From: Phycisphaerales bacterium UBA1910
GTDB taxonomy: Bacteria > Planctomycetota > Phycisphaerae > Phycisphaerales > UBA1924
Reading direction: 5' to 3'
NCBI GenBank assembly: GCA_002337545.1
Contig: DDGE01000043.1
Coordinates: 1-36,768 of the forward strand
Length of the DNA stretch: 36,768 bases
The notes below the pieces were generated by a model. That model saw only the letters and a list, made by a program, of their open reading frames with translations, was not told the DNA's origin and ran no database searches. Positions 1 through 36,768 of this stretch are shown piece after piece (position 1 is the stretch's first letter; each line of letters starts with the position of its first letter). The position numbers and the translations under genes were made by a program.

Positions 1-38
1 GTTCCTGCTTTGCCCTGGCGGGTCAAAGCAGGGCACCC
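1..38 (+). repeat. Hairpin repeat, family A (copy A1)
   Basis: Stem CCTGCTTTG / CAAAGCAGG with an inner CCC/GGG pair, followed by the tail GCACCC. The same element recurs at 593-631, 3005-3043 and 3297-3335. It is cut by the left window edge and lies just downstream of the stop codon of the minus-strand gene at 43-453. Confidence 0.85.
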
Positions 39-42
39 AGAC

Positions 43-453
43 TCAATCCTCTTGATTGAGATTCTCGATGATCAATGCCCAATAGAACTCGCAATGCGGT
101 GCCCCCCAATCCGCTTTCAACTCATAATTGGGGATAAAGGCATTCAGGTTGTCTGATGAGGGTGTGATGTCGAAGTTCGGCTGAATGAGATCCGCAATCA
201 GTTCTGCGTCTTCAGGCCAACGCACGCCTTCGTACCCGAGCTCTGTTTCGATGATCAGCATGTCATCGAGCGAGGGTGGGAACGCGCCTGTTTGAGCGGT
301 GTACATTTCGAGCGCGCCGAAGAAGTTGCGGTACATGTGACCGCGGTTTGAAACATCGAGCGCGTGGTTGATCGCTTGCCTGAACATCAGGGCGAACCAG
401 AGCAACGCGGACGAGATCAGGAACAGAAGGATGTAGATGAGTCGCTTTTTCAT
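43..453 (-). CDS. Small membrane-anchored protein, pseudopilin-like shape
   Basis: 137 residues. The start chosen is the ATG at 453 (MKKRLIYILL...), which gives a short basic N-terminus followed directly by a transmembrane segment at about residues 4-24. A longer reading from a TTG at 534 would begin inside repeat B1 and adds a low-complexity Arg/Ser/Thr stretch, so it was not used. The remainder (YRNFFGALEMYTAQTGAFPP) resembles the first helix and following loop of type II secretion pseudopilins such as GspG, where a residue run like ALE.Y....G.FP is common. The Gly/Phe-Thr-Leu-Ile-Glu prepilin peptidase motif is absent. Function is not recognised; the protein is probably exposed on the outer face of the inner membrane. 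Gene reality rests on codon use and the well-formed membrane anchor. Confidence 0.65.
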   Translation of the reverse strand: MKKRLIYILLFLISSALLWFALMFRQAINHALDVSNRGHMYRNFFGALEMYTAQTGAFPPSLDDMLIIETELGYEGVRWPEDAELIADLIQPNFDITPSSDNLNAFIPNYELKADWGAPHCEFYWALIIENLNQED

Positions 454-523
454 TCCGTCACTCGATGCGGTAGTCTCACTGTTCGTTCGCCTGGCCGTTG
501 AGGTTTTGCTGGAGCGTTGTTGT

Positions 524-564
524 TTCGGCCGCAATGCGCGGCTTCGCCGCGATTACGGGCACCC
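524..564 (+). repeat. Hairpin repeat, family B (copy B1)
   Basis: Perfect stem CGCGGC-TTC-GCCGCG extended outward by AAT/ATT and CCG/CGG with single bulges or mismatches, then the tail GGGCACCC. A second copy is at 2111-2151. Followed after about 28 nt by family A copy A2. Confidence 0.8.
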
Positions 565-592
565 GGGAGGGTGTTGGTTGTTGGGCGTCGCT

Positions 593-631
593 TGTTCCTG
601 CTTTGCCCTGGCGGGTCAAAGCAGGGCATCC
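593..631 (+). repeat. Hairpin repeat, family A (copy A2)
   Basis: Same stem as the copies at 1-38 and 3005-3043, but the tail reads GGCATCC instead of GGCACCC. It lies between the divergent genes at 43-453 and 742-1350. An AT-rich stretch at 664-685 just downstream (contains TATACT at 674-679) is the likeliest promoter area for the gene at 742, though no good -35 box was found. Confidence 0.85.
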
Positions 632-741
632 GGCTTGGGGAGGGAACTCGCATCTCTTGGCGAGATAAAATATTATACTGTTTTCATCTGCAATCATTGG
701 TGGCTGCACATTCAGGCCGCATCATCGGTACGGAGATTTGT

Positions 742-1350
742 ATGATCATTTTTGGAACCAGAGGCATTACAACGACCCCGCAGCGTGGACAGTTCCAGTG
801 CCCGATCTGTAATGCTGAGCGAGAGTTTGGGCGGAAGCGGGTTCGTCGTTTCTTCACGCTTTATTTCATCCCGGTGATCCCGCTGGACAAGATCGGGGAG
901 TATGTGGAATGCAGAGCGTGCAAGGGCACCTATAAGCCTGATGTTCTTCATCTCGACCCGGACCAGCAGAAGCATGCGGAGGCGGAGTTCCACAAGGCCG
1001 TCAAGCTGACGATGATTCAGATGCTTCTCTCCGATGGCAGCATTGAAGAATCGGAAGTTGAAACAGCGCGTGAAGTGTATGAACGCCTGACGAACGCGCC
1101 CCTCGATCAGGATGCGTTTCTTTCGGAGATCGAGCGTGCGGACCACGACCCGTCGGCGCTGATGGATACGCTCACGCGTCTGGGTGGGCAGCTCAACGAC
1201 CATGGCAAAGAGATGGTTGTCCGTTCTGCATACCTCGTGGCCATCGCGGACGGGGAGTTCCATGAGGATGAGGTCCGCTTTATCTCGGAGGTGGGGCAGG
1301 CGCTGGGTATGACCCAGGCGCACCTCAAAGGTATTCTGGCGGGTGGCTGA
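742..1350 (+). CDS. Zinc-ribbon / TerB-like domain protein
   Basis: 202 residues. The start is the ATG at 742, with CGGAG six bases upstream; the reading frame is open further upstream only through repeats. Residues 1-65 form a zinc ribbon with Cys20-x2-Cys23 and Cys57-x2-Cys60 flanking the hydrophobic strand FFTLYFIPVIPL, a pattern typical of the zinc-ribbon_15 type. Residues about 75-200 are helical with two repeated acidic segments (LLSDGSIEESEVE and AIADGEFHEDEVRFI), the hallmark of TerB-like tellurite-resistance domains, where paired acidic loops are thought to bind metal. The stop overlaps the GTG start of the next gene by 8 bp, so the two are probably co-translated. Exact role unknown; likely a cytoplasmic, metal-linked regulatory or stress protein. 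Confidence 0.8.
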   Translation: MIIFGTRGITTTPQRGQFQCPICNAEREFGRKRVRRFFTLYFIPVIPLDKIGEYVECRACKGTYKPDVLHLDPDQQKHAEAEFHKAVKLTMIQMLLSDGSIEESEVETAREVYERLTNAPLDQDAFLSEIERADHDPSALMDTLTRLGGQLNDHGKEMVVRSAYLVAIADGEFHEDEVRFISEVGQALGMTQAHLKGILAGG

Positions 1351-2059
1351 GCGACTCGTCATTGCTGCGGGTGCCCTGCTCAATGTCTTGCTGTTGCAGA
1401 TCCCGCTCTTCGTGCGTGATGTGCCGTACTTCAGCTTGATTGCCGATCCTCCGATCATTGTGTTTCTGTCATTGGTGACGGTGCATACTTTGTGGGAGGG
1501 TGTGCAGAGCATGGGCGCGGATTTGGCCCCTGCCGTGAATGTTCGCGGTGCTGTGATCCCGTATCTCACAGGTTTCTCGCTTCTCCTGTTGCACTGTGTT
1601 CTTGTCGTCGAGTTTGCTTTCCTTGATGGCGGATATGTCTTCGCAGGGCATCGTGGCAAGGGGCTGATTCTGCTTGGCGCGGTGCTTATGGTGGTTGGGA
1701 TTTGGGTGCGCGTCCGCGCGATCGGGTTGTTGGGATCATCGTTCACTTCGCACATTTGTCTCGTTCACAACCACACGCTTTTCCGGGGCGGGCTGTACGG
1801 ATTGGTTCGGCATCCGTCTGAAACGGGCATGCTGCTGATTGCCTGTGGTGCGTGTGCCGTGATGTCCAGCGTGGTTGGTTGTCTCCTTGTGTTTCTGGTG
1901 CTTTATCCGCTCAGCCGCGTGCGTGTTGCATATGAGGATGGGATGCTGCATGAGTCCTTCGGCGAAGCGTTTGAGTCGTATGCGCGGAGTACGCCGGCGT
2001 ATCTGCCGCGTGTTCGATTTCTTCTCGAGGGCACTACTGCGCCGCTGCGCGACGAGTAG
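1343..2059 (+). CDS. Isoprenylcysteine carboxyl methyltransferase (ICMT/PEMT)-like membrane protein
   Basis: 238 residues, starting at a GTG that overlaps the previous stop by 8 bp. It has about five to six hydrophobic segments. The C-terminal part carries the features of the ICMT/PEMT methyltransferase family: Arg-His-Pro in GLVRHPSETGM, and the later E..ML...FG.AFESYAR....YLP block that binds S-adenosylmethionine in that family. Bacterial members methylate lipids or small isoprenoids, or are uncharacterised; the substrate here cannot be told. The last dozen residues (EGTTAPLRDE) and the stop codon are encoded inside a family C hairpin repeat (2031-2067), so the repeat has supplied a new C-terminus. 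Confidence 0.75.
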   Translation: MAERLVIAAGALLNVLLLQIPLFVRDVPYFSLIADPPIIVFLSLVTVHTLWEGVQSMGADLAPAVNVRGAVIPYLTGFSLLLLHCVLVVEFAFLDGGYVFAGHRGKGLILLGAVLMVVGIWVRVRAIGLLGSSFTSHICLVHNHTLFRGGLYGLVRHPSETGMLLIACGACAVMSSVVGCLLVFLVLYPLSRVRVAYEDGMLHESFGEAFESYARSTPAYLPRVRFLLEGTTAPLRDE

Positions 2060-2067
2060 TGGCACCC
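2031..2067 (+). repeat. Hairpin repeat, half of family C (copy C1), inside the end of a gene
   Basis: CACTACT...AGTAGTG stem with a GC-rich inner hairpin and the tail GGCACCC. It equals the right half of the 93-bp family C doublets. It provides the final codons and stop of the ICMT-like gene. Repeat B2 follows 44 nt later. Confidence 0.85.
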
Positions 2068-2110
2068 AAGAGGGCATTGAGTTCGGGCGGCTGTGGTTGA
2101 GATATGGTCG

Positions 2111-2151
2111 CTTTGGCCGCAATGCGCGGCTTCGCCGCGATTACGGGCACC
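2111..2151 (+). repeat. Hairpin repeat, family B (copy B2)
   Basis: Nearly identical to copy B1 at 524-564: same CGCGGC-TTC-GCCGCG stem with flanking AAT/ATT pairing, tail GGGCACCC. Confidence 0.85.
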
Positions 2152-2180
2152 CAAGAGGGGGCACTCAGCAACACGACTGC

Positions 2181-2684
2181 TCAAGGCGGGGCGTTGGCGT
2201 TGGGGTGGCTCGGGGTTGTGTGTTGATCGTGATATTCTGAAGGTGGGGAAGCGTTTTGTTGTGTGGTTGGTGCTGGGTCTGGTACACGCTGAGGTGTTGC
2301 GGGGTTCGGTTCGTCCTGGTCGGGATCCGGGCCTGGGTTTGGGTTTGGGTCTGGTGGGGGTTGGTCCTGGGGTTCGGTGGTGGACTTGGTGAGCTGGCGG
2401 TCGAGGTGGGCCGCGGCTTTGCGGATGGTTTCGGTGTGGGCCGGGGAAGTTGGCTCGGTGAGGGCGATGCGTTCGAGGACCTGTGCGAGGCGGGCGCGGG
2501 TGAAGGATTCGCGTGCCTGCTGGATAGCGCGGATCATCTCGGCGAGGCGTGTGAAGGCGGGGGAGGTGATGATGTCGTGGAGCTCGTCGATGGTGAGCGC
2601 GTAGCGGGTGCAGAGCTCGATGACGGAGATGGGCTCGGCGATGAGGTCGTGCAGGAGCTCGTTGGTGATCTGTGCGTGAGTCAT
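2181..2684 (-). CDS. Small HTH-like protein with proline-rich tail
   Basis: 167 residues from an ATG at 2684; no clear Shine-Dalgarno site was seen. Residues about 5-95 are predicted helical and include a segment that could be a helix-turn-helix (ISVIELCTRYALTIDELHDI) followed by a long helical stretch with many Arg and Ala residues. The remaining 70 residues are Pro/Asp/Asn/Gln-rich (PDPNPNPGPDPDQDEPNP) and likely disordered. The shape is reminiscent of small DNA-binding proteins such as terminase small subunits, but there is no specific match that I recognise. It stands alone between repeat fields. The tail is encoded by a strand whose complement has a run of GGG-TTT units (see 2335-2360). 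Confidence 0.6.
   Translation of the reverse strand: MTHAQITNELLHDLIAEPISVIELCTRYALTIDELHDIITSPAFTRLAEMIRAIQQARESFTRARLAQVLERIALTEPTSPAHTETIRKAAAHLDRQLTKSTTEPQDQPPPDPNPNPGPDPDQDEPNPATPQRVPDPAPTTQQNASPPSEYHDQHTTPSHPNANAPP
2335..2360 (+). other. G-quadruplex-forming motif inside a coding region
   Basis: On the plus strand, three GGG blocks separated by TTT (GGGTTTGGGTTTGGG) are followed by a GGGGG block six bases later, fitting the G3+ N1-7 pattern. It is the complement of the Pro-Asn/Asp repeat region of the minus-strand gene at 2181-2684. Confidence 0.6.
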
Positions 2685-2778
2685 GTCGTGAATGTACGGC
2701 GGTGGCAGCGGGGATCAAGGGGGAATGGGCGCATGTACAGAAAGCTGCGCACAGATCGTGAGATGCGGGTGAGATTTT

Positions 2779-3043
2779 GGTTGAACGCGAAGATCGCGAA
2801 GGGCTCGAAGAGGGAGGAGATGGGATGGGTACGCAGAGGGGGCAGAGGGCGCGGAGGACGCGGAGAAAAGGAGGAGAGGGGATCTGGGTGGCACTACTCG
2901 ACGCGCAGCGGCGCAGTAGTGTCTTCTGTGGATTCTCAAGAGCACTACTGCGCGACTATGTCGCGAGTAGTGGCACCCAGGAGGCCAGGTTGTTGAGGAT
3001 CACCTGTTCCTGCTTTGCCCTGGCGGGTCAAAGCAGGGCACCC
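2779..3043 (+). repeat. Composite repeat unit 1: D1 - C2 doublet - A3
   Basis: Three different repeat families abut in a fixed order. D1 (2779-2883) has the GAACGCGAAGATCGCGAAG word followed by degenerate CGCAGAGG words. C2 (2886-2978) is a 93-bp inverted pair of family C hairpins. A3 (3005-3043) is a full family A hairpin. No gene is visible in 2685-3366; small open frames there are read through the repeats. Confidence 0.85.
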
Positions 3044-3079
3044 GGCGCACAAACCCGGTCACTGCGCGCGAAGTTTTTT

Positions 3080-3335
3080 GGGTGAACGCGAAGATCGCGA
3101 AGGGCTCGAAGAGGGAGAGGGGGATTGAACGCAGAGGGCGCAAAGGTCACGCCGAGGCGCAGAGAAGAAGGGGAGGGGTGGCGCTGCTCGGGACGGAGTC
3201 GTGTGGTCGTGTCTTTGTTCGTTTCTCAAGAGCACTACTGCGCCGCTGTGCGGCGAGTCGTGGCACCCAAGCGGGGGTTGGTGTTTGGGTGTTGCTTGTT
3301 CCTGCTTTGCCCTGGCGGGTCAAAGCAGGGCACCC
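3080..3335 (+). repeat. Composite repeat unit 2: D2 - C3 doublet - A4
   Basis: Same order as the unit at 2779-3043, offset by about 290-300 bp. D2 is at 3080-3170, C3 at 3176-3268 (93 bp, left half clearly decayed) and A4 at 3297-3335. The two units look like a tandem duplication followed by divergence. Confidence 0.85.
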
Positions 3336-3366
3336 GGCAGGATGGCGATTGTGATCCGCTTCTTAC

Positions 3367-4668
3367 TCATCCGCCCATCACACACTCTTCCAGTTGATGA
3401 TCTGGGCTTGCGGACACGGTTAACCCATGATCAGGCATGACTCTGTTGCACTCAAACTCAAAATTGACATGACCTTCTGGAAACACTGAAAAACCCCAGA
3501 ACGACAACTCTCGAACGAAGTCATCCTTTGTGTACTCGGTCTTGCAATCGTGAGGTCGATTCGAATTCCAGAAATCAAGATACTCATCAGCTCCATATGC
3601 CTTTGCATCCGCAACGAGTAATTCAAGTCGGTCTAGCACTCGAACTGCAGATTCGCGAGAGATAGGGTTTAGCTCTCCACCTTCGCCCGAAACCGCTATA
3701 CGAATCCGCTGCCCACCAAACTTCACTCTGCCCTCGAACATCTCCATCTGAGGTTCGAAGCTCAGAACCCCAAGACGCTCATCGATGACATCCGGCACAT
3801 TCGAAACTGGCTGATACTGCTTCATCTTCTGTATATCCGGAGCATCGCGCAATGATTCGCTTGAGTCACACTGCAGCTCGTAGAGCATCATGTGCTTCAT
3901 GAGTGCTGCGGCCGCGGATGTGGAGGCGCAGAGCCAGCCGGCGGAGCCGTCGCGCCAGGCGCCCTTGAGGATGAGCTGCTTGAGGAAGGCGCCGGGGGGG
4001 GAGGTCATGAGCCGCAGGGGGCTGGTGCGTTTGCCCATGTCGTGCATGGATTTGGCGCTGACGAGGGAAAGACGGCGGGCGTTGTCGATGTGCTGGGCGA
4101 AGGATTCGAAGGACTCGTGGATGAGGGGGCCTTCGAGAAGAGGAGCCGAGTGCGGGGGATCGAGCTCGAGGTAGTCGTGGGGATCGATGCCGGCGAATCG
4201 GGCTTTGTTGCTCTGGACGAGGGATGTCTTCACGAGGCGGAGGCGGTGCTCGGGCTGCCAGCAGTGGTTGAGGAGCTTGCCCTTGTATTCGACGACGCGG
4301 TTGACGGTGGCGGCGTCGACCCCCTTAGCCATCGCGGCTTTGATGGATTGGGCGAGCTTGGGGGAAACGGGTTCGTCGGAATCGAGCCAGAGGGTGTAGT
4401 CGGATGTGCAGGCGTCGAGGGCGAGCTGTTTGGTTTTGACGAAGCCGCGCCATTGGGTTTCGATGAGCAGGACCTCGCAGGTCCCCCACTGTCGGCAGGC
4501 GTTGATGAGGTCGAGGGTGGCGTCGGTGGAGCCGGAATCGACGATGACGAGCTGGGATGCGAGGGCGCGGATCGAGTCGAGGACGCGCCCCATGGTGCGC
4601 TGATTGTTGCGGCATGGGATCATGACGCTGAGGGTGGGCGTATGGGATGATGGGGACTGGTCGGGCAT
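3367..4668 (-). CDS. Family 2 glycosyltransferase fused to a DUF2262-like domain
   Basis: 433 residues. Residues 10-266 are a GT-A glycosyltransferase of the WaaE/KdtX-like family 2 branch: LSVMIPCRNNQ at the start, VIVDSGSTDAT for nucleotide binding, and the DSD metal motif at Asp96-Ser-Asp98. The family normally ends at a motif like LMLYELQ, here about residue 266; such enzymes add sugars to lipopolysaccharide core or other surface glycans at the cytoplasmic face. Residues about 282-433 form a second domain (LGVLSFEPQMEMFEG..., DDFVRELSFWGFSVFPEG) that resembles DUF2262, of unknown function. The base composition drops and codon use changes at about 3870-3885, exactly at the domain border, so the second domain was probably acquired by recombination. 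An internal Met at residue 282 could be the start codon of a formerly separate gene. The start codon ATG 4668 has TATTCT six bases upstream, suggesting a leaderless message. Confidence 0.85.
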   Translation of the reverse strand: MPDQSPSSHTPTLSVMIPCRNNQRTMGRVLDSIRALASQLVIVDSGSTDATLDLINACRQWGTCEVLLIETQWRGFVKTKQLALDACTSDYTLWLDSDEPVSPKLAQSIKAAMAKGVDAATVNRVVEYKGKLLNHCWQPEHRLRLVKTSLVQSNKARFAGIDPHDYLELDPPHSAPLLEGPLIHESFESFAQHIDNARRLSLVSAKSMHDMGKRTSPLRLMTSPPGAFLKQLILKGAWRDGSAGWLCASTSAAAALMKHMMLYELQCDSSESLRDAPDIQKMKQYQPVSNVPDVIDERLGVLSFEPQMEMFEGRVKFGGQRIRIAVSGEGGELNPISRESAVRVLDRLELLVADAKAYGADEYLDFWNSNRPHDCKTEYTKDDFVRELSFWGFSVFPEGHVNFEFECNRVMPDHGLTVSASPDHQLEECVMGG

Positions 4669-4697
4669 CGATATAGAATAGCTCGGGGACGAACTGA
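4669..4697. promoter_or_regulatory. 29-bp divergent promoter between glycosyltransferase and small hypothetical gene
   Basis: The minus strand has TATTCT (4675-4680) exactly 6 nt before the glycosyltransferase ATG. The plus strand has overlapping TAGAAT (4674-4679) 18 nt before the other ATG, followed by a GGGGA ribosome-binding sequence. Both -10-like boxes use the same bases. No clear -35 boxes. Confidence 0.5.
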
Positions 4698-5069
4698 ATG
4701 AGCAATACCAATATCAGATCGGTGCGTGTGATCCGGTATTCGCCGGACGGCGGGTATGCGGCGATCGAGTGGCTGCGTGCGTTTGAGACGGTGGAAATCC
4801 CGCATGCGATCGGCGATGGGGACACCTGGCGGATCGGGGTGCAGATCACGAAGAAGCGGGTGATCGATGTGATCCTGCATGTGGAGCTGCTGGATTCGCT
4901 GCCTGATCGGCTGCGGGGGCGGCTGGGTCGGACGCGGACGGACGGGTTGTATAAGCACCCGAAGCGGTGCAGGAAGACGATCGCGGGGGCGGGTCGGCCG
5001 CTGGCGCTGCTGGGGGCGAGGCACCTGGGGACGCCGGTGCGGATTCTGGTGTGCGCGGCGGTGGATTGA
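4698..5069 (+). CDS. Hypothetical protein, 123 residues
   Basis: No family recognised. Third codon positions are overwhelmingly G or C, as in neighbouring real genes, and a GGGGA sequence sits about ten bases before the ATG, so the frame is probably genuine. The protein starts with an alternating hydrophobic/charged stretch (RSVRVIRYSPDGGYAAIEWL), contains TWRIGVQITKKRVIDVILHVELLDSL, and ends in a basic, Gly/Leu-rich segment. No signal peptide or membrane segment is seen. It is divergent from the glycosyltransferase and followed directly by repeat D3. Confidence 0.6.
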   Translation: MSNTNIRSVRVIRYSPDGGYAAIEWLRAFETVEIPHAIGDGDTWRIGVQITKKRVIDVILHVELLDSLPDRLRGRLGRTRTDGLYKHPKRCRKTIAGAGRPLALLGARHLGTPVRILVCAAVD

Positions 5070-5077
5070 GGGAAAGG

Positions 5078-5165
5078 GTTGAACGCGAAGATCGCGAAGG
5101 GCTCGAAGGGGGAAGAGGAAGACTGAACGCAGAGGGCGCAAAGGATTCGCAGAGGCGCAGAGAAG
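5078..5165 (+). repeat. Repeat family D (copy D3)
   Basis: Contains the GAACGCGAAGATCGCGAAG word (5091-5109) and then GAACGCAGAGGGCGCAAAGG and CGCAGAGGCGCAGAGA words. Same two-module order as D2 at 3080-3170. Short CGCAGAG-rich intergenic words of this kind occur in many environmental bacteria; their origin is unclear. No hairpin family follows this copy. Confidence 0.75.
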
Positions 5166-5305
5166 AGGGGAAATGGGGGAAGAGGAGGATGGGGTTGGTG
5201 TGCGGAGGTGGATGGGCAAGGAGAGCTGTAGGGAGAAAGATGGGGAGTGTGGGGACTGTGGGGGTAGCGCTGTGGGTGGGTTTGTTGTATGATGGGGGCT
5301 GCGCT

Positions 5306-6055
5306 ATGAAACGAGTATTGATCACAAGCTATTTGTTGTTTGCCTGTGCTGGTGTGGGTGCGTTGGAGCCGGGGGGCGAAGACATTTCCTTTGTGCATGA
5401 GGCGACGGATTCGTACACGGTGCAGACGATGCATGGGTTTACTGTTCGTGTGTCGGCGGCGGCGATGGCGCGGGCTGAGACGACGGAGCCGGCGTTAGCG
5501 TTGCTTGGGGAAAAGCTGGCGGAGGTGATCGAGCTGACACCGGGGCACACCCATGAGCATCTGCGGAAGGTCGTTTTCTGGGTTGAGCATGAGGCGCCGG
5601 ATCATCCGTGCGCGTGCTATCACCCGGGGAAGCAGTGGCTGGTGGAGAACGGGTTCAATGCGGACAAGGAGAAGGGGATTGAGATTTCGAACACCCGGAA
5701 CTTTGTGGCGTGGTCGCGGGAGGCGCAGCCGCTGATGGTGCTTCATGAGCTGGCGCACGCGTATCACGACCTGGTGCTCGGGTTTGATCATGCTCGTGTT
5801 CGCGATTGCTACGCGGCGGCGAAGAAGAGCGGGAAGTATGACGAGGTGGAGCATGTGTCGGGCGAGACACGGCGGCACTATGCGATGAGCAATGAGCGGG
5901 AGTACTTTGCGGAGCTGACGGAGTCGTACTTCGGGAAGAACGATTTCTCGCCGTTCACGCGAGCAGAACTCAAGGCATTCGATCCCAAAGGGTTTGAGAT
6001 GATCGAGGCGTTGTGGTTTGAGATTCCGAATGAAGGATCAGATAGAGAAGAGTAA
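5306..6055 (+). CDS. Secreted zinc metallopeptidase, HExxH (lethal-factor-like fold candidate)
   Basis: 249 residues from the ATG at 5306, which has GGGGG seven bases upstream; residues 1-19 are a signal peptide (MKRVLITSYLLFACAGVGA). The active-site motif is His147-Glu-Leu-Ala-His151, followed about 50 residues later by NEREYFAELTESYFGKNDF, which supplies a third zinc ligand Glu (198 or 203) and the downstream Tyr seen in lethal-factor/ATLF-type and related gluzincins. The C-terminal FSPFTRAELKAFDP stretch is typical of a group of uncharacterised secreted metallopeptidases. A Cys-rich loop (CACYH, residues 102-106) may form a disulfide. Predicted to cleave proteins in the periplasm or outside the cell; substrate unknown. 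It stands alone, between repeats D3 and D4. Confidence 0.8.
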   Translation: MKRVLITSYLLFACAGVGALEPGGEDISFVHEATDSYTVQTMHGFTVRVSAAAMARAETTEPALALLGEKLAEVIELTPGHTHEHLRKVVFWVEHEAPDHPCACYHPGKQWLVENGFNADKEKGIEISNTRNFVAWSREAQPLMVLHELAHAYHDLVLGFDHARVRDCYAAAKKSGKYDEVEHVSGETRRHYAMSNEREYFAELTESYFGKNDFSPFTRAELKAFDPKGFEMIEALWFEIPNEGSDREE

Positions 6056-6078
6056 GAGGGGAAGCCAGAGAAGAGAGG

Positions 6079-6121
6079 ACTGAACGCAGAGGGCGTGAAG
6101 ATCACGCAGAGACGCAGAGAA
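6079..6121 (+). repeat. Repeat family D (copy D4, second module only)
   Basis: GAACGCAGAGGGCGTGAAG followed by CACGCAGAGACGCAGAGA; only the second module of the D element is present. Family C doublet C4 follows after 20 nt, keeping the D-C order seen at 2779-2978 and 3080-3268. Confidence 0.7.
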
Positions 6122-6141
6122 ATGGGGAAATGGGGTGATCA

Positions 6142-6234
6142 GGGTGCCACTACTCGCGACGAAGTCGCGCAGTAGTGCTCTTGTTGTATACCTGAAGACA
6201 CTACTGCGCCGCTGCGCGTCGAGTAGTGGCACCC
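6142..6234. repeat. Family C hairpin doublet (copy C4), best preserved
   Basis: A 93-bp element with perfect terminal inverted repeats GGGTGCCACTACTCG / CGAGTAGTGGCACCC. Each half folds by itself: the left half as CACTACT+CGCGAC/GTCGCG+AGTAGTG, the right half as CACTACT...AGTAGTG with an inner GCGC-CGCT-GCGC hairpin. Same length as C2 (2886-2978) and C3 (3176-3268). Confidence 0.9.
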
Positions 6235-6306
6235 AGAGTGGAAGTCGTCGTGGCAAGATCACGGTGATTGAACTCATTCGTGGTGGCGCGAGGAGGGGGT
6301 GAGGCG

Positions 6307-6312
6307 TACACT
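6307..6312 (+). promoter_or_regulatory. -10-like TACACT, 6 nt before methyltransferase start
   Basis: TACACT followed by six bases and ATG (6319) implies that transcription would begin at or next to the start codon. No convincing -35 box. Confidence 0.4.
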
Positions 6313-6318
6313 CCAATC

Positions 6319-7236
6319 ATGCCAAGCAAGCCCAGTGAACCGGATCTCACGCACACGCACCCCGACACGGGGGTTGTGGCGTCGGTGCGGATCGGGGATT
6401 GTCGGGAGAAGCTGCTTGAGTTCGACGCGGTGCGGGACTCGGAGGTGGATCTGGTGTTCGCGGACCCGCCGTTCAACTGGGCGCGGGATTATGACCGGCA
6501 TCAGACGGGCGATGCGTGGGACGACGCGGCGATGTCGCGCGAGCAGTATCTTTCGTTCACGGAGGAGTGGCTCAACATCTGTGCGGAGTCGCTCAAAGAG
6601 ACCGGGTCGATGTGGGTGAACATCCCTGACGACTCGGCCGCGGAGATTGTGGTGCATCTCAAGAAGATCGGGATGCACATGGTGAACTGGTGCGTGTGGC
6701 ACTATCGCTTCGGGCAGAACACGAAGGGGCGGTTCATCAACTCCAAGGTGCATGCGTTGTACTTCAGCAAAGATCCGTATCGGCGGACATGGAACCCGGA
6801 TCCGATCCTTGAGGTTTCGGATCGGCGGGCGATTTATGGGGATCCGCGGACGGAGAATAAGAAGGACGGGATGCCTGCGGGGATGCGGGTGCCGATGGAT
6901 GTGTGGTATGGGAAGTACTGGGGGCGCATCCAGGGCAACAACAAGGAACGCCGACAGAAGCACGACAACCAGCTTCCGGAGGTGTATCTGCGCCGGGTGA
7001 TCGCGTGCAGCTCGAACCCGGGTGACACTGTTCTGGATCCGTTTTTGGGGTCTGGCACGACGGGTGTGGTGGCGCACGCGATGGGGCGTCACTTTATCGG
7101 GACGGAATACAGCCGGGCGAACGCGGAGATGGCGTTCGAGCGGGTGGTGAGCGGGCCGGTGCGTGATCTGGAGTCGCTGGGGGGCGATTCGACGGCGATC
7201 TTTGCGAATCGGCGGGGCACGGCGGCAACGAAATAA
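6319..7236 (+). CDS. Orphan site-specific DNA methyltransferase, beta-type N6-adenine/N4-cytosine
   Basis: 305 residues from the ATG at 6319; a TTG at 6268 in frame would add 17 residues but lacks a ribosome site. Catalytic motif IV is Asp49-Pro-Pro-Phe, early in the protein, and the S-adenosylmethionine-binding motif I is DPFLGSGTTG at about 240-249, near the C-terminus. This order (IV before I) defines the beta class, and DPPF favours adenine N6 as target in that class. The region between (residues 120-215) would be the target recognition part. No restriction endonuclease or specificity gene lies nearby, so it is a solitary enzyme that may act in gene regulation or host protection rather than in a restriction-modification pair. 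The target sequence cannot be inferred. Confidence 0.88.
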   Translation: MPSKPSEPDLTHTHPDTGVVASVRIGDCREKLLEFDAVRDSEVDLVFADPPFNWARDYDRHQTGDAWDDAAMSREQYLSFTEEWLNICAESLKETGSMWVNIPDDSAAEIVVHLKKIGMHMVNWCVWHYRFGQNTKGRFINSKVHALYFSKDPYRRTWNPDPILEVSDRRAIYGDPRTENKKDGMPAGMRVPMDVWYGKYWGRIQGNNKERRQKHDNQLPEVYLRRVIACSSNPGDTVLDPFLGSGTTGVVAHAMGRHFIGTEYSRANAEMAFERVVSGPVRDLESLGGDSTAIFANRRGTAATK

Positions 7237-7472
7237 GTTGGGGGCGTGGCGTCCTTTGCGGCACAGAACGCATCGGGGGGTGGGTCGCGATCGAATCTGT
7301 ATCGGACTTGGAGCGCGATCCTTGTGCTGTTTTGGGCCTTCTGTGGGCTTCAACCTTGATCTTGGGTCGAATCCGTGTCATTCTTACTGGGGTCAACTCC
7401 CCTTTGATTACTGCTGTGCACCCTTTTCGACCCGGCGGGCTTATGTGAGACGCCAGATATGGAACCTCTGAC

Positions 7473-9248
7473 ATGATGCAGACTCGCTTCATTGCGCTCC
7501 CCGCGCTGCTTGCCCTTGGTGCCGTCTCGACTGTCGCGGTCGCGACTGATCCGGATTACACGCTCGTGAACACCGTCGCGAATGTGAACGCGATCACGGT
7601 GCCGATTGATTCGTACACGGGTCAGCACGATGTGATGAGCGGCGGCGTGAGCGTTGGCGATTTCAATCTCGATGGGTATCCCGATATTTTCCTTCCGGGG
7701 CTCGGCACCGTTGCGGACATGCTGTTCATCAATCAGCAGGACGGGACCTTTGAAGAGCAGGCGGGCGCATGGGGTATCGATCGGCTTCATATGGGGCAGG
7801 GCAGCGCGGTCGGTGATGTGAATAACGATGGGCTCCCGGATCTGTTTGTGCAGTCGTTCGGGCCTGCCGACCAGCAGGCGCAGCCCGGTCACGCGCTGCT
7901 GTACATCAATCAGGGTCCTGATGCGATGGGCAACTGGTCGTTCACGGAGGAAGCGAGCGAGCGGGGCGTGAACTCGGTGATGTCGATCGTGGCGGGCAAG
8001 GGTGCCGCGTTCGGCGATGTGGATCTCGATGGCGATCTTGATCTTTTCGCGGCGACCTGGCAGTTCACTCCCGGGGCGGATGGGAACCGCTTGTTTGAGA
8101 ACGATGGGAACGGGTACTTCACGGACATCAGTGATGAGGCGCTCCCCGAGCCGCCGTTTGTGCTTCGTGGGTTTACGCCGAAGATCGTGGATATCAATGG
8201 GGACCGGTACCCGGAGTTGCTTCTGACATGCGACTTCGAGACCTCGCGTCTGTATGTGAACAACGGTCCTGATGAGCATGGGCGGATCTCGTACCGCGAT
8301 GCGACCGAGGCGGCGGGGATCACGGAGGACCACAACGGGATGGGCTCCACGCTGAATGATTTCAACGGCGATGGGATGCTCGACTGGTTCATGACCAACA
8401 TTTTCGTTTCGAGCGCGAACTACTTTAACACGCTGTATATGGGCGTGAGTGTCGATGAATCCGGCACGCCGATCTTCCTCGATCAGGCAACGGTTCGGGG
8501 CGTGAGCGACAACGGCTGGGGCTGGGGTGTCGTTTCGGGTGATTACAACAACGACGGGGATGTTGACATCATCGCGACGAACGGCTGGCCGCAGTGGCCG
8601 AGCGAGCCGACGCGGTATTGGAACAACGACGGGCTTGGCAACTTCAACGACCAGTCCTCCATCGCGGGGCTTTCGTTCAACATCGACGGGCGTGGGCTGG
8701 TGCACCTGGACTATGACCGTGACGGTGATCTGGACCTCGCTTTCGTGGACAACGACGGGCCGTTCCGCCTGTACCGCAACGATCTCGGCTTCGAGGGGCG
8801 TCCTTTCACGCATTTCCTTCGGTTCGACATCAACACGGACCTGCACCCCTGTCTTGCGCCCATGGGGTACGGGACGCGTGTGATCGCGACATACGGCGGG
8901 AAGGACCATCTGCGGGTGGTCGACGGCGCGAGCAGTTACCTTGGGCAGTCGGAACTGACGGTGCATTTCGGGCTTGAGATCATCGAAGAGGTCGACCAGG
9001 TGCGGTTCGAGTGGGCCGACGGTTCGTACACCATTATCGAGAACCCGACGATCGATCATCAATCGGTCGTGTACGCGTATCACCCGGCGGACATGGACCG
9101 CGACGGTCGATTCACTTTCTATGACATCTCACGCATGCTCAGCGCGTACATCGCTCAGGACAGCAGTGCCGACTTCAACAGCGATGGTGCCGTGAACATT
9201 ATGGATGTGATGGAGTTCATCGAGCGCTATAACTCTCCGTGCGAGTAA
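7473..9248 (+). CDS. Secreted FG-GAP/VCBS repeat protein with ASPIC/UnbV domain and degenerate dockerin tail
   Basis: 591 residues. Residues 1-24 form a signal peptide (MMQTRFIALPALLALGAVST...). Residues about 45-440 hold some seven FG-GAP/VCBS blades, recognisable by DFNLDGYPDIF, DVNNDGLPDLF, DVDLDGDLDLF, DYNNDGDVDII and DYDRDGDLDLAF; such loops bind calcium in a beta-propeller. Residues about 460-530 match the ASPIC/UnbV domain (GTRVIATYGG...LGQSELTVHFGL...VRFEWADGS), which often follows FG-GAP propellers in planctomycetes. Residues 539-591 are two EF-hand-like loops (DMDRDGRFTFYDIS, DFNSDGAVNIMDVM), a diverged version of the tail seen on the genes at 10357-17860. Extracellular, probably surface attached; ligand unknown. 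The ATG at 7476 is an equally good start. Confidence 0.85.
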   Translation: MMQTRFIALPALLALGAVSTVAVATDPDYTLVNTVANVNAITVPIDSYTGQHDVMSGGVSVGDFNLDGYPDIFLPGLGTVADMLFINQQDGTFEEQAGAWGIDRLHMGQGSAVGDVNNDGLPDLFVQSFGPADQQAQPGHALLYINQGPDAMGNWSFTEEASERGVNSVMSIVAGKGAAFGDVDLDGDLDLFAATWQFTPGADGNRLFENDGNGYFTDISDEALPEPPFVLRGFTPKIVDINGDRYPELLLTCDFETSRLYVNNGPDEHGRISYRDATEAAGITEDHNGMGSTLNDFNGDGMLDWFMTNIFVSSANYFNTLYMGVSVDESGTPIFLDQATVRGVSDNGWGWGVVSGDYNNDGDVDIIATNGWPQWPSEPTRYWNNDGLGNFNDQSSIAGLSFNIDGRGLVHLDYDRDGDLDLAFVDNDGPFRLYRNDLGFEGRPFTHFLRFDINTDLHPCLAPMGYGTRVIATYGGKDHLRVVDGASSYLGQSELTVHFGLEIIEEVDQVRFEWADGSYTIIENPTIDHQSVVYAYHPADMDRDGRFTFYDISRMLSAYIAQDSSADFNSDGAVNIMDVMEFIERYNSPCE

Positions 9249-9553
9249 ACGGCAGCAGTCCATTGACGATCCGTGTCAAGGCGGTCCCCGGCGCTTCGCG
9301 CGATTCGATCGCGGGCTTGCTGGGCGATCGTGTGAAGGTGCGCATCAGCGCTCCGCCCGAGGACGGCAAGGCGAACAAGGCGATTGTGAAACTCTTCGCC
9401 AGGTCGCTGGGGTGCAAGCCGGCGCAGGTCTCGATCGTTTCCGGACAGACGAACCCCGAGAAGATTGTTTCGATCGATGGGGTCGATGCGTTGTCCGCCG
9501 CTGGCGTGCTGGGCTTCGAGATCGCTCCCGCGGTCTGTGCGAAGGCCCGATAG
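9239..9553 (+). CDS. DUF167 / UPF0235 (YggU-like) protein
   Basis: 104 residues from a GTG that overlaps the end of the previous gene by 10 bp; no better start exists before the conserved core. The sequence LTIRVKAVPGASRDSIAGLL, VKVRISAPPEDGKANKAIVKLFA and VSIVSGQTNPEKIV follows the DUF167 family closely: a small alpha/beta protein, about 95-110 residues, present in most bacteria and of unknown biochemical role. Usual family length. The overlap suggests translational coupling to a secreted protein, which is probably accidental. Confidence 0.88.
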   Translation: MRVNGSSPLTIRVKAVPGASRDSIAGLLGDRVKVRISAPPEDGKANKAIVKLFARSLGCKPAQVSIVSGQTNPEKIVSIDGVDALSAAGVLGFEIAPAVCAKAR

Positions 9554-9678
9554 TCCCAAGACCGACACAGAGCGAACCTGCGATGCGCGTGTGGCGTGTT
9601 GTGGCTTGATTGTGATGTGTTTGGAATGCAAGTTGTGGGTGTCTTTGCCGCCCATTCGGGCATTACGGGGGACACATT

Positions 9679-10143
9679 ATGCGGATCGAACTCCACGATT
9701 CGGAGCCGGGGCATCCTGCGCCGGATCCATCACAATCAGACCGTCGTCCCAACACCGAGCTGCTGAGCGTGCGTGTGGAGGATGGGATCATCCGTGCGTC
9801 GCTGAATGATCGTTCGCTGCGGTCGTTGGACACCGGGAAGCTTCGCGCCGAGATCTCCTCGTTGTGCCGTGCGCACAACTCGCGTCTGATCGTGCTGTCG
9901 ATGCGGAACACGGAGACTCTCGCGTCGAGCGTGCTGGGCGCGCTAGCGCAGCTGAGCGCGGATCTTGAACGGGTCGGCGGCGTGCTTGTGCTGTACAAGG
10001 TGCCCCGCGAGGTGACCAAGGTCCTGAAAAAAACGCGTCTTGATCGCCTCATTCATACGGCTCGTGACCGGAACGCGGCCAAGAAGAAGGCCAAGAGCCT
10101 GACGAGCAAATCCGGCTTCCTGCGCCGGACGAGCGCGGCGTAA
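9679..10143 (+). CDS. STAS-like (anti-anti-sigma type) protein
   Basis: 154 residues; ATG at 9679 with GGGGG seven to eight bases upstream. After a variable, Pro/Ser-rich N-terminus, residues about 27-115 show the STAS pattern: a strand-helix start (LLSVRVEDGIIRASLNDRSL), the central LRAEISSLCRAHNSRLIVLSM strand, NTETLASSVLGALAQLSADLE and GGVLVLYKVPREVTKVLKKTRLDRLI. The usual phosphorylatable Ser of anti-anti-sigma factors (D-S-S/T motif) corresponds to the ETLASSVLG segment, where two Ser are available. The C-terminus is Lys/Arg-rich. A partner anti-sigma kinase is not in the window. Cytoplasmic signalling role inferred. Confidence 0.7.
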   Translation: MRIELHDSEPGHPAPDPSQSDRRPNTELLSVRVEDGIIRASLNDRSLRSLDTGKLRAEISSLCRAHNSRLIVLSMRNTETLASSVLGALAQLSADLERVGGVLVLYKVPREVTKVLKKTRLDRLIHTARDRNAAKKKAKSLTSKSGFLRRTSAA

Positions 10144-10356
10144 ACGCCCTGCGCCGGGTGGATTTCGTCGATTCTGAACGGATCCGACCGAATGATCTCC
10201 TCGTATATTGGACCGACGCCCACTCGGGCGGACGGTGATACCGGATGAACTGGGATCGAAGCATGCGAACTCTTGGGTTTGGGTGTGTGTGCGTGCTGAT
10301 CATCCCGATATTCCGATCGCGTGAGATCTGTGCCTCTTTGCTCGAAGGAAACCGAC

Positions 10357-12498
10357 ATGCAGCGTACCGGAACGATGGCTATCCTCGCTTTGATCACGAT
10401 GGCTGGGAGCGCGTTTGCGAACCAGCCGGGGACGCTGCTTTTGAAGGCGGGGCCCGTGCAGGTGCAGGACGCGACGGATGTGCTGCGTGCGAATCAGGCA
10501 GCGGCGCAGCGCCTGCCTGATCGGATGGTGCTCGTGCTCGACGGGGCGATGAGCAAGGAGCGTCGCGAGCTGATCGAGGGAACCGGCATCCGTCTTGGCG
10601 ACTACCTCCCCACCAACGCGTTTATCGTGGACACGCGCGATGCACGGCTGGGCGCGCTGCGGGCGTTGGCGTTTGTCGAATCGCTGATTGCTTTCGAGGA
10701 CGAGTGGAAGATTGATCCCGAGCTTGGCCAACGCCGGCTGGTCACGCAGGAGCGTCAGGATTACGCGGCGCAGGGCAAGATTGCATCGCATGTGTACCTG
10801 TTCGCCGGGGCGTCGATTGTTGATGCGATCAAGTCCATCGAGCGTATGGGCGGGGTGGAGGTCATGAACCACGAGCTGATCGGCGATCGGTTCATGGTTG
10901 GCGTGCTGGGCGCTGAGGACCGTGTCCGCCAGCTCTCGACGATCAGCGATGTTCAGTGGATCGAATCCGCGCCCGAGATCACCTACCGCAACAACTCCAC
11001 GCGGTGGGTTGTGCAGTCGAATGTCAACGGGTTCTTCCCGATGTATGACAACGGTCTCCATGGGGAGAACCAGCTCGTTGCGGTGATGGACGGGCGGGTT
11101 GATGTGGATCACTGCGCGTTCTCCGACCCGGAGGGGGATCCTTTCGGGCCCGACCATCGCAAGATCGAGGCGTACAACTCGACGCTGGGTGCGGACTTCC
11201 ATGGGACGCATGTCGCGGGGACTGTTCTGGGCGACAACGGCGGGAATGACAACAACCGCGGCGTGGCGTACATGGCGCGGATGATCTTCGACTCGACACC
11301 GAGCTTTACCTTTTCTTCGCTCAACTCGCACCTGACGACGCATTACAACCAGGGCGCGGCGATCCATACCAACTCGTGGGGTGATGACGGGGCGACGAAC
11401 TACACGGGGATGTGCCGGGCGATCGATACCTTTTCGCACGCGAACGACGACAACCTTGTGATCTTCGCGGCGACGAACCTGAACACGCTTCGGACCCCTG
11501 AGAACGCGAAGAATGTTCTTGCTGTCGGCGCTTCGCAGGATGCCAACAGCCAGGGGAGCTTCTGCTCCGGTGGGATTGGCCCGACCTTTGATGGTCGGCG
11601 CAAGCCCGAGATCTTTGCGCCGGGCTGCAACTCGCAATCGGCGCAGTGGAATACCGCGTGCGGTACCTTCGGTCTGACGGGCACATCGATGGCGGCGCCG
11701 GCGATCGCCGGGAGCGCGGCGTTGACGCGTCAGTACTTTGAGGACGGGTACTACCCCAGTGGCGTGCCGAGCTTTGATGACGGGTTCACGCCCTCGGGCA
11801 CGCTGATCAAGGCGACGCTGCTCAACTCCGCCGTGGACATGACGGGTATCAGCGGGTTCCCGAGCAATCGCGAGGGCTGGGGTCGCGTGCTGCTGGATCA
11901 TGCGTTGCCGTTCCCGGGTGATACGGAGCGGTTGATTATCCGTGATGTTCGCAACTCGGGCAACGGGGCGCTTGAGACGGGCGACATGAGCGAGATTGTC
12001 GTGAACAACAACAGCTTCAACGAGCCGTTCAAGGTGACGCTCGTCTGGCATGATGCGCCGGGCTCGCCCAACTCTTCATTCCCTCCGGTCAACAACCTTG
12101 ATCTGGAGGTGGTGATGCCGACGGGTCAGTTGATTCTGGGCAACAACATTGTCAACGGGCAGAGCACTTTCGATACGACGACGGACGAGGTGAACAATGT
12201 CGAGATGGTGATGCTCCCGGCGACGCCGATGGGCGAATACACGATCCGCGTGAAGGGCACGGCGGTGAACCAGGGCCCGCAGGGGTACGCGCTGGTGGTG
12301 ACCGGTGATGTGAACGAGGTCGAGGCGGGCTGCCCGGCGGACCTGAACGGCGACGGGAATCTGGACTTCTTCGATGTGTCGGCCTTCCTGACGGCGTACA
12401 ACGCGCAGGACCCGGCGGCGGACTTCAACGGGGACGGGTCGTTTAACTTCTTCGATGTTTCGGCGTTCCTGAGCGCGTTTAACGCGGGGTGCCCGTGA
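10357..12498 (+). CDS. Secreted subtilisin-like (S8) serine protease with GC-type dockerin tail
   Basis: 713 residues from the ATG at 10357, which has GAAGGAA upstream; residues 1-21 are a signal peptide (MQRTGTMAILALITMAGSAFA). Residues about 25-215 look like a propeptide/inhibitor region. The catalytic triad is visible: Asp245 (AVMDGRVD), His282 (HGTHVAGT) and Ser444 (GTSMAAPA), with the oxyanion Asn in NSWGDDG. Residues about 530-645 form a beta-rich P-domain-like part (VTLVWHDAPGSP...) common in bacterial S8 proteases. Residues 659-713 are the dockerin-like tail: two calcium loops DLNGDGNLDFFDVS and DFNGDGSFNFFDVS between Cys659 and the terminal Gly-Cys-Pro. Extracellular; probably anchored through the tail. 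First of four consecutive genes with this tail. Confidence 0.92.
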   Translation: MQRTGTMAILALITMAGSAFANQPGTLLLKAGPVQVQDATDVLRANQAAAQRLPDRMVLVLDGAMSKERRELIEGTGIRLGDYLPTNAFIVDTRDARLGALRALAFVESLIAFEDEWKIDPELGQRRLVTQERQDYAAQGKIASHVYLFAGASIVDAIKSIERMGGVEVMNHELIGDRFMVGVLGAEDRVRQLSTISDVQWIESAPEITYRNNSTRWVVQSNVNGFFPMYDNGLHGENQLVAVMDGRVDVDHCAFSDPEGDPFGPDHRKIEAYNSTLGADFHGTHVAGTVLGDNGGNDNNRGVAYMARMIFDSTPSFTFSSLNSHLTTHYNQGAAIHTNSWGDDGATNYTGMCRAIDTFSHANDDNLVIFAATNLNTLRTPENAKNVLAVGASQDANSQGSFCSGGIGPTFDGRRKPEIFAPGCNSQSAQWNTACGTFGLTGTSMAAPAIAGSAALTRQYFEDGYYPSGVPSFDDGFTPSGTLIKATLLNSAVDMTGISGFPSNREGWGRVLLDHALPFPGDTERLIIRDVRNSGNGALETGDMSEIVVNNNSFNEPFKVTLVWHDAPGSPNSSFPPVNNLDLEVVMPTGQLILGNNIVNGQSTFDTTTDEVNNVEMVMLPATPMGEYTIRVKGTAVNQGPQGYALVVTGDVNEVEAGCPADLNGDGNLDFFDVSAFLTAYNAQDPAADFNGDGSFNFFDVSAFLSAFNAGCP

Positions 12499-12576
12499 TT
12501 CACCAGCCCACCATTGAGTGGGTCTGAAACATTTCATGGTGTGGTACGCTGTGGGTAAGCTCAAGGGAGGTTATTC

Positions 12577-14100
12577 ATGGATACGCGCACACCCATCTTC
12601 TCGATCGTACTTTCGGTAGCCGCGGCTTGGTCTCAGGCGGACTGGGCGACGACTGCAGGGGATCCGCTGTATGTTGGCGCGCTGAACAACGCGTTTGATG
12701 AGCGGGCTGCGATTGTTGGGGACGATGACGGGTCGGTCTGGCTCGCGTGGCAGAACAACTACTGTGTCGGGGATGTGCTGCTCCAGCGGGTTGGGCTGGA
12801 TGGTGGGCTGCTGTCGTCGGATGGTTTTGCGATTCAGGATGACCCGACTTGCGGGTTTCATTTGCCGCCGCTGCTGATCCCGATGGGAGGCAGCGCGATC
12901 GCGTCGCGAGCGAGTTCGTCATTGCAAACGACCCCGATCCAGCGCTTCGATCTGCATGGCAACGCGGTTTGGTCTCCAGCGTATTCCACGAATGGGTCCG
13001 AGTGGCTCGGTGAGGGGGCGAAGCTCGCGGGTGGTGATGTGCTGATCGTGGCGCATGATGGGGGTGACCTGCACGCCGATCTCCTGAGCCCGGAGGGTGA
13101 TCGGGTCTGGGCGGTTCCGAGTGTGTTCTCGTCTGAGGCGGGTTCGAACTTCAGGGTGCTGGACATCGCGCCCCAGCCCGATGGGGGCGCGGTGCTGGTC
13201 TGGGATGCGCACTTGGCGTATACCAAGCTCATCCGGGCGATGCGGATCAACGCGGACGGCTCGCTCGCGTGGGCGGCGCCGGTGCGGATGACCGATGTGA
13301 ACCCGAACACGACGAGCTCACGCCATACGCGACCGAGCGTGATTCCCGATGGTGAGGGCGGTGCGCTGGTGTTCTTTGCGCGGGGGTTTGAGGCGGGGAC
13401 CACGCCCGCCCCGCTGCTGATGCAACGGATCCGGCAGGACGGCACGCTCGGCTTTTCGCTTGATGCGACGCGGGTGTCGCTTGGCAATGATCGTCAGTTT
13501 GATCCGATCGCGTTTCTGGATGAAACCAGCGGCGATGCGGTTGTCGTCTGGCGTGATGGGCTCTTTGATGGGCAGATGATCCGTGCGCAGCGCATCGGGA
13601 TTGATGGGCAACGCCAGTGGGGCGACGAGGGGATCGCGGTCGGACCGATCGATCTGACCACGGGGAGTTTCGACGCGATCTGGGAAGAGGGGCAGCTGCG
13701 GGTGGTGATTGGCGGGAACGATGGGATCACGGTGTCTCGCTTCGATGGCGAAGGGGACGCGGTTGGCTCGGCGATCATCGTTGCGGAGGAAACACCGTCG
13801 AGCTTCGCGAAGATTGCTCGATCGGGCGGGGGAAGCGTTGTCGCGTGGCAGATCGATGTTCCGGATACGCACGATGACGAGCTTGTGGCGATGCGGATCA
13901 ACTCGCTGGGGATCCTGGGCCCGGAGCCCTGCAACGGGGCGGACCTGCTGCCGGATGGGCGCTTGGACTTCTTCGATGTTTCCGCGTTTCTGTCGCGGTT
14001 CGCGGCACAGGAGCCGGCGGCAGACTTTGATGGGGACGGGGTGTTTGATTTCTTTGATGTGAGCGCGTTTCTGAGTGCGTTTAACTCTGGTTGCCCGTAA
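12577..14100 (+). CDS. Secreted beta-rich protein with GC-type dockerin tail
   Basis: 507 residues; the strong ribosome-binding sequence AGGGAGG lies eight bases before the ATG. Residues 1-21 are a signal peptide. The body (25-450) has no named family that I recognise. It contains recurrent blocks such as GSVWLAWQNNY, GGAVLVWDAHL, GGALVFFARG, DAVVVWRDG and GSVVAWQIDV spaced some 60-75 residues apart, each followed by a (M/Q)RI(N/G)..G motif, which suggests a six- or seven-bladed propeller. Residues 452-507 are the dockerin-like tail with two loops (LPDGRLDFFDVS and DFDGDGVFDFFDVS); the first loop begins LLPDG, so its calcium site lacks the usual first Asp. Likely surface exposed; function unknown. 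Confidence 0.85.
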   Translation: MDTRTPIFSIVLSVAAAWSQADWATTAGDPLYVGALNNAFDERAAIVGDDDGSVWLAWQNNYCVGDVLLQRVGLDGGLLSSDGFAIQDDPTCGFHLPPLLIPMGGSAIASRASSSLQTTPIQRFDLHGNAVWSPAYSTNGSEWLGEGAKLAGGDVLIVAHDGGDLHADLLSPEGDRVWAVPSVFSSEAGSNFRVLDIAPQPDGGAVLVWDAHLAYTKLIRAMRINADGSLAWAAPVRMTDVNPNTTSSRHTRPSVIPDGEGGALVFFARGFEAGTTPAPLLMQRIRQDGTLGFSLDATRVSLGNDRQFDPIAFLDETSGDAVVVWRDGLFDGQMIRAQRIGIDGQRQWGDEGIAVGPIDLTTGSFDAIWEEGQLRVVIGGNDGITVSRFDGEGDAVGSAIIVAEETPSSFAKIARSGGGSVVAWQIDVPDTHDDELVAMRINSLGILGPEPCNGADLLPDGRLDFFDVSAFLSRFAAQEPAADFDGDGVFDFFDVSAFLSAFNSGCP

Positions 14101-14118
14101 CTGATCTCATCAATTTTA

Positions 14119-14147
14119 TTGTCAGACGGGATTGCTTGTGTTACGCT
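14119..14147 (+). promoter_or_regulatory. Candidate sigma-70-type promoter
   Basis: TTGTCA (14119-14124), 17-nt spacer, TACGCT (14142-14147), 36 nt before the ATG at 14184. The spacing is ideal and each box has four or five consensus bases. It would separate expression of this gene from the one upstream. Confidence 0.5.
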
Positions 14148-14183
14148 GATCTGGAATCTCCTGCATCATTCGGAGTGTTGTTC

Positions 14184-15527
14184 ATGATTAAGCGTGCGAT
14201 CCCATCGGCTTTTCTTGCTTTCTTTATGCTCATGTTTCCATCGAGTCGTGCCGCTGCGCAGATGGACCCGTGTGAGCCCGCCGAGCAGTTTGTGGAGACT
14301 CATCGGTACACGCTGGGTGATTATCCTTGGGCGGTTGATGCGGGCGATATTGACCATGACGGTGACCAAGACCTTGTCGTTACAAACTGGCAGGGCAGCA
14401 CTCTGCATATCCTGTTGAACGATGGGACTGGCGCTTTCCCGCTGCGGGAAGAGATCACCCTTTCTCATCGTCCGAGACATATCCGGCTCGTGGATTTCAA
14501 CAACGACTCGAACCTGGACATGGTTGTGTCAATGGAAGGCGACCAGCCGATGAACGGTTTCATCAGCGTGTGGTTCAACTCCGGGGATGGTTCCTTTGAT
14601 GAACCGGTTGCGACCGAGGTGGACCGGCTCAATGACTCCTTTGCGCTCACGGATCTGAACGACGATGGTCTCATCGATGTGGTCAGCTGTGATTCCGTGT
14701 CTGATCAGGTTCGTCTGCTCCAGAACGACGGCAATGGGCAGCTCACGCTCCTCACCAGCGTTCAGGTTGGCGACGACCCGAGGAGCGTGGCTATGGATGA
14801 TCTCAATGGCGACGGGCACATCGATATCGTCACGGCGAACTACAGCGCCGAGACAGTCTCCGTTCTGATCGCGAACGCTGATGGTGTTTCCTGGTCACAG
14901 ACCGTGCACACCATGCCCAACCCACCATCCGATATCATGATCGCGGACCTCGATCAGGACGGCGACTTGGATCTCGCGATGCCTATCTTCGGTGTAGGGA
15001 CGAATCCCGGTCGAAACATCGCGTTGTTGCTCAATGAAGGCGACGGCACATTCCCGCCAAACAGCTTGTTAAACATCGGAAGCAATCCTCGGGGGATTGA
15101 CGCCGCAGATACGAACAATGATGGGATACTCGATCTCGCGGTTGCGAGCTTTGGCCTCTTTGGCACTGGGCAATACGCAAATGTGATGTTTGGCGAAGGG
15201 AGCGGTTCGTTTCTGCCTCAGGAGTATTACGGGACCGGAAACGGCCCGACCGATGTGCTGTTCGTTGAGCTCAATGATGACGGGTACATTGACCTCGTTG
15301 TCACCAACGCGTTGGATTCCATCAGCATCCTGCTGAACACCTGCGGATTTCCACCAGAGTGCACGGTTGATCTGGATGGCGACGAGGATCTCGACTTCTT
15401 TGATGTGTCCGCGTTTCTCCTTGCATACCTGAGTTTCGACCCGATTGCCGACTTTAACGGTGACGGGCAGTTCAACTTTTTCGATGTTTCCACTTTCCTT
15501 GTCGCGTTTAAGGCGGGGTGTCCGTAA
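14184..15527 (+). CDS. Secreted FG-GAP/VCBS repeat protein with GC-type dockerin tail
   Basis: 447 residues. The ATG at 14184 is chosen because it starts a signal peptide (MIKRAIPSAFLAFFMLMFPSS, cleavage near AAAQ) and has CGGAG eight bases upstream; the open frame before it has no such features. Residues about 50-390 contain seven FG-GAP/VCBS blades with loops such as DIDHDGDQDLVV, DLNDDGLIDVVS, DLNGDGHIDIVT, DLDQDGDLDLAM and DTNNDGILDLAV, the pattern of a calcium-stabilised beta-propeller. Residues 393-447 are the dockerin-like tail (DLDGDEDLDFFDVS, DFNGDGQFNFFDVS) ending Gly-Cys-Pro. The loop DLDGDEDLD has Glu in place of Gly, a mild deviation. Paralogous to the next gene; probably extracellular. 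Confidence 0.88.
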   Translation: MIKRAIPSAFLAFFMLMFPSSRAAAQMDPCEPAEQFVETHRYTLGDYPWAVDAGDIDHDGDQDLVVTNWQGSTLHILLNDGTGAFPLREEITLSHRPRHIRLVDFNNDSNLDMVVSMEGDQPMNGFISVWFNSGDGSFDEPVATEVDRLNDSFALTDLNDDGLIDVVSCDSVSDQVRLLQNDGNGQLTLLTSVQVGDDPRSVAMDDLNGDGHIDIVTANYSAETVSVLIANADGVSWSQTVHTMPNPPSDIMIADLDQDGDLDLAMPIFGVGTNPGRNIALLLNEGDGTFPPNSLLNIGSNPRGIDAADTNNDGILDLAVASFGLFGTGQYANVMFGEGSGSFLPQEYYGTGNGPTDVLFVELNDDGYIDLVVTNALDSISILLNTCGFPPECTVDLDGDEDLDFFDVSAFLLAYLSFDPIADFNGDGQFNFFDVSTFLVAFKAGCP

Positions 15528-15565
15528 ACCCGTTTCGTTCGCGAACTCTTGAGCGATCAGTTGAC

Positions 15566-17860
15566 ATGAAAATGATGATGAAGATCTGGATGTTCGTCGC
15601 GTTGAGCGGCCCGCTCTATGCGGGTCCGCCATCGACGCTCTTGTTTCCAAGAGCGGATGTTGATACCGGCGCGTCTCCCCACAGGATGTGCATCGGCGAT
15701 TTCGACAACGACGGCGTTTTGGATGTCCTGTCAACCTCTGATCGGAACAGTCATCTCACCGTTTCGCTCGGGAATCCGGGTGGTACATTTCGCGAAGCGG
15801 TTTGGAGTTACACGCATTACGATGTAGAGGACTGTGTTGTTGCGGATTTCAATCAGGATGGTTTCCTTGATGCCGCGGCTGCGCTCCGTGCTTCTCCGAA
15901 TATCGCTGTCTCATTTGGACTCGGCGATGGTCGGTTCGCGAGCGACATCACATACGCTATTGACGGGTACGCCAGCAACATTTTGACGGCGGACATGAAC
16001 GCGGATGGGCATCTAGATCTCGTCTGCACATACTCGAACGAGGACAAGGTATCAGTGTTCTTTGGGTCTGTGAACGGCGAGTTCACGAGTGCCATCGACA
16101 CGATCGCTCCGGAGACCGGCCAGCGGGCGGCGATCATCGACGCGAACGACGACGACATCCCAGACCTACTCATCTCACTGGTGAACCCTGAACAACAGAT
16201 TTTGGTGTATCACGGTAATCAGGACGGCACCTTTGAACTTGCTTCAACGAACGACCTCGACAGCTATGCCACCGATATCGTGGTCTCCGATTTCAATGGA
16301 GACGGGTTGCAGGACTTTGCCGCTTCTACATGGAGCGACGGGCTGATTGCTTTCTTCACTGGTAACGGTGACGGCACATTTGCCCCACATGATCCTCTGC
16401 AGGCTTCAGACCGTGTGAACTGCATCGATGCCGGCGATATCAACGGCGACGGGCAAACAGACCTCGTCGTTGCTTCGGACTTTGGTGTGGAAGTGTTTCT
16501 CTTTGCAGGCAGCAACGCTTTCTCGTCACCGCTCCAGTACCCCCTACCAAGCGGGGGGTTCAGCGACATCGCCATTGCCGATCTGAATGCTGATGGCCAT
16601 TCCGATGTCGCGGTTTCGAACTACTACAGCAACTCCGGGAGTGTTCTGCACGGGCGGGGTGATGGCACGCTGGTGTCCACCACGCAGTTTCCCACCGAAG
16701 GTGATCCGAAGGCGATTGTTTCAGCTGATTTCAATGGCGATTCCTTCCCCGACCTTGCCTATATCAACAGCTCATGGAGTTCTCTGAGCGTGGCACTGGG
16801 AACCTCCTCCGGCGTGTTCTTGCCCCCGCACACCATCACAGTATGGTCATCGCCTTACGACATGACACTCGGCGATTTCAATGGTGATGGGCTCGCTGAT
16901 CTTGCGATCAGTCACGATCGAGCAAATAACTCCAAGGTGACCGTGTACCTCGGGGCGAGTGACGGGACATTTGCACTCTGGACCGAGTTCGCGACGGGCG
17001 GGTATCTTACGGAATGCGTTGCGACTGACCTCGACGCAGACGGCCTGTCTGATCTTGCCGTTGTGAGCCGGGGCAATCAATCCATCCAGCTCTTCTCCAA
17101 CGCCGGTGATGGGTCGTTTACGCTTGTACAAGAACTCGAGTCTGCAGGGCCAACCTCGCTCGCCGCCGGCGATCTTGATGGCGACGACCGCCCTGAGATC
17201 ATTGTGGGGAGTCGGTTCAACACCGACTTGCTCGTGTATGTTGCAGACCCAGACGGCGTGTACACCCAGGCCGAGCTCTTTGATGCGGGTGGCCGCATCG
17301 ATGTGCTCACGGTACAACCACTCGATGATGACCGATCCAACGCCATACTGGCGGGCAGAAGCTCTGCCGTCGTTCTGATACAAAGAGAATCCGATGGGTC
17401 CTACACAGAAAGTAGCGTAACTACGCCCTCGGGCGTCCATGACATCGGAGTGGCCGATGTTGATCAGGATGGCAACGCTGACCTTGTGGTACTAAGTGAA
17501 ACCACATACTTCTCGGTGCACCGCGGGCAAGCAGACGGCACCTATGCCGATCCTCAGCGCTATGCGTTTGCGTCTTCAACCTATTCGATGGTGGTGACGG
17601 ATCTCAACGGCGACAATGCCGTAGATGTGGCAGCAGCCGCCCAAAGTGACGATCAGGTCGTCATATCGACAGGGTTGCATACCACAACTCATTGCCTCGC
17701 TGACCTAAACAGCGACGGTGAGCTCAACTTCTTCGATGTCTCCGCGTTTCTCGTCGCGTATCTCGGTGCAGATCCAGTTGCGGACTTCAACAAGGATGGG
17801 ATGTTCAATTTTTTTGATGTCAGCGCGTTCCTCGTCGCGTTCCAGGCAGGGTGCCCCTGA
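15566..17860 (+). CDS. Large secreted FG-GAP/VCBS repeat protein with GC-type dockerin tail
   Basis: 764 residues from the ATG at 15566, which begins a signal peptide (MKMMMKIWMFVALSGPLYAG). An in-frame GTG at 15518 overlaps the previous gene but adds no useful signal. About thirteen FG-GAP/VCBS units fill residues 30-700, each with a DxNxDGxxDxxx loop (DFDNDGVLDVLS, DMNADGHLDLVC, DFNGDGLQDFAA, DINGDGQTDLVV, DVDQDGNADLVV and others), long enough for two propellers. Residues 710-764 are the dockerin-like tail (DLNSDGELNFFDVS, DFNKDGMFNFFDVS, terminal GCP). Codon use is less GC-biased than in the S8 protease gene, which may reflect more recent duplication or lower expression. Extracellular, role unknown. 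Confidence 0.88.
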   Translation: MKMMMKIWMFVALSGPLYAGPPSTLLFPRADVDTGASPHRMCIGDFDNDGVLDVLSTSDRNSHLTVSLGNPGGTFREAVWSYTHYDVEDCVVADFNQDGFLDAAAALRASPNIAVSFGLGDGRFASDITYAIDGYASNILTADMNADGHLDLVCTYSNEDKVSVFFGSVNGEFTSAIDTIAPETGQRAAIIDANDDDIPDLLISLVNPEQQILVYHGNQDGTFELASTNDLDSYATDIVVSDFNGDGLQDFAASTWSDGLIAFFTGNGDGTFAPHDPLQASDRVNCIDAGDINGDGQTDLVVASDFGVEVFLFAGSNAFSSPLQYPLPSGGFSDIAIADLNADGHSDVAVSNYYSNSGSVLHGRGDGTLVSTTQFPTEGDPKAIVSADFNGDSFPDLAYINSSWSSLSVALGTSSGVFLPPHTITVWSSPYDMTLGDFNGDGLADLAISHDRANNSKVTVYLGASDGTFALWTEFATGGYLTECVATDLDADGLSDLAVVSRGNQSIQLFSNAGDGSFTLVQELESAGPTSLAAGDLDGDDRPEIIVGSRFNTDLLVYVADPDGVYTQAELFDAGGRIDVLTVQPLDDDRSNAILAGRSSAVVLIQRESDGSYTESSVTTPSGVHDIGVADVDQDGNADLVVLSETTYFSVHRGQADGTYADPQRYAFASSTYSMVVTDLNGDNAVDVAAAAQSDDQVVISTGLHTTTHCLADLNSDGELNFFDVSAFLVAYLGADPVADFNKDGMFNFFDVSAFLVAFQAGCP

Positions 17861-17887
17861 CGCAATAGTCGGCCTAGTGTTGGGGTC

Positions 17888-18829
17888 GTGAACGACACTG
17901 CACATGCCAATCCTCTTCCCGTGTCGCCGGTGCGCAAGGTCCTCATCGCGATGGGCGACATCAAGCTCGCGCACTCTGTGTTCGCGATGCCCTTTGCGAT
18001 CCTTGGGGCGTTCCTTGTCGAGCCACGCAGCGACGGGCAGATCGCGTGGGGGACGCTCGCGAAGATGCTCGTGCTGGTGGTGCTGTGCATGGTGTTCGCG
18101 CGGAACTGGGCGATGCTGTTCAATCGGGTCGCGGACGCGAAGATCGATGCGGCCAATCCGCGGACGGCTCGGCGTGCCTTTGCGTCGGGCGCGTTGCGCT
18201 TGCGGGATGGCTATGTGCTGCTGGGGCTCAACGCGATCGCGTTCATGATCGGGTGTGCGCTGTTCGGGGTGCTCTTTGGGAACTGGTGGCCAAGCATTCT
18301 GGGCGTGCCGGTGCTGGTGTGGATCGCGTTTTACTCGCTGACGAAGCGGTTTACCTGGCTGTGCCATGTGTTTCTGGGTGGGGCGTTGGCGGCGTCGCCG
18401 CTTGCGGCGACGATCGCGGTGAACCCGGAACTTCTCGCGGAAACAGCGAGCGTGTTCTGGATCGCGGGGATGGTGCTGTGTTGGGTGGCGGGGTTCGATG
18501 TGATCTACGCGCTGCAGGATCTGGACTATGACCGGTCGGTGGGGCTCAGCTCGATGCCGGCGAAGTTTGGTTGGCGTGGGGCGCTGTGGGTTTCGCGGGG
18601 CTTGCACGCGCTGGCGATCGTGTGTTTGGTGATGGCGTTGCGAGTCGACGATCGCTTGGGCGTGCTCTTTACGGTTGCGATTGGGCTTGTGGCGTTGCTG
18701 CTGATCTGGGAGCATGCGCTGCTTGTTCAGCGCGGCAAGGCGGGGATCCCGATGGCGTTCTTTACCCTCAATGGGGTGGTTTCGATTGTGCTGGGGCTCG
18801 CGGGGTGTCTTGAGATCGCGATCTCGTAG
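17888..18829 (+). CDS. UbiA-family aromatic prenyltransferase (4-hydroxybenzoate polyprenyltransferase-like, MqnP candidate)
   Basis: 313 residues from a GTG; TAGTGT lies seven bases upstream (leaderless candidate), and a GGGG lies close to the start too. About eight to nine membrane helices. The two Asp-rich motifs that bind polyprenyl diphosphate through magnesium are present: NRVADAKID at residues 79-87 followed by NPRTARR, and ALQDLDYDRSVGLSSMPAKFG at about 206-226. The family transfers a polyprenyl chain onto an aromatic acid in quinone synthesis. The NPRTARR form resembles the 4-hydroxybenzoate/MqnP-type branch used in ubiquinone or futalosine-pathway menaquinone synthesis. Planctomycetes make menaquinone, so MqnP is the likelier role, but no other men/mqn gene is in the window. 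Confidence 0.88.
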   Translation: MNDTAHANPLPVSPVRKVLIAMGDIKLAHSVFAMPFAILGAFLVEPRSDGQIAWGTLAKMLVLVVLCMVFARNWAMLFNRVADAKIDAANPRTARRAFASGALRLRDGYVLLGLNAIAFMIGCALFGVLFGNWWPSILGVPVLVWIAFYSLTKRFTWLCHVFLGGALAASPLAATIAVNPELLAETASVFWIAGMVLCWVAGFDVIYALQDLDYDRSVGLSSMPAKFGWRGALWVSRGLHALAIVCLVMALRVDDRLGVLFTVAIGLVALLLIWEHALLVQRGKAGIPMAFFTLNGVVSIVLGLAGCLEIAIS

Positions 18830-18837
18830 TTTCTCGA

Positions 18838-18857
18838 TTTTCAGATTTTACTGAAAA
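18838..18857. promoter_or_regulatory. Palindromic candidate operator for GbsR-like regulator
   Basis: Perfect inverted repeat TTTTCAG-N6-CTGAAAA in an AT-rich patch, between the UbiA gene and the GbsR-like gene. The position, 24 nt before ATG 18881, fits autoregulation by the winged-helix protein encoded next. Confidence 0.6.
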
Positions 18858-18880
18858 CTACTCGACAAGGGTCGCTGGGC

Positions 18881-19516
18881 ATGCGATACTTTGGCATGCC
18901 GCTCTCTCGTTCATCGATCAAGAACGCTGCCCAGGCCCGTGCCCAGTTGCTCGAGGCGCAGGACCGTTTTATTGCGTCGTGGGGCCGGATGGGGTCCGTG
19001 TGGGGGATCTCTCGGACGATGGCGGAGGTGCACGCGCTGCTCTATATCACCGGGGCGCCCATGTGCACCGACGAGATCATGGAACGCCTTGGTGTCTCGC
19101 GTGGGAATGTCTCGATGTCGGTCCGCTCGCTGCTTGAGTGGGGCGTGATCGAGAAGGTACGCCACCCCGGGGATCGCAAGGAGTACTTCCAGGCGGAGCA
19201 GGATGTGTGGTCGATGCTGCGGGCGATCGCGCGGGAGCGGATCAAGCGTGAGGTTGACCCGTTGCTCGATGCGCTCGATGAGATCGGTGAGTTGGCGCCC
19301 GAGGTCGAGGGGCAATCTCAGGAGGAGATCCGGGAGTTGCACAAGCGGCTCGATGAGATCCGCGATGGGTTCGGGCTGATCACGACGCTGGCGCACAAGT
19401 TCGCGGGCCCGCGGGGCGCGGGGCTGCAGACCGCCGCCAAGCTTCTCGCCAAGGCGCCTGTCGGGCGCAAGAAGACCCACGCGAGCAAGCGCAGCCGGAA
19501 GGGTGGTGCGTCATGA
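18881..19516 (+). CDS. GbsR/MarR-type winged-helix transcriptional regulator
   Basis: 211 residues from ATG 18881 (AAGGG nine bases upstream). A second ATG at 18896, with GATACT five bases upstream, is an alternative start. Residues about 20-100 are a winged helix: SWGRMGSVWGISRTMAEVHALLYI, then TDEIMERLGVSRGNVSMSVRSLLEWGVIEKV and the wing HPGDRKEYFQAEQDVW, which matches GbsR-family repressors (choline/glycine betaine or related gene control) very well. A helical C-terminal part (105-180) probably dimerises, and a basic tail follows. The palindrome TTTTCAG-N6-CTGAAAA just upstream is a likely binding site. The stop overlaps the next start (ATGA), so the two are coupled. Regulated process unknown; no osmolyte gene is adjacent. 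Confidence 0.85.
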   Translation: MRYFGMPLSRSSIKNAAQARAQLLEAQDRFIASWGRMGSVWGISRTMAEVHALLYITGAPMCTDEIMERLGVSRGNVSMSVRSLLEWGVIEKVRHPGDRKEYFQAEQDVWSMLRAIARERIKREVDPLLDALDEIGELAPEVEGQSQEEIRELHKRLDEIRDGFGLITTLAHKFAGPRGAGLQTAAKLLAKAPVGRKKTHASKRSRKGGAS

Positions 19517-19932
19517 GTGCGCACACCAGTGTTCGGCGTGGTTCGCCGCCGGTGCGTGTGCTGCCCGGTGTTTCTCGGGTGGTGCTGGAATGGGGCGTGT
19601 CGCGATCCGCTCTGGGGGCGCATGCGCCCGAGGGGCGAGCACACCTTGTCACGCTGCGGTACGAGGCCAGCCCGGGCACATCGGAGCGGTGGACGCTGAT
19701 CGATCCGGAGCGCAACAGCGAGCGTGTGGTCGCGAGCGAGCTCTGCGGCTCGAAGCCGATGGTGCGGAACTCGGGCGGGTGCGTGCTTGTTCGATCGTCG
19801 AGCATGTACGCCTTTGTTTCGATCGAGTGTGATGCACCATCGCTGCTGTATGCACGGACGGGGATCTTCGCGTCGCTGGGTGTTGGCGGTGGTCGATATC
19901 AGCCGATGGGCGTTCGGGTGATCGAATCATAA
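19513..19932 (+). CDS. Hypothetical protein coupled to the GbsR-like regulator
   Basis: 139 residues, starting at the ATG of an ATGA overlap with the previous gene. No family recognised. The sequence is beta-rich with no signal peptide or membrane segment (VSRVVLEWGVSRSALGAHAPEG, HLVTLRYEA, RWTLIDPERNSERVVASEL). The tight coupling suggests that it works with, or is controlled together with, the regulator, perhaps as a ligand sensor; this is inference only. A terminator-like hairpin lies directly after its stop codon. Confidence 0.7.
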   Translation: MSAHTSVRRGSPPVRVLPGVSRVVLEWGVSRSALGAHAPEGRAHLVTLRYEASPGTSERWTLIDPERNSERVVASELCGSKPMVRNSGGCVLVRSSSMYAFVSIECDAPSLLYARTGIFASLGVGGGRYQPMGVRVIES

Positions 19933-19955
19933 AAACACCCGTCGTGTGACGGGTG
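19931..19955 (-). terminator. Rho-independent terminator
   Basis: Stem CACCCGTC-GTGT-GACGGGTG; read on the minus strand it is followed by five T, so it best serves the gene at 19999-20844. It also stands right after the plus-strand gene ending at 19932 and may work weakly in both directions. Confidence 0.8.
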
Positions 19956-19998
19956 CATTGTGTGGCGCTTGATCTTTGGTTTGAGCGAATGTGGCTGT

Positions 19999-20844
19999 TT
20001 AGCTTCTTCGGAGGATGGCCCAGCCGATGCCGCCCATGATCAGGACCGCGGCGAGGCCGCCCCCTGCGATGATGTAGAGCATGTTCTGGTCGACGCTTTC
20101 GAGCATCGATTTGGAGCCGCCGGTCATGCCGAGCACCATGACGGCGAGTGCGAGCATGAGCATGATGACCATGCCCAGCGCGATTCCGCCGAAGAGCCCG
20201 GATGCTGCGCCGTCGTATGCCTCTCCGCCTGCGAGTGGTGCCGCAACGGGTGCGGATGCCGGCGTGAACTCTGAGTCGCCGCCGGCCGTTCCTTCGAAGA
20301 GCGCTCCGGATACGGATCCGCCGAGTGCGGTATCGCCGATGCCTGTGCCGCCGGAGAACGATGCGCCTGCCTGCGAGTCTGCGGCGAGATCGTCGAGGAG
20401 GTTGCCGCCGAGGGATGTGTCGTCCGGCTCGAAAGCGAGCTGTGCGAGCCCTGAGCCCGAAGCGCCGGCGTCCATGTTGAAGCCGGATCCGCCGAGCCCA
20501 CCACTGGAGACGAGTGTGTCCGCGTTTGCGTCAGCGGCGTCGCCTTCTTCGGGCTCGAAGATGGAGATGCCGGTGCCCTCGCCGGAGTTTTCGAGTGAGA
20601 GCGAGGTGCCTGAAGAGCTCAGTGAGATCGGTTCGATTCCGGGGCCGGTGTCCGCGAGTGTGATTTCTTCGTCGCCGCCCTCTTCGTCGCCGGCGAGCAG
20701 ATCGACCTGCTCGACCTTGAACATGAGTTTGTCGCGATCACGGAACTCCTGGAGCTGTCCGGATTCTGCGAGTGATTGGACATCGCTGTCGCTCATCCCG
20801 AGCTTTGCGGCGGCTTCCTCGAGCGTGTAGAACATCTTGGCCAT
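19999..20844 (-). CDS. HTH-domain protein with acidic linker and two C-terminal membrane helices
   Basis: 281 residues; ATG at 20844 with GGAG ten bases upstream. Residues 1-50 form an excisionase/MerR-like helix-turn-helix (MFYTLEEAAAKLGMSDSDVQSLAESGQLQEFRDRDKLMFK). Residues 52-205 are low-complexity, rich in Gly, Ser, Ala, Asp and Glu, and probably disordered. Two membrane helices follow at about 218-241 and 255-278. N-terminal HTH plus disordered linker plus membrane anchor is a layout I associate with planctomycete proteins of unknown function. It may tether a DNA- or protein-binding head to the inner membrane. Transcribed away from the 3D-domain gene; ends at a good terminator. Confidence 0.8.
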   Translation of the reverse strand: MAKMFYTLEEAAAKLGMSDSDVQSLAESGQLQEFRDRDKLMFKVEQVDLLAGDEEGGDEEITLADTGPGIEPISLSSSGTSLSLENSGEGTGISIFEPEEGDAADANADTLVSSGGLGGSGFNMDAGASGSGLAQLAFEPDDTSLGGNLLDDLAADSQAGASFSGGTGIGDTALGGSVSGALFEGTAGGDSEFTPASAPVAAPLAGGEAYDGAASGLFGGIALGMVIMLMLALAVMVLGMTGGSKSMLESVDQNMLYIIAGGGLAAVLIMGGIGWAILRRS

Positions 20845-21415
20845 GTCGTTGCGTCTCCAGCACCATCATGCCTCAAGGGCATATCGAAGGGCGTATCGCC
20901 CGTGTTGATCGTTTTTGCTTCATCCAGCCCCGCCCACCGGGGCTTGTCGCGTCGCGGGAATGCGTTGCGAGTGGTAAGGATAGCACACTTTCGCCCACCT
21001 GTGGGCGCGGGCGGAGCCAACCTATACGCATCTCATGCGAGCCCGGTTTCGGGGAGTGGGCGTCACAGCCCGCAATATGGGTGTTCTTTCGGACCTTGCT
21101 GAGGGCTCTGTGCGATGGATTCTTGAGTCCGGGATCGTTATCAGGCGTGTTCGGGGTGGGTTTGGAACGATCATCCGGGTTCAGTCGCCCTCCGGATCGT
21201 CCGATCATGTTCCGTGTACGAGATCCGCTGTCCCATCGTCTTGTCTGGGCTACACTTGAGCCCCAGAGGCATGGATTGCCACTGCGAGCCAGACGGGACG
21301 AGACCAGAGAATGTCCCTGCATGGTGCGCTTCGGACGGAGCCGTTGATCATCACCCGACGCAAGATCGGGATCGATCATCCGAACCATAACGAAGACACG
21401 AACGAGGCTCGACCA
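20845..21415. other. 570-bp divergent intergenic stretch
   Basis: Lies between the HTH-membrane gene and the 3D-domain gene. A short hairpin (GGGCG-TAT-CGCCC, about 20890-20902) precedes the HTH gene. Codon-like bias is absent in all frames except the in-frame extension of the 3D gene from an ATG at 21311. No RNA gene, repeat family or convincing promoter was recognised. Confidence 0.5.
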
Positions 21416-22087
21416 GTGAAGACCCAACCAAAGAACCGAACACACACCCGAGCGGGTCGCGTCGTCGCCGGCGAGATGATGCTGTGGATGTGCGCGTTGA
21501 CGATTGTGGTGACCAGCGCGATCTTCACCAAAGAGCAAGGCTCGCTGCCGGCGTTGGCCCAGATCACGCCCGCTTCCAGCACGCAGCCCGAGATCGTGCC
21601 TGTCGCTTCGAGCACGCCCGAGGCGTCGTTCGGTGTGCCCAGCAATCCGATCGATGAAGAAGCCATCGCCCGTGCGATCGAGCTGACCGCGGAGCCCGCT
21701 GAGATCGAACCCACCGACCTGTCGGTGCGTTGGTTCGACGGCCGCAAGGTTCGCCCCGCCCGCACGATCTATATGACCGTGACGGGGTACTCGCCCGATG
21801 CTCGCTCTTGCGGGAAGTACGCGGACAACAAGACCGCGATCATGTACTCCGTGTGGACGAACGGGATGAATCTCGTGGCCGCGGATCCCAAGGTGCTCCC
21901 CTACAAGTCTTTGATCTCTGTTCCCGGGTACGCGAACTCCGAGATCGTCCCGATCATGGACTGCGGCGGCGCGATCAAGGGCAGCCGTCTGGATCTGCTC
22001 TACCCCACGCACGAGCTGGCGCTCCAGTGGGGCATCCGCCAGCTCCCCGTTACGGTGTGGGAGTATGTGGACGAGGATGAGGGCTGA
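21416..22087 (+). CDS. Membrane-anchored 3D-domain protein (double-psi beta-barrel, putative cell-wall enzyme)
   Basis: 223 residues from the GTG at 21416 (GAGG eight bases upstream). An ATG at 21311 would add 35 residues without family support but cannot be excluded. A membrane anchor lies at about residues 21-40 (MMLWMCALTIVVTSAIF). Residues about 120-220 match the 3D domain: MTVTGYSPDARSCGK, then NLVAADPKVLPYKSLISVPG, IMDCGGAIKGSRLDLLY and ALQWGIRQLPVTVWEY. Three conserved Asp (in AADP, MDCGG and RLDLLY) give the family its name and lie at the active site of MltA-like lytic transglycosylases and Sps/YuiC muralytic enzymes. It probably cleaves peptidoglycan outside the inner membrane. Followed by a strong terminator. 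Confidence 0.82.
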   Translation: MKTQPKNRTHTRAGRVVAGEMMLWMCALTIVVTSAIFTKEQGSLPALAQITPASSTQPEIVPVASSTPEASFGVPSNPIDEEAIARAIELTAEPAEIEPTDLSVRWFDGRKVRPARTIYMTVTGYSPDARSCGKYADNKTAIMYSVWTNGMNLVAADPKVLPYKSLISVPGYANSEIVPIMDCGGAIKGSRLDLLYPTHELALQWGIRQLPVTVWEYVDEDEG

Positions 22088-22112
22088 GTTTCCGCATTGA
22101 TTCGAGTTCAAC

Positions 22113-22140
22113 AACCCGCGTTCGTCGCGGGTTTCTTTAT
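22113..22140 (+). terminator. Rho-independent terminator
   Basis: Stem AACCCGCG-TTCGT-CGCGGGTT followed by TCTTTAT. It ends the 3D-domain gene; the convergent operon ends only 4 bp further on, so its 3' end may share this hairpin. Confidence 0.85.
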
Positions 22141-22144
22141 GCGT

Positions 22145-23224
22145 TCACTCTTCCTGATCGTCGTGCTCTGTTACGACGAAGCTGCGGGAGAGGTCTCCGC
22201 GGGTGCGCTCGTGCAGGGATTCGTCGTCGAGATTGTCGACCAAGCGTTCGATGCGTGAGATCGAGCCTTTCTTTGGGAAGGTGAGGTGCACGACCGGGTC
22301 GCCCGGGGCGACGCTGGGGATGGTGGTCATGCCGAGGATGATGCCGTCGCGCGGTGCGCGGATGGTCTCGACCTCTTCGCCGCCCAGGTTCCAGCTTGTG
22401 GCGATCGCGTCGTCCTCGTGGACGATGTCGCCGGGTCCGACATGAAACTCGAGGAAGCCGCCGACGCTTGCGCGGACCCATGTGGCCGCGTCTGTTTCCA
22501 ATCGGTACGCCGGGAGTGTGGGTTTCCCTTCGAGCATCTTGAGGTACCGGAGGCAGTTGGTGATGCCGCGGATCGAGTACTCGACGATTGAGGATTCGAC
22601 CTTCCAGACCTCGCCTGCTTCGAGGATGACGGTGAGGCACCCTTCCTTTGTCGCGGCGCTGCGGAGGGATCCTTTGGGGCCTTTTCCGTCGATGACGAGT
22701 TCCGTTCCGAACGCGCGGGCGAAGCTGTGGAGCTCTGGGATGCTCAGGTCCGCGCGGACATTGGGGAAGTTCGTCCGCCGGACCGCCGCGGTATGCAGGT
22801 CGATCCCGTAATCGCAATGCTTTGTGAGCTGGTTGAAGAATGAGTGTGCCAGGCGTGAGGCGAGCGAGCCCGACGCGGAGCCGGGGAAGGACCTGTTCAG
22901 GTCCCGTCGATCCGGGAGGTATCTTGAATGGAGCTCGAAGCCCAGTATGTTGACCACGGGGACCATGACGAGGGTCCCTCGTTGCAGCTCGAACGGCGGA
23001 TCGGTGATGATGGAGCGGATCGTTCCGGTGCCGTTGATCTCGTCGCCGTGCACCGCGGCCGTGACGCTGACGATGGGTCCGGGTTCTTTGCCCTTCCAGA
23101 CATAGACGGGGATGGTGATATCGCGCCCTGCGACGCTTTCTGATATGACGAGATCGTGCCATGCCCGCTCGCCGGGCGGGGTTGAGTCTGCGAACCATGT
23201 TCGCTTGGGTGTTGCTTTGCTCAT
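22145..23224 (-). CDS. Succinylglutamate desuccinylase/aspartoacylase (M14-like) family amidohydrolase
   Basis: 359 residues. Zinc and substrate residues of the AstE/AspA group are in place: His59-x2-Glu62 in VHGDE, Asp108/Asn110/Arg111 in RRDLNRSFPG, His143 in DLHT and the general base Glu201 in ILEAGE. The C-terminal part (about 260-335) is a beta-rich, biotinyl/lipoyl-like hairpin domain (VRASVGGFLEFHVGPGDIVHEDD) usual in this family. Members remove acyl groups from amino-acid or peptide amides. It is last in a four-gene operon, 3 nt after the RimK-like ligase. The pairing suggests that it removes or trims what the ligase adds; the true substrate is unknown. Confidence 0.87.
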   Translation of the reverse strand: MSKATPKRTWFADSTPPGERAWHDLVISESVAGRDITIPVYVWKGKEPGPIVSVTAAVHGDEINGTGTIRSIITDPPFELQRGTLVMVPVVNILGFELHSRYLPDRRDLNRSFPGSASGSLASRLAHSFFNQLTKHCDYGIDLHTAAVRRTNFPNVRADLSIPELHSFARAFGTELVIDGKGPKGSLRSAATKEGCLTVILEAGEVWKVESSIVEYSIRGITNCLRYLKMLEGKPTLPAYRLETDAATWVRASVGGFLEFHVGPGDIVHEDDAIATSWNLGGEEVETIRAPRDGIILGMTTIPSVAPGDPVVHLTFPKKGSISRIERLVDNLDDESLHERTRGDLSRSFVVTEHDDQEE

Positions 23225-23227
23225 CGA

Positions 23228-24424
23228 TCAGTCCTGATCAGGGATTGCGCTTGCCGACAGTTTTCTCGGCTTGAGTCGGCGCTTCCGCTTTGGTGTTTTT
23301 TCTGCGAGATCGCGCATGTTGTCCAATCGTCCGTAGCAGAGTACTTTGTCGCCCGCTTCGAGGATGCGTGTGCTCTTGGGATTGGAGATGATCGTGGTTC
23401 CGCGGTGGAGGTTGAGTACGGTGAGGTCTCTGTTCCAGAGCGATTCGCTGATGGGCTTGCCGACCAGTTCTGATCCGTCGGGGATGACGATGTCGGCGAC
23501 CCCGAACCCTTTGGAAACGGTGAGACGCTGGCGCAGATCGATCTCGGGGAAGTTGACCTGCTGCTCGATGTAATCCACAATTGAGCCCGCGATGTCGAGC
23601 TTTGTTGCGCCCTCGATGCCTTCGAGCCCGGGCGAGGAGTTGACCTCCATGATCAGCGGGCCGCTGTCGGACTCGAGTATGTCGACCCCGGCGACCCGGA
23701 GCCCCATGATCTGTGCGGCGCGGACCGCGAGCTGTGCGGTTTTTTCGTCCAGTGTGACCGGCTCTGTGGTGCCGCCGCGATGGACATTTGAGCGGAACTC
23801 GTCGCCGACTGCGCGTCGGCGCATCGCGGCGACGACCTGATCGCCGACAACGAACGCGCGGACATCGGTGCCCTTGCTTTCCCTGATGAACTGCTGGATG
23901 AGGACATTCTGTTTCGCGGTCTGGAGTGTCTCGATGATCGCTTCGGCGACTTTGGTTGAGTCCGCGAGGATGACGCCCACGCCCTGGGTGCCCTCGAGGA
24001 TCTTGATGATGACGGGGGCGCCGCCGATCCGCTCGATCGCGGGGAGCACATCCGCGCGGTCTCGTACGAATGTGGTGTGCGGGATCCCGATGTCGTGGCG
24101 GCTCAGGATCTGGAGCGAGCGGAGCTTGTCGCGAGAGTTGCTGATGCCGGCGGCCGTGTTGGGTGTGTAGACATCCATCTGCTCGAACTGGCGGACGACG
24201 GCCGTGCCGAAGTAGGTGATGGATGCGCCGATGCGGGGGAGGACCGCGTCGTACTCGCTGAGCTGCTTTGACCGGAAGTGTAGGTCGGGCTCGCCTTCCT
24301 GAAGCTCGATGGAGAACCGGAGGGTGTTGAGGACCTTGACCTTGTGACCGCGATCGATCGCGGTCTGGCGCAAGCGCGAGGTGGAGTAGTTGTTGGGCGA
24401 GGTGGAGAGAATCCCGAGTTTCAT
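23228..24424 (-). CDS. RimK-family ATP-grasp glutamate ligase fused to a C-terminal TrkA-C (RCK_C) domain
   Basis: 398 residues; the ATG overlaps the upstream stop by 4 bp. Residues 1-295 are a full RimK-type ligase: the N-terminal GILSTSPNNYSTSRL and SITYFG part, the ATP-grasp loop LEGTQGVGV, and the magnesium ligands Asp248, Glu260 and Asn262 (VDILESDSGPLIMEVNSSPGLEGIE). RimK adds glutamate to ribosomal protein S6 or makes related gamma/alpha-glutamyl products. Residues about 305-375 (DIVIPDGSELVGKPISESLWNRDLTVLNLHRG...LEAGDKVLCYG) resemble a TrkA-C domain, normally a regulatory ligand-binding unit of potassium channels and transporters. The ligase may thus be controlled by a small ligand. 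A basic Lys/Arg tail follows. Operon with a RimB-like protease and an aspartoacylase-like hydrolase. Confidence 0.9.
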   Translation of the reverse strand: MKLGILSTSPNNYSTSRLRQTAIDRGHKVKVLNTLRFSIELQEGEPDLHFRSKQLSEYDAVLPRIGASITYFGTAVVRQFEQMDVYTPNTAAGISNSRDKLRSLQILSRHDIGIPHTTFVRDRADVLPAIERIGGAPVIIKILEGTQGVGVILADSTKVAEAIIETLQTAKQNVLIQQFIRESKGTDVRAFVVGDQVVAAMRRRAVGDEFRSNVHRGGTTEPVTLDEKTAQLAVRAAQIMGLRVAGVDILESDSGPLIMEVNSSPGLEGIEGATKLDIAGSIVDYIEQQVNFPEIDLRQRLTVSKGFGVADIVIPDGSELVGKPISESLWNRDLTVLNLHRGTTIISNPKSTRILEAGDKVLCYGRLDNMRDLAEKTPKRKRRLKPRKLSASAIPDQD

Positions 24425-24924
24425 GCTTGGCCTGTCCCTTCCTGAGGGTGTTCAAGGACCGGATCGATCACTTTTGCAGTTCGCTTTTCACTCGTCAGCA
24501 CATATTTACGCGACGCGTCCACGAGCAGCCCGTCGAGGGCGGTGCGACCGAGCAGCATGCGGCAGAGCATGCCCTTGCGGCTGACGAGCGAGATCTCGAT
24601 GCGGCGCTGGACCTTGCCGATCCGGATCAGCGTCTCGCAGACATACCGCTGTTGGGCCTCGCCGTGGCTTGGTTTGACGGCGCTCTTTCGGATGACATCC
24701 GCGTGGATCCAGCGTGTGATGCGTTCCGGGTTGTGGCGGTATACGACCCGGAAGCGGATCTCGCCGTTGCCGAGTTCTTCGATGTCTGCGACATCGATCG
24801 CGCTGGTGCGGGCGCCGGTGTCCGTTTTGGCGCGCACGCGCTTGAGCCCCCACTCCGGGAGATCGATCTTCTCGCGCCACCCGATCAGGATCGGGCCTGT
24901 CTGCTCTTCTGGTTGGCGTGTCAT
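24421..24924 (-). CDS. RimB-like putative aspartic/zinc protease (DUF785 family)
   Basis: 167 residues, overlapping both neighbours by 4 bp. The core KTDTGARTSAIDV (Asp35-Thr-Gly-Ala) matches the retropepsin-like DTGA motif of the DUF785/ATP-dependent zinc protease family. The family pattern continues in RWIHADVIRKSAVKPSHGEAQQRYVCETLIRIG and RMLLGRTALDGLLVDASRKYV. In other bacteria rimB sits beside rimK and its product is reported to act with RimK on modification of ribosomal protein S6. Usual family length is 140-170. Cytoplasmic; co-translated with rimK here. Confidence 0.88.
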   Translation of the reverse strand: MTRQPEEQTGPILIGWREKIDLPEWGLKRVRAKTDTGARTSAIDVADIEELGNGEIRFRVVYRHNPERITRWIHADVIRKSAVKPSHGEAQQRYVCETLIRIGKVQRRIEISLVSRKGMLCRMLLGRTALDGLLVDASRKYVLTSEKRTAKVIDPVLEHPQEGTGQA

Positions 24925-25514
24925 GTGTTGCTCAGGTTGCGTTCGATCGCGCCGACGAGTGCGTGAAGGATGAGCATGTGGAGTTCCTGGATGCGATCGC
25001 TGGTTTCACCGGGTACGACCCATTGGGTATCGCCCTTGGCGAGGAGCTTCCCGCCGCCCTTGCCCAGCAGGGTCGCGATGTGCATCCCCTTGCGCGAGGC
25101 GACATCAACGGCTCGGGTGATGTTGGCGCTGTTGCCGCTCGTTGAGAGCGCAACGAGCACATCCCCCGTATTGCCGAGCCCATCGACCCATCGCGAGAAG
25201 ATGTGCTCGAACCCGTAGTCGTTGCCGACGCAGGTGATGTGCCCCGCGTCGGCGCATGCGATCGCGGGGATCGGGTCGCGATCGTCACGGTAGCGCCCCG
25301 TGAGCTCCTCGCAGAAGTGGACCGCGTCGGCGCAGGATCCGCCGTTGCCGATCGCGAGGATCTTCCCGCCGTTTCGGACGGATTGTGCACAGACCCGTGC
25401 GAGCGATTCGATCTTGCTCGCGTTCTCTGAATCCGAAGCGAAGGCCTGCGCGACGCGCGCGTAGGTGTCGAGCTCTTCCTGGATGATCGAGGTCTGCGGC
25501 GTCGTGGTGCTCAT
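24921..25514 (-). CDS. gmhA: Phosphoheptose isomerase (sedoheptulose 7-phosphate isomerase, SIS domain)
   Basis: 197 residues from the ATG at 25514, with TATGAT exactly six bases upstream; the open frame extends further upstream but into the divergent gene. Clear GmhA signature: ILAIGNGGSCADAVHFCEELTGRY, CADAGHITCVGNDYGFEHIF, VALSTSGNSANI and TSDRIQELHMLILHALVGAIE. The enzyme converts sedoheptulose 7-phosphate to D-glycero-D-manno-heptose 7-phosphate, the first step of ADP-heptose synthesis for lipopolysaccharide core. Size is normal. It heads the operon gmhA - rimB-like - rimK-like - aspartoacylase, with 4-bp overlaps. Linking heptose synthesis to a RimK module is unusual. Other SIS isomerases of similar size (DiaA) are alternatives, though the family fit to GmhA is good. 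Confidence 0.85.
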   Translation of the reverse strand: MSTTTPQTSIIQEELDTYARVAQAFASDSENASKIESLARVCAQSVRNGGKILAIGNGGSCADAVHFCEELTGRYRDDRDPIPAIACADAGHITCVGNDYGFEHIFSRWVDGLGNTGDVLVALSTSGNSANITRAVDVASRKGMHIATLLGKGGGKLLAKGDTQWVVPGETSDRIQELHMLILHALVGAIERNLSNT

Positions 25515-25545
25515 GGGTGAATCATAGCAAGCGTAGAATCCGCCC
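25515..25545. promoter_or_regulatory. 31-bp symmetric divergent promoter, leaderless in both directions
   Basis: Minus strand: TATGAT (25521-25526) then 6 nt then the gmhA ATG. Plus strand: TAGAAT (25534-25539) then 6 nt then the permease ATG. Both -10-like boxes match the consensus in five of six bases. There is no room for a ribosome-binding site, and -35 elements must lie inside the opposite genes. Confidence 0.65.
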
Positions 25546-26037
25546 ATGCAAGCGATTATCTTTGCCGTTGTCGCGGGGTTGTGCTGGGGGGTCGGTGAGG
25601 TCTGCGCCAAAGCGGTCCTCCACACCCACAAGGTCGGTCCCTTCTTCGCGGTGGCGCTGCGGACCACCCTCGCGCTCCCCATCATCTGGGGCGCGTATCT
25701 CGTCGCGCGACGGTTTGCGCCCGAGGGGGCGGGGAAGGGGCTCTCGTTCCAAGGCGATGAGGCGTTGACGATGAAGCAATGGGTCCTCCTGCTCGGCGGG
25801 TCGGGCATCGTCGCCGGTGCGTTGGCGATGATCGCGTTCTACATCTCGATCTCGCTCGGGGAGGTCTCCAAGATGAAGCCCATCGCGTTCACGATCGCGC
25901 CGGCGACGGCGGTGCTGCTGGGGGCCTTGTTCCTCGGCGAGGCGCTGACGATGCGCAAGGTGCTTGGGGTCGCCATCGTGCTCATCGGGGTCATGGTGAT
26001 CGCGTCTGGGAGTATCGCGACGAAGGCAGGGACATAG
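25546..26037 (+). CDS. EamA/DMT-family permease, single-domain form
   Basis: 163 residues with about five hydrophobic helices: 2-22, 32-52, 79-100, 113-131 and 136-154. The sequence AGLCWGVGEVCAKAVL, the long middle loop, and SLGEVSKMKPIAFTIAPATAVLLGALFLGEALTMRKVLGVAIVLIGVMVIA fit the EamA drug/metabolite transporter family. Most EamA proteins have ten helices from two repeats; this one has a single repeat, as in EmrE-like or UPF0060-type dimers, so it should work as a dimer. Substrate unknown. Expressed from the divergent leaderless promoter shared with gmhA. Confidence 0.82.
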   Translation: MQAIIFAVVAGLCWGVGEVCAKAVLHTHKVGPFFAVALRTTLALPIIWGAYLVARRFAPEGAGKGLSFQGDEALTMKQWVLLLGGSGIVAGALAMIAFYISISLGEVSKMKPIAFTIAPATAVLLGALFLGEALTMRKVLGVAIVLIGVMVIASGSIATKAGT

Positions 26038-26054
26038 ACGCACACGGCGCTGAA

Positions 26055-26109
26055 GACCCCCTCCGACTCCGCCTTGGGCGGATCTACCGCCGCAGGCGAG
26101 GGGGAGGAG
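26055..26109 (+). repeat. Hairpin repeat, family E (copy E1)
   Basis: Starts GACCCCCTCCGACTCCGCC, with a TCCGCC-TTGG-GCGGA hairpin and a GC-rich second part. Aligned with the copy at 35980-36040. Lies between the convergent ends of the permease and the repressor genes. Confidence 0.6.
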
Positions 26110-26115
26110 AGCGAC

Positions 26116-27006
26116 CTAACCGATCGAGCGGATGACGGACACCCCCGCGTAGAGCCCCGCGATCTCCTCACGAGGTACGGTGGTTGGCGGGTAGGCGTTG
26201 TTGATCGGCTGGATCCGGATCAGCTCGTCGCCGACCTCGTTGGTTTCGAAATACACCCGTTTGAAGGTACTCTGGGCGTCGCGTTCGAAACGAACGAAGC
26301 AGTCCGCGCCGGATTCGATCGCCTTTGCGGGGGAGAAGACAACGATGTCGCCTTCCTGATAGTTCGGGTGCATCGAATCCCCCACCACTCGCGCGGCGAA
26401 CGCGTCGGGATCGCTCAGATCCGGCGTGCGGATGTACTCGTCGGCGACGCGCGCCGGGTAGTCCAGATCCGTGAAGTCCGCGGGATACCCAGCGGTGACC
26501 TTGTTGATCAGGGGCACCTGGTTCCCGAGCCGGACACGCCGGGTATCGGTGTCGGTGTTTGAGTTGTCGACCCCCTCCGGATCTACCCGATCGATCGCGC
26601 GTTTGAGGACGCCGCTGGCGAACAGATCGTCGAGCGATGTCCCCGCTTTGGCGCTCTGTGTGAGGAGCCTGGCGAGTTGCTTGGCGTTCCGGTCCTGCTC
26701 CTGCATGAACTGATAATCCGCGCGGATCGGTCCGGGGGTCTGTTCCCAGTGTGCGAGCCCCAGCAGCGTCCCCGGGTCCGCATCAAGCACGGATTCCAAG
26801 CTGGTGATCAATGCCTCCGTCGGGTGGCTCCGCTTCCCGCACTCGATGGCCGAGAGATACGACGGGGTGCACCCCACACAGGTGGCGAGATCCGCCAGCG
26901 AGACACCCCGGCGACGACGCAACTCGCGGAGTTGATCACCGAAAGGCGTCGCGGATTCCGGGTTTCTCATGCCTATCTCACGATCTGTGCGCTGTTTTGT
27001 TGACAT
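26116..27006 (-). CDS. CI/LexA-type phage repressor: HTH plus self-cleaving S24 peptidase
   Basis: 296 residues from the ATG at 27006, with TATAGT five bases upstream (leaderless, like lambda cI). Residues 23-80 are an HTH_3/XRE domain (QLRELRRRRGVSLADLATCVGCTPSYLSAIECGKRSHP). Residues 165-290 are an S24 peptidase with all functional parts: cleavage site Ala172-Gly173 in KVTAGYP, nucleophile Ser211 in GDSMHPNYQEGD, and base Lys249 in STFKRVYF. The spacings agree with LexA and CI. Such repressors cleave themselves when stimulated by RecA filaments, so the divergent operon should be SOS-inducible. It faces that operon over 84 bp containing an imperfect palindrome. Codon use is host-like. Confidence 0.92.
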   Translation of the reverse strand: MSTKQRTDREIGMRNPESATPFGDQLRELRRRRGVSLADLATCVGCTPSYLSAIECGKRSHPTEALITSLESVLDADPGTLLGLAHWEQTPGPIRADYQFMQEQDRNAKQLARLLTQSAKAGTSLDDLFASGVLKRAIDRVDPEGVDNSNTDTDTRRVRLGNQVPLINKVTAGYPADFTDLDYPARVADEYIRTPDLSDPDAFAARVVGDSMHPNYQEGDIVVFSPAKAIESGADCFVRFERDAQSTFKRVYFETNEVGDELIRIQPINNAYPPTTVPREEIAGLYAGVSVIRSIG

Positions 27007-27090
27007 ACCGTACTATACCCTAACACATATCCACTCAACAGTGTATACTCCCGAATATCAACCAAAAAGTGTATTGGACGGGAGATGATC
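27007..27090. promoter_or_regulatory. Divergent promoter/operator of the phage-like module
   Basis: An imperfect palindrome ATATCCACT-CAAC-AGTGTATAC (27027-27048) overlaps the plus-strand -10-like TATACT (27044-27049). A third AGTGTAT half-site is at 27069-27075. The minus strand has TTGAGT (27033-27038), 15 nt, then TATAGT (27012-27017) before the repressor ATG. The plus-strand gene has GGGAG (27080-27084) six bases before a GTG at 27091, which decides its start. Confidence 0.6.
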
Positions 27091-27576
27091 GTGAGTAGGA
27101 CACACGACGCTGGGGTATGGATTGATGGGTTGGACCAGACGCTGGATCTGAGACGGAAGCAGAGCCGATCGCTGAGCACCCGGGTCATCAGGCGGGCCCA
27201 TTGGCTCGATCCGTACGATCGAGAAATTGCGCTCGCGTACTTCGATCGTGGGATGAAGGGTGCGGATATTGGGGCGCTGCTGAATATCGACCCCAGGCAT
27301 GTTCGCAAGCGGATCAAACAGATCGTGCTGCTGCTGGAGGACCCCCGCTGCGCGTATGTTGTGGCCCACCGCAACGCGTGGAGCAGTCGCAGACGGATGA
27401 TCGCCGAGGACCTGTTCGTGAAGGGACGGTCGATGCGTGAGGTGAGCGAATCGCGTGGGATCTCGCTGCACGCCGTTCGCAAACACCGTGATGCGATCGA
27501 TGCGATGGCGTCCGCGAGTCTGGAACAGGGGCGTCCTTCACGCAGCTGGCAGCACGCCGAGCGGGATCGGTCATGA
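27091..27576 (+). CDS. Double helix-turn-helix regulatory protein of the phage-like module
   Basis: 161 residues. GTG 27091 is preferred over ATG 27085 because GGGAG lies at the right distance. Two HTH-like segments can be seen: REIALAYFDRGMKGADIGALLNIDPRHVRKRIKQI (about 41-75) and AEDLFVKGRSMREVSESRGISLHAVRKHRDAI (about 102-133). The second resembles sigma-70 region 4 or transposase/terminase-small-subunit HTHs. The C-terminus is Arg/Ser/His-rich. It is the first gene of the operon controlled by the CI-like repressor and overlaps the next gene by 4 bp. It may be a late activator or a packaging-site DNA-binding subunit; the choice between these cannot be made from sequence. Confidence 0.78.
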   Translation: MSRTHDAGVWIDGLDQTLDLRRKQSRSLSTRVIRRAHWLDPYDREIALAYFDRGMKGADIGALLNIDPRHVRKRIKQIVLLLEDPRCAYVVAHRNAWSSRRRMIAEDLFVKGRSMREVSESRGISLHAVRKHRDAIDAMASASLEQGRPSRSWQHAERDRS

Positions 27577-28967
27577 GCAGTGCCCGGCGCATTTCACCGG
27601 CATCGCTTATTCATGTCCCGTCGGCGCCGGAGGTCTCCGAGGCGCTCTCGCACGCGTGCGCCGGGTTCGGTGTGCTCCCCGCAACCCGCGCGAGTGTGCC
27701 TGCCCGGCACACGCGCCCATCAGGCTCGTTGCTGGAGCAGATCCGACCGGGGAGCGTGAGTCTGATCGTTGGGGCATCGGGAACAGGAAAATCCTCGCTG
27801 ATGCGTGGGCTGCGGGCATCGCTGAGGCATGATCGTGTGCGTGTTGTGCCGGAATCGCTGAGCGCATCGCAGCTGCGGCGGGCCAGCTTCGATCTTCTGG
27901 ATGGAGAGATGATCGATCGGGCCCAATCGCTCTCGCGCGCCGGGCTTGCGGAGCCGAAGCTCTGGGCGCTGCCGGCCGGATCGCTCTCGGTGGGCGAGCG
28001 GGCGCGATTGCGTCTCGCGATGACGATGCACGGATCTCGCCCCGGCGACATCGTCCTCGCGGATGAACTCGCTTCCACCATCGATCGAGCGAGCGCGTAC
28101 GCGTTGTGCAGGACGATCACACGCTGGGCGCAGCAGCGGAAGATCGCGTTCGTTGGCGCAAGCGCGCACGAGGATCTGGAATCGATGCTTGCGCCCGATC
28201 GTGTCTTTGAAGCGTGCACGGGCACCCTGCGCCCCGCGCGAGCGCGGCGTGCGCAGCCCGTACGGATCGAAACCGGCACCGCCAGGGATTATCACGCACT
28301 GGGGCACCTGCATTACCGATCGGGTGCGCCCGCGACGATCGTCCGAGTGTTGCGGGCGATGCGTGAAGTCCCGGTGTGCGTCGATCCCCGCGGCGAGATG
28401 CTCGCAGGTGTGCTGGTGGTCTCGATGCCGACGCTCAACAGCGCATGGCGTGATCGGGCGTGGGCCGGGTTCTTTCGCACGGGTGACAAACGCCGGGATG
28501 CCCGGAGACTCAACGCGTGCATCCGCACCATCTCGCGGGTGATCGTTGAACCCCGGAGCAGGGGCCTTGGCATCTCAACCCGGCTTGTTCGCGCATACCT
28601 GCGCAACCCGCTCACCCCAGGCACGGAAGCGAGCGCGGCGATGGGTGGCGTATGCCCATTCTTTGAGCTGGCCGGCATGACGCGCTATGTGCTCGGTCCC
28701 GACATGGGCGATACTCGATTGCTTGATGCGCTCTCGCACCTGCGCATCGCGCCGGCACAGCTCGCACAGATTACGATCGAACCCGGGTCGTTGTTGATGC
28801 GGGAGATGATCACCTGGGGGAAGCATCGCAAACTCCTCCCGTCCGGGTCGGTCTCCAGAGATGAAGTTCAGCGGCTCACCCCCTCTGCCGCATGTCGTTT
28901 GTGCTCGCGCCCCCGCGCCTACGCGTTCACGAAAGGTGAGCGGAGAGATGACGAGTTCGAGACATGA
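27573..28967 (+). CDS. ABC-type ATPase fused to GNAT acetyltransferase domain (COG2401-like)
   Basis: 464 residues, starting in an ATGA overlap. Residues 55-225 are a complete ABC ATPase: Walker A GASGTGKSS (67-75), signature LSVGE (138-142), Walker B DIVLADE (159-165) and the switch His199; no membrane segments. Residues about 230-395 form a GNAT acetyltransferase-like domain with the acetyl-CoA loop Arg328-Ser-Arg-Gly-Leu-Gly333 (VEPRSRGLGISTRLVRAYL) and a following LAGMTRYVLGPD strand-helix. A protein class with this fusion is known (COG2401). Phage Mu Mom, which modifies adenine in DNA, also has a GNAT fold, so a DNA- or base-directed acyl transfer is conceivable. In this operon it precedes a terminase. 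Function is not established; the domains themselves are clear. Confidence 0.85.
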   Translation: MSSARRISPASLIHVPSAPEVSEALSHACAGFGVLPATRASVPARHTRPSGSLLEQIRPGSVSLIVGASGTGKSSLMRGLRASLRHDRVRVVPESLSASQLRRASFDLLDGEMIDRAQSLSRAGLAEPKLWALPAGSLSVGERARLRLAMTMHGSRPGDIVLADELASTIDRASAYALCRTITRWAQQRKIAFVGASAHEDLESMLAPDRVFEACTGTLRPARARRAQPVRIETGTARDYHALGHLHYRSGAPATIVRVLRAMREVPVCVDPRGEMLAGVLVVSMPTLNSAWRDRAWAGFFRTGDKRRDARRLNACIRTISRVIVEPRSRGLGISTRLVRAYLRNPLTPGTEASAAMGGVCPFFELAGMTRYVLGPDMGDTRLLDALSHLRIAPAQLAQITIEPGSLLMREMITWGKHRKLLPSGSVSRDEVQRLTPSAACRLCSRPRAYAFTKGERRDDEFET

Positions 28968-29163
28968 CGCGTTGCCCAAACCCAGAACAGAACCACACAG
29001 CGGCACGCTTCCCAGCGCGCTGACTTTCTTTGTCTCGCGCGCGCAACGCGCCGCGATACTGCGCACATTGAAGCAGCTCAGCGACGATCGATCTCGGGCG
29101 CTGCTGATCGCGCTCGGCGAGATCGAGCCCGGGCATCCTGACGGATGGGGGGTGGAATCGTGA
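28948..29163 (+). CDS. 71-residue protein between the ABC-GNAT and terminase genes
   Basis: The ATG at 28948 is chosen because AAAGGTGA lies eight bases upstream; it overlaps the ABC-GNAT gene by 20 bp and the terminase gene by 4 bp (GTGA). No family recognised. A Pro/Ser/His-rich N-terminus is followed by a helical C-terminal part (SALTFFVSRAQRAAILRTLKQLSDDRSRALLIALGEIEP), which could bind the terminase or another partner. The position just before the large subunit is where small terminase subunits often lie, but the size and lack of an obvious HTH argue against a typical one. Confidence 0.65.
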   Translation: MTSSRHDALPKPRTEPHSGTLPSALTFFVSRAQRAAILRTLKQLSDDRSRALLIALGEIEPGHPDGWGVES

Positions 29164-30653
29164 GCGATGATCGGATGCAACTCCCGTTGGTGCGGAAGCC
29201 GGAGACTGAGGACGATCTGCACGCGTGGCTGGTCGAGCACCTCTCGGTGATGGTGGTGCGCGAACCCATTGTCGATGGGCACAGCGCACCGTTCGAGTAC
29301 CTGTGTCACGCGTTCTTCGAGGACCGTTCGCCGCGTGATTGTGTTGTCTGGGCGAACCGGGGCGGCGGGAAGACCTTCTACGCCGCCGTGGCGACGCTCC
29401 TGGATATGGTGTTCAAGCCCGGGATTGAGATCCGGATCCTCGGCGGGTCGCTCGAGCAGAGCAAACACATGCACGCCCACCTGCGCCGGTTGTTCGCGAT
29501 CGAGCCCTTCGACCAGCTGATCGAGGGACGCATCACGGAACGGCGGATCCGGTTGACGAACGGGTCGAGCGTGGAGCTGCTGGCCCAGTCGCAGACTTCT
29601 GTGCGTGGGACGCGCGTTCAGAAGCTGCGTTGCGATGAGCTCGAGCTGTTCGATCGCGAGGTCTGGGAAGCGGCCCAGCTCACGACGCGCGAGCTGCGTG
29701 TTGGAGATGGGCGGATCCGCGGGAGCATCGAGTGCTTCTCGACCATGCATGTGCCGTATGGGCTCATGCACGAGCTGATCGAGCAGAGCCACGACGAGAC
29801 GACGCCCCGGCGGGTGTTCAAGTGGGGCGTCGTGGATGTGCTCGATGCGTGCGACGAAGCGCACGCGTGCATCTCGGACGATGGGGCGTGCCCGCTCGCA
29901 CCCGAATGCTGCGGGGTCGCCAAGACCCGCATGCGCACGCCGGGCTCGCCCGGCGAGGTCCCGGGGCATATCGGGATCGATGATGCCATCGCGCTCAAGC
30001 AACGGGTGGGCGAAAACACATGGAACGCGGAAATGCTGTGTATCCGTCCGCAGCGGAGCGATTGCGTCCTGCCGGAGTTCGACGATCGCACGCATGTTGT
30101 TGATGCGATCCCGGAGGCGGCGCGATCGGGTATTCGGGTGGCGGGGATGGACTTTGGGATCCGCTCGCCGACGGTGGTACTGTTTGCCCATGTGGAGCCC
30201 GGGGGTGTGCTCTGGATCGTCGATGAGCATGTTCGCAGCGACGCCGCGCTCGACGAGCACATCGGGGTGATCCGATCGCATCGGTCATCACCCGCGTGGA
30301 TCGGGGTGGACCCGGCTGGTCGTCAGCGTGGGATCCAGACCGGAATCTCTGATATCCAGGCGATGCGGCGGGCCGGGCTGGTCGTGAAGGATCGCAAACT
30401 CGGGTTGCACGAGGGGCTGAAACTCATCCGCACTCGGCTCAAGCCCGCGGCGGTTGGGCCAAGGCTGTACATCCATCGCTCGTGCGAGCGGCTCATCGAT
30501 TCGATGCGGAAGTACCACTATCCCAAGGACCAGCCCTACACGGACTCGCCTGAGAAGGACGGGCACGATCACTGCGTGGACGCGCTGCGATACCTGATCC
30601 AGAACCTGGATATGGGTTATACGAGCGTTGAGGAGCGGTACATCGCTGGCTGA
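29160..30653 (+). CDS. Phage terminase large subunit (ATPase plus nuclease)
   Basis: 497 residues from GTG 29160 (GGGGGTGG upstream, stop-start overlap GTGA); ATG 29145 is an alternative. ATPase part: Walker A WANRGGGKT (64-72), Walker B LRCDE (Asp159-Glu160). Nuclease part (RNase H-like): Asp331 in VAGMDFG, Asp384 in WIGVDPAG and Asp474 in GHDHCVDALRYL, the three acidic residues expected for TerL. A Cys cluster (ACISDDGACPLAPECCG, about 235-255) may bind zinc. Terminases cut concatemeric DNA and drive it into procapsids. All key residues are intact, so the gene is under selection, yet portal, protease and capsid genes are absent downstream: the next genes are unrelated minus-strand membrane proteins. 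Confidence 0.9.
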   Translation: MSDDRMQLPLVRKPETEDDLHAWLVEHLSVMVVREPIVDGHSAPFEYLCHAFFEDRSPRDCVVWANRGGGKTFYAAVATLLDMVFKPGIEIRILGGSLEQSKHMHAHLRRLFAIEPFDQLIEGRITERRIRLTNGSSVELLAQSQTSVRGTRVQKLRCDELELFDREVWEAAQLTTRELRVGDGRIRGSIECFSTMHVPYGLMHELIEQSHDETTPRRVFKWGVVDVLDACDEAHACISDDGACPLAPECCGVAKTRMRTPGSPGEVPGHIGIDDAIALKQRVGENTWNAEMLCIRPQRSDCVLPEFDDRTHVVDAIPEAARSGIRVAGMDFGIRSPTVVLFAHVEPGGVLWIVDEHVRSDAALDEHIGVIRSHRSSPAWIGVDPAGRQRGIQTGISDIQAMRRAGLVVKDRKLGLHEGLKLIRTRLKPAAVGPRLYIHRSCERLIDSMRKYHYPKDQPYTDSPEKDGHDHCVDALRYLIQNLDMGYTSVEERYIAG

Positions 30654-30659
30654 TGCGAC

Positions 30660-30911
30660 TCAGGCGGGCATGGGCGCGAGCATGGGAATCAGGAAATCCA
30701 CCAGCACGATGAATGACAGCGCGAGCAACGCCATGATCCCGAGGATCTGGACGATGAAGATCGAGACCTCTCGCGGATATCTTTTCAGGTGCGTGCAGCG
30801 GACGCCCTTGTAGCCGATCGCGAGGAAGATGGTCATTGGGACGATCAGGAGGTACCAGATATCGTGGAGCGGGAGCGCATCGATGAACGGGGTGTAGGCG
30901 AGGGTCATCAT
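30660..30911 (-). CDS. Small two-helix membrane protein
   Basis: 83 residues; the ATG at 30911 overlaps the stop of the gene before it by 4 bp, so the two form an operon. Two membrane helices at about 17-34 and 50-77 (IWYLLIVPMTIFLAIGYKGV and VSIFIVQILGIMALLALSFIVLVDFLIPML), separated by a basic loop RCTHLKRYPREV. No family recognised. Probably works with its partner at 30908-31447. Confidence 0.72.
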   Translation of the reverse strand: MMTLAYTPFIDALPLHDIWYLLIVPMTIFLAIGYKGVRCTHLKRYPREVSIFIVQILGIMALLALSFIVLVDFLIPMLAPMPA

Positions 30912-31447
30912 GCGTCACCCCTTTCCTTTGGGGTTCGAACCGATCGCTCAGGTGTCGGCATGAGTGCGTCGAGGAAGACGATGAGATTCAGCATGCCCGC
31001 GAGGACAATCGAGAGCATCGCGATCTCGTTGATGCGTCCGAGACCCGGCACATTGGGTGGGCCCATCCCGTCCGCGATCTGCTCATCGGTGAGCGGGAGC
31101 CATACGGCCTGTCCGTTCTGAACGACACGATGCTCGCCGGGCAAACCGGAACGGATGAGATTCGGGTTTGCAGGATCGGTGGCTTTGAAGTGGTTCTGGT
31201 GTATGTAGTTGACGGCGAGGGTTGGCACGCCGACGAGCGCCTGCCCGTAGAACCAGATTTTGTCGTTCCGTTGGTCGATGGCATCGACCCCCCCGATCAG
31301 GAGTCCGAAGAGGAACAAGCCCATCACCCCCGTGCAGACGAGCGCGGCTCGCTTCGGGCGCCCGAGGAGCAGATGCCCGGCCCCAGGAAATACGAGGGCC
31401 GCGAGCCCGGCGAGAGGGTTGAAATCTGTGGATTGAGACGATGACAT
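30908..31447 (-). CDS. Membrane protein of the planctomycete DUF6677 type (tentative)
   Basis: 179 residues from the ATG at 31447, with TACACT seven bases upstream (leaderless candidate). An ATG further upstream (31495) adds 16 residues of basic sequence. The start NPLAGLAALVFPGAGHLLLGRPKRAALVCTGVMGLFLFGLL is a pair of helices around a Gly-His-x3-Gly turn, typical of membrane proteins with the PGLGH..qGR signature (TM2-like/DUF6677); a third helix lies near the C-terminus (IAMLSIVLAGMLNLIVFLDALM). A periplasmic or cytoplasmic loop of about 75 residues lies between. Function unknown; I recall DUF6677 from planctomycetes but cannot confirm the match here. Confidence 0.78.
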   Translation of the reverse strand: MSSSQSTDFNPLAGLAALVFPGAGHLLLGRPKRAALVCTGVMGLFLFGLLIGGVDAIDQRNDKIWFYGQALVGVPTLAVNYIHQNHFKATDPANPNLIRSGLPGEHRVVQNGQAVWLPLTDEQIADGMGPPNVPGLGRINEIAMLSIVLAGMLNLIVFLDALMPTPERSVRTPKERGDA

Positions 31448-31525
31448 ACGCGAGAGTGTACGGTCCCGATCGGACGCTCGTTTGATCGAGAACACAAAAA
31501 CCCAAGATCACACGGGGTGAGGCAT

Positions 31526-31553
31526 TTGACACGGGGGGGTTGGGTGATACCGT
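31526..31553 (+). promoter_or_regulatory. Sigma-70-type promoter of the hyperacidic protein gene
   Basis: Perfect TTGACA (31526-31531), 16 nt, then TACCGT (31548-31553, TANNNT pattern). About 98 nt before the ATG at 31652, so this transcript has a normal leader. Confidence 0.55.
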
Positions 31554-31651
31554 AGGCGCATCGGCGGATTCTTTGATCCGACGGCTCTGCCGATGCTTTG
31601 GGATGACTCGAAACGCGTCGCGTCGCACTGATGACTTTCGGAGACTGCCTC

Positions 31652-31945
31652 ATGACCACGACCTCGATCTTTGATACCGATCTCAACTCGGAATGGAACG
31701 CGAGCGCCTCGGGCGCTGGGACCGCGCTGCTTGAGCCCGATCATGTCGGGACGGACGATAACCCGTGGTCCGGAAACATCGCGATCTGTGATATCGATGA
31801 TGACCTTGATGACGATGAGGCGTACTTCCTCGATGATGACGAGGATGAGGATGATGACTTCAGCGACGATTACGACGACGATGATTTCGATGACGACGAC
31901 TTCGAAACGGATTCGGATGACGATATCGACGATGATGAACTCTGA
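31652..31945 (+). CDS. Hyperacidic small protein
   Basis: 97 residues; the ATG at 31652 has GGAG nine bases upstream, better than the ATG at 31631. Residues 1-45 are mixed (MTTTSIFDTDLNSEWNASAS...). In the last 52 residues about 36 are Asp or Glu, in blocks like LDDDEDEDDDFSDDYDDDDF with aromatic spacers. No Cys or signal peptide. It may be a calcium-binding, DNA-mimic or histone-chaperone-like acidic protein, but there is no specific evidence. Precedes the gene at 31997 by 51 bp and probably shares its transcript. Confidence 0.72.
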   Translation: MTTTSIFDTDLNSEWNASASGAGTALLEPDHVGTDDNPWSGNIAICDIDDDLDDDEAYFLDDDEDEDDDFSDDYDDDDFDDDDFETDSDDDIDDDEL

Positions 31946-31996
31946 GCCCTGATCTCGCCCCTACATCTTTGGCGAGTGGCTCAGGAGGACTCTCTC

Positions 31997-32635
31997 ATGG
32001 GAAACACATCGCCAGATCAACACGACCCGAAGCACGACCGCCGCAAGAACCCGAACGGGACACCCCCGCCCGGCACCGTGATCGATCGGCGTCTGGGCGT
32101 CGACCGTCGGAATCTCAAGGATCCGAGAACCGGCGAGCCCGCGCAGTTCGACCCCACCAACGAGGGGTACACGGGGCTTGAGCGACGACGCGGACGCGGG
32201 AGGCGACTTTCTGAGTTCACTAAGTCCGCAGAAGAAGGCGAGATGAACACGGAACAGTTCCTGTTCCTGATGGCCGTCGACGCGTTCAAGAAATCCAACG
32301 ATCGCATGTTCCCCACCTGGACGGATGTGCTTGAGGTGATCCGCCTGCTCGGGTATCGCAAGACGATGCCTTCAGAACTCAACCTTCCCGCAGCGGAGGA
32401 TTGGCTCGAGCGGTCAGATTCCCCCGCGAATGTGCGACCTGATCGCTGGGCAGAACGGTTCACGGAGACGGGAGCCAAGGCCGGCGCGCAGGAAGGGCCG
32501 AAGAAACTCTCTCCGAAGTCCGAGGAAGAGCTCACGGACGAGGCGCTCGACGCGTTTGAAGCCGCGTTTGGTGATGAGGAGTTTGAGCGTGATTTCGATT
32601 CGGATCTGGATTCGGGCTTCTCCGAAGCCGCGTGA
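31997..32635 (+). CDS. Hypothetical protein with charged linker domains
   Basis: 212 residues; AGGAGGA lies eight bases before ATG 31997, an excellent ribosome site that decides the start. Residues 1-75 are basic and Pro/Gly/Arg-rich (DRRKNPNGTPPPGTVIDRRLGVDRRN, LERRRGRGRR). A compact helical core follows (MNTEQFLFLMAVDAFKKSNDRMFPTWTDVLEVIRLLGYRKT, about 84-125), then Lys/Glu-rich helices and an acidic tail (GDEEFERDFDSDLDSGF). Family not recognised. The gene ends at a strong terminator. Confidence 0.75.
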   Translation: MGNTSPDQHDPKHDRRKNPNGTPPPGTVIDRRLGVDRRNLKDPRTGEPAQFDPTNEGYTGLERRRGRGRRLSEFTKSAEEGEMNTEQFLFLMAVDAFKKSNDRMFPTWTDVLEVIRLLGYRKTMPSELNLPAAEDWLERSDSPANVRPDRWAERFTETGAKAGAQEGPKKLSPKSEEELTDEALDAFEAAFGDEEFERDFDSDLDSGFSEAA

Positions 32636-32658
32636 GATCTGCTCGCCATAAGTACATG

Positions 32659-32690
32659 AAAAAACCCTGCACCGTGGTGCAGGGTTTTTT
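32659..32690. terminator. Bidirectional rho-independent terminator
   Basis: Perfect 14-bp stem (AAAAAACCCTGCAC / GTGCAGGGTTTTTT) with a CGTG loop. It gives T runs on both strands and sits between the convergent genes ending at 32635 (plus) and 32712 (minus). Confidence 0.93.
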
Positions 32691-32711
32691 ATGTGTTGAA
32701 GGAACGACGGG

Positions 32712-34010
32712 TTAGACGCGACGGCGGCGGGTCGCGGCAAGACCTGCGAATGCGAGGATCGCGCCGGCGCCTGGCGAAGGCACGGCGACGGAGATGATCG
32801 CTTCGATATTGGTTGAGCCGTCGAACGATTCAAGATCGACCTCGACATGGACGAAGCCGTCTTCCGCGAAATCAAGCCCCGGGCCGATGGCGCTGGACGC
32901 GTTGAAGTCGTCGATCAGCCAATCGCCGACCCCATCGTTATCCATGTCGAACTGATCACCCACTGACAAGAGGGCGATCGCGGAGGAGAAGTCCATCGCG
33001 TTGTTTGCGAAGAACAGGGTCTCGGTCGCTTCCGCGGTATCCCAGATGAAGGCTGCCTGATCGAGGTTGTTGATTGACAACGCGTCAACGGACGAGCCGA
33101 GCGTGAGCCCGTCGATCATGGAGCCCTCGCGGAGTGCGATGTCGCCGTTGAACGCGATGAACTCGTCGGACGATGATGCGCCATCGGTATCACCGGAGAA
33201 CACGAAGTTGCCGGAGTTGTTGATGGAGACATGATCGAAGTTATCCCAGTTGTCACCCTGCCCGGTGGCGAGCGACTCGCGTGCGACCATGTCGCCGTTG
33301 ACCGCGACGACCCCGTCGTTCGTTGTTGAACCCGAGTCCGAGGTGAACACATTGATCATGTTCGCGCCGTTGCCGGAGACATGGTAATCGAAGTCGACAC
33401 CGGAGCCGATATTGATGCTCAGCCCGCCGGAGTTGCCGATGGCATCGCCCGCGCCGATGACACGATCGATGGTGCCGTTGGGGTTTGATCTGAACATGGC
33501 GCGTTCGACTGTGCTGGTCCCACCGGCGCCGTCGTTGATCCCGCCGATCCAGAATCCTGATCCGTCGTCGATCATCTGTGGGCGTGAGTTGAAGGTGATG
33601 TCGAATCCGGGTGCGTAGCCGGGTGCCTGGTCGGGCTCGGCGAGGATGAGCCCGTTCTGTCCCCAGACGGAGTCGTTGCCGTTGAACGAGGGCGAGTAGA
33701 TGAACTCGCCGTTGTTGCCGATGCCCATGGTGGATTCGCCGCCGGTGACCGTGTCGGGGAGCGCCATGTCGGATGTAAAGATGACACCAGAGCCGTACCA
33801 GATGGCTCGTCGCCCGTCATCGAGATTCAGGACGGCACCGACATCGCCGTTGCCGTTGGTGAATGGGCTGCCGACGCTGGAGACGGCCGAGCCGTCGATG
33901 ATGTCACCCTCTTGGACGACGATGTCGCCGGAGACGGTGTTGGATGGGCCTGCGTGCGCAATCCCGGCGGCGCTGATCAGCGCGATCAGCGCGTATGCAT
34001 TGGTCTTCAT
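32712..34010 (-). CDS. Exported protein with PEP-CTERM-like sorting signal
   Basis: 432 residues; ATG at 34010 with AAGGGA seven bases upstream. Residues 1-20 are a signal peptide (MKTNAYALIALISAAGIAHA). The body is beta-rich and Asn/Gly/Asp-rich, with repeated elements such as GDIVVQEGDIIDG, GDMVARESLATG and GDIALREGSMIDG, spaced irregularly. The last 25 residues (VPSPGAGAILAFAGLAATRRRRV) are a PEP-CTERM-type tail: a Pro-rich recognition site, a hydrophobic stretch and a terminal Arg cluster. Exosortase-family enzymes cut such tails and attach the protein at the surface. No exosortase gene is in the window. Function of the body is unknown. Confidence 0.85.
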   Translation of the reverse strand: MKTNAYALIALISAAGIAHAGPSNTVSGDIVVQEGDIIDGSAVSSVGSPFTNGNGDVGAVLNLDDGRRAIWYGSGVIFTSDMALPDTVTGGESTMGIGNNGEFIYSPSFNGNDSVWGQNGLILAEPDQAPGYAPGFDITFNSRPQMIDDGSGFWIGGINDGAGGTSTVERAMFRSNPNGTIDRVIGAGDAIGNSGGLSINIGSGVDFDYHVSGNGANMINVFTSDSGSTTNDGVVAVNGDMVARESLATGQGDNWDNFDHVSINNSGNFVFSGDTDGASSSDEFIAFNGDIALREGSMIDGLTLGSSVDALSINNLDQAAFIWDTAEATETLFFANNAMDFSSAIALLSVGDQFDMDNDGVGDWLIDDFNASSAIGPGLDFAEDGFVHVEVDLESFDGSTNIEAIISVAVPSPGAGAILAFAGLAATRRRRV

Positions 34011-34134
34011 GTGGATTTCCCTTCTCTCAGTTGTGCGTTCCCCCCACGATCGACATCACGCGAGGGGCGAAGCATTCAAGGTTATCGTACCTTGCGGGCT
34101 GGGTGCGATGCAAGATGAATTGGCAAACAAGGGC

Positions 34135-34884
34135 CTATCGATCACGCCCGGCGAGCCCGTCGGTCGTGGTGAAGCCCGACCCGGTCCAGCTCACGAAACT
34201 GCGGTCGACGAATGGGCCATCGATCTCATTCTCATACAGGAGCACGACGGATCCGTCGCCGAACGAGTAGGCGGCTCGGATGGTTGAGCCATCCTGATCG
34301 TTCTCGAGTCGATCCTGGGGGTTGAGACTGATCGATGCCCAGTTGTAGAGGATCATCTTGTCCGATGGGTACCGTATCTCGGTGGTGCGGGTGGCGCGGA
34401 GCTGGTGGTCGTGGATGGGCTGGGAGTCGGAGAAGTAGCCCGGCGCGGCGAAGAGCGTGGCGGTGGCGATGACGCCGGCGCTGTAGTCGCCGGTCTCGTT
34501 GGCGTGCTCTCGCAGGTCGGGCCAGTAGACGATCTGGGGGTAGACGAGGTCGAGGATGGCGGGCTGATCGTCCATGAGCGCCATGGGCCATCGGGTTGTC
34601 TGGTCGCCGGGGGGGAGCCCGTTGTTGGGACCGACGGGCTCACGATCATCGAGCCCCTCGAACTGGCCGGCGACGATGTAGGGGTGGGTGTCGCGGTTGT
34701 CGGTGGTGTACATGGCGAGCATCTGCACCATCTGGCGGGTGTCGCTCAACGAGCGTGTGAACTTCGCGGTTCGGCGGGCGCTGGCGAGGGCGGGGATGGC
34801 CAACGCGACGAGTACCGCCACGATCGCGATGACGGCGAGGAGCTCGATGAGCGAGAAAGCGCGATGGGTGGTGCGAGCGTTCAT
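34135..34884 (-). CDS. Type II secretion/type IV pilin-like pseudopilin
   Basis: 249 residues. The ATG at 34884 overlaps the stop of the gene before it by 4 bp. The N-terminus MNARTTHRAFSLIELLAVIAIVAVLVALAIPALASARR is a class III prepilin signal with the conserved Phe-Ser-Leu-Ile-Glu core (cleavage before Phe, after Ala) and the helix that packs into the pilus. The large globular part has a C-terminal SFGDGSVVLLYE block like those of planctomycete DUF1559-type pseudopilins, though the usual H-x9-DG motif is not seen. Likely exported and possibly assembled by a secretion pseudopilus. Operon with the membrane-anchored protein upstream. Confidence 0.85.
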   Translation of the reverse strand: MNARTTHRAFSLIELLAVIAIVAVLVALAIPALASARRTAKFTRSLSDTRQMVQMLAMYTTDNRDTHPYIVAGQFEGLDDREPVGPNNGLPPGDQTTRWPMALMDDQPAILDLVYPQIVYWPDLREHANETGDYSAGVIATATLFAAPGYFSDSQPIHDHQLRATRTTEIRYPSDKMILYNWASISLNPQDRLENDQDGSTIRAAYSFGDGSVVLLYENEIDGPFVDRSFVSWTGSGFTTTDGLAGRDR

Positions 34885-35801
34885 AGGACGAACCCCTGCA
34901 CCTTGGCGAGGTCGGCGTTGGCGACGCCGAGGCCGTAGATCATCCAGTTCTTTGTGGTCATGTTCCAGACGAGACTGAGGGTGATGGGGTAGCGTGAGCC
35001 ATCGGCGGCTTCGACGATGACACCGGCAGTGGCGTAGAGATTGACCTGCACGCGTGTGAACTGGCGTGGGTCTTCGAGGGCACACTTGAACCACGATGAG
35101 AACCCGCCGCCCTTGCCGCCGAGCCAATACTGCTTGCCACGCGGGTGGGTGATGACCGGCTGATCTTCCCAGATGTGGTTGTGGACCCAATAGGTCACGA
35201 GCAGCGATTCATCGGGTTCGGCGCTGATGGAGACGATGCGGCTGGCTTGGGGGAGCTGCGCCTCGCACTTGAGGTGGATGTCGCGGTAGGCGCGGTCGAG
35301 GTTGTACCCCGGCGCAAGCGGCGTGCCCATGATGGACTCGTAGGTTTCTTCCCAGAAGAGCCAGGGCTCGTCGCGGGGTTTGATGATGTCGCCGCGGTGG
35401 TGACGCCAGGCGATGTAGCGATCGACATCGCGCTCGGGGTCGCCCATGGTGGTGAACCGGTAGTGCATGAACTGAGCGACGGTGGTGCGGAGCTTGCGTT
35501 TGGCTTCGGTGAGTTCGGTGTCGCTGACGGCCGCGGGGATCTGGGTGGTCCCGGGCTGGGGGTCCTGGATGGGGACGCGGTCGAAGTAGGCCTGCGATTC
35601 GTTGAGGTCGCCGAAGGTCTCGAGGGGGGTCATGTCCAGCGCGGCGTACACGGCTTGCGCTTCGCTTGCGACCTGGGCCTGGTCGGGGGTGGGCTCGTAG
35701 AAGCGCTCGATGTGGGTGGGGCGCGTGCGGAGCCAGTAGAACACGCTGATCGCGGCGACGAGCAGCGTTGCGATGATGACCAAGGACCACTTGCGTTTCA
35801 T
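34881..35801 (-). CDS. Membrane-anchored protein upstream of the pseudopilin
   Basis: 306 residues from the ATG at 35801 (MKRKWSLVIIATLLVAAISVFYWL), a GTG two codons earlier lying inside a palindrome. One N-terminal membrane helix (6-25) and a large periplasmic part. The latter contains a helical segment with RDVDRYIAWRHHRGDIIKPR and a C-terminal beta-rich part (ISAEPDESLLVTYWVHNHIWE, YPITLSLVWNMTTKNWMIYGLGVANADLAKVQGF). No family recognised. The 4-bp overlap with the pseudopilin gene suggests a joint role in export or surface assembly. A palindromic hairpin that includes the ribosome-binding GGGG ends exactly at the start codon and may reduce translation. Confidence 0.78.
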   Translation of the reverse strand: MKRKWSLVIIATLLVAAISVFYWLRTRPTHIERFYEPTPDQAQVASEAQAVYAALDMTPLETFGDLNESQAYFDRVPIQDPQPGTTQIPAAVSDTELTEAKRKLRTTVAQFMHYRFTTMGDPERDVDRYIAWRHHRGDIIKPRDEPWLFWEETYESIMGTPLAPGYNLDRAYRDIHLKCEAQLPQASRIVSISAEPDESLLVTYWVHNHIWEDQPVITHPRGKQYWLGGKGGGFSSWFKCALEDPRQFTRVQVNLYATAGVIVEAADGSRYPITLSLVWNMTTKNWMIYGLGVANADLAKVQGFVL

Positions 35802-35825
35802 GTACACCCCATGGTGGGGTGTACA
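35801..35825. promoter_or_regulatory. Perfect palindrome over a start codon
   Basis: Arms TGTACACCCCA (35801-35811) and TGGGGTGTACA (35815-35825) around TGG. On the minus strand the second arm contains GGGG, the only ribosome-site candidate for ATG 35801. It could be an operator or a translation-limiting hairpin. Confidence 0.55.
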
Positions 35826-35878
35826 TTGCGCGGCAAAGCAAGTTGCGTCCCTCCTGGATGGGAGAGGAGGCGTGGAGT

Positions 35879-35897
35879 GACGGGCTGGAAGCCCGTC
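35879..35897. repeat. Short REP-like hairpin
   Basis: Stem GACGGGCT-GGA-AGCCCGTC followed by CCACGAGG; single copy in this window. Confidence 0.6.
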
Positions 35898-35924
35898 CCA
35901 CGAGGGGGGGAGGGGGTGTATACG

Positions 35925-35949
35925 AAAAAACCCGGCGTGGACCGGGTTT
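35925..35949 (-). terminator. Rho-independent terminator of the ferredoxin gene
   Basis: Stem AAACCCGG-TCCACG-CCGGGTTT read on the minus strand, with a T run continuing for three more bases. It lies 106 bp after the ferredoxin stop. Confidence 0.8.
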
Positions 35950-35979
35950 GGGTGTGAACTGGACTGGCTAGAAGATCAA

Positions 35980-36040
35980 GACCCCTCCGATCCGCCTTCG
36001 GCGGACCACCTCCCTCGTCCGCCTTTGGCGGATCGCGGGG
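35980..36040 (+). repeat. Hairpin repeat, family E (copy E2)
   Basis: GACCCCTCCGATCCGCC with a TCCGCC-TTC-GGCGGA hairpin, followed by a second TCCGCC-TTT-GGCGGA hairpin. Aligned with the copy at 26055-26109. Confidence 0.7.
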
Positions 36041-36054
36041 AAGGCACAAGAGGG

Positions 36055-36315
36055 TTACTTGTTGTAGTAGTCGATGTTGAGCTGGACGAAGTTGGACCAT
36101 TCGTCGGGGAGGTCTTCGTCTTGGAAGATTGCTTGGACGGGGCACTCGTCGACGCAGAGGCCGCAGTCGATGCAGGTGTCGGGATCGATGAAGAGCTGGT
36201 CGGCGGACTCGAAGTCCGGCTCGTCCTTGGTGGGGTGGATGCAATCCACGGGGCACGCATCGACACAGGAGGTGTCCTTGGTCTTGATGCACGGCTCGGC
36301 GATGATGTGCGGCAT
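36055..36315 (-). CDS. 7Fe-type (3Fe-4S/4Fe-4S) ferredoxin
   Basis: 86 residues; AAGGA eight bases before ATG 36315. The pattern fits the FdxA/Azotobacter FdI family: Cys9, Cys17 and Cys21 in CIKTKDTSCVDACPVDCIH, then CIDCGLCVDECPVQAIF and a C-terminal helix (EWSNFVQLNIDYY). In FdI the second cluster uses Cys20 and the CxxCxxC set, and the 3Fe cluster uses Cys8, Cys16 and a later Cys. The position of FdI Cys11, not a ligand, is Thr12 here. The expected CxxCxxCxxxCP motif is complete. It transfers electrons at low potential. A Fur-like box lies about 100 bp upstream, so synthesis is probably iron-linked. Confidence 0.9.
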   Translation of the reverse strand: MPHIIAEPCIKTKDTSCVDACPVDCIHPTKDEPDFESADQLFIDPDTCIDCGLCVDECPVQAIFQDEDLPDEWSNFVQLNIDYYNK

Positions 36316-36416
36316 GGTGTGTTCCTTATCGTTCGGCGCTGCTCCTGCGAGCGGCGGGTTTGTTCGTCAATATCCAGTATCACGCACATCGGCGACAAAG
36401 CAAGCCCAACTTGCGT

Positions 36417-36431
36417 GGAGAATGATTCTCA
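36417..36431. promoter_or_regulatory. Fur-box-like palindrome
   Basis: GGAGAAT-G-ATTCTCA, a 7-1-7 inverted repeat that matches the Fur consensus TGATAAT-N-ATTATCA at most positions. It lies upstream of the ferredoxin; below it a TTGCTT-N16-GATACT promoter can be read on the minus strand (about 36400-36370). Confidence 0.65.
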
Positions 36432-36468
36432 ACAATCCTGCGTCCAATAACTGGGTTGATTGCCCGAT

Positions 36469-36768
36469 TCATGCGGATTTCGCGAGGGCCTGATCGACGC
36501 CTGCGATCCCGATCCGCATGGCGATCGAGGCGGCCATGCGTTTGGAGAGTTCGATGAAAACCTCGGCCCGCTCGGGTCCGAACTCATGCTCCACGACATG
36601 CGTGAACCGCTCGACCCAGTTCACGAAGTGTTGGGTTGTGAGGCCTTCGATCCGGTGCTTCTCGATCGGGCGTCCTGAGTAGGTCCCGGCGCGGAGGACT
36701 GCGGAGGACCAGAACCGGGTCATGGTGTCGTAGTGCGTGTCCCAGTCCTGCACGCGCTGGGCGAAGAT
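36469..36768 (-). CDS. Group III truncated haemoglobin, partial (5' end outside window)
   Basis: 100 residues visible; the frame stays open to the window edge and the normal N-terminal helices (A, B, C) are missing, so the first codon lies beyond 36768; the GTG at 36753 is not the start. Recognisable group III features: FAQRVQDWDTHYDTMTRFWSS, then AGTYSGRPIEKHRIEGLTTQHFVNWVERF with the proximal haem His in TTQHFVNW, and GPERAEVFIELSKRMAASI as the C-terminal helix. Such globins bind oxygen or nitric oxide. The Fur-like box lies just after its stop. Confidence 0.85.
   Translation of the reverse strand: MFAQRVQDWDTHYDTMTRFWSSAVLRAGTYSGRPIEKHRIEGLTTQHFVNWVERFTHVVEHEFGPERAEVFIELSKRMAASIAMRIGIAGVDQALAKSA

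What the first reader, a model, noticed from the sequence alone, without database searches (positions are those of the whole stretch)
26116..30653. Compact SOS-controlled terminase module without virion genes
A self-cleaving CI-like repressor (Ala172-Gly173, Ser211, Lys249 all present) faces an operon of four genes that all overlap: double-HTH protein, ABC ATPase-GNAT, 71-residue protein and an intact terminase large subunit. No portal, capsid, tail, lysis or integrase gene follows, and codon use is host-like, so it is not simply a recent prophage. The preserved catalytic residues mean it is under selection. It could be a phage satellite or gene-transfer remnant, a domesticated DNA-processing system, or a defence or DNA-modification system triggered by DNA damage. 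I judge this the best candidate for a new system here.
Basis: partly seen in the sequence, partly recalled or inferred. Interest (0 to 1): 0.9.

Follow-up and report, generated by a model that had tools for sequence, protein, structure and literature searches.

The report
Dispersed gene-transfer-agent packaging locus
This bacterium keeps a phage-type DNA-packaging gene set, with a repressor that has the self-cleavage residues, at one chromosomal place and a matching portal and capsid operon at another; both are inherited together across related families, so they likely make virus-like particles that would carry the host's own DNA between cells, a gene-transfer agent of a kind that my literature searches did not find reported from this group of bacteria.

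Summary
"Without virion genes" fails genome-wide: an SPP1-type portal, scaffold-like protein, SU10-type major capsid and two tail-fold proteins lie on another contig of the same genome. Among 151 relatives, terminase and capsid co-occur (both 99, neither 30). Trees of the terminase and the unlinked portal each follow the host groups with the fewest possible changes; dN/dS is below 1 for every gene tested. In one genome of the same class the repressor, packaging, portal, capsid and tail genes form one 17-kb run, so the set was probably contiguous first. In the window's genus the small gene that adjoins the terminase in other families (a small-terminase candidate) has become a dispersed family: 11 copies in this genome, one of them in the window. 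One motif (ATCTCACGATCTGTGCGC) lies upstream of the terminase operon, the portal-capsid operon, an ATPase operon and the 11 copies. Best reading: packaging and control locus of an unreported gene-transfer agent. Particles, DNA transfer and damage induction are untested. In some relatives an 11-kb element with a recombinase and its own capsid gene interrupts the agent's capsid gene at one site.

The parts
26116..27006 (-). CI/LexA-like repressor with S24 peptidase domain; likely true start M13 (to 26970)
   Evidence: Pfam; catalytic residues
26966..27005 (+). promoter-type motif of the regulon, pointing toward HTH...TerL
   Evidence: row 1 of alignment A6; model R1 match 26967-27000, E 2.6e-6, a training row; exact core 26975-26992
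27085..27576 (+). double-HTH protein, sigma-70 region-4-like; proposed activator
   Evidence: homologue in 27 of 29 relative loci
27573..28967 (+). ABC-type ATPase fused to GNAT domain (two separate genes in other families)
28948..29163 (+). 71-aa protein, matches the C-terminal end of the ParB-like protein of other families
   Evidence: BLASTP E 3e-4 and 3e-3; ParB_N and PHROG 723 for the full-length protein
29145..30653 (+). large terminase subunit (GTG start possible at 29160)
2181..2684 (-). dispersed small-terminase-like gene, one of 11 copies in this genome
   Evidence: profile E 1.6e-4 in the second round, 0.035 in the first; A4 search E 2e-24 at 2409-2693, A4 contains this row; hhalign of the two families
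2734..2773 (-). same motif upstream of the small-terminase-like gene
3045..3062 (-). second motif copy further upstream (GTGACCGGGTTTGTGCGC)

Best explanation
The locus is the packaging and control operon of a phage-derived gene set whose portal, capsid and tail-fold genes lie at another place in the genome and are inherited with it, and it likely works as a gene-transfer agent that would pack the host's own DNA into particles. Shown by calls: intact terminase, repressor, portal and SU10-type capsid genes; co-occurrence; inheritance along host groups; purifying selection; one motif at the terminase operon, the portal-capsid operon and the dispersed small-terminase-like genes. Inferred: the repressor cleaves itself on DNA damage and frees the operon; the sigma-region-4-like HTH protein activates the motif-bearing promoters; the dispersed small proteins lead the large terminase to many chromosomal start sites; the ATPase-GNAT protein modifies or prepares DNA; the holin-like and lipoprotein genes of the head operon release the particles. 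Untested: particles, their DNA content, delivery.
For: Portal PF05133 in 46 of 61 relatives (43 over cut-off), own genome included; SU10 capsid 4e-88, scaffold-like 2e-4 and portal 1e-17 in one own-genome operon; capsid in 107 of 151. TerL and capsid both 99, TerL only 14, capsid only 8, neither 30, p 5e-14, genomes not independent. TerL and portal trees of 35 genomes: 5 label changes each, the least possible. dN/dS 0.05-0.52. Tail-tube and baseplate folds. One contiguous cluster in G158. Phages with the same packaging run followed by a portal. Shared motif. Small-terminase-like family related to the TerL-adjacent gene.
Against: No particle, transcript or DNA evidence. No long-tail, receptor-binding or endolysin gene was identified in the own genome; tail genes of other families were sought in only three stretches of it. 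Small-terminase identity rests on weak profile similarity. Drafts blur presence and absence, but some fairly complete genomes have TerL without a capsid hit (G030, G099, G110, G111) and some TerL matches hold a stop (G020, G032, G058, G087, G099, G116), so decay occurs. The motif is missing at 5 of 6 copies in G011. Some placements inside family f1 differ between the two trees and several forks are open. No host-marker tree was built.
Confidence: 0.75

Rival explanations
1. A domesticated DNA-processing or defence module: terminase, ATPase-GNAT and repressor act on cellular DNA without any particle.
For: TerL stands without virion neighbours in the window; GNAT-ATPase-ParB runs in phages may modify DNA (the Mom-like idea is recalled, not tested).
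Against: Portal and capsid co-occur with it, share the motif, and form one cluster with it in G158. PADLOC gives no match for HTH, p71 or TerL, and only generic ATPase and control-protein matches for the others.
Confidence: 0.1
2. Remnants or members of ordinary prophages, acquired several times.
For: All core genes have phage relatives; one relative has a contiguous phage-like cluster; some copies carry stops.
Against: Usually one copy per genome, trees along host groups, dN/dS well below 1, dispersal over contigs. An integrase was not searched genome-wide.
Confidence: 0.1
3. A phage satellite that packages itself with a helper phage.
For: Dispersed small-terminase-like genes with a shared motif resemble packaging redirection.
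Against: Inheritance along host groups and host flanks; satellites known to me (recalled) are mobile and do not need their own portal and capsid at a second site. The element that does look like a satellite is another one, inside the capsid gene.
Confidence: 0.04

Closest known systems
RcGTA and relatives (Rhodogtaviriformidae), with activator GafA
   Same: Phage-derived, several loci, vertical inheritance; a dedicated activator with HTH and sigma-like parts binds the structural, lysis and own promoters (PMC6363796, passages; PMC9662315, passages).
   Different: Here SU10-type capsid and not HK97-type PF05065, a CI/LexA-type repressor, an ATPase-GNAT-ParB run, and a multi-copy dispersed small-terminase-like family. 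GafA and the HTH protein were not compared by sequence.
BhGTA (VSH-1) of Brachyspira and BaGTA of Bartonella
   Same: Independently domesticated; the BhGTA 'genome' is likely dispersed over several loci (PMC9662315, passages).
   Different: No gene-level comparison was made here.
Packaging cassette of SSU5-like phages, Pseudomonas phage nickie, Rhizobium phage RHph_N1_10, Stenotrophomonas phage BUCTxx99
   Same: ParB-like, ABC ATPase (36-41% identity in the rows seen), GNAT-type protein (22-31%), DNA-binding or unnamed gene, TerL.
   Different: In the phages the run leads straight into the portal, and no CI-type gene lies beside it in the four regions read; here it ends at TerL and faces a CI-type repressor.
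Capsid-forming phage-inducible islands (for the 11-kb element only)
   Same: Recombinase plus its own capsid gene and no terminase or portal found by Pfam in the six L135 proteins scanned.
   Different: It sits inside a gene-transfer-agent capsid gene; literature seen as a listing only.

Membership tests
Gene transfer agent (viriform definition, PMC9662315 section 3, passage read) | caudoviricete-derived proteins forming particles | tested here: inconclusive
   proteins met: TerL, portal, SU10 capsid, tail folds; particles not testable
Gene transfer agent (viriform definition) | mostly random host DNA packaged | not testable with these tools
   needs sequencing of protected DNA
Gene transfer agent (viriform definition) | genome fully endogenised, often at several loci | tested here: met
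   TerL on C28, head operon on C60; in one-contig genomes tens of kb apart, e.g. G086 about 66 kb, G121 about 40 kb, G128 about 64 kb
Gene transfer agent (viriform definition) | own genome not fully packaged | tested here: inconclusive
   dispersal suggests it, but head capacity is unknown
Gene transfer agent (viriform definition) | mostly vertical inheritance with the host | tested here: met
   TerL and portal trees along host groups, 5 of least 5 changes, 35 genomes; no host-marker tree
Gene transfer agent (viriform definition) | packaged DNA delivered to recipients (sentence cut in the passage seen) | not testable with these tools
   needs a transfer assay
Temperate prophage | contiguous, integrase-bearing, horizontally moving element | tested here: not met
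   dispersed and inherited along host groups in the window's relatives; no integrase in the 20 kb around TerL was looked for by profile, so this rests on dispersal and trees; G158 is contiguous
Known anti-phage defence system (PADLOC models) | core genes match a described system | tested here: not met
   only generic HTH, control-protein and ATPase similarities; none for HTH protein, p71 or TerL

The most novel reading that the evidence does not exclude
A class-wide gene-transfer agent of a new lineage in which this genus turned the small terminase into a dispersed gene family, each copy with the shared motif: every copy marks and serves its own chromosomal packaging start, so particles load chosen genome regions and the copies spread because they get packaged. 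Capsid-carrying satellites parasitise the agent by inserting at one fixed site in its capsid gene.
Probability: 0.3. Interest if true: 0.95.

Novelty: new variant of a known kind. Interest (0 to 1): 0.85.

Why it matters
Few gene-transfer agents are known, and each independent origin tests why hosts keep them. This one would be spread over families of a whole class, uses a different capsid type, has a repressor with intact LexA/CI cleavage residues (so damage control is directly testable), and has a dispersed small-terminase-like family that could show how packaging starts are chosen. The element inside the capsid gene, if it is a satellite, would be independent evidence that the particles move DNA.

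Tried and rejected
HK97 capsid PF05065 as the missing capsid: 6 of 61 relatives, not in the own genome. Defence reading: see rivals. Free phages of the same kind: TerL matches 189 deposited phage records, none covering 80% of the query, 22-30% identity in the 25 rows listed; GNAT 6 records; ATPase 48 records. IMG/VR scans, which use conserved peptide patterns, gave 6 TerL loci (three at 30-38% identity on 4-5 kb contigs) and 8 GNAT loci. Tail genes of other families (390, about 700, 550 aa) gave no match in three own-genome stretches. Genes after the new motif sites on C9, C44 and C35 did not look phage-like by eye; no profile search was run on them. The core KTGTGCGC alone is not enriched in the window (7 hits, mean 4.45 in shuffles); the longer context carries the signal. 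Motif pairs in G103, another family, have a different inner sequence and may be an unrelated repeat. No shared attachment repeat beyond 8-10 bp was found at the capsid-gene junctions. Solved structures: TerL profile best matches terminase 5oe8, E 2e-8, nuclease part; the third match is to a TAL effector at E 0.0055, taken as chance; the repressor matches HTH domains only.

Literature, PubMed Central library only: searches (gene transfer agent or prophage terminase with Planctomycetes, Planctomycetota, Phycisphaera or Phycisphaerae) showed no title or abstract on such an agent in this group; one search listed 12 of 22 papers, and a text hit was not followed into any of them. Searches were on gene-transfer agents in general, 97 on satellites. 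Passages were read of PMC6363796, PMC9632790, PMC9662315 and PMC11841831; all other papers were seen as listings. My note says 15 of 20 loci; the recount is 14 of 20.
Full report
Observation. The repressor has Ala172-Gly173, Ser211 and Lys249, identical in the window and 18 homologues. TerL keeps its ATPase and nuclease residues. No virion gene adjoins the module here, and third-position GC lies in the range of six flanking genes.

Conservation. ABC-GNAT matches 111 of 151 genomes, own included, some weakly; TerL 114 of 151, one (G115) weak. In 29 relative loci, those of the best of the 111, TerL and ABC-GNAT were found in 29, the 71-aa gene in 28, HTH in 27, CI in 26; these loci are about 4 kb, and in G011 the CI gene lies a few kb further off. 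In more distant families the ATPase and GNAT are separate genes, and a full ParB-like gene and a ~150-aa gene stand before TerL. The window's 71-aa protein matches the end of that ParB-like protein (E 3e-4 and 3e-3). Over the class the TerL profile matches 129 of 198 genomes; 26 of these are weak (best E above 1e-25) and may be other terminases. In 20 class loci that I chose from the strong matches, ATPase and GNAT lie near TerL in 14, CI within the stretch in 4, portal and capsid in 1.

Phage source. The run ParB-like, ABC ATPase, GNAT-type, DNA-binding or unnamed gene, TerL, portal occurs in Pseudomonas phage nickie, Rhizobium phage RHph_N1_10, Stenotrophomonas phage BUCTxx99 and Klebsiella phage pJN2-26. 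The cassette is thus phage-derived; here it stops at TerL.

Inheritance and selection. Trees of TerL and portal for 35 genomes each need 5 changes of host-group label, the least possible for six groups; 0 of 200 shuffles were as low. Some placements within family f1 differ and several forks are open. dN/dS against up to three relatives: capsid 0.05-0.11, portal 0.13-0.17, TerL 0.16-0.22, CI 0.19-0.24, ABC-GNAT 0.27-0.32, 71-aa 0.23-0.43, HTH 0.27-0.52, three further head-operon genes 0.21-0.24 (one relative). dS is often near or above 1, so the ratios are rough. Against a perfect set: several TerL matches hold a stop, and G099 keeps only the start of its capsid gene.

The regulon. Aligning the regions upstream of the two operons showed a common TGTGCGC core. 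TTTGTGCGCA occurs 27 times in the own genome against 8 for the reversed control, and in pairs exactly 114 bp apart at four loci: the portal operon, an AAA_25 ATPase-DUF6378 operon and two small genes. The pair pattern gave 34 matches against 2 control matches in 37 genomes; palindromic sites count on both strands, and 5 of the 34 are in G103, with a different inner sequence. The small genes are related to the ~150-aa gene beside TerL in other families (profile E 6e-4 to 2e-3 among 14,938 ORFs; hhalign probability 95.6, E 1e-8). The own genome has 11 copies, one in the window; 16 of 17 genus members have at least one and 0 of 10 genomes of other families. A [CT]TGTGCGC core on either strand lies within 600 bp upstream in 11 of 11 own copies and in 21 of 29 copies tested in four genomes (G010 8 of 10, the two others with upstream cut at 390 and 16 bp; G011 1 of 6; G015 1 of 2), against 6.9% of random windows. 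Six of the own copies (C5, C10, C36, C62, C68, C69) were first met through the motif, so the fair test is the five found by protein similarity: 5 of 5. A 40-bp alignment of 22 sites, 12 from this genome, includes the TerL operon at 26966-27005 and the portal operon; a model of it found the sites again and new ones on C9, C44 and C35, whose next genes do not look phage-like.

Mechanism. My reading: damage or stress likely inactivates the repressor; the operon yields the sigma-region-4-like HTH protein, which would act at the motif promoters much as GafA acts at the RcGTA, lysis and its own promoters (PMC6363796, passages); portal, scaffold and capsid assemble; small-terminase-like proteins bring TerL to many sites; DNA is packed by headful and cells lyse. 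Gene content, conservation and motif sharing are shown; the rest is inference. [quoted passage not shown]

Membership. Of the six features of the published definition (PMC9662315, passages), two are met here (several endogenised loci; vertical inheritance), the first is met for proteins but not testable for particles, one is inconclusive, and two need experiments. So it is a strong candidate, not a filed member.

Alongside. In some relatives the agent's capsid gene is interrupted. In L133, L134, L136 and L137 the first piece ends at residue 66; in L134, L135 and L136 the second begins at 63; inserts measure about 10.6 to 11.5 kb, and L137 is rearranged. In L135 the insert encodes a serine recombinase, a HARE-HTH protein, an AAA_25 protein, its own phage capsid protein and a sigma-region-2 protein. 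It looks like a satellite that uses the agent's capsid gene as its integration site.

Noticed in passing
L133, L134, L135 (3619-12107), L136, L137, L147: An element of about 11 kb with serine recombinase, AAA_25 protein, sigma-like protein and its own phage capsid gene interrupts the SU10-type capsid gene of the agent at residues 63-66 in several genera; possibly a satellite of the agent.
   Followed up: partly
window 2409-2693 (-) and 10 further copies in G000: Small-terminase-like genes form a dispersed family in the window's genus, each own copy with the shared motif upstream.
   Followed up: partly
G000:C9:19919, C44:9262, C35:74627 (L314, L312, L313): Further sites of the 40-bp motif (E 7e-8, 2e-7, 8.5e-5) before genes that do not look phage-like.
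   Followed up: partly
L197 6921-8811 (G000:C24): Motif pair upstream of an AAA_25 ATPase and a DUF6378 protein; the ATPase also follows the pair in G002 and G018. A role in the agent is unknown.
   Followed up: partly
L196 7636-10453 (G000:C10): SIR2-like protein followed by a HerA-type helicase, a pair typical of defence (recalled), next to one small-terminase-like copy.
   Followed up: no
L051 9634-11703: TerL of G071 is 689 aa, with an extra stretch between the ATPase and nuclease parts.
   Followed up: no
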